From positions 1-64,000 of the forward strand of contig BCIH01000019.1 of assembly GCA_002897115.2 (NCBI GenBank): a stretch of DNA of 64,000 bases, read 5' to 3'. Source of the stretch: Prototheca cutis (Eukaryota > Chlorophyta > Trebouxiophyceae > Chlorellales > Chlorellaceae). Below, one piece after another: positions 1 to 64,000 of this stretch. Below the pieces are notes generated by a model. The model made no database searches. It saw only the letters and a list, made by a program, of their open reading frames with translations, and was not told where the DNA came from. The position numbers and the translations under genes were made by a program. Numbering within the stretch: the stretch's first letter is position 1; each line of letters begins with the position of its first letter.

Positions 1-369
1 CCTTTGTTGGTTTGAAGCTAGTCAGCAGCTGCCAGCCAGTTGCTCACCGGCCAGCTGCGACCAACCGCCCACCCAGCACAGCCGCCCTTCGAAATCTCTG
101 CTTGAAGAAAGAACGCCCTCTGGCCCGCTCCCGCAGTGGGAGGCTGGTTTCTCATGCTACTGGCCGGGCACTTCCGCCTCTGGCCAAGCAGACCATGTTG
201 TTGCACCTCCCTTGCCCCTTGCTCACACATGTGGTCTTTGTGACCGATGGATAACCACGTCCGATATGCAGAGGGGCTGCTGGGGAGGGGTAGGGCACCG
301 TAACCCAGAAAGAAAAAAAATTCGTCCTTACAACGACGACAGCGAACAAGCTGCCTGGCAAGAGTGGCA
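1..369. other. Left-edge noncoding region
   Basis: No supported gene. Short open frames on both strands have no recognisable family pattern and no splice-consistent continuation. It contains the 3' flank of the Obg gene, whose stop is at 370. Confidence 0.5.
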
Positions 370-2547
370 TCATCGGCTAGAGGCTTTACAAGCCGTCCCC
401 TCTGATGCCCCACCCCCACTACCACCCTCGACAGGCTCCCCTGCCCAGAGCGATGTCAGGGCCTGAGTCAGACCTGGGATGCCCCGGCCTTCTACTGCCG
501 AGACGGCAAGCACGGGCAGCTCGGTGCGCGCCTTGATGGCACAGACAGTCCGTGCGGGTCGTGGAAGCAGATCGATCTTGTTGGCAATCACCACCGCCGG
601 CAGGGCCGCAAGTTCTGGGCTGTATGCCTCAATTTCCTCCTGCAGCAGCTCCAGCTGCTTCCATGGCCGCAGCCCAGGCAGGCCTGTGGCATGACAGACA
701 CATGTGAGTTGTCAGTGCGCCGATGATCTTTCGAATCTCTCCAACTCTGTTCTTTCAAGAGACGACACCCTGCCCCTCATTGTCATGCTCCGTCCACTCA
801 ACCAAGAAAACCCGCTGCAATACATTCCTCCACTGGAACTCAAAAAGGAGCAACCCCTCTCAACACTGCACCCACCGTGAAGGCCGGCAGAGGCGTCCAG
901 GACATAGGCCAGCGCCCTTGTGCGCTCGATGTGCCTGAGGAAAGCGTGGCCGAGTCCTCGGTCACGCGCGGCCCCCGCAATCAGACCGGGCACGTCTGCC
1001 AGCACCATGCGCTCGCCATGGCCCAAATCCACCACGCCCAGCTGCGGCATGAGGGTCGTAAAGGCGTAGCTCCCCACTTTGGGTCGTGCTGATGTGAGTG
1101 CACGCAGCAGGCTTGACTTGCCGGCATTGGGAATGCCCACCAAGCCTGTTGTGTACATTGTTTTGTATTGATTGGGAGGAAGCGCTTGATTACCTTTGTT
1201 GCCTGCCTGATTGATTGATTGATTGGGGAGAGCAACCAGCACATCTGCAAGCAAATCCAGTACTCACCGATGTCGGCCATGATTTTCATTTCCAGCAGCA
1301 GGCGCTTGCGCTCGCCGGGCGTGCCGGGCACCGCCTCTCGAGGTGCTGGACGGTTGGGCATGGCCTTCATGGCCGCGTTGCCAATGCCGCCCCTTCCTCC
1401 CGCGGCCACAAGGACTTCTTGACCTTCCTCGGTCAAATCAGCCAGCACTGTCGTCGGAAACTGGCGCGGACCACGCCGCCGCGGGGGGGGTGCGGCGCTC
1501 GCTGCATCGCCCTCTCCCTCCTCGTCTTCCAGTTCCGCATCAAACATCCGGCTCTGTCGCCCGTGCTTGGTGTCGCTGCTCCGTTCTGCAAAGCTGTCCC
1601 GTGCATCTAGGTCCACCGCATCTGCGCCATACGCCTTTCTCCACCGCAATATCCAGTCGGGGAGGTCTGGCGTTTCGCTGTCGAAAGTGCTGTCCGCGGC
1701 GCCAGATCCTGCCGGTGTTTCTTGGCCCGGTTGACCAGGAGCTGCGCTTCGTATGCCAAGCGACCTCTGCCACGTCACGGCATCAAAGCTCCCGGCTCCC
1801 GACTCCACAACGTTCCCCTCCTGCCCCGCTGCAGTGCCAACCACATCGTCGTCCTCCAGAATTCTCGACACCACTGTTCCAAGTGGCACGAGGACGACGG
1901 CATCGGCGCCGCGGCAGCCATGCTGTGCCTTGGACGTGCCGTGCACGCCGTTCCTCGCCTTGTACAGCTGTGCCACTCCGGCCAGTGACTTCATCCTGCA
2001 GGAGGAGGAAAGTGCGGATTCCATTGTTGTTGGGGGGGGTGGTGTGTGTGTTGGGGGGGGGGGGGGTCACATCCCCAGCATCCATCACACCACGCCTTCT
2101 CTCAAACCTCAATCACGAGATAAACATACTTGGAAGTTGCCCGAACGATGACGTCCCCGCCGCCACCGCCATTGCCTCCATCCGCCGTAATCTTACGCCC
2201 TGGCAGGGGTGTGTCAGTGTTCGGCATTGCAATTTGTCAAGCAGCACAGCGTCAGGGAATGCGGTTCCCACGCATGCATCCTACACAATTCATTGCAGTA
2301 CAAATACGTCCCTTGTCCCACTTCCACCCTCCAGCCAACCTCGGTTGGATTTCTGGATGCAGCTGGCAGAGCCGTTTCCGCCGGCGCCTGCTTGTGCTGT
2401 CACAACTAACCGGTCAATGTACCGCTTGTCCACCGCCTCCTCGGGGACATCTGTGGTTTTGCACCGGAGAGAGCCGCGCCACAGCACCGAGAGCGCCTCC
2501 CGGAAGGGAGACCGGGGGACCCTGCAGGGCCTCAGGCTCGCCAGCAT
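370..2547 (-). CDS. Obg-family GTPase, organellar (mitochondrial OBGM type)
   Basis: Essential ribosome-assembly GTPase of the Obg/CgtA/GTPBP5 family. Five exons on the minus strand: 2340-2547, 2130-2199, 1268-1995, 876-1145, 370-683; the joined frame is exactly 530 codons (529 aa). The start at 2547 opens an Arg-rich, transit-peptide-like N-terminus. The Gly-rich Obg fold starts near residue 40 (AGAGGNG) and continues into DGGNGG after the first intron. The G domain near residue 335 shows G1 [12 protein letters not shown]3 DVPGL and G4 NKID. The closing strand of the Obg fold ([11 protein letters not shown]) lies about 100 residues later than in bacterial Obg because exon 3 carries an acidic and proline-rich insertion (roughly residues 140-245). 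Family assignment is firm; mitochondrial rather than plastid location is inferred from the DGGNGG-type fold and the leader. Confidence 0.93.
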
Positions 2548-3118
2548 GCCCGCTCAGCTTTCGCCCTCGCCAGTGAACGTCCTCTATAGATCCCGCATAC
2601 GCGACTATAATGCAGCACTATGTGGCAATGACGCTGCTACCGTCCATGGATTGAATGCCTGATCAGAGTTGACTGACTCCGTGAGGAAACACGGGCAGCA
2701 CGGTTTTCCGCAGCGCTCAGCTTCACAGGACACAAACAATACGACAAGCTGAATACAACTGGACTTATTGCACGATACACATCCTCACTTCCCGTGCTGC
2801 AATGCATGCATGCATGCATCCGTGCCGTGCCGAGACGAAAACATGCATGCTGATTGACGAGGGATCCTCCGTCAAAATATTAGGGGTGGCGCTTCCACCA
2901 GAGGGTGGACACCCACATCTGCGCGATCCTTGCGTCAGAAACATCTGCATTTGTAATCAAGTGTGTCTGATTTAATATTTTTGACAGTCCATACACAACT
3001 GCGGAGTGCCTGTCATGGCGCGATGCGCGGAGGGACAGTCTGCTGACGGCTAGGCCCGGGGTGCGGTGCCCAACCCCAATCTCGAGTGCGGTCGTGCGGT
3101 AGGGGCCGTGGCGTCCAC
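2548..3118. other. Intergenic region between divergent genes Obg and methyltransferase
   Basis: Shared upstream region of the minus-strand Obg gene and the plus-strand methyltransferase. It includes a short ATGC tetranucleotide repeat at about 2803-2819. No gene seen. Confidence 0.5.
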
Positions 3119-5007
3119 ATGCTGTGCGCGCGTGCCCTTCCCAGTGCGCACACCACCTGGTCCGCAGTTACCAGGGCTCTGAGCACGGCAGGCCCTGCCT
3201 CCCTTGGCCCCCAGCTGGTGCGTCTGGTTGGGGTATGCTGTGGCGAGATTGCATGGTGGGCCCTGCGGGGTACATCTCCATCTCCCCAGAGCAAATCGAA
3301 CCCCCTTTCCCCCTACCAACCCGTCTTGATCACCATGCATCAGGTGCGTGACTTCATTCACGAGTCGCTGTATCACCCGGAGCATGGTTACTTTAGCCGT
3401 GGCCCATCGGTGGGCACCCCCGCGGCGCCCATTGACTTTCCATCCTTGGGCAACGACATTGCCTACTTCAACCACGTCCAAGCGCTGTACACAGCACTTC
3501 AGGTCTCGTGGCTGACACCCGTGGAGATTCTGCAGCCGCACTATGGAGCCGCGCTGGCCGCATTCCTTGCGGCACGGTGGCGGGCCGCGGGGGCCCCGGG
3601 ACCGCTGCAGGTCTACGAGATTGGCGGCGGGACGGGCACGCTGGCACTGAACATCCTGGATTACTTGCGCCAGCACCACCCGGACTTGTACGTGACGACG
3701 CGGTATACAAGCATTGAGATCAGCGGGACCCTGGCGGAGACGCAGGCGAAAAGGCTAAGAGCCGATCCGGGGCATGCAGCGCGTTGGGCTGTGGAGCGGC
3801 GGGATGCCACCGACCGGGCAGGCTGGGGCTCGGGCATTCGCCAGGCGACTCCCTGCTTTGTTGTCGCAATGGAAGTGTTGGACAACCTGCCCCACGACCT
3901 TGTGGTCCGTCGTGGGGCTGGGGTGTGGCAGCAAGTAGCTGTGGCCAGTGAAAGCAGGGCCATGGACTCAGGCCAGGCAAACACCGAGCGAGGGGACAGC
4001 ATGGCGACGGCATCTCGTGCGCCACCAGCGCAGCCATCTGTGACTGGTGCGGGGGAGGCAGACACTGGCGACAGGTCTTCTGATGGAGCTGTCACCGCAG
4101 CGAGCACGGCCTTGGAGGCGGCGGAGGAAACGCCACCCCCACCGTCAACATCATCGCCATCCTTGGCACCAACACAACCACAGCCAAAAAGAGGGGGCCA
4201 GCAACAAACAAACGAAACCGTATTCACGGAGATCGAGCAGCCACTGACAGACGAGCTCATCCTGCGGGCGCTGCGTGGAGCAGAGTCAACCCCGGGGTCG
4301 ATTCCCGCGCCCGGCCTGCTGCGGCGGGGCCTGGCGGGCCTGTCGCCACGACTAGCCCCCCGGCAGTCGCTCTTTCTCCCCACGGGCGCGCTGCGGCTTA
4401 TGGACACGCTGCATGCGGTGCTGCCGCGCCACGCGCTCATTGCCGCCGATTTTGACCAGCTTCCGGAAGTAGTTATACGAGGGAAGAATGCCCCGCTGGT
4501 GGCGACCACGGTGAGATTGCATTTATTTGGCTTTGACATTTGGGTGCGTGTCTGGATGAGTCACCGGAAACCCGTTTTCTGCATGTGTTCAGACAAGAAT
4601 GCACACCCAAACGATTGATGTTTCAGGAAAGGGGAGTGACACGGGACCACGGCAGCTACCTCGTTCCAATGGGAACAGCGGACATTTTCTTCCCCAGTGA
4701 TTTTCCCCTGTTGCGTGCGCTGCACGCCGAATCCGCCGAGCGGGCACGGACGAGCCGAGCTCCTGGCGGTGCAAGGGTCACTCCGTCAGCACAGGCGGGA
4801 AGTGTGGTGCCGTCCCAAGCAGCACCAAACCAGTCCCCGGCATCGGCGGGCCACTGGTGCAAGAGCGGGCGGTTCCTGCGGCGGTGGGCCGAGCCGGGGG
4901 CGACCCGCACCAAGTCGGGCTACGAGCCGCTGGTCTCGGATTACACAAACACCTGCTTCCTCGTGACGGGCTGCCCGGAGCTGTGTGCCACTCCGCCCTG
5001 CGATTGA
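3119..5007 (+). CDS. MidA/NDUFAF7-like SAM-dependent methyltransferase (DUF185)
   Basis: Likely mitochondrial protein methyltransferase of the NDUFAF7/MidA family; NDUFAF7 methylates a complex I subunit in animals. Two exons, 3119-4510 and 4627-5007, give 590 aa with phase-0 splicing at ACG|gtgaga and tttcag|GAA. The ATG at 3119 is chosen because it opens an Arg/Ser/Thr-rich mitochondrial-type leader (MLCARALPSAHTTW). The substrate-entry helix (FIHESLYHPEHGYFS) is near residue 80, and the SAM motif I (YEIGGGTGTL) near residue 170. About 120 residues of Ser/Thr/Pro/Gln-rich low complexity split the fold around residues 285-385. The open frame between 3219 and 3340 could hide a small in-frame intron, so the exact N-terminus is uncertain. 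The gene ends convergent with SmE. Confidence 0.82.
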
Positions 5008-5331
5008 CGATGCCTGCGATGGAATGCTGCAGCGGATGGTGCTTTGCTGTGACCAGACAGCCACATGCAGCAACAAAGACCCTGTGGTCTTAGGCTGGTT
5101 TACAAGACTGTGCAGAGCATGCGAGTCGGGACTGAACTCCGAGGGGGGAGGGAGTATCGCCCAGTTTCAGGGAGCCATGGGGAGAGACCCAACATGTTGC
5201 TTGCGCAGAGCTCAAGCAAGGAGTCTTTCTCACAAACTGCATGGACACCAGCCATTGCCTGACTGTGCTCGGTGGCAAGCCATCGCCCAGAACCGTCTTT
5301 CCATGCAGCTCGCATCCACAGCCCAGCTCGG
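5008..5331. other. Intergenic region between convergent genes
   Basis: 3' flanks of the methyltransferase and SmE genes. No gene or strong repeat seen. Confidence 0.5.
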
Positions 5332-5911
5332 TCACTTGGCGGCTTGCATGAGTGTGATGTTGTCGCCCTTGAGGAGAATGCGGCCGAGGGGCTTGCGTGT
5401 CTGCCGCTTCACCGACAGCTCCTCAGCCTCATCCAGAACCAAGTTCATGTACTCATCGAAGCCCTGTGATGTGGGGGTGGGTTTTGGGGGGGGGAGGTAG
5501 AGGTTATGTAATGAGGGCATGCAAGCGACGAAACCATAACCTGCAGCCTTCCCCCAAGCAAGAACACAGCACACGCCGGCAACGCACGATGATGCGGCCC
5601 TCGATCCGGAGGTCGTTGTGGTCATACAGCCATATTTGGATCTTCTGCCTACTCTGCAGAAACCTGAAGATCAGGTTCTGCGTGGGGATTGGGGGGAGCC
5701 AAGTTGCAGGGACCAGCATCCTCAGCACATCATGCAGCAGTCCTTGAACCGACAAGTACTCCTCATTCCCAGCGCCGCCACTCGGTATGCTCCATGCACA
5801 CACGCATCCAAGGGCTTTGTGCCCGCCACCCGCCTCCAAGTGCAGGGAGGCCTGGGGTCATCCCCTGCTCACAATAGGCTGCGTCATAATGCGCTTGACT
5901 TTCGGCGCCAT
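5332..5911 (-). CDS. Small nuclear ribonucleoprotein E (SmE)
   Basis: Core Sm-ring protein of the U1, U2, U4 and U5 spliceosomal snRNPs. Three exons: 5873-5911, 5588-5677, 5332-5463, total 87 codons (86 aa, human SmE is 92). All splice phases are zero. Sm1 motif: [20 protein letters not shown]. Sm2 motif: [13 protein letters not shown] near the C-terminus. The N-terminus is the typical short basic [13 protein letters not shown]. Identity is unambiguous from near full-length conservation. Confidence 0.97.
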
Positions 5912-6308
5912 GGTGACAGTACTGCTGTTCAAAGGACTATGAAATGGGTACAAAGGTAGTCCAGCAGGCCACCAAGTCCCGCTCGCGAGCACGCCGGGGG
6001 GCTCCTCCCCGTGCAGTGATGGCCTAGCCGAAGCTCCGCCAAGCTCTTCCTTGCTGGCTCCTCGTCCTCGGCACAAAAATCTAAACACTGATGGATTAGT
6101 TGCGCTGACAATGCACTGGCGCTGTGCACTCGGAAGGGGTGATATCCCCGCACAGCTGGTGCCCCTCCTCTCCATATCACCCCCGGCTGCTCCGATGTGG
6201 TTTGCCCGTCCAGCCCGTTCTCCCGACCGCATCACCCCCCACTTTGGCCAACGGAACCCTCCTTCCNAAAGGGCATTTCCTTCCATTGATTCCAGGATCT
6301 GATTCCTT
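5912..6308. other. Intergenic region between SmE and REX4
   Basis: Upstream of SmE and downstream of REX4 (both minus). One ambiguous base at 6267. No gene seen. Confidence 0.5.
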
Positions 6309-8238
6309 CTATATGTCCACCATGCTATCGTTTTGGGCCAGCTGCTGCCAGCTGAGGAGCTTGGGAGCGGACTGCACGCCATTCTTGTGCCCGCCAGCCT
6401 TGAGCCATCTTTCCCAAGCCTGTGTGTTTTTGCGAGTGTGAGCAGATGCTGGAGGCGGTGATTTCCATGACTCTCATGCTAGAATAAACACAGATGTTGC
6501 AAACCAATAACCACCCTGCCATTCCTGCTTTCTACCTTGTGGTGTTTGAGATAGATGTACAGGGCTGCTCGGGCGTCGTCCACGGGGGAGTGCTCCCCTT
6601 CCTGGATGTTGATGCCCAACTGCTCCAGTGCCAGAACCCGCAGCGGCCGCGGCCGCAGGCGGTCCGAGCTGGGCTGCACGTGAGGGGAGCGATGAGGCTG
6701 GGAATGTGAGAAGGGGGGAGCAAGGCCTCGCGCACACGTGCAGGCTGTGGACTGCCCTGGGAAGACCACGTCCCTGGTGGAACACCCTTCCACCAGGACC
6801 GCCAATGCACAGCTCACTACATAAACCAAGTACCATCCACAGAGCAGAGACTCGGCAAAAGCACCGCCAGCACTTACAGTTTTAGACATGAGGGCTGGGT
6901 AGCGTGCTGTGTCCCGAATGCGGTCGATGGGATGCTTGAGATTCAGGGCCTGCCGTTTTTGTGAGGAAGGAGGGGTAATAATTTTTTTGCAAGAATTCTT
7001 CTTGCCTGCCTGACTTTCATAAACGCCTCAGTCCGATGCCTGCATCCTTGCAGCATACAATTTCTCCACCACGAACCGGACATCCTCCACCGAGTAATCC
7101 CCTGCATGTCCCGGCGCCCCCCCCCGCCCCGGCTCACTCACGCACCTCCAGGTCATTCTGGAGACCGTGACCGGCCAGGGTCCGCCTGGTCAGCAGCTGC
7201 TCCACCCAGCCACGCACAGTCTGCAGGGGCCAAGCATCCACAAGATCTTTTGGCCTCACACCTGAATTGGTTTGGGTGTGTGTGGTGGTGGTGTTTGGGG
7301 GGGGGCTGAATGCACCAACACTTCACCGGTCACACCACCTTCGACCATCCTTGGCCCCAACCAACCAACTAGACAAGCAACATACCGCTATACTTGGTCC
7401 GGTAGTCAGTTACGGGCTCGGATTGTCGGACAAACACATCCAGCAGCACGGCCCCCTCGGCGTTTACTACGCACACCCTGCCAGATGGCGACGTTGTTGG
7501 GTTGGCCGAAATGCATAGGCGTACAGGCACGGGTTTGGAAGCACAGCGAGCATAGTCTTAGGGTACAAGAGGTCTGTCTTGCTGTCTCAAGCCCAGGACA
7601 TCCCATTCCCACCCTCAACTCCCCCCCAAACCAATCCCCACACAACAAAAAAACGGCAACCGGTCTACCCACCAAGCTAAGGAGGATGTGGCCCCGCCGC
7701 GGCCGATGCCCACCATCTCGCAGTCCAGGGCAATCACTGGGGTCAAACAAGCGCTGCGGTTGGAGGGCGTCACGCCGCGCCGTGTGGCCACGGGCGCTGG
7801 GGCGGTCTGATCACCAGAGGCGGCAGCGACGGCACCACTCTGCCGCCCTTTCTTCAGTGGCCGCTTCGCTGGCATGGCTGCCTTGAATGCCATCCAGTTG
7901 GCACTGGCAACCGTCTTTGTGCAGTTTCTGCCCTTTGGTGCCGGCATCACCAGAGTCTTCACGGTCGCCACTGCCGCAACGTGGCCCGCCAGCGTTCCGC
8001 CCCTGCCGCGCTTCTTGCCCTTGGGCACGGACACTGGTGCGCTGTTGGCCGCTGCCTCTGAGCGGGGTTGCCCCGTCTCCCTGTTGCCTGCTTTTACAGG
8101 AGGGCCCGGCTGCTGGGCGGCAGCAGCCGACGCAGAGTCCCGCCCAGTGGGCCCAGCCTGACTAGCCTTGTCAGCCTCTGCTTGCGTAGCGTCCTGTGGG
8201 GGCTTGGGCTTGAACTTGTTGCCCTTCACGTGCGGCAT
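6309..8238 (-). CDS. REX4: RNA exonuclease 4 (REX4/REXO4, DEDDh 3'-5' exonuclease)
   Basis: DEDDh exonuclease of the REXO4 family, which acts in pre-rRNA processing in the nucleolus. Six exons: 7673-8238, 7386-7477, 7146-7261, 6878-6949, 6536-6673, 6309-6419, joined to 365 codons (364 aa). Residues 1-170 are basic and Ala/Pro/Lys-rich, as expected for a nucleolar protein. Catalytic motifs appear in order: Exo I DCEMVG (about residue 178), Exo II HGLQNDLE at the end of exon 3, and Exo III HSPVDDARAA in exon 5 with the active-site His and Asp. The LKHPIDRIRDTARYP segment in exon 4 matches the family signature between Exo II and Exo III. ATG at 8238 is the first in frame after upstream noncoding sequence. 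Confidence 0.93.
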
Positions 8239-8628
8239 GCCTACCAAGCGTCTGTTGTGTTCCTTGAGCCTTTCACACGGACTGCGCGGTGCGGCGATAG
8301 GGAGGCGGAGGTGCACCCACAACCGTCCCGCTACAACGAATGTCCCACGTGGCCAGGAAAATACGCAAACGTCATGCAATGAACGAAAATACAATAAAAC
8401 GCAGTAAGGTCGTGTCGTTCGAGGCCCCAATGAGTGGGGGGCCCCACAACTGAGCGAAGGGCCTTGCCGCAATGCCATGCAATGCTCCTTGCATTGCACA
8501 CAGATCGTCGCGTTTTCTGCCTGGGTCGTTCAAAATGCTCGGGGAACAGCCTTGCGCTCCGAAACGCGAGGATCATTTTCCTTGCTCACAGAATGAATAT
8601 TATTTTGTTTGTGTGACAACACATTGCC
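8239..8628. other. Divergent promoter region, REX4 / COPI-associated protein
   Basis: Shared 390-bp upstream region. No gene seen and no clear TATA element picked out. Confidence 0.45.
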
Positions 8629-9832
8629 ATGAGGAGGGATGTGGAGGAGCCCGGGGATGCCGAGGCGGCAACGCTCCCTCGCCGACCTGAACCCAAGCCC
8701 GAGGCCCCGTCTGACTATTTCCTCACGCTCTGTCGACTGTTCAACGCTGTCACATTTTTTTGTGCCCTTATGTGCGGCCTTACGTTTGGCGTAGCCATCG
8801 TAGAGCGCCTCCATTCGCAGGACAAGGTGGGGGCGCAGCTGGGTGGAAGCGGCGAGTTTGTAACTTGCTGGCGCCCCCAGGACGGTGCCGAGGGACCGTC
8901 AGCCTCAGCTGACATGGTGCTGGCCACACACTTGTCATGATCACCCTGTCTTGCAGGATATCATGTACATGGCGGGCCAGACGCTGCGGGTGTACGGCAT
9001 CTTCACGGCATGCTTGGTGGCGATCGTGGAGTTGGAATGGGCGATGCTGGCGGCCTGGTGGCCTCTGCTCGAATCCTGGCTGGGGCGAGCCGCCCTGCAG
9101 AGCTTCCTTGCGGTTTTGACATTCAGGTAGGCATTTGTGCAAGAGATGTTGCAAAAGTGCATTAGAATACCACGGCCCTGCTAAAGTGTCATGTGGACTT
9201 TTGTGCGTGCGTTCAACCCGGGTAGCATGAGCTCCCTGGCAGATCATCGCTGCAGACCCCCGCCGTCATGCGCAACATTACTAAAACCTCACCACGCGTG
9301 CAGGGAGGGACTTCCCAGGTACGACACCGAGTTTCATCCGACGCTGGCGATCTTTCGACTTGCCGCCAGCGCCGCCTTACTGAGCTGCGCCGCTCTTTAC
9401 GTGCTCGGCTGGGTCACCTGCATGGGCACTGTCAAATCAAGTGCGCTGAGGTTTTTTTGAAGAGCAGGGATTTGGGCTGCACATTGTCTTGGGGCGTCAT
9501 CGCTGGTGACAATGAATGCGAAAACATCTGCGGGGGATGAGATGCGTGTCTGAAGGAATATGGCTCCGCTCTGTTTCAGGTGGAGGGGGGGTTGATCTTG
9601 GCAGGATCTCTCCCCTCAGCAAGGTTGAAGATGACTGCACTGAACACACACCTCAAACATGCACACCCACCTATCCGGTGCTCCCATTCACAACCATCAT
9701 CGCAACACAACAATTCCTGCAGTTCGGACGAGGCGGAACAAGCGCATGCGAGATGCCCGAAGCGAGTACGAAGCCCTAGAGAAACGGCGAGCGGAGCTGC
9801 AACAGCTTTTGGTCACTGAACCTGCCATCTAA
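8629..9832 (+). CDS. COPI-associated / TVP15-like Golgi membrane protein
   Basis: Small four-helix membrane protein resembling the COPI-associated (TVP15) family of the Golgi. Exons 8629-8826, 8957-9126, 9304-9440, 9723-9832 give 205 codons (204 aa). Hydrophobic segments lie near residues 37-58, 68-90, 100-121 and 145-165. The pattern of a helix starting LRVYG, then VELEW, then a GRAALQSFLAVLTF helix matches the family. The C-terminal 35 residues are a charged helix rich in Arg, Glu and Lys, probably cytosolic. Splice phases are 0, 2 and 1 and close exactly in frame. Family assignment is from pattern only and could be another DUF-type tetraspan. Confidence 0.7.
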
Positions 9833-10297
9833 TTTTGGTGCCTGCATCATGGGGTGCTTTTGACTGATATTGCTAGCCTTCTTGACCGGAAACATCTTGT
9901 TGCGGGAGGGTGGCCCCAGAACCCAGCACCTTGCGCTGACTCAGCACGGCAACCTGCACCAGTTGCTGCGTGTCTGTTCTCCACAGGCACTGGATGTTTG
10001 AGCGCTTGATGTGGACTTTAGGCCATCAGTGCAGGGGCCAGCAGAGGCAGGATTGACCCCCAAAAAGGAACCCCTGCCGTGCTCGCCGTTGCAGAGGGAG
10101 GGATGCCCAGCCGAAACCGAACGAACACATCACCCCCTGTTGCGCAAAAAGAGCCATTCCCATTCCCAGCACCGGGCAGGCGCGGAGTCCGCACAGCTCC
10201 ATGCCTGGGCCTCCATACGAGACGCATGCATTACCAATAATAAAAACATTTCACATGTTTGTGTTTGGGATGGAGTGAGGGGAGCTGGCCTGCCCAG
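9833..10297. other. Intergenic region upstream of ELP1
   Basis: 465 bp between two plus-strand genes. An AT-rich patch (taataataaaaaca) lies at about 10234-10247. No gene seen. Confidence 0.45.
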
Positions 10298-13200
10298 ATG
10301 GCGCTGAAGAACCTGCACGCGCTGGAGCTGGGCGGCGGGCAGGTCCTGGAGTATGGGTCCGTGGTTCGGGTCTGCAGGGACGAGGACCGCGACCGACTCG
10401 TGTTCTTGCTGGATGATGGTAGTATACTTGTGCACGCCGCCGATGGCACACAGGTGCGCGCTCCTGCTCTTTTAGTGTGGGCTGTTGTCTTGTCGGGGTT
10501 GTCGGGGGACCTGGCTGTTTTACTTCGCGGGCGTGCTTCCTGAAATGTGTGGCAAACTTGTTCCGCCTGCGATCTAGGCAACATGCAATGGACGGTAGAA
10601 TATAGGTACTTGAAATTGCACGTCCCAACTTCCCATAATCCCACCTGTCGGCCCAAAGGTGCTGGAGACCGTCCGCCTGCCGGCGGCCGAGGTGACGGCC
10701 TGGACATGGGCCCCTGAGAAGCAGGCCATCCTCTTTGGCACACGGTCCGGTGATCTGTCAATGGTGCTCCTGCAGGGCGAGAGCACCGGCACGGTGTCTG
10801 CAGAGCTCGAGGAGATTGGCTGCCTGGAAGGCGGCGTCCTGGCTGCAGCCTGGAGCCCCGACGAGGCCCGTTTAGCAGTGGTTACGGGATCAAACCGCCT
10901 GCTCCTCATGTCCGAGGTACGTGTTCTGTTGTTATGTTTGTGTGTTGTGAGTGGAGATGGATGGATACACGCATGGTGGTGGGGACTGCCGGGGGAGCAC
11001 GGGGGCCGGGGCTGCCACGGTCTCAGTTTGCAGGCTCAGCAGGCTGTCCGCCTGACAGCCACGCCAGTTGCTCTTAAGTGCATGCATCCACGAAGCATGC
11101 TCCTAAAGCCACAACCCCCCAAACACATAGGACTGGGTCCCTCTGGAGGAGACGGCAATCGACGAGGTGTGGGTGAGCATCGGTTCGGCGGCCATCGAGT
11201 GGCGGGCCGACGGCGCGTGCTTTGCCACTGCTACGGCACCCGGAAAAAGCGCCGCACATGGCTTGGCCATTTGGGACGGGCAGACGGGTGCGCTGGAGGC
11301 ACGGGGCGAGCCCACGCCTGGACTCACGGGCGTGCTGAGCTGGCAACCCAATGGGCGCCACCTGTATGCCGTGCAGTCCAAGAAGGTGACAGCGACAGCT
11401 TCTTTGGATGATTCCAGGACTACTGATGCCGGCACTGCTGCTGCTGCTGGCTCCGAGGTTCGAACTGGTGACGCGATGCTGACTGGAGCGGGCCGTTCAG
11501 AGCAGGCACCGGCGGCTTCCACCCAGGCAGCCACCACCAGCACATCTTCCAACAACAGCAGCAAGCCACTTTCCAAGCACGTGGCCGCATGGAAGCGTGA
11601 GGAGCGGCGCCGGGCGGCGGCAGCGGCGGCGGTGCAGATGGCCACAAGCGGTGCCTGCCCACACGCCGTGCTGCTGTTCGAGCGCAACGGGCTGCGTCAT
11701 GGCGGCTGGGACGTGCCTGCGGTGAGCGGCAACCCAGAGGCAGAGTGCATTGCCGACATGCGGTGGAGTCCAGGGTCCGACATCCTGGCGCTGGCAGTGG
11801 ATGTCGGCGGTGGCGGCGACGACAAACAACACCAGCGAGGTCCTACCACTACGACATCAAACGACGCCAGGGCAGAATCTACCTGTGCCGTGCAGCTGTG
11901 GACGCGGCACAATTGGCACTGGTACTGCAAGTCAGAGCGGCGGTATTGTAATGCGCATGTCAAAGCAGTGTGCTGGACGGGGCACACGACACTGGCGGCC
12001 TTGACAAGGAATGGTGATGTGCTGCGTCAGCGCCTGGCCTGGGCGCACGACACGTCGCCACTTGGCAGTGTGGTGGTCGTGGACCACGGGCGTCTGGGTC
12101 TGACACCGCTGCGGGTCTCCGCGCCGCCGCCGCCGCTCTGCACCGCGACTGCAAGACTGCCGGCAGCTGTGCTGTGTACTTCGCTGCACTCGGCGCCGGG
12201 GTGCCCTGAGCGGGTAGCGGCGATCCTGGCCGACGGACGACTTGCCATGTGCCAGGCGCGCCGCGACGACGACTGGGGGGACGGGCCCCTCGGCGCCGGC
12301 GAGGACGCGATGCCCTCGGGCCGCCGGGCCATCGGCGTGGGTGCTGGGATGAGCCAGGTGAGCGGTTCTGCCGACATCAATGTTGCTGCCAGGGAGCAGG
12401 CTGCGCCATCAACAAACGACAATGGTTCCCCGGCGACGAGCATCTGGCCGGCTCTGCCGGCGCACATGGCCCCCTGGGTCAAATGCTGCTCGTGGCTGGA
12501 CGACAAGCATTTGCTGGTAGTGCTGTCGTCGCAAGCAACCCAGCCGGGATCCATTCCTTCAGGCTCGGCGCCGGATCTCGGCGTCGTCTTGCGCGTGTCA
12601 GCAACTGATGGCGCCACCGGCGTCGAGGTCGTGCGGCCGTGTTTTGAAGATGCGGCGACCGGGTCCCCACCCCTCACTGCCCTTCCCGGCATGGTTCTGG
12701 ACTGTCAGGCAGGCATGCTGACGCTGGATGATGGCCGAGTGTTTAAGGCAGAGCTGGATGCCAATCTGTTGCTGGTCGTTTCACTGTGCGGCGCCTTTCC
12801 AACGGCCTGCATCACACTGGTCCCTGGGCCGTGCACGCTTCCAGGCTCTTCGGTGCACCCAGCAACGATATCATCACCAGCACCAGCACCGACAGCTTTT
12901 GGATTGACGGCTCGGGGTGAGTTGTGCGCCGCCGGGCACGCGAAGCCGTTGGCCGCTGGGATTACGTCGCTGGCGCTGCGTGCTGGTTGCAATGACGGGG
13001 CCGGCCGCGCACCCTGGTTGCTGTTTACAGACCGCCAGGACGTGCTGCGCTGTGTTCGATGTGATGCATTGGACACCCTCGCCTCTGTGCCCACAGCACA
13101 GCGGCGGGCCGTCGAGCGGGGTGCAGAGCTGGTTTCCGCACCGCTGGGCCGGGACTATGCCGTGCTGGTGATGCCGCGCGGCAATCTCGAACGCGTGCAC

Positions 13201-15349
13201 CCACGTGCGCTTGCCTTAGCCGCGCTGGCCCGCCTTTGTGCGGCGCGGCGCTGGGCTGCCGCGCTGCGGTATGCGCTGGAGCGGCGCGTGGACCTCAACG
13301 TGCTCGCGGATTCCGCTTGGCCGCGCTTTCCTAAATCTGCGGCCGAAGTTCTGGCGGACGTCGCGGATGATGCTGCTGTCGCGGATCTGCTATCATCCCT
13401 GCGGCCGGGGTCGGTGCTCGAGGCCGGTGGCGTTTACGCCGGCTGCGACGAGTTTTCTGGAGATGGCGATGGGAACCACGAGCGTGGCCCGCTCAATGAC
13501 GATGCATTGTCGTCCCCAGACCAAGTCGCCCCCCCCCCATCGAGCGAGGACAAGGTGGCGACGGTCTGCGGCGCGATCCGCGCAGCAATCGAGGCCGGGC
13601 CCGGGGTCAGGTACCTGCGCACGCTGCTGGTCAGCCACGCGCGGTGCGGCGACCTTGAGGCCGCACTGCACCTGCTCAAGCGCATGAAAGACCTTGAGGC
13701 CGGTGTTGTTGGTGTTGAGAACCCTTCCGCAGCCCCATCAACCCCAGATCCGTACTCGTCCATGCCCATTCCAAGCGCGGAGAGCGGGCTGCGGCACCTG
13801 CTGCTGACGTCGAGCGAGGACACTCTGTATCGCACGGCCCTTGGCATGTACGAGCTGGACCTGGCGTATTTCGTCGTGGCGCACAGCCAAAAGGACCCCG
13901 GGGAGTACCTGCAGGAACTCGCGGGGTTTGCGGCAGTCCCCGTGGGTCCCCGGCGGCGTGCAGCCATCGACGAGCACCTGGGCCGGCATGCTTCGGCCCT
14001 GGGCAACCTGGTCGCCGCAGACACGTCCGACTGCTTTGACCGCGCGCTCGGGCTGGCGACCAAGCACGGCCTGCTCCGCACGCTTTGTGCGCTTTGTAGT
14101 GAAGGGAGCGCGCAGCGCTCGGCGGCGTTGACTGCCTTGGGCGCTGCCCTTGCTGACCGGGGGCGACACGAGGACGCGGGGATGGCGTACCTCGCCGCCG
14201 GGAAACGGGACCAAGCTCTGGACGCGTACGTCGCCGGCGCGCACTGGCGTGGTGCGCTTTCCTTAGCCGCCGAGCTGGGTCGGGATGCGGATGAGTTGAA
14301 GGGTCTCGCCTGCGAACTGGCCGATGATCTCGCTACCCGAGGCCGGCCCGCCGAAGCAGCAATGCTGCGCCTCGAGTACGCCCGGGACGTGGATGCTGCG
14401 GTGCCATTGCTCGCTGCAGCTGGGGAGTGGCGGGAAGCCTGGCGTGCGGCTCGGACACGGCGCCGGGGGGATCTGATCACGTCAACCCTCGCCCCCACCG
14501 CCGCGCGGCGCGCCCAGGAAATCCTGGCCGACGCCGAAGAAAGCGCGGTGCGCGTCACGAAATACCGCACGCGCATGGAGTCCTTGGCGCAGCGGCGCCG
14601 TGACCTAGCTCTCGCTGTGGGCAAAGATGATGACGACGAGAATGCTGCGGGCTATGGAGACGACGGCATCAACAACGATGATGCGGCGTCGACGTGCAGC
14701 GTCGTGAGTGGGCTGAGTGCGTATACAGATACCACGACGACGGCTTCGGCGGCACCCAGTGCTCGCAGCGCCACGTCGGCGGCGTCCACCGTCGGCGGGC
14801 GCCGGCGACAGAGCGCCAAGTCCAAGCGCAAGGCGACGACCAACCGCGTCCGGCAGGGCAGCCCCGAAGAGGAAGACCAGCTCGCACGCATCTTGTTGTC
14901 CCTCGCACCCAGCGCGGGTCTCTGCACCGAGGTGCTCGTGTGTTTGTGTGCCCTTTGTGGCCCTTATTTATTGGGAGCATGAATGAATTCATGGGAGTTT
15001 TGGGGATGAAGAATTTTTTTCTCCTTTTTTTGTGTGAAGCAATGTGCATATCCACTCTCTCCTTAAAACCCTAACCCTGAAACCCTGACAGGTGGGCCAG
15101 CTGACGGAGTTGCTGGTGATGCTGGGACACGAGCAGGACGCGAGGGTGCTGCAGCGGGCAGTCGGTGACTTGGTGACGGCACAAGCCGATGCTGCTGCGA
15201 CCATCCTGGCGTCACCGCCGCCGGGCATGCGTGATCCGGAGCGCCCCGACAAGCCCAGCGACGACCTCCGGCTCCAAGTGCTTCAGCAGGGAATCGAAGC
15301 CAAGGCCGCAGCCTGGAAGTGGGACCTCCTCCGGAATCCCGAAGTTTGA
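10298..15349 (+). CDS. ELP1: Elongator complex protein 1 (ELP1/IKI3/IKAP)
   Basis: Scaffold subunit of Elongator, needed for wobble-uridine modification of tRNA in the cytosol. Four exons, 10298-10453, 10659-10916, 11131-14931 and 15092-15349, all phase 0, 1491 codons (1490 aa; animal ELP1 is about 1330). The N-terminal half is the double WD40 propeller (AAWSPDEARLAVVTGSN near residue 120; ATAPGKSAAHGLAIWDGQTG after). The C-terminal half is an alpha-helical TPR-like solenoid (EHLGRHASALGNL, MAYLAAGKRDQALDAY). The diagnostic basic tRNA-binding patch is near residue 1390 (RRRQSAKSKRKATTNRVRQG), followed by SPEEEDQLARIL, matching ELP1 of animals and plants. Extra length comes from Ala/Ser/Thr-rich insertions between propeller blades (about 11400-11600). 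Confidence 0.93.
15068..15091 (+). repeat. Telomere-like CCCTAA repeat at an intron end
   Basis: The last ELP1 intron ends with aaccctaaccctgaaaccc followed by tgacag, so degenerate CCCTAA/CCCTGAAA units form the sequence directly before the splice acceptor. Confidence 0.6.
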
Positions 15350-15738
15350 GAGAAGAAGCAGCAGCAGCTTTGCTCGTAGTTGTTTACTCTACCGTGTGGC
15401 AATCTGCTGCATGTGATGCTCAGCCTGTCTGGACTTGTGCGTCATGGCTCCTCGTCCTCTTCATTCACTTTGGTGGGTACCATGCGGCACCCAAACCAGC
15501 ACACCTTTCCAGCGGCGTGCATGACACAACAGAATCAGCCAAGCAACAAAGCCAAGCAATCGCTGCGATGCGAAACATGAAAAAAAATGGTTGTGCGCAC
15601 CAAGACACGTAACAAGGGTAACAGCTCGGAACGGCGAGATTCGTTTTGGCGAGCAATTTTCGTCCAGCAAGGAAAAGAAGCGCAATTGCAGAGCTGCCCG
15701 GCCACGGGGCTTGTGGAAACCCTTGCCTTTAAAATCGA
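15350..15738. other. Intergenic region between convergent genes
   Basis: 3' flanks of ELP1 and the cyclic phosphodiesterase. No gene seen. Confidence 0.5.
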
Positions 15739-16773
15739 TCATCGGCCTCCTTCCAGCGGGATGGTGGCCACCAGCTCCCATGACCTCAGGCTCTTGTCCT
15801 CGGTAGGTGTCTTCCAGACCGACAGGCTGTCCACTCGGAAGCCGCCCGGAAGCTGGTCGCCCTGGCCGCTCCCAAACAGCCGCTGCTGTGCCTCTGAAGC
15901 CGCTGCACTCCTGCAGTTTTGTGATAATGCAGTGGTGGGTTTGGATCAGGTGGTTGGTCCTGCACCATGACACCCCACCCCAATGTATAACAACACCATG
16001 TACCATCAAACAGTGGTATCCACATGCCCGACACCCCCGGGCTCACTTTTCCTCTGGGGAGATGTCTGAATACAGCAGGGAAAGGTGAGGAAAGTACGGA
16101 GCATCAGACTCAATGTCAAAGGCCTCCCGTGCCTTGAGCGCCGCCGCCGTCACCGGGGCCGTCTGCTTGCATTTGATCAGCACGCACTGGAAGAAAAAGG
16201 CGCCGGTCCCCACTTGATCAAACTCGATGTCGTAAGGCTGCAGAGGTGTGGGGGATTAGAGTTTTGTCGCCAGAGTGGCCGCAATCCCATGTCTCCTTCT
16301 GACTTGAAACACAAGGGCTGTGCCACAGCTCGACCAACATGCAATTGCAGCACCCACCCGCCGACTGATCGATTAACCAGCGTACCACGAGGTGCCGGGC
16401 GAGTTCATCAGCTTTGGTCATCACATCCTGTTCGGTACCCTCGATGCCGCCCAGCAGTGTGACGTGCGGGTCGAATCGCGGCGCGTCAGCCGCAGTTCCG
16501 GCCTGGAGTGCCATCTCCGTTTGCAGTCGCTGGTTGAAGGGGTGGTCTGCAATGTGCCATGGGGGGGTAAACGGGGTTGATGCAAGATCTCAGGGTCATA
16601 GAAGGGAAGTTGAGAGTTCCGGGAACGATCCCGTTGGCCCGGGATCGTCCTCCGCAAGAAGAGAGCCCACCAGGTGCACACACACCACCATTCAGCACCC
16701 GAGATTCCGCACCCTGCTCCCCATGGTGGGGCATGAGCCAGAGCGAGTAGGACGCTGTCGCCGACGCAGCCAT
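15739..16773 (-). CDS. Cyclic phosphodiesterase-like 2H phosphoesterase
   Basis: Member of the 2H phosphoesterase superfamily closest to plant/yeast cyclic phosphodiesterases (CPDase), which open ADP-ribose 1'',2''-cyclic phosphate from tRNA splicing. Exons 16689-16773, 16386-16546, 16047-16237, 15739-15910 give 203 codons (202 aa), the usual size. Start MAASATASYSLWLMP gives the conserved first strand. The two catalytic H-x-T/S motifs are visible: HVTLLGG near residue 50 and HLSLLYSD near residue 133. Splice phases 1, 0 and 2 fit. Cytosolic role inferred. Confidence 0.88.
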
Positions 16774-18253
16774 CCCTGGTCGTCGCTTGAACACAGATGT
16801 TGGTGCGAGGACGCCGCGCATTTGGACGGGACCCCTCACGTGCAGAAAGAGCAGTTCCGGCCGGCACGGTTGGGCCCGACACCGTCCTCCCGACAGGAGT
16901 GCTCCAGGAACAGCCGGGTTGCCCGTCCTCAGACGCCCAAATTTTGCATCACATTCGGTACGCATACCATGTTCGTACCGTTCGAGATGGGTCCTCCTGG
17001 AGGGCAGCGGCCCGAGCTTCCTAGGTCCAGGGATCTGGTGGCCCTGCGGATTCCCGGCGAGGCGACACACGGACGAACCGTTTCCGAGGCTTTGCCTGTT
17101 TTCCTTGTGTGATCAGCCCTGATCTGTGCTGACAGAAGCTTCAGCATTCACAAGCACGATGGTTTCGCTGACCATTGACAATGTCCATTCTAACATGATG
17201 CCGTACCGGGTGGATGCGGGCCGCGGCCGTGTGGGCGATCAACGAGTGCCACGGCATCTGCCCGGTATCGGTCGGGGCGACAGAGAGAGTATCGCAGGCC
17301 CCACACTCTTCTGTACCTTGCCTCACTGGAGTTTGTTCGTCATGGTAGCTCTTTCTGTGACGTGATCAAGCTTATCAGCGCGACTTTAGCTGTCGAGTCC
17401 TATTGAGATCTTCGCCCAAAGGCTGCGTCATGGCAATGGTTCCCCGTGTGGGGGAATGAGGCGACAAGTCCGGCAGGAGGTCCACAGCACGGTTCTCGGT
17501 CGCCAATGCATTCCCTGGAAGAGTCTAATGTGACTTGGATCACATGGAACGAGTGCTTTTCTCAGGTGAGAGGACTGCACAAGCTCTTTGGCCCATCCAA
17601 TGCTGCGCTGCACGGCTCATGATCTCCAAACCATTGGATGCAGCACGCCAGCGCCAACAATGCAGAGCATGTGATTTCAAAGTCCACCTCGTTCAGCATG
17701 TGGAAGTGTTCGGGCACAATGCACTACACTGGTTGACTTGACAATATGGTCCCAGTGACTCCATGTAAACAATCATGTGTTTCTTGAGCATCTGCCATGT
17801 CTGCCTGCGCATAAACGCCTCCATGTCTGCAGAGTGTGCCGAGATGTCGGGCTCGTTCTCTCATGGAGTATTTGGTGCAATGCACATTTCTCTGCACACA
17901 GCATCCTGCATGCCGGACCGTCTTCATGCCATGGTGCACACCCGTGGTGCACCGAGACAATGTCGATGTCGTCCTAATCAAAACGACCNGGAATGTATGT
18001 CAGCATGTTATCGGAACAAGTTCAGTGTGCAATTTTGACGGGCTCTGTGACAACCAGCACCTCAACCACCCCGTCAGCCACTAGCTGTTCTGGCATTCCG
18101 GCCGAGGCGGCTGAGGTGGGGGTGCAGATCATCACAGCCGGTTCATCGCCCACCCAAAACACCATCGGGCAATGCAGATCGGCAGGGTTTTATAACTAAA
18201 GTTTCACGCAATGAACAGTGTTGGGCGATACTGAGAGCGCCCAGAAGGGGAGC
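16774..18253. other. Long intergenic region
   Basis: About 1.5 kb without supportable coding sequence between the divergent CPDase and HugZ-like genes. Short frames on both strands have irregular codon use and no family pattern. One ambiguous base lies at 17990. No tRNA-like cloverleaf or strong repeat was noticed. Confidence 0.45.
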
Positions 18254-19600
18254 ATGCTGCTGAGCGCGGCGGCCCTGTGTCGGAGCTCGCGGGCTCTGTG
18301 GCCCTCGGTGGCGCGGGGACCCAGCTTGCCGGCCCCCCTTGCCCGTGCATGGAGCAGCCAGGAATCCGAGGGATCTGAGGATGGGCTACCTGCCCTGCAA
18401 CAAGCCAAGGCATTGCTGTCCGGCAACGCCCGCGCCCAACTGACCACAGGCCGGGCAGGGGCCCCTGCAGCTGGGGATGAGCCCAAGGTCACCTCCTGCC
18501 TGGTCCACGCCCCCGCCCCCCGGGGCCTCCCGCCCTTGGTGCTCCTGCACCCCACGCTGCACGCCCAGGCCCTGCAAGACATTGCCACCGCCGATGCACA
18601 TACACCCGCCAGCCTGTGCTACGGCGGTACCGACCCGCCGGCCCTCGTTCAACGACTGCGGGCCATTGGCTGGCAGCCGCCACGGCTGCTGTTACTAGGC
18701 GCCCTCCGCCCCCTGCCGTCCTCGGAGGTCACTGTTCTTGGTGGTGGTTGGCGGTGCTGTCGCTTTAAGGGGGTTGGATTCCTGTCAGTGGGCGGGACAG
18801 GGTTCCCTTTTCATGCCGGATGCTCATCGGCTGCCGCCACTGACACCGCTCACCCACCCATCCCCAACCCCCACATACACCCTCTTCTTTCCATCCATCC
18901 ACAGCTCGCGTTCCAGTTGGGTGAGGCGCGGCGGTGCTGGCAGGGCACGGCGCTAGAGGCGCAACTCCCGCCTGATGAGGAACTGGCGCAACTCCGTGGC
19001 TTCACAATGGCCGAGCCTTCGACCTGCCTCCTCGTCGCTGGTGGCTCACGGAAGGAGCTGGACCCGGAAGCCGTCGATGCCGCGCTCCTCGATCCCTTGG
19101 GTACGGCTGTATTCTTTGATGTTCGTTGATGTGACGTGGTGTGACTTGGGGGCCGTTCCCAACCAAGAAACTGCTACGCACTTGCCTGCAACGCCCATCC
19201 CTTTCCCAACCAACTACATCCCACCCAGCTGCATCCTCCCACCACCCCTTCACTGCCCCCCAAAAACCGAACAGCCTGGCATCAGCAGGACCTGTTGACA
19301 CGGCTCAGTGACGACCCCGACTGGCAGGCGGCGCTGCAGCTCTTCTGCGCTGCATACTTGGGCGTCGAGACGGCGCCGGGCGCGATGGCCGTGGCCGTCG
19401 ACCGGCAGGGCCTGTCGGTGCTGGCACCCGCTGCAACGGACACGCCGGACAAGCCGTTGGCACGCTGGCACCAGTTCCGCTTTGCGTTCCAGCGCGAGGC
19501 GCGCGGGCCACAGGAATTCATGCGCATCCTGGAGAGCATGCGTGAGGAGGTGCTCGAAGCTGCAGGGGCAGGCGGGCCTGGTGATGACCAGTCAAACTGA
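18254..19600 (+). CDS. HugZ-like protein: pyridoxamine-phosphate-oxidase-like split barrel plus DUF2470-like C-terminus
   Basis: Three exons, 18254-18727, 18905-19100 and 19275-19600, give 332 codons (331 aa). The N-terminus (MLLSAAALCRSSRALWP) is a plastid/mitochondrial-type leader. Residues 50-230 follow the split-barrel order seen in HugZ and plastid PNPOx-like proteins: ALLSGNARAQLTT, then a PLVLLHPTLHAQAL strand-helix, then SLCYGG, then a LLLLGALRPLP strand. Residues 240-325 resemble DUF2470, with a helix ending AAYLGVETAPGAMAVAVDRQGL. I see no diagnostic haem or flavin ligand. Related plant proteins act in tetrapyrrole regulation or haem breakdown in plastids; that role is inferred here. 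The third exon begins at 19275, the only acceptor that keeps frame and the conserved WHQQDLL segment. Confidence 0.6.
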
Positions 19601-19969
19601 GCTGGGCATCCTTTGGAGTCGAGAACTGCAGGGTCTGTCCTCATTGAACCCCAGGGTTCGTTGCTGTTGTTTTGTCCTCTTCTTCCCATGCCCCAATGGA
19701 CCCGCCCGCCCAAATCCCGGCAAACAGACTTGCAGTCGTTTTATGCAGGTGCATGTGCACGACACGACAAACATCTTGCGCTGCGCGCGCGCGTGCGCGC
19801 GCGTGTGTGTGTGTGTGTGTGTACACTTATTTGGTAATGAGGGGCGAGCGTCATGAAATGATGATCTAGTCTGTCAGACAGTGAGATGGTGGGTTTGAGT
19901 ATATGCGGCCAGCGGCGGCCCCGGGGGGGTCTCGCACCTCTCCGACTCCCTTCCCCCTCTGAGCATCGC
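19601..19969. other. Convergent intergenic region containing a (CG/TG)n tract
   Basis: 3' flanks of the HugZ-like and B3 genes. It holds an alternating purine-pyrimidine tract at about 19782-19826. Confidence 0.6.
19782..19826. repeat. Alternating CG then GT dinucleotide tract
   Basis: Runs of CGCGCG and TGCGCG pass into about eleven GT units, ending gtgtacac: an unbroken purine-pyrimidine alternation of about 45 bp, a classic Z-DNA-prone sequence. Confidence 0.85.
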
Positions 19970-21966
19970 CTAGTGAGCGGCAGCGGAGAGCGTGGGCATC
20001 ATGGCCGCCACGTCGGCCAGCGCGCCCAGGGACGCATGTCGTGCGGCCCCCCGCGGCGCCGGCACAGATTTGGACCCGGCACCCAGCTCGACCGGCGGCG
20101 GCGACCGCGCCGCGGGTGCGGCCAGCGGCGCAAACAGAGCTGCCTCCAGCGCCTCCCCCGCCGCCTCTCGACTGTCAAAAAACGCCTGGTACGGCTCGCC
20201 GCAGATGTTGACAATTGCCGTCCAGCACCCGCCCTGGGTCGCAACCTACATGCAGCGTTTGTTTTTTCCTTCGAGGGGGATATTTTGGTATTCAAAAAGG
20301 GGATGGCCACCAACTGCCATGTGGCCTGGGTCAGAAGCAGCTGTCTCAGGAGAAATCACGACACGCAGCACTGCGGAATGAACAATGCCACAGGCACGGC
20401 AACAATCCAGTTGGTTGGAGACGGTGGGCGGCAAGTATGCAGGCCAGACTTTCCCCCACCCGTGCAACGTCCCCATTCTTCAATACGGCACCGAGGCACC
20501 GGGACACCCCGCTGATGGGTCATGGAACCCTGGCCATCAATCTGCCTGGCCAGCACCACACGACCCGTGCCCTGCCGNGCCGGCTCGCCCCCGGTCCCAG
20601 ACCACCGCCCACCCACCCGCGAGGCCTCGTGCGCAGAGCCGTTGAGCATGGCCCGGAAAACGCCGTCCCTCCGGATGGGCAACGAATAGCCGCCCCAATA
20701 CGCCATGTGCGGGCCCTGCATCCATTATTTTTTGGTTAGGATGGTGGTTGTGGGTACGTGAGAAACAGAGCTTGTCGCAGGGCGGCATGCTAGTCCCTGC
20801 TTCGGCAGCGGAGATCTTTCCAGACCAAACCAAAGAAAAATGGAGAGGAACAGCACGCCACAAACAGCTAGCACGGAGCTAAGCTCGCACCTGGACCGCG
20901 GCCTGCTTGGCCTTCAAGCGCTTGGCCTTGGGCACCTCCTGCGGTGCGGGCTTGGGAGCCTTGCCCTGCCGCCGAGCGGCCGCGGCCTCAGTGAGGCGCT
21001 TGCTCGTCGTTTTCCTGCAGTGGGCGAGAAAAAGGAGGAGCTGCTTGTCCTGGCTGTCAGGCCAACGTGTCCGTGGCAATGGTGGGCCACTCACTCATTT
21101 GCACCAAAAAATTTCCAGGTGGTGGTCAATGTAGACGGTGGTGTTCAGGAGAGGTGCCACGACCACATGTCCGGCCACGCACCGTGACAGGTCCTCCTTG
21201 GTTCCCTTGCGCCCGCACACATAGTACTGGCCATCCGCGTTTCTCGAAAAGATGAGCACGTCGCCGACTTGCAACCGGTAGCGGTTCAGCATGTCCTGAG
21301 CATTCTCCATCAAGTACCTGCGCCGGAGGAGAACGGCCATGCGTATGTGTGGGCCCGATCACCGGTCTGCTGTCCGTAGCCGACACATCAACATCCAAGT
21401 GTGTCACAACGCACAATCCATGCATTTCCAGGGCACCGCTCACATGCGTGAGGCGTTGTTGATCCAAAACCGGAATCGGATGTTATGCTTCTTGTTAAAT
21501 GTGTCGATGATGGGGAGGATCTGGCCCATCTGGGAGTCCACTTCTGGGAAATGGGTCTCCGCTTGGCTCTGCATGAAGATAATGCATCAGACCATTGTCG
21601 CCAATGAGATGGGATGCCGGGCATTCCCGTCCACCAAGCACCAGCCCGTCGGACCCACTCCGGCATCCGTGTCACCGGGCCGGATCCTGTTCCGCCTACA
21701 CGCCGGCCCCATGAAAACAACCGAGCAAGCAAGCTTGGCCTTTCCATGCGGCAGCGTCCATGCCCGCTCCGGCATTCTCCCACACCGGCATGCTATCTCG
21801 GCTCCACAAGCTCGATCACCTTTGGGATGACGATTCGGCCGTGGCCATTGGCATCGCTCGTCGTCAGTACCTTCTCAAACAAAATGTCCGTTCCCATGGA
21901 CAGCAGCTTCGCCATGGCCTCATCTCGGCTTGGAGTCTCTCCCTTTTTAGACGACATGTCTCCCAT
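19970..21966 (-). CDS. B3-domain transcription factor (VAL/ABI3-like B3)
   Basis: DNA-binding regulator of the green-lineage B3 superfamily. Six exons: 21820-21966, 21444-21568, 21105-21317, 20891-21014, 20617-20715, 19970-20245, giving 328 codons (327 aa). The B3 domain spans about residues 30-145: LFEKVLTTSDANGHGRIVIP, FPEV, FRFWINNASRMY, and LQVGDVLIFSRN, in the order and spacing of ABI3/VAL B3 domains. A basic Lys/Arg/Ala-rich stretch follows (KAKRLKAKQAA, probable nuclear localisation). The C-terminal 120 residues include a Trp-rich unit and GGCWTAIVNICGEPYQAFFD followed by an EAAGEAL helix, which weakly recalls an AP2-type strand-helix. Splice phases close exactly. Confidence 0.87.
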
Positions 21967-22963
21967 CAGACTCCGCCGACTGCCTCACTTGCGGCCCAGC
22001 ATCCAGGGCGTGCCAACCCTGCCCTGCCAACCCTCGCCGCGTCCAGCACCAAAAGACAGGCACAGCAGTGCCGGCTCCCGCCCGCTTGCGGCTACAATGC
22101 CAACAATGTATTTGAAAACGCGTTGTTGTGTCGTGCGGGACGAATTGGACACATCTACCGAAGAATTCGTGCGAGGGGGCTCTGCCAACTCCATCAGGGC
22201 GGAGGAAAGCATGAAAACCTCAGTTGCCGAGTGCCGACTCCGAGCCCCCGTATGGTCGGCATATTCGGCGACATGAACAGCTACATTCGCCGCAGAAAAT
22301 GTGATCATGACGAAATAATGAGCTGTGAATCGCCGTGCGTCGCTTCCTGATTGCTGGGGAACTGGGCCGTGTTGCTCTTGATGGTTGTAGCCATGGTAAC
22401 CCGTTGCCGAGACGACATCAATTTGGCGTTTCCATGGAGAGGCCAGATTGCATGTGGGGTCTAGTAAACGCAATGAACATGCTTTAGAAGCGTCTACAGT
22501 AGATATTTGGAAGTTCCTACCCAGAGTCCGCGCTCTGCCACAAGATGTGAGCACTGACGAGGCGTACCGTACTGAGGTATGGCACCGCGTCCAAAGCGAG
22601 AGCAGAGATCCTGTCAACTCGCCTGCTGGCGGCATTCCAAACACCTGGACTCGGATATCCTCGCCAATGCGAGGAAAATGCATCCCTTCCATGGCTTGAC
22701 ATCCCCTGTTGGCTTGCGTGGTGCAGTGTCCGCATCATCCTCGTCAGCTTCAGGCACACTCGGCACACCAACCCGAAATTAGCAAAGCGCTTGCCATACA
22801 TAAACTGCAAGCTCGCAGTGCCAGACGCATCTGTGTTCAAAGATTTCTCGCAGTATTGTCACGCGCATCTCTTCAGCGTGCTGTCCGCGCCTCAATTTCG
22901 GAGGAATCGATCGGATAAGACCAGTACTCTCGACAACTTCTTGAGGGTGCCGCACGCTTCGTC
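21967..22963. other. Divergent promoter region, B3 factor / acyl-CoA synthetase
   Basis: About 1 kb of shared upstream sequence. Open frames present here have no family signal. Nothing else identified. Confidence 0.45.
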
Positions 22964-24975
22964 ATGCTGACCACGCGCATGCAGGACGACACCCCCCTGG
23001 TGGTCACCAGATGCATCGATTATGCTGCCCGCTACCACGGCGAGACGGAGTTGGTGTCCCGCCTGCCCGAGGGTGGCATCATCCGGACCTGCTACGCCGA
23101 GGTGGCGCTGAGGGCAAAGTCCTTTGCCGTCTCCCTCCAGGATGCCGGGATCAAGTGCGTGGATTAATGTTCCGATGATTTTATGGGTTGATAAGGTTCA
23201 ATTTCCCCTGGAGGGAGGGGAAGCAATCTACGTGGCCTGAAGGGGGCCCCCAATCCATGCTCTTGGAGGAGGGAGTTGGACCAGGCACCAGCGTTAGAAC
23301 AGTGTTGGGCATGGAGGTCTAGATCCCTGCCCTTTTCCCGATCACGATTTCTCCTGAGAACAACCCCAACAGCGCGATTCCACCACATGCTCACAGGCAG
23401 GGCGAGCGCATCTGCACGCTGGCGTGGAACACCCACCGTCACTTGGAGTGCTGGTACGGCATCATGGGCACGGGTGCCGTGTGCCACACGCTCAACCCCC
23501 GGCTCTTTGACGCCGACCTCGAGTACATCATCAACGACGCCGAGGACACAACCCTGATCTCGGACATCACCTTTGCGGAGATGGTCGACAGGATTGCGCC
23601 CAAGCTCCCGACCGTCAAGCGCTACATCTTCCTGTGCCCCCCCGAGCACCTGCCGCGGATGAAGAACGTGCGTCCCGAGAGTTACGAGGCTGTCCTTGCC
23701 CAGTACATGCCGCGGGCGGGGAGCTTCAACTGGCCTGAACTGGACGAGCGGTTGCCCTGCGGGCTGTGCTACACCAGTGGGACCACGGGCCGGCCCAAGG
23801 GCGTGCTGTACTCGCACCGCTCCAACGTGCTGCACGCGCTGATGATCGCGCTGCCCGACTGCGTGGGTCTGGGCGCGACAGACAGCGCGCTGCCCGTGGT
23901 GCCCATGTTCCACGCGAATTCCTGGGGCATGGCGTTTGCCGCGCCGCTGGCGGGCTCGCGGCTGGTCATGCCCGCGGGGGCGTTGGATGGGCAATCTGTG
24001 TACGAGCTGTTGCGGGACGAGCGCGTCACCGTCACCGCCGGCGTGCCCACGGTGTGGCTGGCGCTGCAAGCCCACATGGAGGCCGATCCATCCCGCCGCC
24101 TGCCCGACCTGCGCGTCCTGGTCGTGGGCGGCGCGGCCTGCCCGCGAAAGCTTCTGGACTTTTTCTGGGAGCAGCAGGGCATCGACCTGCGCCAGTCATG
24201 GGGGATGACAGAGACCAGCCCCCTGGGCACCGTCGGTGCACCGAGGTGGACGCCCAAGCCGCTGTCCATCGACGAACATCGCCGGCTCAAACTCACCCAG
24301 GGGCGGCCCCATTTCTTCGCCGAGCTGCGTATCATCAACGACGAGGGCCAGGAGCTGCCCTGGGACGGCAAGGCCTTTGGCGAGTTGCAGATCCGGGGGC
24401 CCATTGTTCTGGAGTCTTATTTCAAGTATTCAAAGCCCGCAGTCGACGGGGACCGCTGGTTCTCGACGGGCGACGTCAGCTTCATCACGCCCGAGGGCTA
24501 CATGCAAATCACCGATCGCAGCAAGGACGTCATCAAGTCGGGTGGCGAATGGATCTCCAGCATCGAAATTGAGAACGCTGCGGTGGGACACCCGGCACTC
24601 GCCGAAGCAGCCGTCATCGCCATTCCCCATCCAAAGTGGACCGAACGGCCCCTGCTCGTCGCCGTAGCCAAGCCAGGCCAGGTGCGGATTCTTTGTTTTA
24701 TTGGTTGTTCAGTTTAGTAATCTGTTGTGTAATTTATTGCATAGTTTGTGATCTGGCTTGGCTCTCAGTCCTCAACCACCACCCAACAACATTGACAGAA
24801 CCCGAGCAAGGAAGATGTTCTGAACTTCCTCAAGGACAAGATTGCCAAGTGGTGGGTGCCCGACGACGTCGTGTTTGTCAAGGAGATCCCACACACCGCC
24901 ACGGGCAAGATTTCCAAGCTCACGCTGCGCCAGCAACTCGGCGGATACTCCTTTGGCCCCTCGTCCAAGCTCTAA
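22964..24975 (+). CDS. Acyl-CoA synthetase (AMP-binding), peroxisomal
   Basis: Adenylate-forming acid:CoA ligase of the medium/long-chain fatty-acyl-CoA synthetase type. Exons 22964-23154, 23397-24681 and 24799-24975 give 551 codons (550 aa), normal for the family. Motifs: P-loop [23 protein letters not shown], the A5 motif [13 protein letters not shown]7 RWFSTGDV, and the C-terminal catalytic lysine in TATGKISK. The protein ends in SKL, a canonical type 1 peroxisomal targeting signal. Start [13 protein letters not shown] fits the family N-terminus (DTPLL...AARYHGDTEIVSR pattern). It likely activates fatty acids or related carboxylates for beta-oxidation; substrate is not readable. Confidence 0.93.
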
Positions 24976-25433
24976 ATTGTGGAGGGGCCAGAGATTTTTA
25001 ATATGCTGGCAGGCAAGAAAACACTTGCTTTCTTGGGCTTTTGAATCCGTCCAAGATTTCATCCCCTGCCCAACCCCCTCCTCATTGCAATGGAAATGAT
25101 CGACCGTTTTTCTCTCTGCGCATGCCCCAGAACGCCCACCCATGCCCGGGGGCATTCACTTGAATTCCAACCACAACCCCCGCACCCGCCACTGGCGGTG
25201 CACCGGGCTTGAATGAATTTTGCTAAGCTTGTCCCACGTCGTCGCCGCTCGGAGTGGGCACACTGGGTCGAGAGTTTTGTCGCAAGATTTTGCAAATTCC
25301 CTCTGCCTGTTTTTGCCGTAGGCGCATGGGTGAAGTCACCTCTCCCCGGTGCCCCAAAGGACACTGCTCCCCTTTATTGTGAACTCCTTGGCCGGCATGT
25401 AAAGGAATGCTAAACATTGTTTAAATCATCGAA
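24976..25433. other. Intergenic region between convergent genes
   Basis: 3' flanks of the acyl-CoA synthetase and the TMEM97-like gene. No gene seen. Confidence 0.5.
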
Positions 25434-26361
25434 TCAGACCCACTTGGACTTGGAGCCCCAGGCGTCCCGGGGCGCCGGACGCCCAAAGGGGTGTGGGCTG
25501 AACGCCGTCTTCAGCACGATGAGCAGCGGCATCAGCAGGTACGGTGCGTAGAAAGAAAGCACGACATTCCGGTTGTAGCCGGGGCCATCGTGCACCCAGA
25601 GCTCTGCTAGGATGGGGAACATGGTGGCTGTCACAAAACAGCCGTACATGAGCGCCGGGATCCGGATCCAGTTCTTCCGTGCTGTGGGCGTTTTTTGTCA
25701 TGTTCGAGGAAAGGTTTGTGAGCAGAGGGGTTGTTGTGGTGGTGTCAATGTCAGTCGCTCAAAGAAAGGCCTGGTGCAGCAGCATCCGTCATGCCACCTG
25801 TATCCCATTGGACCCCCACCCACTCCCCCTCCCACCGAGAAAGGCATAGGTGCCGATGAAGAAGAATGGCAGCTGGAGGAACATCTCAGAGTACACAAGG
25901 GACTTGAACCATGGCTTCAGCGGTGGCGTCATCTGCGTAGCGGGGAATGGGCGGGCCAGCGCTGGCCATTACGCACCATGTCCATGGAATCCATGGCACT
26001 CCAAGCAAGGGCGAGAGCTCGTACCCCTTTCTTCCCCACAGCCAGTAAGCCATGCCCACAACACGTTGCCCACCAGGGGGTCATGGTAGCTGTCCAAGTA
26101 CCATTCCGTGAGTTCCAGGAGCTTGGGATGGAACCAATCGTGGCTCACCACTGCATGTTGGTGACGGCGGGGGNGGGGGNTATCGATCATGCCAGCTGGG
26201 AACCCTGCGTGGTACGTCGTCCCCTCCTCGTGATCAGGCCGCGATCCCTGGATGGTCCGGGCATGGACCGGCACCATACCTGCTTGTGAATCGGCAAATA
26301 TTGAAATGAAGATGTGGGAGAACAGGAACAGGGCGATGACAATCTCCAGGAGACGACCCAT
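25434..26361 (-). CDS. TMEM97 / sigma-2-receptor-like EXPERA protein
   Basis: Four-helix endoplasmic reticulum membrane protein of the EXPERA superfamily (TMEM97, EBP, TM6SF). Exons 26280-26361, 26074-26150, 25836-25932, 25434-25681 give 168 codons (167 aa; human TMEM97 is 176). Helix 1 is LLEIVIALFLFSHIFISIF with the conserved D after it (ADSQA). The ELTEWYLDSYHDPL and PPLKPWFKSLVYSEMFLQLP segments match the family, the latter including the conserved Glu. The last helix is FYAPYLLMPLLIVL. The C-terminus is basic (WGSKSKWV), as for ER-retained members. Family members handle sterols or bind sterol-like ligands; function here is inferred. Confidence 0.9.
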
Positions 26362-26532
26362 GGTGCTGGACGTCTGGCTGGTTTGCCGGTGTGAGTACTG
26401 CAGCCCAGAGCCGTATTCCCTTACAGTTGATCACTACAATTTTATTTGTATGCCCAAAAGGACACTCGTTCTGAGAATTACAATTGTGGCCGTGCTGAGG
26501 CTGTCATCGCAAAACGATCACGCATAGCAATC
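26362..26532. other. TMEM97 upstream region up to the transposon
   Basis: Short region between the TMEM97-like start codon and the left TA of the Fanzor element. The insertion sits only about 170 bp upstream of that start codon, so promoter effects are possible. Confidence 0.5.
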
Positions 26533-26534
26533 TA

Positions 26535-26555
26535 CCATGCAGGGCAAAAATAATG
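26535..26555 (+). repeat. Left terminal inverted repeat of Fanzor element
   Basis: Starts CCATGCAGGGCAAAAATA directly after TA; pairs with 28823-28842. Confidence 0.85.
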
Positions 26556-26689
26556 CAGCCAGCTCAGCCAGCAACAGCGTCACATCACCCCGGGGGTTGC
26601 TGGGCATCACGGATGGCCCGAAAATTTTCACTCTCTGCATGGCAATAGGAAGGTGGATGACCATCTTAATGATGGACCACCTCCGGGGC

Positions 26690-26815
26690 TGTTTTTCCTT
26701 TCCGGGCCAAGGAGCACAGGGCTCGTTGCCCCGGGAAGGGAGCCCCCAGGGCTTCGGACCCCAGGGCTGCTTTCCCTTTCCGGGGTAGGGAAGGAGCCCC
26801 GGGGGTTCCCACCCC
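26690..26815. repeat. GC-rich inverted and tandem repeats next to the Fanzor 3' end
   Basis: Repeated CCGGG...AAGGGAGCCCC units on both strands. The arms CCCCGGGAAGGGA (about 26729) and, inverted, CCCCGGAAAGGGA (from 26785) can fold into a strong hairpin just downstream of the Fanzor stop. The segment is absent from the short derivative. Confidence 0.65.
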
Positions 26816-26830
26816 CAGTTGGGAAGGCTA

Positions 26831-28470
26831 TTACCCCTCATGATAGATGGATGTATGTTCATCAGCACTGCGGCGCTGGAAGTGCTCCAGCCGTTGGCCG
26901 GTCTTCCGCAGAGTCTGCACGATGTGCTTCATGTTCAGACACGCCATCAGGTCTCTGTTCCAGAGACGATGCTCGCCCTTCAAGGGCCGGCACTCCTCGT
27001 TGGTGCAGTGCAGCAGCCCGTGGCACAGCACCTCGGGCGTCTGCTCCCTGTAGTGCAGGCGTGGGTTGGGCACGCGGAGGAACGTCTCCACCGTGCANNN
27101 NNNNNNNNNNNNNNNNNNNNNNNNNNNNNNNNNNNNNNNNNNNNNNNNNNNNCGGAGCTTCCGGAAGATGGGCTTGGCATAGTGCTTGCTGAGCGTCGCC
27201 TCGACTTGGCCGAACACGCGCAGGTACGCCAAGAAGTCTGCCACAGTGCAGGCCNTGNNCCCGTTNGGNGCCTCGGNGGCCAGGCGCTGCAGGGCCTTGC
27301 GCACNCCCTTGGTCATGAGCCTCTCACACAGCCTCCGGAACTTGCGCGACCGTGTGAGGAACGCCCACTCCCTGCTGCTGATCCGCATGGTCAGGCGGCA
27401 TCCCGTCTTGTGGCTCGAGTCCTCGTGCATGCAGTACATCAAGTCCCCNCGGCCGGGGNCAATGAACACACACTTGCCGAGCTGCTCTAGCTCCTCGGGG
27501 CTGAGGTCATCGANGTAGCGCAGGCCCTCGAGGCCTCGGCGCTTCACGACTCTGCGTCGTGCGGCCGGCTGCTGCGCACCCGCGCATCCACCTCCTTCCG
27601 GCGGTCCTTGATGTTGAGGATTAGGCTCATGGTGCCCCGAATGTGCTCGCCAAAGTGCTTGCGGACGTTGGCCTCCACCGCAGCGCACTGTGTTTCCCCC
27701 CAGTACTTGGCATCCTGCACGTCAAGGAGCACCCAGCTCGTCTACCACGTGGTCTGGGCCATTATGTGCCAATCCATTATAGACAATCCTGTATTCAGCC
27801 CGCGATGCCAGCAGCACATGCAACCACAACTCAAATCAGTCACCTGGTTCGGTGCGTGGTAGAACTGCCGCCGCTCGTACGCAGTCGCCTGCTGGAACAT
27901 GGGCCAGGACCTCTNGAAACGGGCACGGAAGTACGTCGTTTCGTCGTTGCNTGTTTTCCTCCTAGGGTAGCTGACCATGTAAAGGAAGGCCTCGGCAAAG
28001 AACCTGGGACAGATGAACCGCGTTGCAAAGTCCGCACTGCCCGCCTCGTCCTCCTCGAGCAACATGAGCGCGGCAAAGTGCGAGGCGTGCTGCTTCACGG
28101 GATGCATCTTTTGGACGTACTGCTCCAGAGGACGATGGAACAGGCGCTTCCAGTGGCCAGCACAGAGGCCTTGGCGGCCGTAAAGACGCCCTTGAGCACC
28201 TCCCGCCCGCGGCCCCAAAAGTCGTGGTCCATTGACCTCGCAATCCTGCTGTAACAATGGGTGGATGGATTGGGCAGGGCGGCGTGAAGTCTCCCACCTT
28301 CGGCACCTTCGGTTGGGGGCCCGTTAGAATGCCAACGCGCACGGGACAGCACCGCCTTCCAGAACAGGAACTCACGAGCTGATGTCGACCTGGCTCTCCT
28401 ATTCGTCCAGAAGACCGTGGAACCTGCGCTGCCAGGTCGCACGCACTGACGCCTTGACGGTCGTCATGGC
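26831..28470 (-). pseudogene. Fanzor-type RNA-guided nuclease (eukaryotic TnpB homologue), interrupted
   Basis: Minus-strand gene inside the transposon. The C-terminal two thirds (27560-26831) reads as one frame apart from a 55-N gap. RuvC-like start: GKCVFI-x-PG-x-GDLMYCMHED, where the two ambiguous codons are GNC (Asp fits) and CGN (Arg). After the gap come the zinc-ribbon half CTNEEC and the final RuvC Asp in RLWNRDLMACLNM, the order found in TnpB/Fanzor. The middle acidic residue probably lies in the gap. N-terminal part: KMHPVKQHASHFAALMLLEE (about 28110-28050), then a likely intron 27843-27719, then NVRKHFGEHIRGTMSLILN. Frame breaks at about 27555 and 28155 and at least ten ambiguous bases suggest a decayed copy or a collapsed multicopy consensus. 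Start codon not assignable. Nuclease activity of this copy is doubtful. Confidence 0.8.
27098..27152. other. Assembly gap (55 N) inside the Fanzor gene
   Basis: Unresolved bases; the missing protein part should contain the second RuvC acidic residue and the first zinc-ribbon half. Confidence 0.95.
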
Positions 28471-28555
28471 GCCCCTGGGCGCCTCCTGCCCGCTACCCCA
28501 AAAGTTGCGGGCCATTCGTTTTGCACCCGTCATTGTAATGGGTGCATGAAATAGG
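28178..28555. repeat. Imperfect direct duplication within the transposon
   Basis: The segment 28178-28270 (gacgcccttgagcacctccc, then ccccaaaagtcgtggtccat) is repeated at 28458-28555 (ggcgcccctgggcgcctcct, then ccccaaaagttgcgggccat), each followed by tgtaa..atggg. Both halves encode similar peptides on the minus strand (KASVLAT-WKRLFH and KASVRATWQRRFH). Confidence 0.65.
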
Positions 28556-28822
28556 CAGGTCAGCAGGGAATTCCCGTACGTTATGCCGAGTTCCCACTGG
28601 CCGAGTTCCCACTGGCCGACCCTCCTCGGAAGACCCAGTGCTGTGCCAGGGGCGACTTCCAGGACCTCCTAAAACCTCCTTGCACGACCTGCCCTGCCTT
28701 TCAAGAAGGAACCCAGCCCATTCTCTGAGCCATGAGGCAAGGGAATGCAGTCCGACAGGCATCTTGTTTGAAAAACATGCCCCTGCTGTGCAGGTGGGAG
28801 TCGATGAATCTCGACAAGGTTT

Positions 28823-28842
28823 CATCATTTTGCTCTGCATGG
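28823..28842 (-). repeat. Right terminal inverted repeat of Fanzor element
   Basis: Minus-strand CCATGCAGAGCAAAATGA, followed on the plus strand by TA at 28843-28844. Confidence 0.85.
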
Positions 28843-28984
28843 TAGAGGAACGATTTCTTTTTCAATCGAATCTCTGGGGTGACGGCAGCCCCGCAAATCA
28901 ATGCCAGTTCCAGCCCTTCCAGCCCTCCAGTGCCGCACCCCCTTGTCCCGCACCACAAAAATGCTTGCTCGGCGCCCAGACAAC

Positions 28985-29440
28985 AGTGCATGAACAGCAC
29001 CCCGCCANAACGGAGCATACTTGCGGGCAATCATTCTTCGAAGTTCGCGCGGTGCGCACACGCGGAGGTAGCGCCATCCACACGGCGCGTACCGGCTCTC
29101 GCAGTGCTTGTTACCTCATATGTAAATAGGATAGGCCTTCTTATATGATATATTACACAAATTGGGGCTGCCTATGTGCAGTTGTTAAGGTTTCCCGGCA
29201 GGCCGCCTCAAGCCGCCCTAATCCGCGATGCCGGAGGTGCCCGGGGGGGATTGGGAGCCTGGGTCACACCCAATCTGGGCCCTCTGAACAACCGCTTTCA
29301 GGGGGGATTCCACAAGACAGCCTCCCAACCATGCCTACATATCTATATTAAGTGGTCCCTAGTCAAGGCAAGGGAAGTAATGCCCGGACAACGGCTTGTT
29401 GGCAGCTTAATCTGGGCGCCAGGTTCAAGGTCCACANTGG
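28985..29440 (+). repeat. Diverged dispersed repeat, copy A (about 455 bp)
   Basis: Collinear with 59066-59515 at roughly 60-70 percent identity by eye. Shared blocks include aacggagcatac followed by gggcaat/aggcaat, tcatatgtaa.atag / tcatatatgagcataatag, gattccacaaga / gattccgcaaga, and ggcag..t..tctggg.gccag. No coding capacity or inverted ends recognised. Copy A begins about 140 bp right of the Fanzor element. Confidence 0.65.
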
Positions 29441-29952
29441 NCAGTGCACAGGCAACCGTTTGTTTGGGCCTCCATTGTTGAACCGCATGACTCCACATGC
29501 TCTATGTGGATGCCGACTCAGCTGGTCTGACATAGTGCGGAGTTGCGGCGTGGAAGCGGACGAACCACCTAGGACCTGGGGCTGCAAACTCTCAGTGACG
29601 GCGAAGATGCCGTCCAAATTCAGGTGGTGCAACCGCGTGGGGCAACCCCGCAAGTGTCTGATCGAGTGCTTGAGATCCCCGTCGATCAAGTAGGTGCGTG
29701 TATTGACATTCTGAGTGTGAATTGGGGTCCCTGCGACCTGAATTCATTGTGACGATTGGCTCCCCAACCTCTGTCGATCACGGCTTTGGACTTCAGGGCG
29801 ATTCTGTGTCAGGGGCTCCCTGAGGANGCAATTCCCAGTTGGCCCATCCACCCTCCATTCAGGACCCCATATTTCCCTTGACCCTTCTGTTGACCAAGAA
29901 ATCATTACACTCTGCTGCACACAGTCCGGGGATCTGCAACAATGCTGCCTGC
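29441..29952. other. Intergenic region, possible gene remnant
   Basis: A 108-codon minus-strand frame at 29363-29689 contains a leucine-rich-repeat-like phrase (HLRGCPTRLHHLNLDG) but no start context, partner exons or continuation. It could be a remnant of an LRR or F-box gene, or chance. Ambiguous bases lie at 29438, 29442 and 29826. Confidence 0.3.
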
Positions 29953-32595
29953 TCACAGCTTGACCGTCTCCTCTTTTGTGTCCAGCACGACCGTGACGTC
30001 CGCAGGCTCCACGCGGAAATCGTCGTCACAAAACTTGCTGCCAAGCAGCTCTCGCCGTGCGTCCTCCTGCTCCTTAATAAACGCAGCCTTGCCCGCCAGC
30101 CACTCCTGCCACTCCTCCATGAGCTTCTGCCGCGCCGCCAGAATCTCCGTGTCCGCCTGTGGGGGGGCCGATCCGCAGCCATTTTTGTTTGTTTGGGAGC
30201 GGGACCCGGACGTGCCTGTAGTCTGCATCCCACATCAATCGATTCCCTCAAATCATCAAAATCCAAACCCCCAATCCAGGGGGGAAAATTTCCACAAAAA
30301 CGGTTCGCTGCCGGCGCCGCCAGCTCACCTGCATCAACAGCGCCTCGTCCTCCTCGTCGTACTTCTTGCTGTACTGCTTCAGGTTCTTCTGGATGGCGGC
30401 CAGCTTGTCCGCGCTGAGCAGCGTGGCTGGCCGCGGCCGCCATATAAACTGGTAAAACCGGTTGCGCTCCACCTTGTACAGCAGCTGCCCTGCGAACGAC
30501 CAGATGTAGTACCCGTTGTCGGTACTGTTCTGCGCGTTGACCACGGTCGCCAGGTACCGACCGGTGGGGTCCCAGTGGGCCTCGGTGGCCATGTAGTGCT
30601 CGCCCGCGCTCATCAGAGTCATGTCGTTGACATCCCAAAACTCCATCAGGCCGTTTTGGGTGTGCTTGGTGCCCGCGAGCACCAGGAACCGGCCCTGGGG
30701 GCTCCAGTGCAGCGACGCCGCCTGCTTGTTGGTCAGCGTGTGCAGGTGCGCGACGCCCCGGGTCCCGGGNAGCTTCTCGTCGCGCATGGTGTAGATGGAC
30801 ACGCTCAGGCGCGAGCCGTCGCCGTGGAGCACGGCGAACCGCGCGCCGTGCGGCTCCCACGCCAGTGTGTGCACCTTTTCAGACTTGTTGGGCAGCTCCA
30901 GCATGTCGATCGGGACGCCCTTCTCGCGGAGGGCGAACAACTCAAAGTGGTGCGTCGTCGACTTGTGTGACTTTGTCCACTGCTCCACCATCACCGCCAG
31001 GAAATCGCCCTGCGGGTGCCAGCTCATCTGCACGCCCGCGACGGAATGCAGGTTCTTGGCACGCAACTCCTCACGCCCGGGGATGCGGATCAGCGCCACG
31101 CGTGCGGGCATGTTACCCTCCTCCGCCTGCCACGCCGCGAGCACTGGTTCCGCGGGAGACCACGACAGACTCTGGACATTGTCAAGACGAATGGACTTCT
31201 TGTCCAGCAGACCGAACGAGGGAGATTCATACACCGCCACGCCGCCGCGCTTGAGGTGGGCGAGGTACGTCTTGGGTGCTTCGTCCTCCCGCGCATTGTA
31301 GTCTGCCAGAGAAAACATTCCACACCCCGACCACCGGAAGGCGTCCCAGGACATGCCGCCGCCGGGGCGGGCCATGGCGCCGACTGCGTAGTCGGCCTGG
31401 GGCCCGTTGAACACGCGGAGCTTGCGCCCGCTGCGCACATCCCAGACCTGGAGCAGGAACCCGGGGCCGTCGCGGGGTCCCGCGGGCGCAGTCTCGCTGA
31501 ATGTCGTCAGGTACCGCTCGTCGCCGGAGAAACTCACGCGCTGGACGCCCAGGTGTGAAAAGCGCTGCAGGCGCACGAATCCTTCGCCGCCCCAGACCGC
31601 CACGCCCTGGCGATGCAGCGTCGCGATCAGCGACCCACGGGGCGTCCAGACCACGTACGAGTCGGTCCACACCGCGCGGCGGTAGACCTCCTCTGCCTGC
31701 TGCTTGGCCGGGTCGTTCCAGTAGACCTCCGTCTCGTCACCAAACCGAACAACAAACTGGTCACGGCCGCGGCGGTCGGACAGCCACGACCACATGGACT
31801 CGGGCACCTCGCGCGGGCGCGGCTCAGGGGGGGCGTACTCCTCGGGCACGCCCGCCAGGCGCTCCGCCTCGTCGTACAGCGTCGCCGAGAACCGGTGCGC
31901 TTTGTCCAGCGCATAGCCGTCCAGTGCAGCCTGCGCGGCACGGGCCTGCTCGGGCGTCGCATACTCCACGAACACGCAGCCCTTTGACAGGCCGGTGGCC
32001 TCGTCCACAGGGTGCCACAGCCCATTCTCGCGAATCTGGCCGGGCCCGCTCAGAATCTTCGTCAGAATGGCCGTCAGCTTGCCGTACTTTTCCGCAGGAA
32101 CCTTGGGAATGCCATCCACCACTGCAATGTGTTGTGTGATGGGTGGGAACATGTCGGTGGCAGTGTTGCAACATGCATGTCGCCCGTCCGTCGCTCGGTT
32201 GGTTGGGCACATGTAGGGACACGCTGAATGGGTCTGTTCGGTGTGTGGGCGCCTTTGGGAGGGAGACATGAAAGGGGTCTCCTCCTACTCACCCATGCAC
32301 TGCCCACAGGTGCTGCACCACCTGTGCACCATCCACAGAGCGCCAAGTTAGGCTCTCACTCGCACGAGGGGCCCCACCCAACCCACGCGCAAAAACATGA
32401 ACGCGCACCGAGAACGTTGGCGAATCCAGACTCGGCCTGGCCCTCCTCAACCACCTCCTCCTCGTCCTCGCTGGGGATGCCGAAGTCATCACCGTCGGGC
32501 AGCATCACATCGGCCAGGTCAAACTCTCCAAAGGGAAAGCCCGCCGGCTGCCCCTCGAACATTTTCTCCTCATCGGGCCGCAGTGCCAGAGACAT
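29953..32595 (-). CDS. Eukaryotic translation initiation factor 3 subunit B (eIF3b)
   Basis: Core scaffold of eIF3, which loads mRNA and initiator tRNA on the 40S ribosome. Exons 32409-32595, 30329-32121 and 29953-30156 give 728 codons (727 aa), normal for plants and fungi. The first exon encodes an acidic N-terminus (FGIPSEDEEEVVEEGQ). The RRM occupies about residues 63-145 (VVDGIPKVPAEKYGKL to GCVFVEYATPEQARAA). A nine-bladed WD40 propeller follows (YLTTFSETAP, SLSWSPAEPVLAAWQ, EAHWDPTGRYLATVV). The C-terminal helix (KLMEEWQEWLAGKAAF) is the eIF3i-binding region. One ambiguous base at 30770 leaves one residue unknown. Confidence 0.96.
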
Positions 32596-33252
32596 GGTCG
32601 CTCGAGCACGCCTCCAAGGCCCTGCCGCCGGTGGGGGTCGCCGACTGCGCGCTGATCCACTCCTCTGTCAGCGTGAACAGGCGCCGCAATCCCTTTTGTA
32701 TGGAAGGTCCCGTCAGGATATACCGTGCTTTGAGCAGACCGGTCCAGCGGGAATGGTCAGGGCGCAGGAAAGAGAATGCGTCTCCCCGGTGCTGGGGCCC
32801 TGCGAGGTGGCGGGAAACGATTGCCGGCGATGCTGTTTTCAAGTTCGGACCATCGGCTGTCCTCGACCAATGGTGCGAGCGCACAGCTCTCATGCCCAAG
32901 ATACAATTTCTCTGTGCGTGTGTGTGCGTTCCATGACGGGCTGCAGGCCCACGTCTCGTGACGCGTGATGATGCTCGCTTGCAGCGAGGCTGGTCCTCCA
33001 GCTGCGGACCCCTGTTGACCCCGGCCTGTGGCTGGGGCAGTGGTCCCACCAACCCCGGCTCCGCTGGTACTTTGCATGCCAAGTTACGCCAGAGAAATGA
33101 AGTCTTGAAAGCAACAGAGGGATCAGTGTTTCTGAGCGTGTCCTGGGACCCAAACATTGTTCCAGGCAGCAGCTTTGTTTGGTGCGCTGGAATGGTTCAG
33201 GAAAGCGGGGTTTGGGGGGCCTTCACAGAACAGCCAGCTCCAACAGCACATG
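32596..33252. other. Intergenic region between eIF3b and SMC6
   Basis: Upstream of eIF3b and downstream of SMC6, both minus. A long minus-strand open frame here (32570-33157) has no family signal and probably reflects GC-rich sequence or 5' leader. Confidence 0.45.
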
Positions 33253-36200
33253 TCACACCATCAAAGGCCGGGGCGGCTTCATGCGCACCGTCCTCACAAA
33301 CCCGGGCGGCAGCTGGATGTGCCGGATGGCCAGCAGCTGCGCCTCGGCTTCCTTCAGCGCCGTCAGGTCCAGAGGGGTCAGGAACACAAACTGACGGTGC
33401 TTGAACTCATGCGCAAACTCCAGTAAAAACATCAGCGCGTAGCTGTGAGGGTCAGAGAGGGAGGGAGGTCGGGGGCGCTGCAGACCATCAGCCTATGGGA
33501 CCACAAGCTCGACCCCTGTCGCCTGTCTTGCCAGCAAGCAACACACACGGACAGACGCATGCCTCCAAACACGCGAGAACCCCCCTCCACCAAACCCTCC
33601 CCTCCTCGGCATACCGTCGGTTCACGGCGTCCATGAACACGTCAAACTCGTCCATGCAGCAAAAGGGTGCCGACTGGCCCACATGCCCTGCAGCGATGAT
33701 GCGTTTTAGGAGTGCACCATGACTGACTGTGCCAGGACTCGGAAAACGACTGCTCAAACAACGACGCCAGCTTACCGAGGGCCATGACGAGGCAGACTGT
33801 GGCAATGGAGCGTTCGCCGCCCGACAGCGCCCCCAGGTCCTCGGTGGGCTCGCCGCCTTGGACGCCGACAGAGACGGCCAGCCGGCGCGCGGCATAGTCC
33901 ACCCGCACGCCACCGGCGTGCCCGCCGCGGCGCAAGTAATGAGCAAACCGACGACCTACTTGGTCGGCCACAGCTCGCTGGAGGTCAGCCATCTTGCGCC
34001 GCCGCGCGGTGGCAGCCGAGCGCAGCAGGTCGCACACCGTGGACAGACGCGCGTGGGCGGTTTTGGCGGCGAGCAGCCTCGCTTTCATCCTCGCCGTCTC
34101 GACCCGCAGTTCGCCCAGGCCCACGCCCGCCCGACGCTCCCGTGCCGCGATGCGCTCCGTCAGCCGCACGAGATCTTCTGCCAGTGTGCTGCTGCTCGGT
34201 AGTGTGCCGTCTTTGGTGGGCCCGGTATTGTTGGTGTCTGCACCACCACCACCGCCGGCAGTCCTTGCACCGCATCCATCGACAGCAGCAGCCGGCACAT
34301 CGCCATCGCCCTGGCGGCGAATGTCATGCCTCCTTTGTCGCTGGTGCTCGCGTGCAGCAAGCGCCTGCAGCGCAGCCTCGCCCTCGCACCGGCTGCACAC
34401 GTGGCGTGCTTTCGTCAAAAGCTCAGCCAGCGATGCTGAAAGAGACTCCGCCGCGCCCGCCGCCTTGGCGTCCTCAGCATGCACACGGTCCATCCGTCCT
34501 TGAAGCTCCGCCCTCTGTAGGGCCATGGATGGATGGATGGGCATACTGCCGATTTGGACATCTTTCTCTTTGGTTTGCTTGACACCCATTTATTTATTGT
34601 ATCTGTCCACCACCACCACCCAGTAAAGTCGATCAAGAAAGAACAAAACTGCAACTGCTCACCTCGGTGGCGCTGGCCTGGAGTTGCCGGCGCAGGGCGC
34701 TGACGGCCCTGCCCAGCTCCTCGAGCTCGGCCAGGCGGGCGGGCTGTAGGGCCCGCAGCTTGGCCAACTGGTCTAGCAGCCTCTCCACGCGGTCGTGCTT
34801 GGAAGCCTGCAGCATCTCGGCCGAAGACAGCTCTGATGAAGCTGCAATAATGCCCCGCTCCAACTCCTCCAGCTCTTGAGCTGTGCCAGTGATGTGCATG
34901 TGTGTGCCTTTTTTGTTGCGTGCCTTTCGTTGGAAGGGGTGACGGGAAGCATTGCCTCCACACATTCGCTGCCAGGTGCAATCGCCATACAATTAAACAA
35001 CCAGGTCCCCCCCTTCCCCCGGGGACACACACGCACGGCCGTCTCACCGATGGCGGCTTGGGAGGCGCCGGCGAGCTCGTCCTCGGCGCTGGCCAGCGCC
35101 GCCTCCGCCCCTGACAGCTCCCGGTCCCGTTGCATGACGTCAGCCCGTGCAGACTGCGGCACATTTCTTGTTGTCGTTGTTAGAAGGCGTTGACGGTTGT
35201 TGATAAAGCTTGTCCCAGCCAGTCATGCGTACACATATGCATACTCATGTTCAGGCATGCACGACCCGCCCGCTCGCATGCTTGCCTTGACGGCGTCGTT
35301 GGCAGCTTGGATCTGCGCCCGGGCCGACTCCGCGGCCGTCAGCGCCGCCTGCCGTGCCGCCCGCAGCTCCCCCAGCCGGTCCTTGGTGCGTGGGTGGTGG
35401 TTGGTTGGGGTCACTTGTGGTGATGGGAGCCTTGCCTCCATACGACGATCTGCAACCCCTTTCAAACCACAACACTCCCCCTCCCCGGGGAAAAAAAGCA
35501 TACATATGTATATACACACCTGTGCGTCTGCAACAGCTCGCTGGGCTTTGGCCTTTCCCGCAGCGGGATCCCGCGCCAACAGAGGCACCAGCCCCCGTCG
35601 AGGCGGGAGCACTACTTCGTTGGCGCCCTTGAGATAGGCCCGGTGGCCCTGGGCAGAGTACACCGCGACGACGGCGTGCCGGCGCATGAACCCCACATCG
35701 CGCATGTGTGCCACGGCTTGATCCCGGGTCCGCGCCAGGACCGTCTGCGCGGCGCGACCGACATCCAGCAGCGTGTTGCGGATGACGCAGCCCTCTGCGC
35801 CCTCAGGCAGCACCAGCACTGACTCCAGGCTCGGAACGCCCTCGGGCAGGCGCTCGCGCTCGGGCACACGGTGCGCCGGGAGGTCAAACCGCTGCACCAC
35901 CACCGCTGCGCCCCTCAAGCTGTGTCTTTGCATCAAGGCCTGGTGATTAGTAATGTTCATGTGGTAGGGGGTTGCTGTCGTGGACTTGTTTTTTCTTTGC
36001 AAAAAAATGCAACGGGAATGCTTTGACCATCCCCTGAACCCCCCCCAGCCAACCCGTCATTTCAATCTCACCCGCAGACGCCGCTCGTCGGAGTGACAGC
36101 TGACAATAAAGCTGCCCAGCCGTGCTCCCAGGCATGCCTGTGGAAGGTTTTTTTGTTTGTTGTGAATGGTGGGGGCTGCCATTCCATCCACAAATCGGCA

Positions 36201-39200
36201 AATGGACCTCGCCCCTCCATCCATAAGCAGCACATACCTGGACGGCGGTGCCCCAGGTGTCGTCCTTGAGCGTGAGGCAAGCCCCCAGTGGGCCGATCGG
36301 TGGGTGCTGAAACCCCCGGTCGGCAAGCGCTGCCCGGCGCACCGCTGCAGCAGCAGGCCCTCCAAACCGGTCGGCAACGTCGCCGCCCTGCCCCGCACGT
36401 CCTAGGAGCGACAGCTGTCCCTGCGCCTCGGCCAGCGCACGCTCGCCCGCCACCGCTGCACGCTGCGCGGCCCACTCTGCCTCCTGCGCTGCATCTGCGG
36501 AAACCTCGCACTCGGTGCGGGCGGTGCTTGCGCGGGCCAGTACCCCGCGGGCCGTCTCGGCCGTTTCTCGTGCCGTGGCGAGCGCTGCGCGCCGCGTGTC
36601 CACCTCTGCCTGTGGATCGATCGTGGGATTGTCCGGTGATTTTGAATTTGTTGGGCGCATGAAGATTCCTTTTTGGGGGGGGGGGGATGGCTGTTCATGG
36701 TGGTGCTGCAGCCAGTCGTGGAGGGGCTGAGTAAGAGAGGGTGGGTGGTCCACTGCCCCACTTCCACCCGCGGAACCCACCCAACCCTAACAACCCCCCC
36801 AAGCTACAATCCGCACACACCTGCAGAGCACTGCTGCCATTGGCGATGCCAACAGAGGCCGCTGCCTCGTGCAGGTTGTCCCGCCGGCTCTCCAGCCGTG
36901 TCTGCGCCTTTCGCCTGCCCTCCGTCTGACGTCGCAGCCGCGACAGCTGCATGGCAGTCATATTTTGTTTGGAAGAGGGGTTAGTACAGCAGTAGGCAGA
37001 GGTGACAGGAGACTGCGTCGCATGAAGCTGCAACTGCCTGTTGTATACTTCAGTCATGTGTCATCGTCGGCGTATGCTGTCGCCTTGGCCCAGCACTTCA
37101 GGATACCCTCCCGCATCCCATCGAACTTGCTGTGCCCACCGCCCACACCCCACGGACCTCCTGTTTCTCAGATGTGATCTCCTCTTCAAGCTGCTGGACC
37201 TTGATGGCATCGAGCCGAGTGTCCCCTGACACCAAGTTCACGCGCTCCTCCTGCAGTGTGTGTGCGTTGGAAGGGGGGGGGGGGGGATAGGGTTGGTGAC
37301 ATGTGCAGCAAGTGCATAGATAATGCACTTGCTGCCGCCAAGCACTGGTACTCAAAGTCTCTCTGACAGACAGCTCAGGGAAACCCAGCTACTCTCTCTC
37401 AATGATCAACCCCCCCTTTTGCGTTCTCACCTTTTCAGCCAGCTGGCTCTGCAATTGTTCAGACTTGGCGTTGATGGTCGCCATTTCTGAAGCAAGCTGC
37501 CGGGATTCGTTTTCCCGCTGCTGCTGCTGCCGCTCCAGTTCCTGTGATTCAGTGGACGGAGGCAGATGCTGCTGGGTTTCTATTTGATGGGGCCATCATA
37601 TGCATGTATACTTCCATCAACCCCAGAAACCCAAACAACCGATAATGCAGCACCTTCAGGTCAACTTCCGTCTCCTGCACCGCGCGCCAGATGGCGGCGC
37701 GGGCCAGCTGGACGTGCTCGGCCCGCCACTCTTCCACGTCCCGCAACTCCTCCAGCAGCTCCTCCTTTGCCCGCAGCGACGTCTCCATGGTCTGTGATTT
37801 GGGGTTTTTTTTGTTTTGGAGGGGTTTTTTTCGGGGGATGTTCACAGATCTTAGGCATGGTGTAGCGAGGTGGATGCCTGTCTCCTTCGGTCCCAAACAA
37901 AACATCCTCCCCCACCCCCCTTTAAACAACAATAACAAGCACACGCACCTCTAGGCGCTGGGCGTCTGCCTTGCGGGCGTCCTTCATCGCCAGCACATGG
38001 GCAGTGGCCTGCCGCAGGTTGGCTGCAATGTCCTTGAAATGCATGGCCTCTTCAAACAGCGCAAATTTCTTCTCCTCGTTCGACTGCCCAACAAAACTCC
38101 GAGCCATGTCCTGGGTCAGCACCACCACAGGGTTGGCGGCATTAATGAAAAAGTGATCCATCAGCTTTGTCACCTCGCCCGTCCCAGACAGCGCCTGCAT
38201 AGTTGTGGCGGGGATGACGCAGGGTGAGGTGGGGCGAGATGGGGATGAGGCGGGGTGAGGTGGGTGGCTGGGCTGGAGTGGGACAGCTTTACTGTTCCGT
38301 GAATGTTGATGATACCTCAGAACAGGCGTCCACGTCTGCAACAGGCCCGGTGCACCACCAGCATGCTCTCCCCCAACAGAGAGCATTCACACACAAACAA
38401 TCACACCCACCCACCTCTTTCCCCTCGGCATCCCGGATCTTAAAAGTGTTGCCTGACCCCGTGGTGATGCGGCGCTCCACGGTGATCGCTGGGCCCAATA
38501 ACTCAGGCAAGTACGCGTCGGGGCCCTGGTTCCACAGCGTCACGCTAACCAGCGCAAAAGCCGCGCCATGCTTGACAAAGTCACGTGCCCGAGTGAACCT
38601 TTGTCGGGTGTTGGAAAAAGGTGGACAGGTGGGGGGGGGGGGGGGGGGTGGTCACGCGGCACATACCATCTTGCCATGTTGTTGCCAGCATGGGGGTGTC
38701 CACCCCGCATCAATGGGAACAACTTCACAAACCAACATCAAGCTAGACCAACACACCTGCCCGTGCCCTTGGCCTGGACTCCCAGGCAGCACTGCAGGGC
38801 CGTGAGCGCGGCGCTCTTGCCGCTGCCGTTGGCGCCCGAGATGAAGGTGATGTGCGGTCCAAACTCCATGGTCAGGTGGTCGTGACACATAAAGTTCACT
38901 GCTGAGATGCGGGAAATCTGGCCGGCTAGACCCGTGGAATCCGAGGGCGATCCTGACGGGGGTGCCGGGGTCACAGCGGGGCTGATGGCCACATTGTTGC
39001 TCTCTGCTGCCGTTGCTGCTGCGGAGCAGGAGGGCCGATGCATCAGCGCTGCCCCACGCCGCCCACGGCCAGACAGACTGTTGTGGCCATTCTCGTCGAT
39101 GGAAGACCCGGCCAGCCGCGACCGTTTGGCAGGGCCGCCTGTCGCCGGCGCAGCGCCGTCTCCGCAGCGCTTGGCCCCTGGCGTTGGACCAGGCGTGCAT

Positions 39201-39277
39201 GCCCCACCATTTGACTCGACCCGCGGTGACCGCACCACCTGGAGCATGCTGTTTGCGGCCTGCAGCGGCGCCGGCAT
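33253..39277 (-). CDS. SMC6: Structural maintenance of chromosomes protein 6 (SMC6)
   Basis: ATPase of the SMC5/6 complex for DNA repair and chromosome segregation in the nucleus. Sixteen exons: 38757-39277, 38415-38598, 37949-38194, 37654-37791, 37431-37541, 37158-37250, 36821-36946, 36238-36609, 36072-36137, 35520-35939, 35286-35381, 35048-35153, 34663-34880, 33776-34514, 33615-33687, 33253-33442; 1233 codons (1232 aa). Walker A is SGANGSGKSAALTAL after the SMC6-typical NFMCHDHL. The PIGPLGACLTLKD segment begins the hinge. The ABC signature is LSGGERSIATVCL and Walker B is PFCCMDEFDVFMDAVNRR, both SMC6-specific. Coiled-coil arms fill the middle exons. The first 120 residues are a low-complexity Ser/Pro/Ala tail. 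First ATG in frame is 39277. One intron (after 35286) has a GC donor; ten consecutive introns are phase 0. Confidence 0.94.
38630..38650 (+). repeat. Poly-G tract in SMC6 intron 1
   Basis: About 18 consecutive G on the plus strand (C on the coding strand), upstream of the exon 2 acceptor. Confidence 0.9.
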
Positions 39278-40087
39278 GCGGACTTGGGGTGGCGCTGCTG
39301 GCACCGGGACTTGGAGTTGGCGATGAGATCAACTGCCGACGCAGCAGGAATGCATTGCCTGAGGATCAGGAAACGAGCGTGCACACTCTCTCCCTACCGA
39401 TCCCCATGCCCCTCCCACGGGCTGCATTTTATCTCCTCCTCACCTGGGCTGCAAGAGTCGGAGAGCTGCCGGATGCCCTCACCAGCAGAGAGCTCACCCG
39501 GCCTTCCGGCGACTCGTGCCCAGGCCTGGCTCGAGAGGCACCTCCGATTTCATTAATGAATTAATCCCATGCATGCAGTGCCCTGCACGTCATGGGCTGG
39601 AAGAGGGCTGCACCTCGCTTTGAACGCCGCAGTGCTACAGCTGCCAGATCACTTCATGGTCGGGCTCCGGGCCGGGTCGCGCGTCTCATCTTCTTCGTGT
39701 GTGGATACTCGTTAATGCATATGGCAAATAAAGATTGCTCTGTAAGGGACCAGTCCTACCTGCACTCGCCAGCATGCCCCGAGATGGCCGACAGAGGTGT
39801 TCAAAGCAGCGAGGTCGAACACTTGGCAAAAGGGGGGCCAACTCCCGGCGGACTGCACCGGGATGGGAGCCAGGTGTTCAGCTCACCAAAGGAAACTGAG
39901 CTAACTACTGCAATCCCAGATTTGTGATCATGATTTACTGTGCAATAGAATAGGGGCGAAGGCTTGATAGCTGACGCGAGGGCAGACGGGCTTGTTGGCA
40001 CCGGCGTGTCGTGCTCCTCCCCCCACCCGGCAGTCTCGCCTCCCACTTTGGGGGTGGGCCTGGCCNCCCCCGCGATCCANCCCCGCC
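39278..40087. other. Divergent promoter region, SMC6 / STE20-like kinase
   Basis: 810 bp shared upstream sequence, with two ambiguous bases near 40066 and 40080. No gene seen. Confidence 0.45.
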
Positions 40088-41505
40088 ATGGAGTCGAGAA
40101 TGTATTCCGCACCCGGGGAGCGATACCAGCTGCTGTCAAAGATCGGGCAGGGATCCTTCGGCACCGTATGGAAGGGGTGAGCCAGCCAGCTTTGGTCCCC
40201 TTGTGGTCGTGCTGGGGTGGTGTGATCTCTTGATTGCCAGAGCCTGGGAAGACGGAGTCGGAGGCCAAGGCCAATGAGTGCACATGTTTTCCAATGGCAT
40301 TCTGCCCCACTGCATCTCAGGCAGAGTGTTCGCTGCATTGCCCGGACACGTTCACCCCCCTGTGGCTAGCCCTGGCACACTGCAGGCTGGATCTGGTCGA
40401 GGGTCGGGATGTGGCGGTCAAGGTCATCGACCTTGAAGACCTGTAAGCATCAGGGAGTGCGGCGGTGTTGCGATGAGTTGAACCACCCTTGGCCCTGAGC
40501 TTCCAACCTCCCCTTGCCCACCTTCTGCACAGGGATGAGGACATTGCGAGCATCCAGGAGGAGATTGCGACGCTGCGTGGCTGCCGGCACCCCAACATCA
40601 CGCAGTACTACGGCTCAGTCATCGTCCCCACCAGTTCGCGGCTGCTGATCGTCATGGAACTCATGTCGCTGTCGGTTGCAGATCTGCTGACCCCCGTGCC
40701 GCCTGGCCCGGGGTCGGCCGAGAGCAGCCCCGCTGGCGGCACCGCCGCCACCCCGCCTCTGTCTGAGCCCGTCATCGCGCACATCCTGCGCTGTGTGCTG
40801 CGTGCGCTGTCGTACCTGCACGCCGCGGGGCGGATGCACCGCGACGTCAAGGCCGCTAACATCCTCTTGTCTGCCGCCGGCGGGGTCAAGGTTTCGGACT
40901 TTGGCGTCTCGGCGCAGCTGTCGGGCACGGTGGGGTACAAGCGCCGGACGTTTGTGGGTAGCCCGCTGTGGATGGCCCCAGAAGTCATCGAGCAGGCCCC
41001 AGACGCGCAGCGGGGCCCGGGCGGGGACGCCCAGCGCGGCGATGGCTACGACACCTCTGCTGACATCTGGTCCCTGGGCATCACTGCCATTGAGGTTCGT
41101 GGGTGAATGTTGGGGGGGGGGGGGGTTATCTTTTTGTCCTGTATTGTAGTGTACTGTTCTGCATGAGGCTGGAAAAAGAGAAGGGAAGAGGGCTTTGACG
41201 CTTGAGTCCCTGCCGCCACCCGCCAGGCCACTCCGCCACCACACACCCACACTCATGGCCCCTTCCCAAAAACCCTTTATGTCGCAGATGGCCAAGGGCG
41301 ACCCGCCGAGAAGTGAGGTTTCTTCCCTTCGCCTGCTCTTCATGATCGTCCGGGACGAGCCCCCCGCGCTGGAGGGCCCATTTTCCACCGAGTTCAAAGA
41401 CTTTGTCTGGCAGTGCCTCCGCAAGGTTGGTGGAAGGTTGTTTGGGGGTAGGGAATCCAAAGTCTATAGTAATGGATGCGGGCATTGTCGCGACAAGCAA
41501 GCAAG

Positions 41506-41544
<39 letters not shown>

Positions 41545-42797
41545 CAACGTCAACGTCAACGTCAATGTCAACATCCTTGCAGGACCCGAACCAGCGGCCG
41601 ACGCCACAGGAACTGCTGGAGCACCCCTTTGTCTCCAGCGCAGACAGCTGTCCCGAGCTGGCCGGGATCGTGGCCATGCATGCGGCACGCGCAGCGCTGC
41701 GTGCGGCGGCCGCCTCCCCGGGCCGCCTACCGGCCGTGACCTCGCCTGACCCCCCCCGCTCGGCGCAGAGCCCCGAGAGCGAGCCCTCGCTGGGGATCCT
41801 GGGGCCGGCGATGCCACAGGGGTCCTGGGACTTTAGTTCCGCAGCGAATGCAGGTGCGGGCCGTGGCCTGGCGGCGACCCAGCTTGGCGTCGCAGGAGTG
41901 GCCAGGACCGGTGCCGTGGGGCTTGTCGCCGCAGGAGCCGCCACCGCCGCTGCAGCACCACCTCCGGCGTCCCCCGGGCCCCGTGCAGCGTGGAGTCCTC
42001 CACCAGCATCCACACCACGGCATGATAATCCCGTCGACCGCGCGTCCACGGCCAGTCCCCCTGCCGCATATTTCAGTCCGGAGGTGACGCCCCGCGACGA
42101 GATGGCTGGGCTACTGATGCCAGAGGCAAGCGGCGCCGGCAATGCTGATAACAACAGCCCCGGGTTTTCCAGGGCGTTGCTGGGAGGGGCGCTGCCCCTG
42201 GTGGGANCCCCCGCCGCACTTGCCGGTGCGGAGACGTCGTCGCACTCTGGAGGCGGACGTCAGCAAGGTGTGGGACTGGGGATGCCACAGGGTGGCGGTC
42301 TCTCCAGGGGCGGAACACGGTCCGGCACAGAAGAGGCCACTGGAGGAGGAGTCCATCCGGGGTCAGCCACTGGAGGAGTCCAACCGGGGTCTACCACTGG
42401 CACTGCCTGGGCAACCGCANGCCCAGATCAAGGCCAACAAATGGATATGGGAATGGGACTATCGCCCATGGACCGACTGCAAGCAGCCAATACGAGCACA
42501 GGACCTTCGCCTGCAAACCGGCGACCAGATGCGGCCTCAGGCCCCTCTGCAGCCGCGGCAGCGGTCGCCGCGCTTTCTGGCGCCGAGGCCGGGGCCTCCG
42601 GGTCCACTCTGTCGGCGCTTGGCGAGGCGCTGGCCCAACGGTTTGGCGGACGCGACGCCGAGCGACGGGGTGCTGCCGCTTTTGCAATGGCCGACACGCC
42701 GGGGGGCCCACTGGGGGGCTTCCTGCTCGCCAGCTGGCGCGAGAGCGTCGCACGAGAGCGCATGGCCAACCACCAGCAGCGGTACGCCCAGGCTTAG
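40088..42797 (+). CDS. STE20/GCK-family serine/threonine kinase (MST/Hippo-like)
   Basis: Protein kinase of the germinal-centre group. Exons 40088-40176, 40386-40442, 40533-41094, 41288-41425 and 41583-42797 give 687 codons (686 aa). Catalytic domain residues 13-290: P-loop IGQGSFGTVWKG split by intron 1, VAIK-type lysine in DVAVKVIDLED, HRDVKAANIL, DFGVSAQL, and the STE20 signature GSPLWMAPEVI. Two insertions are unusual: about 25 Pro/Gly/Ser residues after the hinge (LTPVPPGPGSAES) and about 15 residues after the APE motif (QRGPGGDAQRGDG). The C-terminal 370 residues are Gly/Ser/Ala/Pro-rich and disordered, ending in a short helix (SVARERMANHQQRYAQA) rather than a clear SARAH coiled coil. 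Ambiguous bases at 42207 and 42420. Confidence 0.9.
41507..41572 (+). repeat. (AC)n microsatellite and AACGTC minirepeat in kinase intron 4
   Basis: About 18 AC units (41507-41542) followed by four near-identical hexamers of type caacgt (to 41572), ending 10 bp before the exon 5 acceptor. Confidence 0.9.
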
Positions 42798-43584
42798 CAT
42801 TGGCAGCTGCCCTGGCCCAGAAAGACTGTCCCTCAAATGAGGAGTCTCAATTTAGTGGCAACTACCCACTGCTACGGCCATCCCCATTCCGTGATGCAAC
42901 AAGGGTCTGCCCGAGTGGGTCTGCCTCCCCAACCGACCGCACACCCGTGCCTGTCTCTCGCCCAGCACTCTCTACCCAGCCCGCTTTGGGGGAGGGACAG
43001 CATGTCACACAAGAAACAGGGCAAAGAAGAAAGGGTCTGCTCAACGGCATCAAGCCGCCTGTGGTCCGAGAAAATTTACGAGAGCAGGGGGACCTGCCAG
43101 CAGCCAGACAGGGCGTGGGGGCAAGGCCGTGCGCGCCAGCTCAGCCCGGTTCAGTCGCCCCTGGTACATACGAGGGATTTGGTCAGTGCGGGTACATCCG
43201 GGGTCAAATAAATCAGGAGCGCCATGGAGGCCCCAAGCAACAAGCACAGGTCCCTCTGTTGAGGAAGCAAAGGGAAGGAAAGGGGATTGAAGGTACCTGC
43301 AGAGCGGACTGCTCTCGAGCGGGCAAGCTGGGGGCAACCCCACCTCGCACGGCCAAGTGCACGCTGACAAGAAGAGGTGGTTCGACGGTGCCCATTTCAG
43401 CGAGAACCGAGAACAAGAGGACGGGCAGTGCCAAGGACCTCAGCATGAAGACGACGGAAATCTGCAGAGGACATCCGAATAGGCCGTCTGTCCCGCTCAT
43501 CCCCCATTCAGGGCCATGACAAGCGTCCACTCCATTCCATTCCCGCGTGGCACATCTTTACTCGCGACTCGTAACACTCCCACA
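42798..43584. other. Convergent intergenic region
   Basis: 3' flanks of the kinase and bZIP genes. A 239-codon plus-strand frame (42800-43519) has no family pattern and begins right at the kinase stop; treated as noncoding. Confidence 0.5.
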
Positions 43585-45139
43585 CTACGGGGCGCGGGTC
43601 GTGGCCGGAGTCGGGGGCTGCGCGGAAATGGCGCGTGCCGATCCCGGGCCACTCCCGTTCTCGCCGCCGTTGCCGAGCGGGGGCACAGTAAACACCAGCG
43701 GCTTGGGTGGCGGCACCAGCAGGCCCGGCACCGTGGCCAGCGTTGTCCCAGGCGCCGGGCCGGCGTTGTTAGCAGTAGGAGCGGTGCCTCCCACTGTAGC
43801 TGTTGTCGCTGCAACTTGCTGCTGTTGCGAAGAGGACGCGGCGGCCGCCGCCGCGGCCGCGGCGGCGACGGCAGTGCGCTGCGCGGGCAAGCCCTCGTTC
43901 ACTGCCGACTCGACCCACAGCTTAACGTCACCGCTGTCGCCGCGGCCTGCACGTTTCATCACCGCGCGGTGGTGGACTCGCTTCTGGTCGTCGGAAAGTT
44001 CCTGGACCCAGGCCTGGAGGTAAGCGACCGTCACCCGGGGGTTTAAGCCAGGGACGCCCTCCAGGGCGCCCTCCAGCTCGTCGTACATCGTCGCCAGGCA
44101 CGGCTGGGGCTGGGCAAAGACGGCACCGGCGGGCGGCGGGAGGGCACTGGGCCCTGCAGCTGCCGCAGCAGCCAGCGCCGCGGCCGCCGCGGCCGTTGGA
44201 GTGCTGGCGGGGGTAAGGGGCCCTGCCGCCACCTGTGCGCCGGGGACCGCCCCCACTCCCGCATCCATGCTCCCCCCACCGCCGGGAAGTCCTTTGACCC
44301 CGNCGGCACCCGATGTCACGGGCGCGCCCAACCCCCCGCCGACGCCGACCCCGCCCAGGGGCAGGGGCGTGTACCGGATGCCGTGCTCCGCCAGCAGCTG
44401 GCGCAGCCGCGCGTTCTCGAGCTCCATGGCCACCATCTTCTCTTTTTGACGCAGCCGGAACCGCTGCTGTGCGCGCCGGTTCTTCTCCTTGGTCGCGTGC
44501 ATGCGGTCCGTCGGGCCCGCGGGCAGAGCGTGCGTGGGAGAGTCGTCGCCCTGCGAATCCGATCCGCTCGTGATCGTCCGCGATGCAACCGCCAGCGGCG
44601 GCGGTGGCGCCAGTACCCGACCCGTCAACAGCTGCGCCGCGTGCAGCCGGCCTATGATTTTTATGTGGGTGGGTGCATGTTTTGAGGGGGCGTGATCAGG
44701 ATATGCCTATCCATTGCATCCCATGGAAAATGGGGGAGCTCAATTGAAATTTCCAGGAAAAAAAGGACAGCATGTTGTTGTTTGTCAGGCACGGTAACAG
44801 CAGCACGAAATGGCCTGCACCCTTCTCCCAGCAACACCCCCAGCTGTTCTCTGGAGGCCAGCTGCCCAAATTCGCAGTCTCCCCAGCCTCCCAGGAGCCG
44901 TCACAGCGGGCAAATGAGGGCATGCTACTCATATGCTCCAAAATTTGCGTCACAGTGCCCCACGTACCAGGGCTGTGCTGCTCGTCAAGTCCCGCACCGT
45001 CGTCCTGGCGCGCCCGCTTGCTGCCGGAGCCGTGGCCTGGCAACAGCTCGGCCGTCATCTGGTCGAGCGCGCTCACGCCCGACGAGGCATTCACTGCCTG
45101 CAACAACTGCGTCATGGGTGCCAAATTCACCGCGCCCAT
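43585..45139 (-). CDS. bZIP transcription factor
   Basis: Exons 44968-45139 and 43585-44651 give 413 codons (412 aa). The basic region is KEKNRRAQQRFRLRQKEKM, close to the N-x7-R rule (N...QQRFRLR), followed by a short zipper (VAMELENARLRQLLAEHG) of about three heptads. This basic sequence is typical of algal/fungal AP-1/Pap-like bZIPs. The rest is low complexity: poly-Ala (TAAAAAALAAAAAAG and AVAAAAAAAAAASSS), Gln and Gly/Pro stretches. A conserved-looking block YLQAWVQELSDDQKRVHHRAVM lies near residue 260. Splice phase 1, gt at 44967 and ag at 44652. It shares a divergent upstream region with the Rtt106-like gene. One ambiguous base at 44303. Confidence 0.88.
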
Positions 45140-46360
45140 GGAAGCGAGGGGCTTCTGTGGAGCATCCAGTGTGGACGGGGTTACGTGAAGCGTTGAAGAA
45201 GGATGAGGTGACCTCCCTGCAGCAGCTCCACGTCACTGTCTCCGGCTCCAAAAAGTTGACAAACAAAGTGCGTAGGATGTTATGATTCCTATGGCTTCGG
45301 CAGGGGAGACGGCGGGAATCATTCGGCACGTCGGGAAGGACACCGATTTGTTCATCGCGGTGCCAGGCCGGGCTCGTCATCACCTTTGGTTACGTACGTG
45401 GGGGTGCGGGATGCCGGGACCAAACCCCGGTGCCCATCGCCCTCTCCAGCGCCAGCCCCGCGAGACTTGCGAGGCAGGATGCGATGCCATGAGCAGAAAA
45501 TGGGCTATAATGCCCATCAAACAAGGTTTCTGGGGGATCGGACCATTCTGTCGCTCCATGAACGGGCCAGCACCTGGGCATCAGTCATCTCACCCCTTGC
45601 ANGGCAGTGGGTCGTCCATTGCCCGCTGATCCATCACGCAAGTGCGCAGCCGGGAGGACCTCCCGGGGGTGGTTTCTCTGTCCTAACTTAACCCTGGCCT
45701 GGCTCCTGTCTTTGAACAAGGCACGGCCCAACTGACAAGCCGCAATGTGGGCAGTGCCACCCCACCAAATTGACTGGGTATGTGACGTTTTGACGTGCCA
45801 GGGTGCACACTGCTCCACTGGAGTGGGCGCGCCGAGGCCCAGAGCCCGCTCGCTTGATGCTTGGGCGGCATTGATGCCGGGCCTGGGAGTGGCAAGATGC
45901 GCCACATGACCGGCATGTAAAGGGACACAGCCTTATCCATGGCGATGCTTGTTTCATAAGCCTTGCAGATGGGTTGAATCCATTGTTCTATCACCTGCAA
46001 GCCATATTTCCGTGGGGACGTGGCTTGTAGAGTTGGGTCCTGGCAGGTGAAATCACGTGACAACCTTGCTTGTTTGTTTGCAGATCCTCCATTCGCTGAA
46101 TGCTGAATCCGGTGGTGAATCATGGAGGCAGTCTGCATGTTTGAGATGCCCAGGTTGGATGCGTAAAATCAGTCACGTAATCGTGCGATTGGCCCCGTGA
46201 CGTCAGTCACACGTTCACGTGAGCTTCCTCGCACGTGCGCAGATGGCCCCGCCCCGTTCCGCGGTCCACTCCGGGGCCCACCATTCAAACCACACGCCCA
46301 TGCATCCTGCGGGTGGCAATGTAACTGTTTTCATTGCCCATTTTGAAGGTCATTTCAATC
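45140..46360. other. Divergent promoter region, bZIP / Rtt106-like chaperone
   Basis: 1.2 kb with no supported gene. Contains an inverted repeat with TATAAT loop (atgggctataatgcccat, 45500-45517) and, near the chaperone, CRE and G-box motifs listed separately. Confidence 0.5.
46198..46237. promoter_or_regulatory. CRE and G-box cluster
   Basis: A perfect palindromic TGACGTCA (46198-46205) followed by CACGTG at 46216-46221 and again at 46232-46237, 124-163 bp upstream of the chaperone ATG. These are core bZIP-binding palindromes; function is inferred only from motif. Confidence 0.5.
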
Positions 46361-47021
46361 ATGGAGCGTCTAGAATCATTGGTGGGGTCCCTTGCTGCGG
46401 GGCCTGCGCTGTTGAACGCCCTGCGGACGGTGAACCTTGGGGACACAATCCTGCCGTCCCTGATCGCGGATGTTCTCCAGCAGCGGGCGGTGGCCAAGCC
46501 AGATGCCGCTCNCATTGCACAACCCAGCACGCCAAATGAACCTGAGCTGTGCAGGTTGGCCCAGATTTCCTGCGTGGCTCCAAGGTATGAGGTTCAAGGG
46601 TGGCGCTTTGAGGCCAGGGAGGATGGGTGGTAACTGGCAGGGACAAAAGACATGGGGTACACGAGGGCGTGGGAGGCCGCGTATGTGTGCATGCGTTTGA
46701 TTCCACGCCACTGTTACGTACGTGGGCAGCAATGACGTTTGCGCCAGCTTTCTTGTGCCGGTTTAAGCAGGGGAAAATACGATGCCAGCTTTCGGACTTC
46801 GGTCCTGTCCTTGGAAAACGCCAAGGGCAGCGTCTCTGTGCCATACATGGCCATATCACATGTCGTGGTGAGGAAATGGGGTGGCCGATTGGCTTTTGCC
46901 ATGTGCTGGGTATGTTTGCTGCTCACTCGCTGAGGGCCTCTTTTCGCTCAGGACGAGGCATGTGCTTCTCCATGAGGTGGTGCAGCTCCCCCTCATCCTC
47001 ACCTCCCCCCCTCTTGGGCAC

Positions 47022-47096
<75 letters not shown>

Positions 47097-48992
47097 ACCC
47101 CCACCACACACACACACACACACACCCCATACCTGCAGGTCCTGGACTCTCTGCCGGGCGATACAAAGGGCCGGGTGCTACTGCAGCTGGTCTTGAAGCC
47201 GTGCGTCTCTTGGGATGGGAAAGGCACTTTGTTGGGTGCGCGGGGTGATTGAGGGAAGTGAGTGCCCGGGTGGTGTCAGACCTCGTCTCGGTTGACCAGA
47301 TCTTTGGCCGGTCTCAGAGACGTAGACTCTGATCGTAAGCAGGCCTGACAAGAGCTGAATGAATGGAGCCCGATACATGCCAATCAGCTGGCCTGGCGAT
47401 GCCGGTGACAGTGGCATGCGGCGATTGATCAGCAACACCACGAATATCTCACAGGATCACCACTAACCCCCCACATTACTGTGCAGAAATGCGCATGTCA
47501 TGAACGGCAAGACGGCACTGTCTTCGGTGGTGTTGACCACCTCTGCCTCAGAACGCTTGAGCGTCAATGCCTGCAAGGGCGGCGGCCTAGTGGAGGGCCC
47601 CGCCGCCGTTGTCGTGTGTTCCCTGTTGGGGTGAGTCCCGACACCTGGCTGTCAGCGGATGCCATGGGGTCCAAATGAACACTTACTTTGCTGCCACAGA
47701 TCCACCCATGTTATCACGCCCCTTGCTTATTGATGAAGCTCCGCTTTCCTACTGCAACCCATATTAAAAAACAGGCAGATGGGTGTGGCGCCGTCGGCCT
47801 TCTGCTCTCCAGACCCGGCGGTGTTCAAGTCACTGACTCAGGGGCATGCGGGCGTGCCTGCCCACGTCAAGGCCAAGTCCGGCACCCTCTTTCCTATCCC
47901 CGCTGGCATCTGCTTCCTCGAGTCGGTGCGGACTTGTGTATTGCCGGTGGGAATGTTGGTTTGATATGAGGCCGTGGGAAGCCTGGCAAGGGCCTGCTTG
48001 CATGACATGGAAGATGGGGTTCCGCCGTCCTGCAGTCAAGACTCCACGACACCACAACTGCCAGCAACCTCCCCCCTTCCCACGACACAAACAGCCGGCA
48101 ATCTTCATCCCTCGGAACGACATGCGGGCGCTGGAACTGGCCCGGGCCGGGGGCACCTCGGCCACGTTTGACATTGTGGTGCACAAGAAAGATGGAACGG
48201 TGCAGGAATTTGACATGCTGCCCCGGGACGAGGCCGGACCCATTGAATGTAGGTGGACTAGAAGCGCAGTGCTGATTGATGACTGGATTCGTGTGGATAA
48301 GTATGTTTGGCATTCCAGCCAACCCAGCCCCTTGGGCCCTACACCGCCGATCCGCTCGGCATTCAACAACATACCCACATGCAGCATATGCCATGCGCAT
48401 GGACATTCCCATGGGATGCCCCGAGGGCTCTGGCGAGGACAGCGAAGAGGACGCAGCGGCTTCAGACGATGAGCAGTCAGAGGGTGCCGCGTCTTCAAAT
48501 GCGGACGTGCGTGTGTGGTGGCGTTTGCTTGTGGTGCAATGGGGATGTTTGGCCCCTACCCAGCGGTGTGCTTGCTTCCACACACAATGAACCTGCAACA
48601 TGCCTTACACCCCCACCCATCATTACATAATCCCTCCGCAGGACGAGGACTTCAACCCAGCATCGTCCAGCAGCTCCGGCAAAGAAGAGGGACCGTATGA
48701 TGGTGAGGGAGGGTGCCGTTTCGTGGTGGCCCCGATGCGGCAGCTCTGTAATCCACCGATTTTGATTTGATGTGTTCCGCGATAGCAGCATCTGGCGTCC
48801 TTTGTGTGTGCATGGGAGGCTCACCCACTTCCCACCAACGCATGCACAGGCTCCGATGGCGACGAAGATGGCGCCGAGTCTGACGAATCAGCGGATCTTG
48901 TCTCCGAGGACGACATGTCAGTGGCAGCGCTTCGCAAGATTATGGACAGTGAAGGCGCCGCCAGAAAAAGGCAGCGTGTCGCCACGCCGTGA
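46361..48992 (+). CDS. Rtt106/POB3-type histone chaperone
   Basis: Tandem PH-like histone chaperone of the Rtt106 family, acting in the nucleus on H3-H4. Nine exons: 46361-46554, 46771-46867, 47139-47200, 47487-47630, 47775-47925, 48095-48248, 48385-48506, 48642-48702, 48850-48992; 376 codons (375 aa). First PH module: YDASFRTSVLSLENAKGSVS then ISHVVVLDSLPGDTKGRVLL. Second: SGTLFPIPAGICFLESPAIF, then a segment opening IPRNDMRALELARAGG and a strand pair FDIVVHKKDGTVQEF. Both match Rtt106 spacing. The C-terminal 100 residues are acidic (SGEDSEEDAAASDDEQSEG) and end in a basic KRQRVATP. One ambiguous base at 46512. Intron 2 holds a 64-base poly-C run. Confidence 0.85.
47033..47096 (+). repeat. 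64-base poly-C tract in Rtt106-like intron 2
   Basis: Unbroken C run, followed by CCACC and an (AC)n run, then the acceptor acctgcag at 47138. It acts in place of a normal polypyrimidine tract. Confidence 0.95.
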
Positions 48993-49204
48993 CGTGGCTG
49001 TAAGAAAGAAAGAAAGAGAGAGAAAGCGCAGGCATTCACTCACTTGATGATCAATCAGGCTGTCGTTACGGACCCCTGCCCAACCACCGGGAGCTCAATG
49101 GGAGCAGAATAGTCACTGGGCAAGAAAATGCTCTCTCTGGTATGCATGCACATTCTATCTCGAGGCAACAGACGGGCACTGCATCAAGGTGACCCACCGA
49201 GTCG

Positions 49205-51967
49205 TCAGCCCAGCCTCAGCGCGGTGAGCCGGGCTCGGAGCGCGGGGTCGAGCTCGCTGCCATCGCTTACGTCATCCACAGGATTTTCGAGCACCATGTC
49301 ATCCAGCACATCTGGCAGTGGGGACAGCCGTGAGCCCGAAGCGCGGAGCTCGCCGGTACCAAGCGGGTCGGACCGGCCTCTGCCGTCGCTGGTGTTGCGT
49401 CTGGGTCGCAGCCCGGAGCTGNCAGCTAGTGTGCTGTCGCCGGTGCCGCGCTTGCCGCTCCTCCGGCTGCTGGTCCGACCGTTGCCACCACCTGCTGTGA
49501 ACAGCGTTGGCCGGGTGTGGAGGTTTCTCCCGCAGCGCTATTTTGGGGCAGGAATGTGGTTCCCTCGTTCCAGCAGGCACCACCCAGGGAAGTATTGGGG
49601 GCCAGAGGTACGATGCCCAGGGGGATTCTTTCCTGCACCTAGTTTCCATCAATCTCATCAGGAAATGCGTCTGTTTGGCCCAAGGCTCCATAACAAATCA
49701 AGCCCCCCCCCCCCCCCNCNCACACACACAAAGAACCAACTCATCCACGTGCCTTGAGCCATCATGGCCTGAAAAGCTCGGAGACGGTCCACACTGGAGC
49801 CGTCGCGGAGGCTGGTCGGGCCCACGTCCTGCTGGCTTCCCTGCAGTTGCCGCCGCCGCGTCCGCGCCCGGACCACCGCGAGTCCAACCACCGCCACCAT
49901 ACCGACGATCTGAAGCACCTGCAGTGGTTGAGGTGGTGCATTTTAGGGGACGGCCGGGGACTGGGTGGGTGTGGAAGGTTGACAACAATGGATGGCAAAC
50001 GTCCTCCTTGTCGAACAGCGCCTGACCAACACAGGGGTATACAAGCTTCACTCAAAGCCGGGCATGAAATAACCCCCCCTCGGTCGCTCGCCAACGACCG
50101 CCCCCGAGCACCTTGATGCCTCCAGAGAGCATGGCGAGTGGGCTGTGGGGCTCCGGGTTGCTGCTTGGTCCCTCCAAGGGTGCCGAATCCGAGCGCAACT
50201 CAAATACGCACACGAGGCCGCCAGGCAAGGCAGCAGCGAGGAGGGGCCGCCGCGCACTGCCAGCCAGCAGCACGGGTCCATGACGACCAAATAAGCTATC
50301 CACACCACCTTCACTACCCCCTCGCGCCCTTGCCACCTCGGTGACTTGGAAAGCCACTTCAGAAGGGTGCACAGAAGCCACCAGCACGGTCGGCAGTGGG
50401 GCAGTTCCACGTGCTTTGGGCCCCCGGGCCTTGCCCGCAACTTGATACACTGCCAGCCCTCGTTGATCAGCGGCAGTCGTGACGAGCAGACCAGCCGGCG
50501 TAACAAAGGCCATGGCCATGGCTCCTTCAGATGTCGTTGTTTCCCCATCTATGAACTGTGACGATGCCATCCCCGGCGCTCTCGCGCCCGGCAGTGCCTG
50601 TGCCCCCGGACTCAGCAGGCACTCTGCTGCTCCATTGCGCAGCGTGCGCAGCGTGACGAGCCGGCCACCGGCCGTCACGGCCATGACGCTCTCGCCACGA
50701 ATGGAAACGGCTGCGAGGAACCCACTACCACCGATCATTTCTCTGTCGCCCTCGGCGTCATTCAACGGGCACGGGTGGATTTCTGGTGGTTCTGTTTCGG
50801 CGGCGGCAGTCGTATGACCAAAAGCATCCTTGCTGCTGCTGCGTGTAACAGCTGAAAGGCGCGTCACAGGCGCTACACCCCAGCGCGTCAGCACCGCCCG
50901 GGGGGTCAGCAGCACCGGCGCCTGCTCCGGCGCAAAGGCCTGCTCCAGTATTAGCCGCAATGCACCAGAACCTCGCCGCAGTCCATCCCCTCGAACTTCA
51001 ACCACAGCCACTGTGGCCGCTGTCGTGCGGGCCATGACGACGACGGGACCCTTGACGATCGCACTGGGGTCAAGCATGGGCTTGGCCCCGCCCTCCCCGC
51101 TGCGCCAGGGGAGCAGTTCCATGACCGCGCCGGCCAGGGTCTCTGAGCATGCAGTGGCACCAGAGGCTTCCTCGTCCAGCCGTGCTGGCACGCCCGAGTC
51201 GCGTGCCCGTGCCAGAACTGGCAGTGGGATGACTAATCTTATGAGTTCGCCAGTTTTCCGGCCCGCCATCAGCACCAGCGCCCCGGGTTCGCGCCAGGAC
51301 GTTATGGCCGTCACGGCGGCCGTGGCATCTCCTGCAGGGGGCATAAGCAGCAGGCAGATCTTGTACTACATCATCACACACATACACACTCTCCAACACG
51401 ACAGTCGGGTTCCATGGCATTCCTCCATTGCATTCCACAGTGCAGGTCCCCAAACCCATGCGGTCGATGACCGCATTCAGCACCCCTCTGCCCGACAAAG
51501 CCAACAACAGCAGCAGCATCAACCAGATAAACCGACAGACCGATGGAGACATGTGTACTTGCCTGGGAGGCTGCTGGCGAGCACTGCACCCTGTGCCGAG
51601 ACCAGGTGCAGCGCACCTGCAGCGGTGCCCACCGCCAGCACCTGCTGCCTGGGGCCGCGTCCTGCGGCGTCCGCACCAACCCAGTGCAGGGCTGTGACGT
51701 TGGCATGCACCCAGTGGGCCGCCAGGGGCTGCGCCAGGTCGCGCCATGTCGGCAGGGAGGTGAAGAGGGGAGTGATCTTGGGCGCCTCTGTCGCGCTGGT
51801 CCCTGCAGAAATGGACCTCTGCAGCTCGGAACACGGATATAGAATTCATGATACAGCGAGCACGTGCCCCGCGCTGTACCTGGGAAGGGAGCTGCTCGGC
51901 AACATCCAATGCCGATGGCAAGCAGGGCCACCCACGACAGGCCCAAGCAGAGGGTGCGGGCCCTCAT
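49205..51967 (-). CDS. Unidentified type I membrane protein with propeller-like lumenal domain
   Basis: I do not recognise this family. Exons 51880-51967, 51563-51802, 50112-51331, 49753-49918 and 49205-49494 give 668 codons (667 aa). Residues 1-27 are a clear signal peptide (LSWVALLAIGIGCCRAAP). About 480 lumenal residues follow with repeated short beta-strand phrases (QQVLAVGTAAGALHLVSAQG; GESVMAVTAGGRLVTLRTL; GLLVTTAADQRGLAVYQV; GPVLLAGSARRPLLAA), suggesting a WD40/quinoprotein-like propeller. One transmembrane helix (LQIVGMVAVVGLAVV) near residue 520 is followed by an Arg-rich stop-transfer and a 130-residue Ser/Arg-rich cytosolic tail ending DVLDDMVLENPVDD...LRLG. Introns 2 and 4 have GC donors. 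EMC1-like or FG-GAP-like proteins are candidates but unproven. Confidence 0.7.
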
Positions 51968-52386
51968 CCCCGGGAGCTGGCCCTCTGTCCGCTATATTTG
52001 CATAATGAAGTGATCTGTTGAATGCGGGATGTACCATGCGAGATGCCGTGAAGACAAGCGAGCGGCTAGAGCTGATTGCGCTCTTTGCATGGCAATGGCG
52101 TGCTGTGGGGCGTCCTCCATCTGCGGGGAGATCGCAACCCTTGACCTTGCGAAAATTGGGGATGACGCGGGGAGGCGGCCGCTGGAGTCCCGGCTGGCTC
52201 TCGTATAAGCGGCGAAGCCGGTCTCTAGAATAAATTGACCGTAGACGAGGTTGCAGATCGTTCACGAGGGCTCCTGGCAGGCTCCTGTCCCGGCGCGGTC
52301 GACTCCCTGTTTCTCACAACGACACCCGTCGAGCAGCTGCTCTGAAAGCTGCGCCTTGCGCGCGGGGAGGCCTCTGTGTTTTCAGA
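51968..52386. other. Divergent promoter region, membrane protein / Rab5-like
   Basis: 419-bp shared upstream region, no gene seen. Confidence 0.45.
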
Positions 52387-53396
52387 ATGGTGGAGCAGGT
52401 ACAACAATCGAAGCTGGTGCTGCTGGGCGAGATGGGCTCGGGCAAGACGTCGCTGGTCCAGCGCTTTGTTCGAGGGCAGTATTTCGAGCACCAGGCAAGT
52501 GCGGGGAGGGGAACGCGGCATTGTCATGGCCGACGTGCCGGGTAGCGGTGGGCCCACTCATGCCCACATGTCATGCCATCAAGGCCTCACGGCCTTGGAG
52601 CGGGTGCCGAGAGGGGAGTCGAAGCTGCCGGGAGCTGAACTTCTTGCCACTCATGTGTGGGGGCCCTGCGCTACCCAGGCCATGTGATGTCTCCTGGCAC
52701 TCATGGCCACCACGCCTCCCCTTGCAACCCCCCACCACGCAGGAATCGACGATCGGGGCTTCATTCTTCACAAAACTGATCCCAGAGAAGCACGTCAAGT
52801 TTGAGATCTGGTGCGCGGGTGCAGGGTGGGGTGAGGGGACATTGGAGTGCAGTGACTGGGACTGGCCCCCCCTGTCGGGGTGAACAGCTGGCTGGCCTCT
52901 TCCTGCCTTCCAGGGCATGAGCCCCTCCACAGGTATGCACACATGAACACAGGGACACAAAGAAACACTAAACAAGCAACGCAGGGATACAGCGGGGCAG
53001 GAGCGGTACCACTCGCTGGCTCCCATGTACTATCGGGGCGCGGCGTCGGCGGTGGTTGTCTTTGACGTGACGATGCCTGCCAGTTACGAGCGCGCAAAGA
53101 AGTGGGTGCACGAGCTTCGCCAGAATGTGGCCAACCCGGACTTGATCATTGCGTTGGTCGGAAACAAGGTGGACTTGGTGGACGCGCGGGCAGTCCCCGA
53201 GGCCGACGCCCGGAACTACGCCGCTGAGTCGGGCCTGCTGTACTACGATGCGTCTGCAAAGGCCAACATCAATGTCGTCCAGATCTTCGAGGACATCGCC
53301 GATCGGCTGCCACGTGCCGCCCCCACGCAGCCGGCCCAGGGCATCGCCCTCGACGAGGCGCCCGCCCCCGCTGCCCGCCGCGCAGCCTGCTGCTGA
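52387..53396 (+). CDS. Rab5-like small GTPase
   Basis: Endosomal Rab of the RAB5/RABF group. Exons 52387-52494, 52743-52810 and 52985-53396 give 196 codons (195 aa). G1 GEMGSGKTSLVQRF; switch I ESTIGASFFTK (Rab5 signature); G3 WDTAGQERYHSLAPMYYRGA, with the Trp codon split by intron 2; G4 NKVD; G5 SAKA. It ends ...RRAACC, a double-cysteine geranylgeranylation signal. G1 differs from the usual Rab5 GESAVGKSS, with Gly-Ser replacing Ala-Val. Intron 1 has a GC donor (CAG|gcaagt). Likely acts in early-endosome fusion. Confidence 0.95.
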
Positions 53397-54246
53397 GCGC
53401 TTTGGGGGGGGGACTGTGGGGCAGCCGTTGCCTGGGACCGAGTTTTTACAGGGCCGAGAATGGTGGTGCAGACGTGTCTGTTTGATGGAAGGGCACGCAG
53501 GACGGCGACGTGACCTGCGGGCGTTTCCNCACCAGGCACGTGCCCCCACGCACGCGTGGAATGGAGTCGAGTCGGCACCAGAAGGAGGAAAGGAGGCCGT
53601 CCTTGCTTGAGGGAGCCAGACGGGTACCAAGGATACTCCCTTTACTTGGGCTGGAACGTCTGTGGGTATTCTGATGATACACTGTTCCATGCTGGTGCCA
53701 CCCAGTGAACTGACAGAGTCACGCTGCCCCTCGATTTCCCCGCACATGCTGTTGCCATCTGCTCGTTCAACCTATCCTGTGAAGCCGGATTTCCCTGCTC
53801 AAAAGTTTGGAACGACCCCCTCTTCCCACGTGCGTTCCTGAGGACAGCGGGTGTCCAAGCCGATGCCCCCGGCTCCCACCCACCATCCCCACATTCGTTC
53901 GCTTCCTGTCTCGAGGTTTGGGCAGCATCATGTACACTAGAAGCGCCGTTTGGGCCGGGCTTGGAACGGGGTTCCGCGAGTGTGATTGCAGGGTGAAATA
54001 AGCTCCGGCTGCGGCAAGAAAGCAAGGCTTGGGAAGGAGAGCTGCAAGGGACCCGCGGCGCTGGTATGGCGCATTGGTCAACCCATGCAATACGTCGTTA
54101 TTGAGCATGCTGGGCATAGCGAGGGGGGGGGGGGGGGGGGGGGGGGNNNNNNNNNNNNNNNNNNNNNNNNNNNNNNNNNNNNNNNNNNNNNNNNNNNNNN
54201 NNNNNNNNNNNNNNNNNNNNNNNNNNNNNNNNNNNNNNNNNNNNNN

Positions 54247-54300
<54 letters not shown>

Positions 54301-54813
54301 AATCAAGGACGAACTGTTCCATCGCTGCTAAGCATCCACAGAATTGGGTTGGTGATTCATCCTCACGTCAGGAGTCTTGGCAAGGGCAGCCCTTCCAAGC
54401 CCCTCGCATGCACACTCAGGGGCTTCATAGACTACCCAGCAAGGCAAAGAGCCCAGACGACATAAGGGCCAAGACGACGGCAAGCTTGTTGAACAAGCGC
54501 AGGACGGCGTTGGGTGTTCCTTATGTTTCCTCTTTTTTTGGGGGGGGGGGGCCATTGGGTACAGAAGCCCTCAAGCTGGGGCAAAGCACGCGACGCAGTA
54601 AGTCATGAACAATGGCCCGGGGCGGCGTGCCGGCCGCCAAGCAGAATGTTCGCCCCTCTTTGAGTTTGCCCACATGGTGGTGGGTAGTAGGAAAAAGGGG
54701 GTAGGGAGGTGGGGGGTCGAGCACCAGCCAGCAACACCTGTCCCCACCCCGATGCACACACAAACGCCAACACAAGAAAAATCATCATTGTTCTTTCTTT
54801 CTTTCTTTCCCGC
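53397..54813. other. Convergent intergenic region with poly-G gap
   Basis: 3' flanks of the Rab gene and ferroxidase gene. Holds a poly-G/N gap (54123-54299) and a G run near 54540. No gene seen; frames through the poly-G are artefacts. Confidence 0.55.
54123..54299 (+). repeat. Poly-G tract interrupted by a 100-N gap
   Basis: 24 G, then exactly 100 N (54147-54246), then 53 G. A placeholder gap within a homopolymer: true length unknown. Confidence 0.95.
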
Positions 54814-57800
54814 TCATGCAGNCACCGCGGTGACGTTGAGCCAGGAGCGCATGCCTTCGTCGTAGTGGACGTTGGTTTCTGTGTAAAAGGGCCAGCGGCC
54901 CACGGCGGTAGCCATCAGGTCCATGGACCGGACGACGGTAGGGAAGAGCTCCGTGGAGTGGGAGTGTGTCGAGCGCCAGACCATCTGCTGCGAGGTGAAC
55001 GCCGGCGCGTGGAGGTCGGTCTCGGTCCCCATGCCGATGGTCACAAACCGCGTAGTGGAGTTGACTGGCACGGTGATGTCGGGCTGGTTGCAGAAGAGGT
55101 AGCCGTTGATGGCGGCGCGCGTGACGGTGGTTGCAAAGTTGGTGTCGTTCTGCGCGGCAATGGGGTCGATGGCCGTGCGCTGGAGGTTGAGCAGCAGGAA
55201 GGGGCTCACGCTCTCGTCCCCGGTCAAGAACATGACGGACACCATGGCGTCCACATCAACCGGATGCGCAGCGGGGTCGGTGGAGGTGCTGTTGGTGCCA
55301 AAGGCGCCGGGCTTGCCAATCACCACGCTGCCCACCAGGCCGGCGTACTGGTGGGTGCTCATGTCGACTGACGAACCGTAGGACGTGCCGACAGTAGAGA
55401 GGTCGTCGTCCTGAGGCCCAGCTTCCGCAGGGACCAGGTAGGAGTACGTGTAAGTACCATTGGTGTCCACCGATTGGGCCTCGGCGTCCGAGGGGTTGTG
55501 CAGCGGGATGAGCCCCGCATCGATGGCAAAGTTGACCGGGAAACTCACGCGGTTGCTGAACACGACGGAGAACGTCTGGCCGACTTCGGCAAAGACCAGC
55601 GGGCCCAGGAAGCCACGGTGGTCGGGCCCGGGGATCTCCTCGGTGAACGTCGCGTCGGTGTACTGCTTGTAGANGGCCTTGACGGACTCGGGGCCAACGT
55701 TGAGCGGTGTGTGCTCAATGTACTGGTTGGCATTGTCGTCAAATGCTTCGCCCGTGCAGCCATCATAACCCATGGGCACGTAGTTCCACACGATTTCCTC
55801 AGCCTGGATGTAGTACGTCTTGACCGCTTCCGCCACTGGTGCCGCCGCCGGCGTGTCACCTGGGGTATTGGGTTCGGTCAGGAGGGTTGTTGGGGTCGAG
55901 ATTTTGGTGTCTTCTGAGTGCCTTTTTGGGGGGGTGACTGAATTTTTTTTGTGGNGATTTTTTAAATCTCCCCTGAAAATCCCCCCCAACAAACCAACTC
56001 CAAAAAGCCCTCGCAAAAAAACCCAACTTACCGACGACTTCGTAGAGCATCATCATGCCGGCGTTGATGTGGTCGGTGGTACGGCAGGTGAGGAGGTGGG
56101 TCCCCGTCCCCCGTGCAACCAGGTCCATGGTCTGCATGGACCCTGCCATGGCGATGGCGGTGGGCGTGGCCTGGCGATCGATGACCAGGTTCTGATGCTG
56201 GAGGTTTGGCGAGTGGATGTCGGCTTCCGTGCCCAGGGAGATGATGTGCAGGCGGGTGATGCCGTCACGGACCAGCGGAACGGCGGGCCCGTTGCAGAAG
56301 TTGAAGCCGTTGATGGAGTGCATGAGGTTGGACTCCTGGAACGCGCCNGCGGGGGTAGCCTCCCCGCCCTCAGCCGACTCGGTGGCCGCGGTGTCGTTCA
56401 GCAGCGTGTTCCAGTCCGCGCCCGCCAGGAAGAGCTGGAGATTCGAATCGAAGAACAGACTGCTCTGTTCGTTCATGACAGAGAAGAAGAGGACGCGCTC
56501 CGCATCGACGTCAGACGCCACCATGTCGTCATCAAAGGCGCCTTTGCGCCCGATGATGATGGCGCCCATCAGCCCCGCATAGGTGTCCATGTCCTCCATG
56601 GTGTGGCTGTGGTACAGCCAGGCCTTGGTGCTCAGGTCGTTGGGCCCCGGACCCGAAATCTCGGGCACCAGCCACGTGTAGTTCCATGTCCNGTTAGGGT
56701 TTACGTAATCGTCGAGCTTCTCACTCTCCGGCGTGCCGTCGTTGTAGGGCGTGCCCTCGTTGGATTTGTTGTACCAGACGCCGTGGGGGTGCATGGAGAC
56801 CTGGTAGGGCAGCGTGTTTTTAAAGTACACTTCGAGGGTGTCGCCCACCTCCGCGCGCAGGATGGGACCCAGCAGACCGAGGTACTCCTCGTCGGCGCTC
56901 CTCTCGATCCTCGTCGTATAGGTGGCGTCGGTGTACTCGCGGTACAGGCCCTTGATGTAGCGCGACCCGATGCGGTCGGAAAAGTTGCCGACGTACGTCA
57001 GCTGGTCGGCCGTGAAATTGGCGGGACCGTCGCCGTTGCACATGTAGGCATTCTGGGGGGCATAATCCCAGATGACTTCCTCCGCCTGGACGTAGTACCG
57101 TCGGGTGGTGCCGGTGAGCTGGGACTCGATGACCGCCTGGGCCGTGGCATTGGGCTCCACCGTGTACAGCAGGATCATGCCGCCGTTGTAATGGTCATTC
57201 ACGTGGCAGTGCCACATCCACGTCCCCGTCGACCACGCCTCCAGGCTCAAGGAGTAGGCGCTGCCCGGGATCATCTTGATGATGTCGGCTCGGTTGCCAC
57301 GCAGGGTGACGGTGTTGCCGTGCCAGTGCACGTTGTGCATGTCCAGGTCGGAGCCCACGGCCGCCGTGTGCCAGCGCACAGTCTCGCCCTGCGTCATGTT
57401 CAGGCCCTTGACCGCGCAGTAGAGCATGCCGTTGACCGAATGGTGCGTCTGCGTCTCCTGCAACTCCGTCTCCGTCATGCCAAAGCTCGCGGCCGTCCGC
57501 CCCGCCATGTTCTTCTCGTACAGCGGGGAGTTGTACTCGTAGATGATCTGCGTCACGGTGATGATGTCGCGACCCTCGGGACGGCTGGGCGCGTTGGCCT
57601 CGTCCGTCGCGTTCGCGATCAACATCGCGCCCACCAGGCCCAGCGCCGCATGCGCCGTGGGGTCCACCATCGACCTGTTGTTCAAGGGGNTGTTTGTGGG
57701 CGTGTTCAGTCATGCATGTGTGTTTGGTGATGCACTTCTGCATGTGTATGTGTTTGTGTGCACACACGGAAGGGCTTGTTGAATGGGTGCGCGCCCAGAG

Positions 57801-58738
57801 CGGAGATGGAGGGCCCGGCAGAAAATGCAATGCCACCACACACCACAACAGCAACAGCAACAGCAACAACAGCCCCTGGCATATACCAAAGTGTAACACA
57901 AATGCTAACATAATTTGCAAGGAAAACATATGGATCTCCTGTGCAGCGCAAGAAAGGAGGGGGCCATTATATTGTCAGGAGGATCCCCCCCCCCCAAAAA
58001 AAAGCAAGTTTGCCCAGGCCCACGTGATCAAATCCGCCCCACCGTCGTACGCACTTGTAAAGCCACAGCTTCGTGGCAGGCTCGTTCAGCGTCGGGCCGG
58101 CCTCGGGAGGCACCACAAACTTCAGGGTAACCGTTTGGTTGGCTTCAACGGGGTCCAGGAAGTCGGCGTCGCCCTCCGCCACGGGCTCGAAACCCGTGGG
58201 TACTAGNTTGACCGGGAAGTCCAGGGCATTGCGGAACACGATGGTCACAGTGTCTCCCACCCGAGCAGTGATGAGGGGGCCTGTGTTGTGAAGAAAGACA
58301 GGATGGAGCTGGATGGTCTGTCAATTCGGGCGCCGAAGCGGCCCATCGGCCGGCCAGCCGAACCCTAGATCTCCGCCATCCCGTGCGCACCAATCCAGAG
58401 TCGGGTCCCCACCTCGACCCCACCCCAGTGCACAACACCGCNCGTGGGCCCTCCCAACGCTCACCAAGGAACCCGAGGTGCACAAACTCAGCGATGCGGG
58501 GCACCTGACTCGTGAAATTCCCGTCTGTATACTGGCGGTAGAGTCCCATCCAATACTCGGAGCCCAGGCCGTCCTCCGTGAACGTCACGGAGGCCCCAAA
58601 GGAGGTGTTGCAGTAGTCCGCAGCACCAGAGTCAAAAAGGACTTCCTCGGCCTGGATGTAGTAGGGGTCCGGGTTGGCAGCGGCTGCCAAGCTCAGGCAT
58701 GCCGCCACCACGAGGAGTACGCAGGCGTAGCGAGCCAT
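54814..58738 (-). CDS. Multicopper ferroxidase, ceruloplasmin/hephaestin-like (FOX1-type)
   Basis: Secreted or surface multicopper oxidase for iron uptake, resembling algal FOX1. Exons 58465-58738, 58055-58280, 56032-57674 and 54814-55859 give 1063 codons (1062 aa). Signal peptide residues 1-20 (VLLVVAACLSLAAA). Three paired-cupredoxin units each begin with the family phrase (PYYIQAEEVLFD; RYYVQAEEVIWDYAP; TYYIQAEEIVWNYVP). Copper ligands seen: HNVHWHGN and WHCHVNDHYNGGM (domain 2), MHPHG and LYHSHTMEDMD (domain 3), TCRTTDHINAGMM (domain 4, type 1-like). Domains 1, 5 and 6 lack full ligand sets; domain 1 has WLYKSM where HSH is expected. Ambiguous bases lie at 54822, 55675, 56348, 56692 and 58207. 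No C-terminal membrane helix is evident. Confidence 0.92.
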
Positions 58739-59065
58739 GGCTGCCGGTGGGCTGTGCGCACCCTAGGCCACGCCTCTGTACTACCCCAAAGCAATCTCCA
58801 GCTCTCGACAGTTAATTACAACGCCCGCCGCTGCCATACATGCAATCGGCCGCCGGGGTGCGTCACCATGCCAGGGTGCGCACGCGTGGACACACTGGCG
58901 TGTGGCAGCGTGTGCCAGTGGCCGCCGGTATCCCTGGGGACGTGCCCTCGCCAGAAGCCAGGGAGCGCACGCAAAGAAGCAGATCCGGATCTCCATCCGG
59001 CTGCCACTTCTGTGGATCAACTTCCTTGCCTAACAGCAAAGAGCATCTACTGGGCTCTCAAAGCA

Positions 59066-59515
59066 CACTGCGCAAACAGAACGCCGCAAGAACGGAGCAT
59101 ACCCGTAGGCAATTACGAGTCGACAGTACGAAAAGGTCTCGTGGCCACGGAGGTGTGGGAGCAGCTAAACGGTGTGGACAGGCCTTTGCAACGCCTGACA
59201 GCTTCATATATGAGCATAATAGAACTCCTTCGGTGATTGGGGATGCCAATGGGNTTTTAACATGCACCATTTTTGCGTAAACTCCCCGGCTGGCCAGTCC
59301 ATGTGGTGAAGGGGATGCCGCCGACTGGGCGATGGGCCACATCCAGTTCTGAACCCTAAATAAACAAGCGCTTCCTGGGTTGATTCCGCAAGAAAAAGTC
59401 TCAATCGTGCAACACATTGTTTTTAAGCAATTCTTAATCAAACCAAGGAGAATTCTGTGTCATAGTCAGAGGCTTACTGGCAGTTCTTTCTGGGAGCCAG
59501 ATCCAAAGTTTCAAA
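59066..59515 (+). repeat. Diverged dispersed repeat, copy B (about 450 bp)
   Basis: Collinear partner of 28985-29440, same orientation. One ambiguous base at 59254. Lies 330 bp upstream of the ferroxidase start. Confidence 0.65.
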
Positions 59516-59956
59516 GCAATCAGCAAGAGCACCGTGGCAGCTCCTTTCTTTCTTTGTTGTGCACTTTTGCATTGCCCCAGCACCGCCATGGTAGGCCTGT
59601 ACCCTTCGACTCCCGGCCATCAACGTTGTCCCAGGACCCTCTGCAATCTCCATTGCATCCAGTTTTCAAGGATCGTGAACCAAGACTGAAACAAGATGGC
59701 CATTGGCCGGCATGCATGCACATATCATTTTTTCTGCTGAGCCCGTAGGGCTCGTCACGGGGGGTCAGAACGAGCAAGTGGACAATGACAACTTATGGTG
59801 GAAGGCGGGGTTGGGGGCAATGCTGGCAAGAGCCCCCCAGCAGGGAGGCATGCACCAATGCATGCACACTGGTGACGCACGCAGTGACGCAGCATGAAAT
59901 GCTTTGCAAAAAGAACAGCAGCGTTTGCTTGTGAAGGCAAGCAGCAATGCAAGATT

Positions 59957-60012
59957 GGGTGTGTGCGCGCGCGCGCGTGTGTGTGTGGGTTTTGGGGGGG
60001 GGGGGGGGGGGG
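59957..60012. repeat. Alternating TG/CG tract followed by poly-G
   Basis: gtgtgtgcgcgcgcgcgtgt continues as TG units, then tttt and about 19 G: Z-DNA-prone plus G-rich. Confidence 0.85.
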
Positions 60013-60151
60013 CCGTAGACCGACCGGATGCAGCTGCAGCCTGTACGAGAGCCTGCGCCAAGCAGCGGGCCGGCATCAAAAGCCCCAAGGAACTGGAGGA
60101 CCCCCCCCCTTCAAACACACACACACGCACACACCACCGACCATAAATCGT

Positions 60152-60587
60152 TCAAGAGAAGAATTTGTATGACGTGGCATGGCTGACGAGTCCCCAGGCC
60201 GCACCGATGGCGGCCAGGATGCCGATGACACCAAACAGGACAACGATGACGTAACTTAGCGGGCGGTCAAACCAGCGGAGCTCATCGGGCCGTCGCGTGA
60301 TGAGCCACATGATGCAGGGCAGCATGAAGCACAGCGGGGCGTAGCCTATCGCGCCCACCAGGCCCATGAGGTCCGAGATGAAGGGCAGTGCTACGGCCAA
60401 AANCCCTGTAACAGCCACAAACACCCATCGAAAGCCCAGGCGCTTGACCACCACGGCTGCAGGCTCGCGATACTCCAGCCCCGTCCAGTGCGCCAGTGCA
60501 ATCCGCGTGTCCACCCAGTCAAACACCGAATGCGCAAACATCTGCGTTTTTTTTGGGTGTGTGTCTGTGTGTGTGTGTGTGTGGTGT

Positions 60588-60650
<63 letters not shown>

Positions 60651-61238
60651 GTTCACCAGCACTGGCAGTAGTACAAGACCACCAGTAGTAGTAAGACACC
60701 ACTGGTAGTAGTACAACAAACAACACTGGCAGGAAAAGCAACAAACAAACATCAAATAACCCCCCAAAACCCTCCCTCCCGACAATGACAGAAATGTTCA
60801 CGGACCAGGTATCCGGAGAGGCCATTTCCTACGAGCATCAGGTTCCCCAGGATGACGAGCCAGGCCGGGTGTTGGATGGAATTGAACACGAGGCTGGCAA
60901 CGCCATTCCCAAAGGCCCAGTACCCGGCGACATTGACGGCGAGCACCAGGACGAAGATAATCGTGTAGCCCACAAACATTGCACGGCGCATGGGCGCCAC
61001 CGCGCTGGGAGCGGCCGCCAGCGTCGACTGCGTCTCTAAGAGCACCGGGTCACCAAACAGCAGCGTGATGCTGCCCAGCGCTGAGAAAGCAGGGAACAGC
61101 CGTCCTGCTAGTGAACCCTCCATCATGCTATAAGATACGTCAGGGTCACGGCCTGCACGTGCGTTGAGTTGATGGGTGTGCAGCGCGTGTGTGCATGGGC
61201 ACGCGCGCGTGCGCACGCGCGCACACCCCCCCCCCCCA

Positions 61239-61311
<73 letters not shown>

Positions 61312-62184
61312 CCACAAAACCACACTGACCATGCATGAAGGATCCTAACACAGCAAGAAAGCTGAATCCCAGTGTTGTCAGCGCGCCAAACACTTGGACA
61401 CTGGCCAGCGAGGCAAAGTCCGGCAGGACAACCAGGAACAGCTGTGCGCCCGCAAACGCGGCAATCCAGGGGGACAGGAGCGTGGAGCACGAGCTGGTGG
61501 TGTCCCCGTGTGCCGCGCCGCAAGAGGCGGTGTACAGGCCCAGCAGGGCCTGACCGCAGACGACAGGGTAGATGGTGCACATCCCCGTGTTGATAGCCAG
61601 CTGCAGACCCGTCACACAGATGACGCCCCAGCGCGGGCCCAGCGCCGCCACGCCCAGGTCGCGGTACCGCGTTCGCCGCACGCCCCCCAGCTCGTGCAGG
61701 TGCGCCAGGCGCGTCGCCGACCACAGCACCGACAGATAGGAAACAACAATGGTGCAGACGCCGCCCGCCCAGCCCAGCGCCGCAAAGGACGCGGGGAGGG
61801 ACAGCAAGAAGGGGGCGCCCACGGTGGCCACCAGGTAACAACAGCCCTGCACCCACGTGCCTGCATGAAGAGAGCGTGGAGGGGGGCCGCGTGCATGTGA
61901 GAGAGAGAAAGAGAGAAAGAGAACCGTCCTGGTGGCACAGAGGACGCAGGGCCGACCCTTGCACACCTCAACGCACCCGTGGGCTCCCGGAAGAGGGCGC
62001 TGCTCGAGTGCGGCAGCAGGTTGCTGGTGCTGCTTGAAAACGTGCCCAGGGACTTGTGCAGCCGCCTGAGCCTACCCCTGGGTGGGGAATCGGCTCCAAG
62101 TCCCATGATCTCCGAGGGGACCTGCACCGACTCCTCCACCACAAAGGTCACCCCGGGCTGGCCGTCCGACGTGGAGGCCTCCAT
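60152..62184 (-). CDS. Amino-acid transporter of the AAAP/SLC32-36-38 family
   Basis: Multi-pass proton-coupled amino-acid permease. Exons 61977-62184, 61330-61860, 60806-61152 and 60152-60541 give 492 codons (491 aa). The N-terminal 70 residues are cytosolic and Ser-rich. The first helix begins GTWVQGCCYLVATVGAPFLL, matching the family start (G-x-W...P-x-LLSLP). About ten to eleven helices follow, including SITLLFGDPVLLETQSTL, MFVGYTIIFVLVLAVNVAGY and WLVILGNLMLVGNGLSGYL, and the family phrase VFDWVDTRIAL. ATG at 62184 is chosen over an upstream GTG. One ambiguous base at 60403. Substrate unknown; plant AAP-like by helix pattern. Confidence 0.88.
60590..60649 (+). repeat. 60-base poly-G tract in transporter intron 3
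   Basis: Poly-C on the coding strand, followed by (AC)n and then the acceptor before 60541; same architecture as the poly-C intron at 47033. Confidence 0.95.
61195..61308 (+). repeat. (CG/CA)n, poly-C and (AC)33 tract in transporter intron 2
   Basis: gcacgcgcgcgtgcgcacgc, then about 14 C, then about 33 AC units (61242-61308), ending about 20 bp from the donor on the coding strand. Confidence 0.9.
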
Positions 62185-62507
62185 GCCCACCGGCCAGAGC
62201 GCAGACGGCCCCCAGACTCACAGCATGGGCCATATATATGGCAGTAATGTGAATTCTAGGGCGTTCATGGACCCGCATTGAAGTCTTGTCCGGCCCTTTG
62301 GCTATGGCATGGTGTTAGCCGGGCGACCCTGGCGACCGTGTCAGGCCCCCCGGGGGCCCCACCTCCGGCCATGTTCGCTGTCTGCATTCGCGCACCTCCC
62401 AGCGGCCGTGGGGACGGTGCTTCCCGTGTAAACTCCCATCGCTCCGATCACTGCCTGGTAGCATTGATTGTCACATTCTGTGCTCTGTTCCCAATCAATT
62501 CGCTACC
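62185..62507. promoter_or_regulatory. Divergent promoter region, transporter / SEC61 gamma
   Basis: 323 bp. A perfect 14-bp palindrome gccatatatatggc at 62229-62242 lies 45 bp upstream of the transporter ATG and contains a TATA-like core usable from either strand. Confidence 0.45.
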
Positions 62508-62945
62508 ATGGACGCCGTGGCGGTGCAAGTAAAAGACTTTGCCAAGAACAGCATCAGGTCGGTTGGTCGCCACGGTGGTCCACGAGGCGCGTGTGCGGGT
62601 CCCGCCTGCAAGCGATCATTGCTGACATTGTTCCAATGCTATTGCACAGGCTGGTCAAACGCTGCGAGAAGCCGGACCGGACGGAGTTCACCAAGGTCGC
62701 CCGGTTGACGGCCATGGGCTTCCTGGCCACGGGCTTCATCGGCTTCTTCGTCAAGCTGGTGTTCATCCCGATCAACCAGGTGAGTCATGGGATAGGAGTG
62801 TGTGGTGGGGGGTTGAATGATAGGTCCCTGTCCATTTGCTGGGGCCAATGCCCAAGCCGGTAGCACACCGGAGGCGTTCACCGGCCAGTCCACTCTGCTC
62901 CCTGATTGCGTGCAGATCATCATTGGCAGCAGCGCCTCGGCATGA
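62508..62945 (+). CDS. Protein transport protein SEC61 subunit gamma
   Basis: Small tail-anchored subunit of the ER Sec61 translocon. Exons 62508-62557, 62650-62779 and 62916-62945 give 70 codons (69 aa), the family length. Cytosolic helix [19 protein letters not shown], then [12 protein letters not shown], then the membrane anchor [18 protein letters not shown] ending [11 protein letters not shown]. Splice phases 2 and 0. Conservation leaves no real alternative. Confidence 0.96.
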
Positions 62946-63406
62946 CGCTGGCGAGAGACGCATTCTTGACACCAAACAAAAACATGAGCTTGTGCCTGTT
63001 GCAGCCCTGGAATGCTGTAAGGGTCTAAACGGGTCCTTCAGAGAGGCGGTCGGGCCGGTGTTGACCGCAGATGGAGAGAGTGATTTGCGAAAGTTATGTG
63101 CCGTGTCTCAATCTTCCGGCCCCAGTCCGTCGTGTTTGACATCTCACAAGGGCAATGGGGTGAGTTCGCGGCCAGTTTCGGATGCTGCCATGCATGGAAG
63201 TTTTGCCTGGACTGGGGCACCGCAGCAGGGACTGCCTATCTTGAGCCCTGCTGGCTTATTTCTATCAGATCACGTTCCTAGCGAGCCAGCCACATCATGT
63301 CGATATGCATGTGTGCATGATTTTTACAGTGGTGGAATACACAAGCGCTTTATTCACGTCGGACATGAGGAGCACGAGCTGGGTCCTGGAGGGCTGGCGC
63401 TGCGAC
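62946..63406. other. SEC61 gamma 3' flank up to the MITE
   Basis: No gene seen in about 460 bp. Confidence 0.5.
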
Positions 63407-63408
63407 TA

Positions 63409-63771
63409 CCATGCAGGGCAAAAATAATGCAACCAGCTCAGCCAGCAACAGCGTCACATCACCCCGGGGGTTGCTGGGCATCACTGATGGCCGAAAATTT
63501 TCACCCCCCACAGGGTAAGAGGAAGGTGGATGACCATCTTAATGATGGACCACCAAGGTGTGACAATTGTCGTGCCAGGCTCAATGTCCAGGACTTTCTA
63601 AAGCCTCTTTGCACGACCTGTCCTGCTGCCAAGAAGGAACCCAACCCATCCTCTAAGCGATGCGGCCAGGGAATGTGGTGAAACAGGCATTTTGTTTGGG
63701 AGGCATGCCTTTGCTGTGCAGGTGGGAGTCAGCGAATTTCGGCAAGGTTGCATCATTTTTGCCCTACACGG
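63409..63771. mobile_element. MITE: internally deleted derivative of the Fanzor transposon
   Basis: 363 bp flanked by TA (63407-63408 and 63772-63773). Ends CCATGCAGGGCAAAAATA and, inverted, CCGTGTAGGGCAAAAATG. Positions 63409-63555 match 26535-26682 (left end of the full element), and 63571-63771 match about 28640-28842 (right end), both at high identity, in the same order and orientation. The Fanzor gene and GC-rich hairpin block are missing. A 90-codon frame through it (with CDNC and CTTC pairs) is probably fortuitous. Confidence 0.88.
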
Positions 63772-63867
63772 TAGGCCAATCGAGAGGGGCCACCGCACAT
63801 GCATGGCCCCACGGCAACATCAAGGCCAATCGTGATGCCTTGCCCGAGACGTCCTCTTGTGCCACAC

Positions 63868-64000
63868 TAGACCAGCTCGATGGTGGCCATTTCAGCAGCA
63901 TCCCCCCGCCGCAGGTGGTCCACCAGTTTGACCCTTGTGTATCCCCCTTGGCGGTCGGCGTAGCGCTCGGGGGCCTGCTCGAAAATGGACTTGACCAGCT
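63868..64000 (-). CDS. Ribosomal protein bL17, organellar (3' end, cut by window edge)
   Basis: C-terminal 43 residues of bL17, in minus-strand frame, stop at 63868-63870. The segment [15 protein letters not shown] and the ending [14 protein letters not shown] are the family's conserved tail. The gene's 5' part lies beyond 64000. Plastid or mitochondrial location cannot be told from this part. Confidence 0.92.

Follow-up and report, generated by a model that had tools for sequence, protein, structure and literature searches.

What does a Fanzor nuclease do for the transposon that carries it? The question is raised by a locus of the alga Prototheca cutis lying in a window of 64,000 nt, that is, the whole stretch analysed (contig BCIH01000019.1, positions 1 to 64,000 of the forward strand). 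A first-pass annotation, made from the letters alone, placed at 26535..28842 a Fanzor-type nuclease gene within a TA-flanked, inverted-repeat transposon of an algal genome, and took it for an apparent Fanzor-only element that relies on a mariner-like transposase in trans. The genome is indeed algal. In the available parts of the sources, the assembly of strain JCM 15793 (GCA_002897115.2) is described as HiSeq 2500 data totalling 20,029,045 bp in 46 scaffolds (PMC11302234), and the genome as 20.0 Mb with 61.3% GC (PMC12633428); the sequence searched here comprised 19,886,974 bases in 23 contigs and, with this lower number of contigs, may be incomplete. The runs of N described below would be accounted for by scaffolding of short reads.

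The gene lies on the minus strand, and its identity was decided by matches to solved Fanzor1 proteins rather than by curated profiles. In a search against solved structures, the 296 aa frame of the window matched Fanzor1 of Parasitella parasitica (E = 1e-24) and SpuFz1 (5e-5), and the exon 2 protein of a fuller copy, L014, matched the same two proteins with E = 4.8e-60 and 2.1e-30. The first-pass annotation had proposed a search with TnpB/Fanzor profiles, a lack of hits counting against it. Scans of the window frames with Pfam and NCBIfam gave no match, and exon 2 of L014 reached PF07282 at E = 3e-4, under the family cut-off; the matches to solved proteins are nevertheless decisive, and by its sequence the gene is a Fanzor1. 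In the protein database a single homologue, P0002, was found among 8000 scored candidates. Viral contigs held no relative of P0002 in a search sensitive for close relatives, and tblastn of the window frame against phage records was negative. A structure predicted from four aligned sequences had a mean pLDDT of 42.

The D-E-D triad is legible in L014 as IDPGR, IDEFRTS and WNRD. The IDEFRTS stretch, which we take to be the carrier of the rearranged RuvC-II glutamate, aligns with Parasitella Fz1, and a C4 zinc finger follows the pattern CPAC plus CTNEKC. The motifs GDLMYCMHED, CTNEEC and WNRD are all where the first pass had put them in the window copy, with the second pair of zinc-finger cysteines at 26990..27007 and the RuvC-III aspartate of WNRD at 26951..26953 (both minus strand, from motif position and the Fanzor1 match). 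CTNEEC is the only part of the zinc finger visible there, and the triad is only partly readable: the codon of the RuvC-I catalytic aspartate (27458..27460, minus strand), Asp in L014, holds an N, and RuvC-II falls inside an assembly gap.

Comparison with L014 also revealed that the window gene is broken. Exon 1 (27844..28232, minus strand) has 389 nt instead of 390 and is out of frame. It is followed by a putative GT...AG intron (27742..27843, minus strand), proposed from reading frames and splice-site letters and resembling one in L014. About 970 bp of exon 2 coding sequence have been deleted, the junction (27569..27597, minus strand) leaving 27 nt between anchors that lie 997 nt apart in L014. 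Deletions of near-identical extent occur in L009, L010, L012, L029 and L032; their junctions differ slightly (27 or 28 nt left) and fall within an apparent imperfect direct repeat. The 55-N gap (27098..27152) covers the RuvC-II Glu and the first zinc cysteines, and its place is taken by 235 bp in all six copies whose alignment is close on either side (L010, L014, L026, L029, L030 and L032). No complete Fanzor can be produced from the window gene. The locus is a broken deletion derivative and not a working Fanzor-only element, and it is one of a few hundred copies; we infer that it once encoded the nuclease and could now at most supply guide RNA. A probable EXPERA gene adjoins it, the element sitting just upstream.

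The borders of the element are well defined. Its terminal inverted repeats (TIRs), CCATGCAGGGCAAAAATA / CCATGCAGAGCAAAATGA, are located at the gene-downstream end (26535..26552, plus strand) and the gene-upstream end (28825..28842, minus strand) and are identical at 15/18 positions, with TA directly outside both (26533..26534 on the gene-downstream, or guide, side; 28843..28844 on the gene-upstream side). Similar ends were found in other copies. A genome-wide search with the end patterns, as suggested in the first pass, gave 227 right (gene-upstream) and 301 left (gene-downstream) matches when two and one mismatches, respectively, were allowed, and none with the reversed patterns as controls. 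The 77 left ends and 114 right ends that were examined, window copy included, stop at the same point, and TA occurs within 2 bases in 64 and 109 of them. Homology running past the TA borders, which had been named as evidence against the element, was not seen, the flanks beyond TA being unrelated among the 46 copies with both ends read. Since the ends stop at a common point, the flanks are unrelated and the reversed controls are empty, the TIRs and TA duplications claimed at the outset are real.

For a genome of 19.9 Mb, a family with 227 right and 301 left end matches is a large one; a search with the element DNA gave at least 71 matches (40 of 368 candidates scored). Of the right-end matches the first 100 were taken, of which 80 were read, 19 lay in copies already known (part of those read) and one was left. 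Among the 100 left-end matches listed of the 301, 16 were read to complete right ends and 20 unpaired ones were read from C1 and C2, while four further right-end completions had no left end among the matches listed. Grouped by copy size, the 77 left ends comprise 23 copies under 0.4 kb, 24 of 0.54–0.70 kb and 15 that reach at least 1.7 kb (including some in which long stretches are N); the remaining 15 had no right end within the stretch read. Hence 47 of the 77 copies sampled at one end are derivatives of 0.36–0.70 kb that have lost most or all of the Fanzor gene. The short class joins positions 1–190 of L014 to 3284–3429, and the middle class joins 1–159 to approximately 2900–3431 and therefore keeps a little of the Fanzor 3′ coding end. 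These are MITE- or ghost-type derivatives, internal deletion products that occur in many copies and keep both ends of the full element, the ends aligning to L014. One of them, a 363-bp derivative without the Fanzor gene, is the second family member of the window (63409..63771, minus strand); it has TA on both sides and retains the predicted guide-RNA scaffold.

L014 (G000:C20) is a near-complete element of 3.43 kb with some N. Its gene consists of a 390-nt exon 1, a short putative intron and a 677-codon exon 2 without a stop, some letters being ambiguous, and copies of this type would encode a two-exon nuclease of ~807 aa, presumably active, with the D-E-D triad and a zinc finger. Among the matches listed, with 66 of 316 candidates scored, only two cover the whole 677-aa exon 2 at 90% identity or more and have no stop. 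L014 is one of the two, and the second, at C7:1136158-1138182, stays open across all 677 codons at 90% identity. When compared with L014, 19 of 20 copies gave dN/dS below 1 (median 0.44), the sole exception being L019 (1.88, at very low divergence). Fifteen further pairs with L020 or L026 gave values below 1 in 14 cases, L026-L030 giving 1.76. As the pairs share ancestry, these values are an indication of coding constraint and not a test of it. More diverged Fanzor genes, 50–69% identical, also occur in the genome. In two of these, terminal repeats and a 3′ RNA of the same kind were looked for, and neither showed clear ends, so they could not serve as partners in a covariation analysis.

The family has the TIRs and the TA target duplication of the Tc1/mariner type, but it is not assigned to that group, and the mariner-like transposase acting in trans is hypothetical. 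No transposase frame was seen inside the element, as the first pass had stated. Genome searches gave no match to DDE_3 (the positive control responded in 3), to DDE_Tnp_4 (positive control responded), or to Transposase_1 and DDE_1 (controls silent). PF05699, which is not a TA family, also had no match in the genome, its control being silent. Among the 100 TIR matches listed of 307 (C1 to part of C4), no pair of ends suggested a different interior, spacing being judged by eye.

The last 147 bp of the element (26535..26681, minus strand) are predicted to specify a guide-RNA scaffold. In the predicted fold a hairpin comes first and is followed by a long helix with branches, the outermost pairs of which join the terminal repeat and the UA of the target site duplication (TSD) to a segment ~100 nt upstream. 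Fold energy relative to shuffled sequences was z −2.0 for the window copy (7/200 shuffles as good) and z −2.8 for the second window copy (1/200), compared to z −0.3 (72/200) for the opposite end of the element. By analogy with the guide RNAs of SpuFz1 and SfAV, so far as their published descriptions were available, the 15 nt of flank next to TA (26518..26532, minus strand) would be the guide. An alignment of 74 rows (73 full-length left ends with at most two N, plus the window copy) had the last 147 bp alignable in 66; the other 8 were truncated or aberrant and were dropped. Across the 66 copies, 97% of cells can pair, as against 36–61% when the partners are slid, and covariation gave no support, 476/500 letter shuffles being equal or better. 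Diversity in these 147 bp is lower than at the 5′ end (p = 0.003 in the short class, 0.03 in the middle class); against the central part of the 0.6-kb copies the difference is not significant (p = 0.28). Rfam gave no match at the gathering score in window positions 26400–29000. Two Rfam miRNA matches in the GC-rich 3′ part scored far under their gathering thresholds and were set aside as chance.

One independent sign of the predicted guide RNA comes from the TSD. On the RNA side it reads CA in 11/72 ends, and on the other side in 1/91 (p = 6e-4), after a filter on repeat shape, with rules that differ by side, had removed 5/77 left and 23/114 right ends; unfiltered, the counts are 11/77 and 1/114. 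The other end was read in eight of the CA copies and has kept TA in seven of them. The change would turn a predicted G·U pair into G-C, or it would make the occupied junction less like a target-adjacent motif (TAM); the data do not separate the two.

The flanks, too, are asymmetric. TSTA (S being G or C) is present at 75/109 gene-upstream ends and at 16/64 downstream ends (Fisher p = 2e-8), the background being 14.8% of the 2011 TA sites in the window, and the downstream value is slightly over it (p = 0.03). Ends without TA within 2 bases (5/114 right, 13/77 left) were dropped from these counts, and in L031 two abutting right ends that share one N-masked flank were both kept. Among the 46 copies with both flanks, TSTA is found only upstream in 27, only downstream in two, on both sides in seven and on neither in 10 (p = 1.6e-6). 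Position −4 of the upstream flank is T in 73% and G in 2%, and −3 is G or C in 95%; at the downstream flank, read in the same inward sense, the values are 33% for T at −4 and 64% for G or C at −3, and there is little information past −4. The upstream motif is present in 28/40 copies read at that end only and in 5/6 others. Of the two copies in the window, the first carries TSTA on both sides (5′-TCTA at 28843..28846, minus strand, from the flank comparison), and the second has a CCTA flank, both of which count against the reading preferred below.

TSTA is read here as the predicted target motif of the nuclease. This prediction has a precedent, since SpuFz1 has an experimentally found TAM, CATA, and a conserved CA upstream of its 5′ repeat (PMC10432273, in the parts available). 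The geometry is suited to such a motif: an element inserted at TSTA puts the four bases directly before the guide sequence in the empty site, as a TAM would be placed. The TAMs given for other Fanzor1 proteins, TTAAN for GtFz1 and, in the text available of PMC11423790, ATN for PpFz1 (the solved protein most closely related), differ from TSTA and count against this assignment.

The main rival is an ordinary DNA transposon whose transposase senses orientation and prefers TSTA at the gene-upstream end, in which case the Fanzor would be a possibly inactive passenger and the small copies would be plain MITEs. The smallest copies show the bias no less strongly than the long ones (short 16/22, middle 16/23, long 10/18), which fits this account, as does the mild preference for GTA on both sides (G at −3 in 59% upstream and 52% downstream, 37% at background TA sites). 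The 31% of upstream flanks that are not TSTA belong to copies not measurably older than the rest (p = 0.19), again as a transposase preference would have it. However, in the 21 copies whose TIRs differ at no more than 2 of 12 letters the asymmetry persists (13 versus 1, p = 0.0018), and near-identical TIRs speak against a transposase that tells the ends apart. A two-fold symmetric target preference is the rule among TA-inserting DDE transposases, and a one-sided TSTA departs from it. Nor does this account explain why CA in place of TA is in excess on the RNA side alone, or the constraint on the Fanzor frame. We consider this rival less likely than the preferred reading.

A second alternative is that TS belongs to the element's own end, so that there is no target motif at all. 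The 73% of upstream ends with T at −4 would suit it, but across 102 copies the letters at −3 and −4 show no clear dependence on how the elements are related (p 0.08 and 0.82), whereas the two variable internal columns tested do (0/300 shuffles each). Moreover, G and C at −3 both occur with both TIR types, and the flank carries little information past −4. Judged from these comparisons, clear inheritance of the flank letters along with the element is not seen, and the idea was rejected as very improbable. Equally improbable is a domesticated or regulatory use, in which gene expression, and not transposon survival, would be what truncated Fanzor copies or guide RNAs affect: several deletion copies do retain RuvC and zinc-finger parts, and the window copy lies immediately upstream of the probable EXPERA gene, but the lesions differ between copies and the copies sit in unrelated flanks.

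The reading we prefer builds on the observed homology, borders, copy classes and flank asymmetry, and adds a transposase, an RNA, cleavage and a survival advantage as inferred steps. A trans-acting transposase would insert intact-ended copies at TA sites. An active two-exon nuclease would come from a small number of copies, L014 among them. The last ~147 bp would be transcribed as a scaffold in which TIR and TSD pair with the internal segment, and genomic DNA past TA would become the guide. The ribonucleoprotein would then recognise 5′-TSTA followed by the guide sequence, which is the unoccupied insertion site. GG precedes TA in 60 of the 64 left ends with TA, and the occupied site therefore usually presents GGTA (element end plus TSD) before the guide; it would be spared because GGTA differs from TSTA at −4. 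Cutting of an empty site on the sister or homologue would lead to recombination that restores the element, so that copies beside TSTA might survive excision better and small guide-only copies might profit in trans. We hold this reading as a whole with moderate confidence, the window copy being one broken member of the Fanzor1-coding family with TIRs and TA duplications. The bolder proposition is advanced only tentatively: that the TSTA asymmetry is a genome-wide fossil of Fanzor activity, in which RNA-guided cutting of vacated sites, with guides from many nuclease-less copies, decided which insertions survived, and self and empty sites were told apart at one base (T versus G at −4).

The family has hundreds of ends, two marked sides and a nuclease-less majority, which make the role of the nuclease testable within it. 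It provides an exact TAM prediction (TSTA, with G at −4 disfavoured) together with a predicted guide-RNA scaffold, and the side-specific flank bias is a statistic with which further Fanzor families can be examined for an effect of the nuclease on their survival.

Several known systems resemble this one, in so far as the available parts of their descriptions allow comparison. In the texts found, Fanzor and Prototheca were named together only in PMC12633428, which reports that the most abundant repeat of the related alga Auxenochlorella UTEX 250-A, an uncharacterised one, encodes a Fanzor; the likeness is one of published description. PUl-4-type elements also carry Fanzor1 only, between TIRs and with a TA target duplication, but their TIRs match confirmed Mariner elements (PMC3627910), whereas no Mariner partner was found for the Prototheca family. 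The SfAV Fanzor1 element is likewise non-autonomous and Fanzor1-only, with TIR and TSD proposed to lie in the reRNA scaffold; it differs in its insect virus host, its two copies and its demonstrated reRNA expression (PMC10711439). A parallel in architecture is offered by Spu-1 of Spizellomyces punctatus, which carries SpuFz1 (PMC10432273). It shares inverted repeats with no transposase found between them, a dinucleotide asymmetry beside the 5′ repeat, a TAM ending in TA, and many ghost loci: 134 of these retain the RNA region, compared with 42 loci that have a full or partial Fz. The same paper, in its discussion, considers a comparable retention role for bacterial TnpB and assistance in trans by way of ghost loci. 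Prototheca differs from Spu-1 in its motif, TSTA (T, then G or C), which is a prediction, in derivatives that fall into two main size classes plus internal deletions, and in a gene with a putative intron that shares its genome with diverged Fanzor genes (50–69% identical). By homology the family belongs to Fanzor1 and its ghost-locus architecture is that of Spu-1; the side-specific TSTA flank, together with the CA excess on the RNA side, is apparently new in relation to the portions of these sources available.

The near-complete family copy L014 carries a duplication at the start of its Fanzor gene: about 110 bp at the start codon is repeated about 290 bp upstream, with the two copies of the repeat (element positions 306–415 and 593–702) being about 80% identical. 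The sequence of the repeat is MARNFWGSGREAPRG; of 15 long copies that were compared, most show the duplication. Four other copies in the genome (L009, L012, L029 and L032) are deletion copies, with 28 nt between the anchors at the junction; relative to L014 they lack 969 nt, a multiple of three. In L032, an open frame of 363 aa contains the exon-2 match.

A second member of the Fanzor transposon family is found within the window, at 63409–63771. It is a nuclease-less copy of 363 bp with TA on both sides, and contains the predicted guide-RNA scaffold. Its upstream flank is CCTA, not TSTA, the predicted target motif.

A probable EXPERA/EBP gene, assigned by PF05241 matches in two frames, occupies window positions 25434–26361 on the same (minus) strand as the Fanzor gene. 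The likely start codon of this probable gene has the guide end of the Fanzor element some 170 bp upstream. Within the 3′ UTR of the Fanzor gene, a GC-rich segment (26736–26812) weakly matches one miRNA family, under the gathering score of that family. Almost pure runs of C or G, 53–80 bases long, are found at 47023–47102, 54247–54299 and 60590–60649; they are unusual, and are possibly assembly artefacts.

Diverged Fanzor genes are present elsewhere in the genome, on contig C4 (1443462–1452420, 50–69% identity; partly covered by the fetched stretches L153 and L154), at C2:1189504 (50%) and at C12:235835 (40%). Among the matches listed, the C4 cluster has three such genes inside 9 kb, and in two diverged genes the frame stays open over 680 and 698 aa. 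No clear terminal repeats of the C4 genes were seen in L153 and L154.

Among 8000 scored database candidates, the nearest homologue is P0002, an unnamed ENA protein of 647 aa with 72% identity over the aligned part. It has WGRN at the expected place of the RuvC-III motif WNRD, and may therefore be nuclease-dead.
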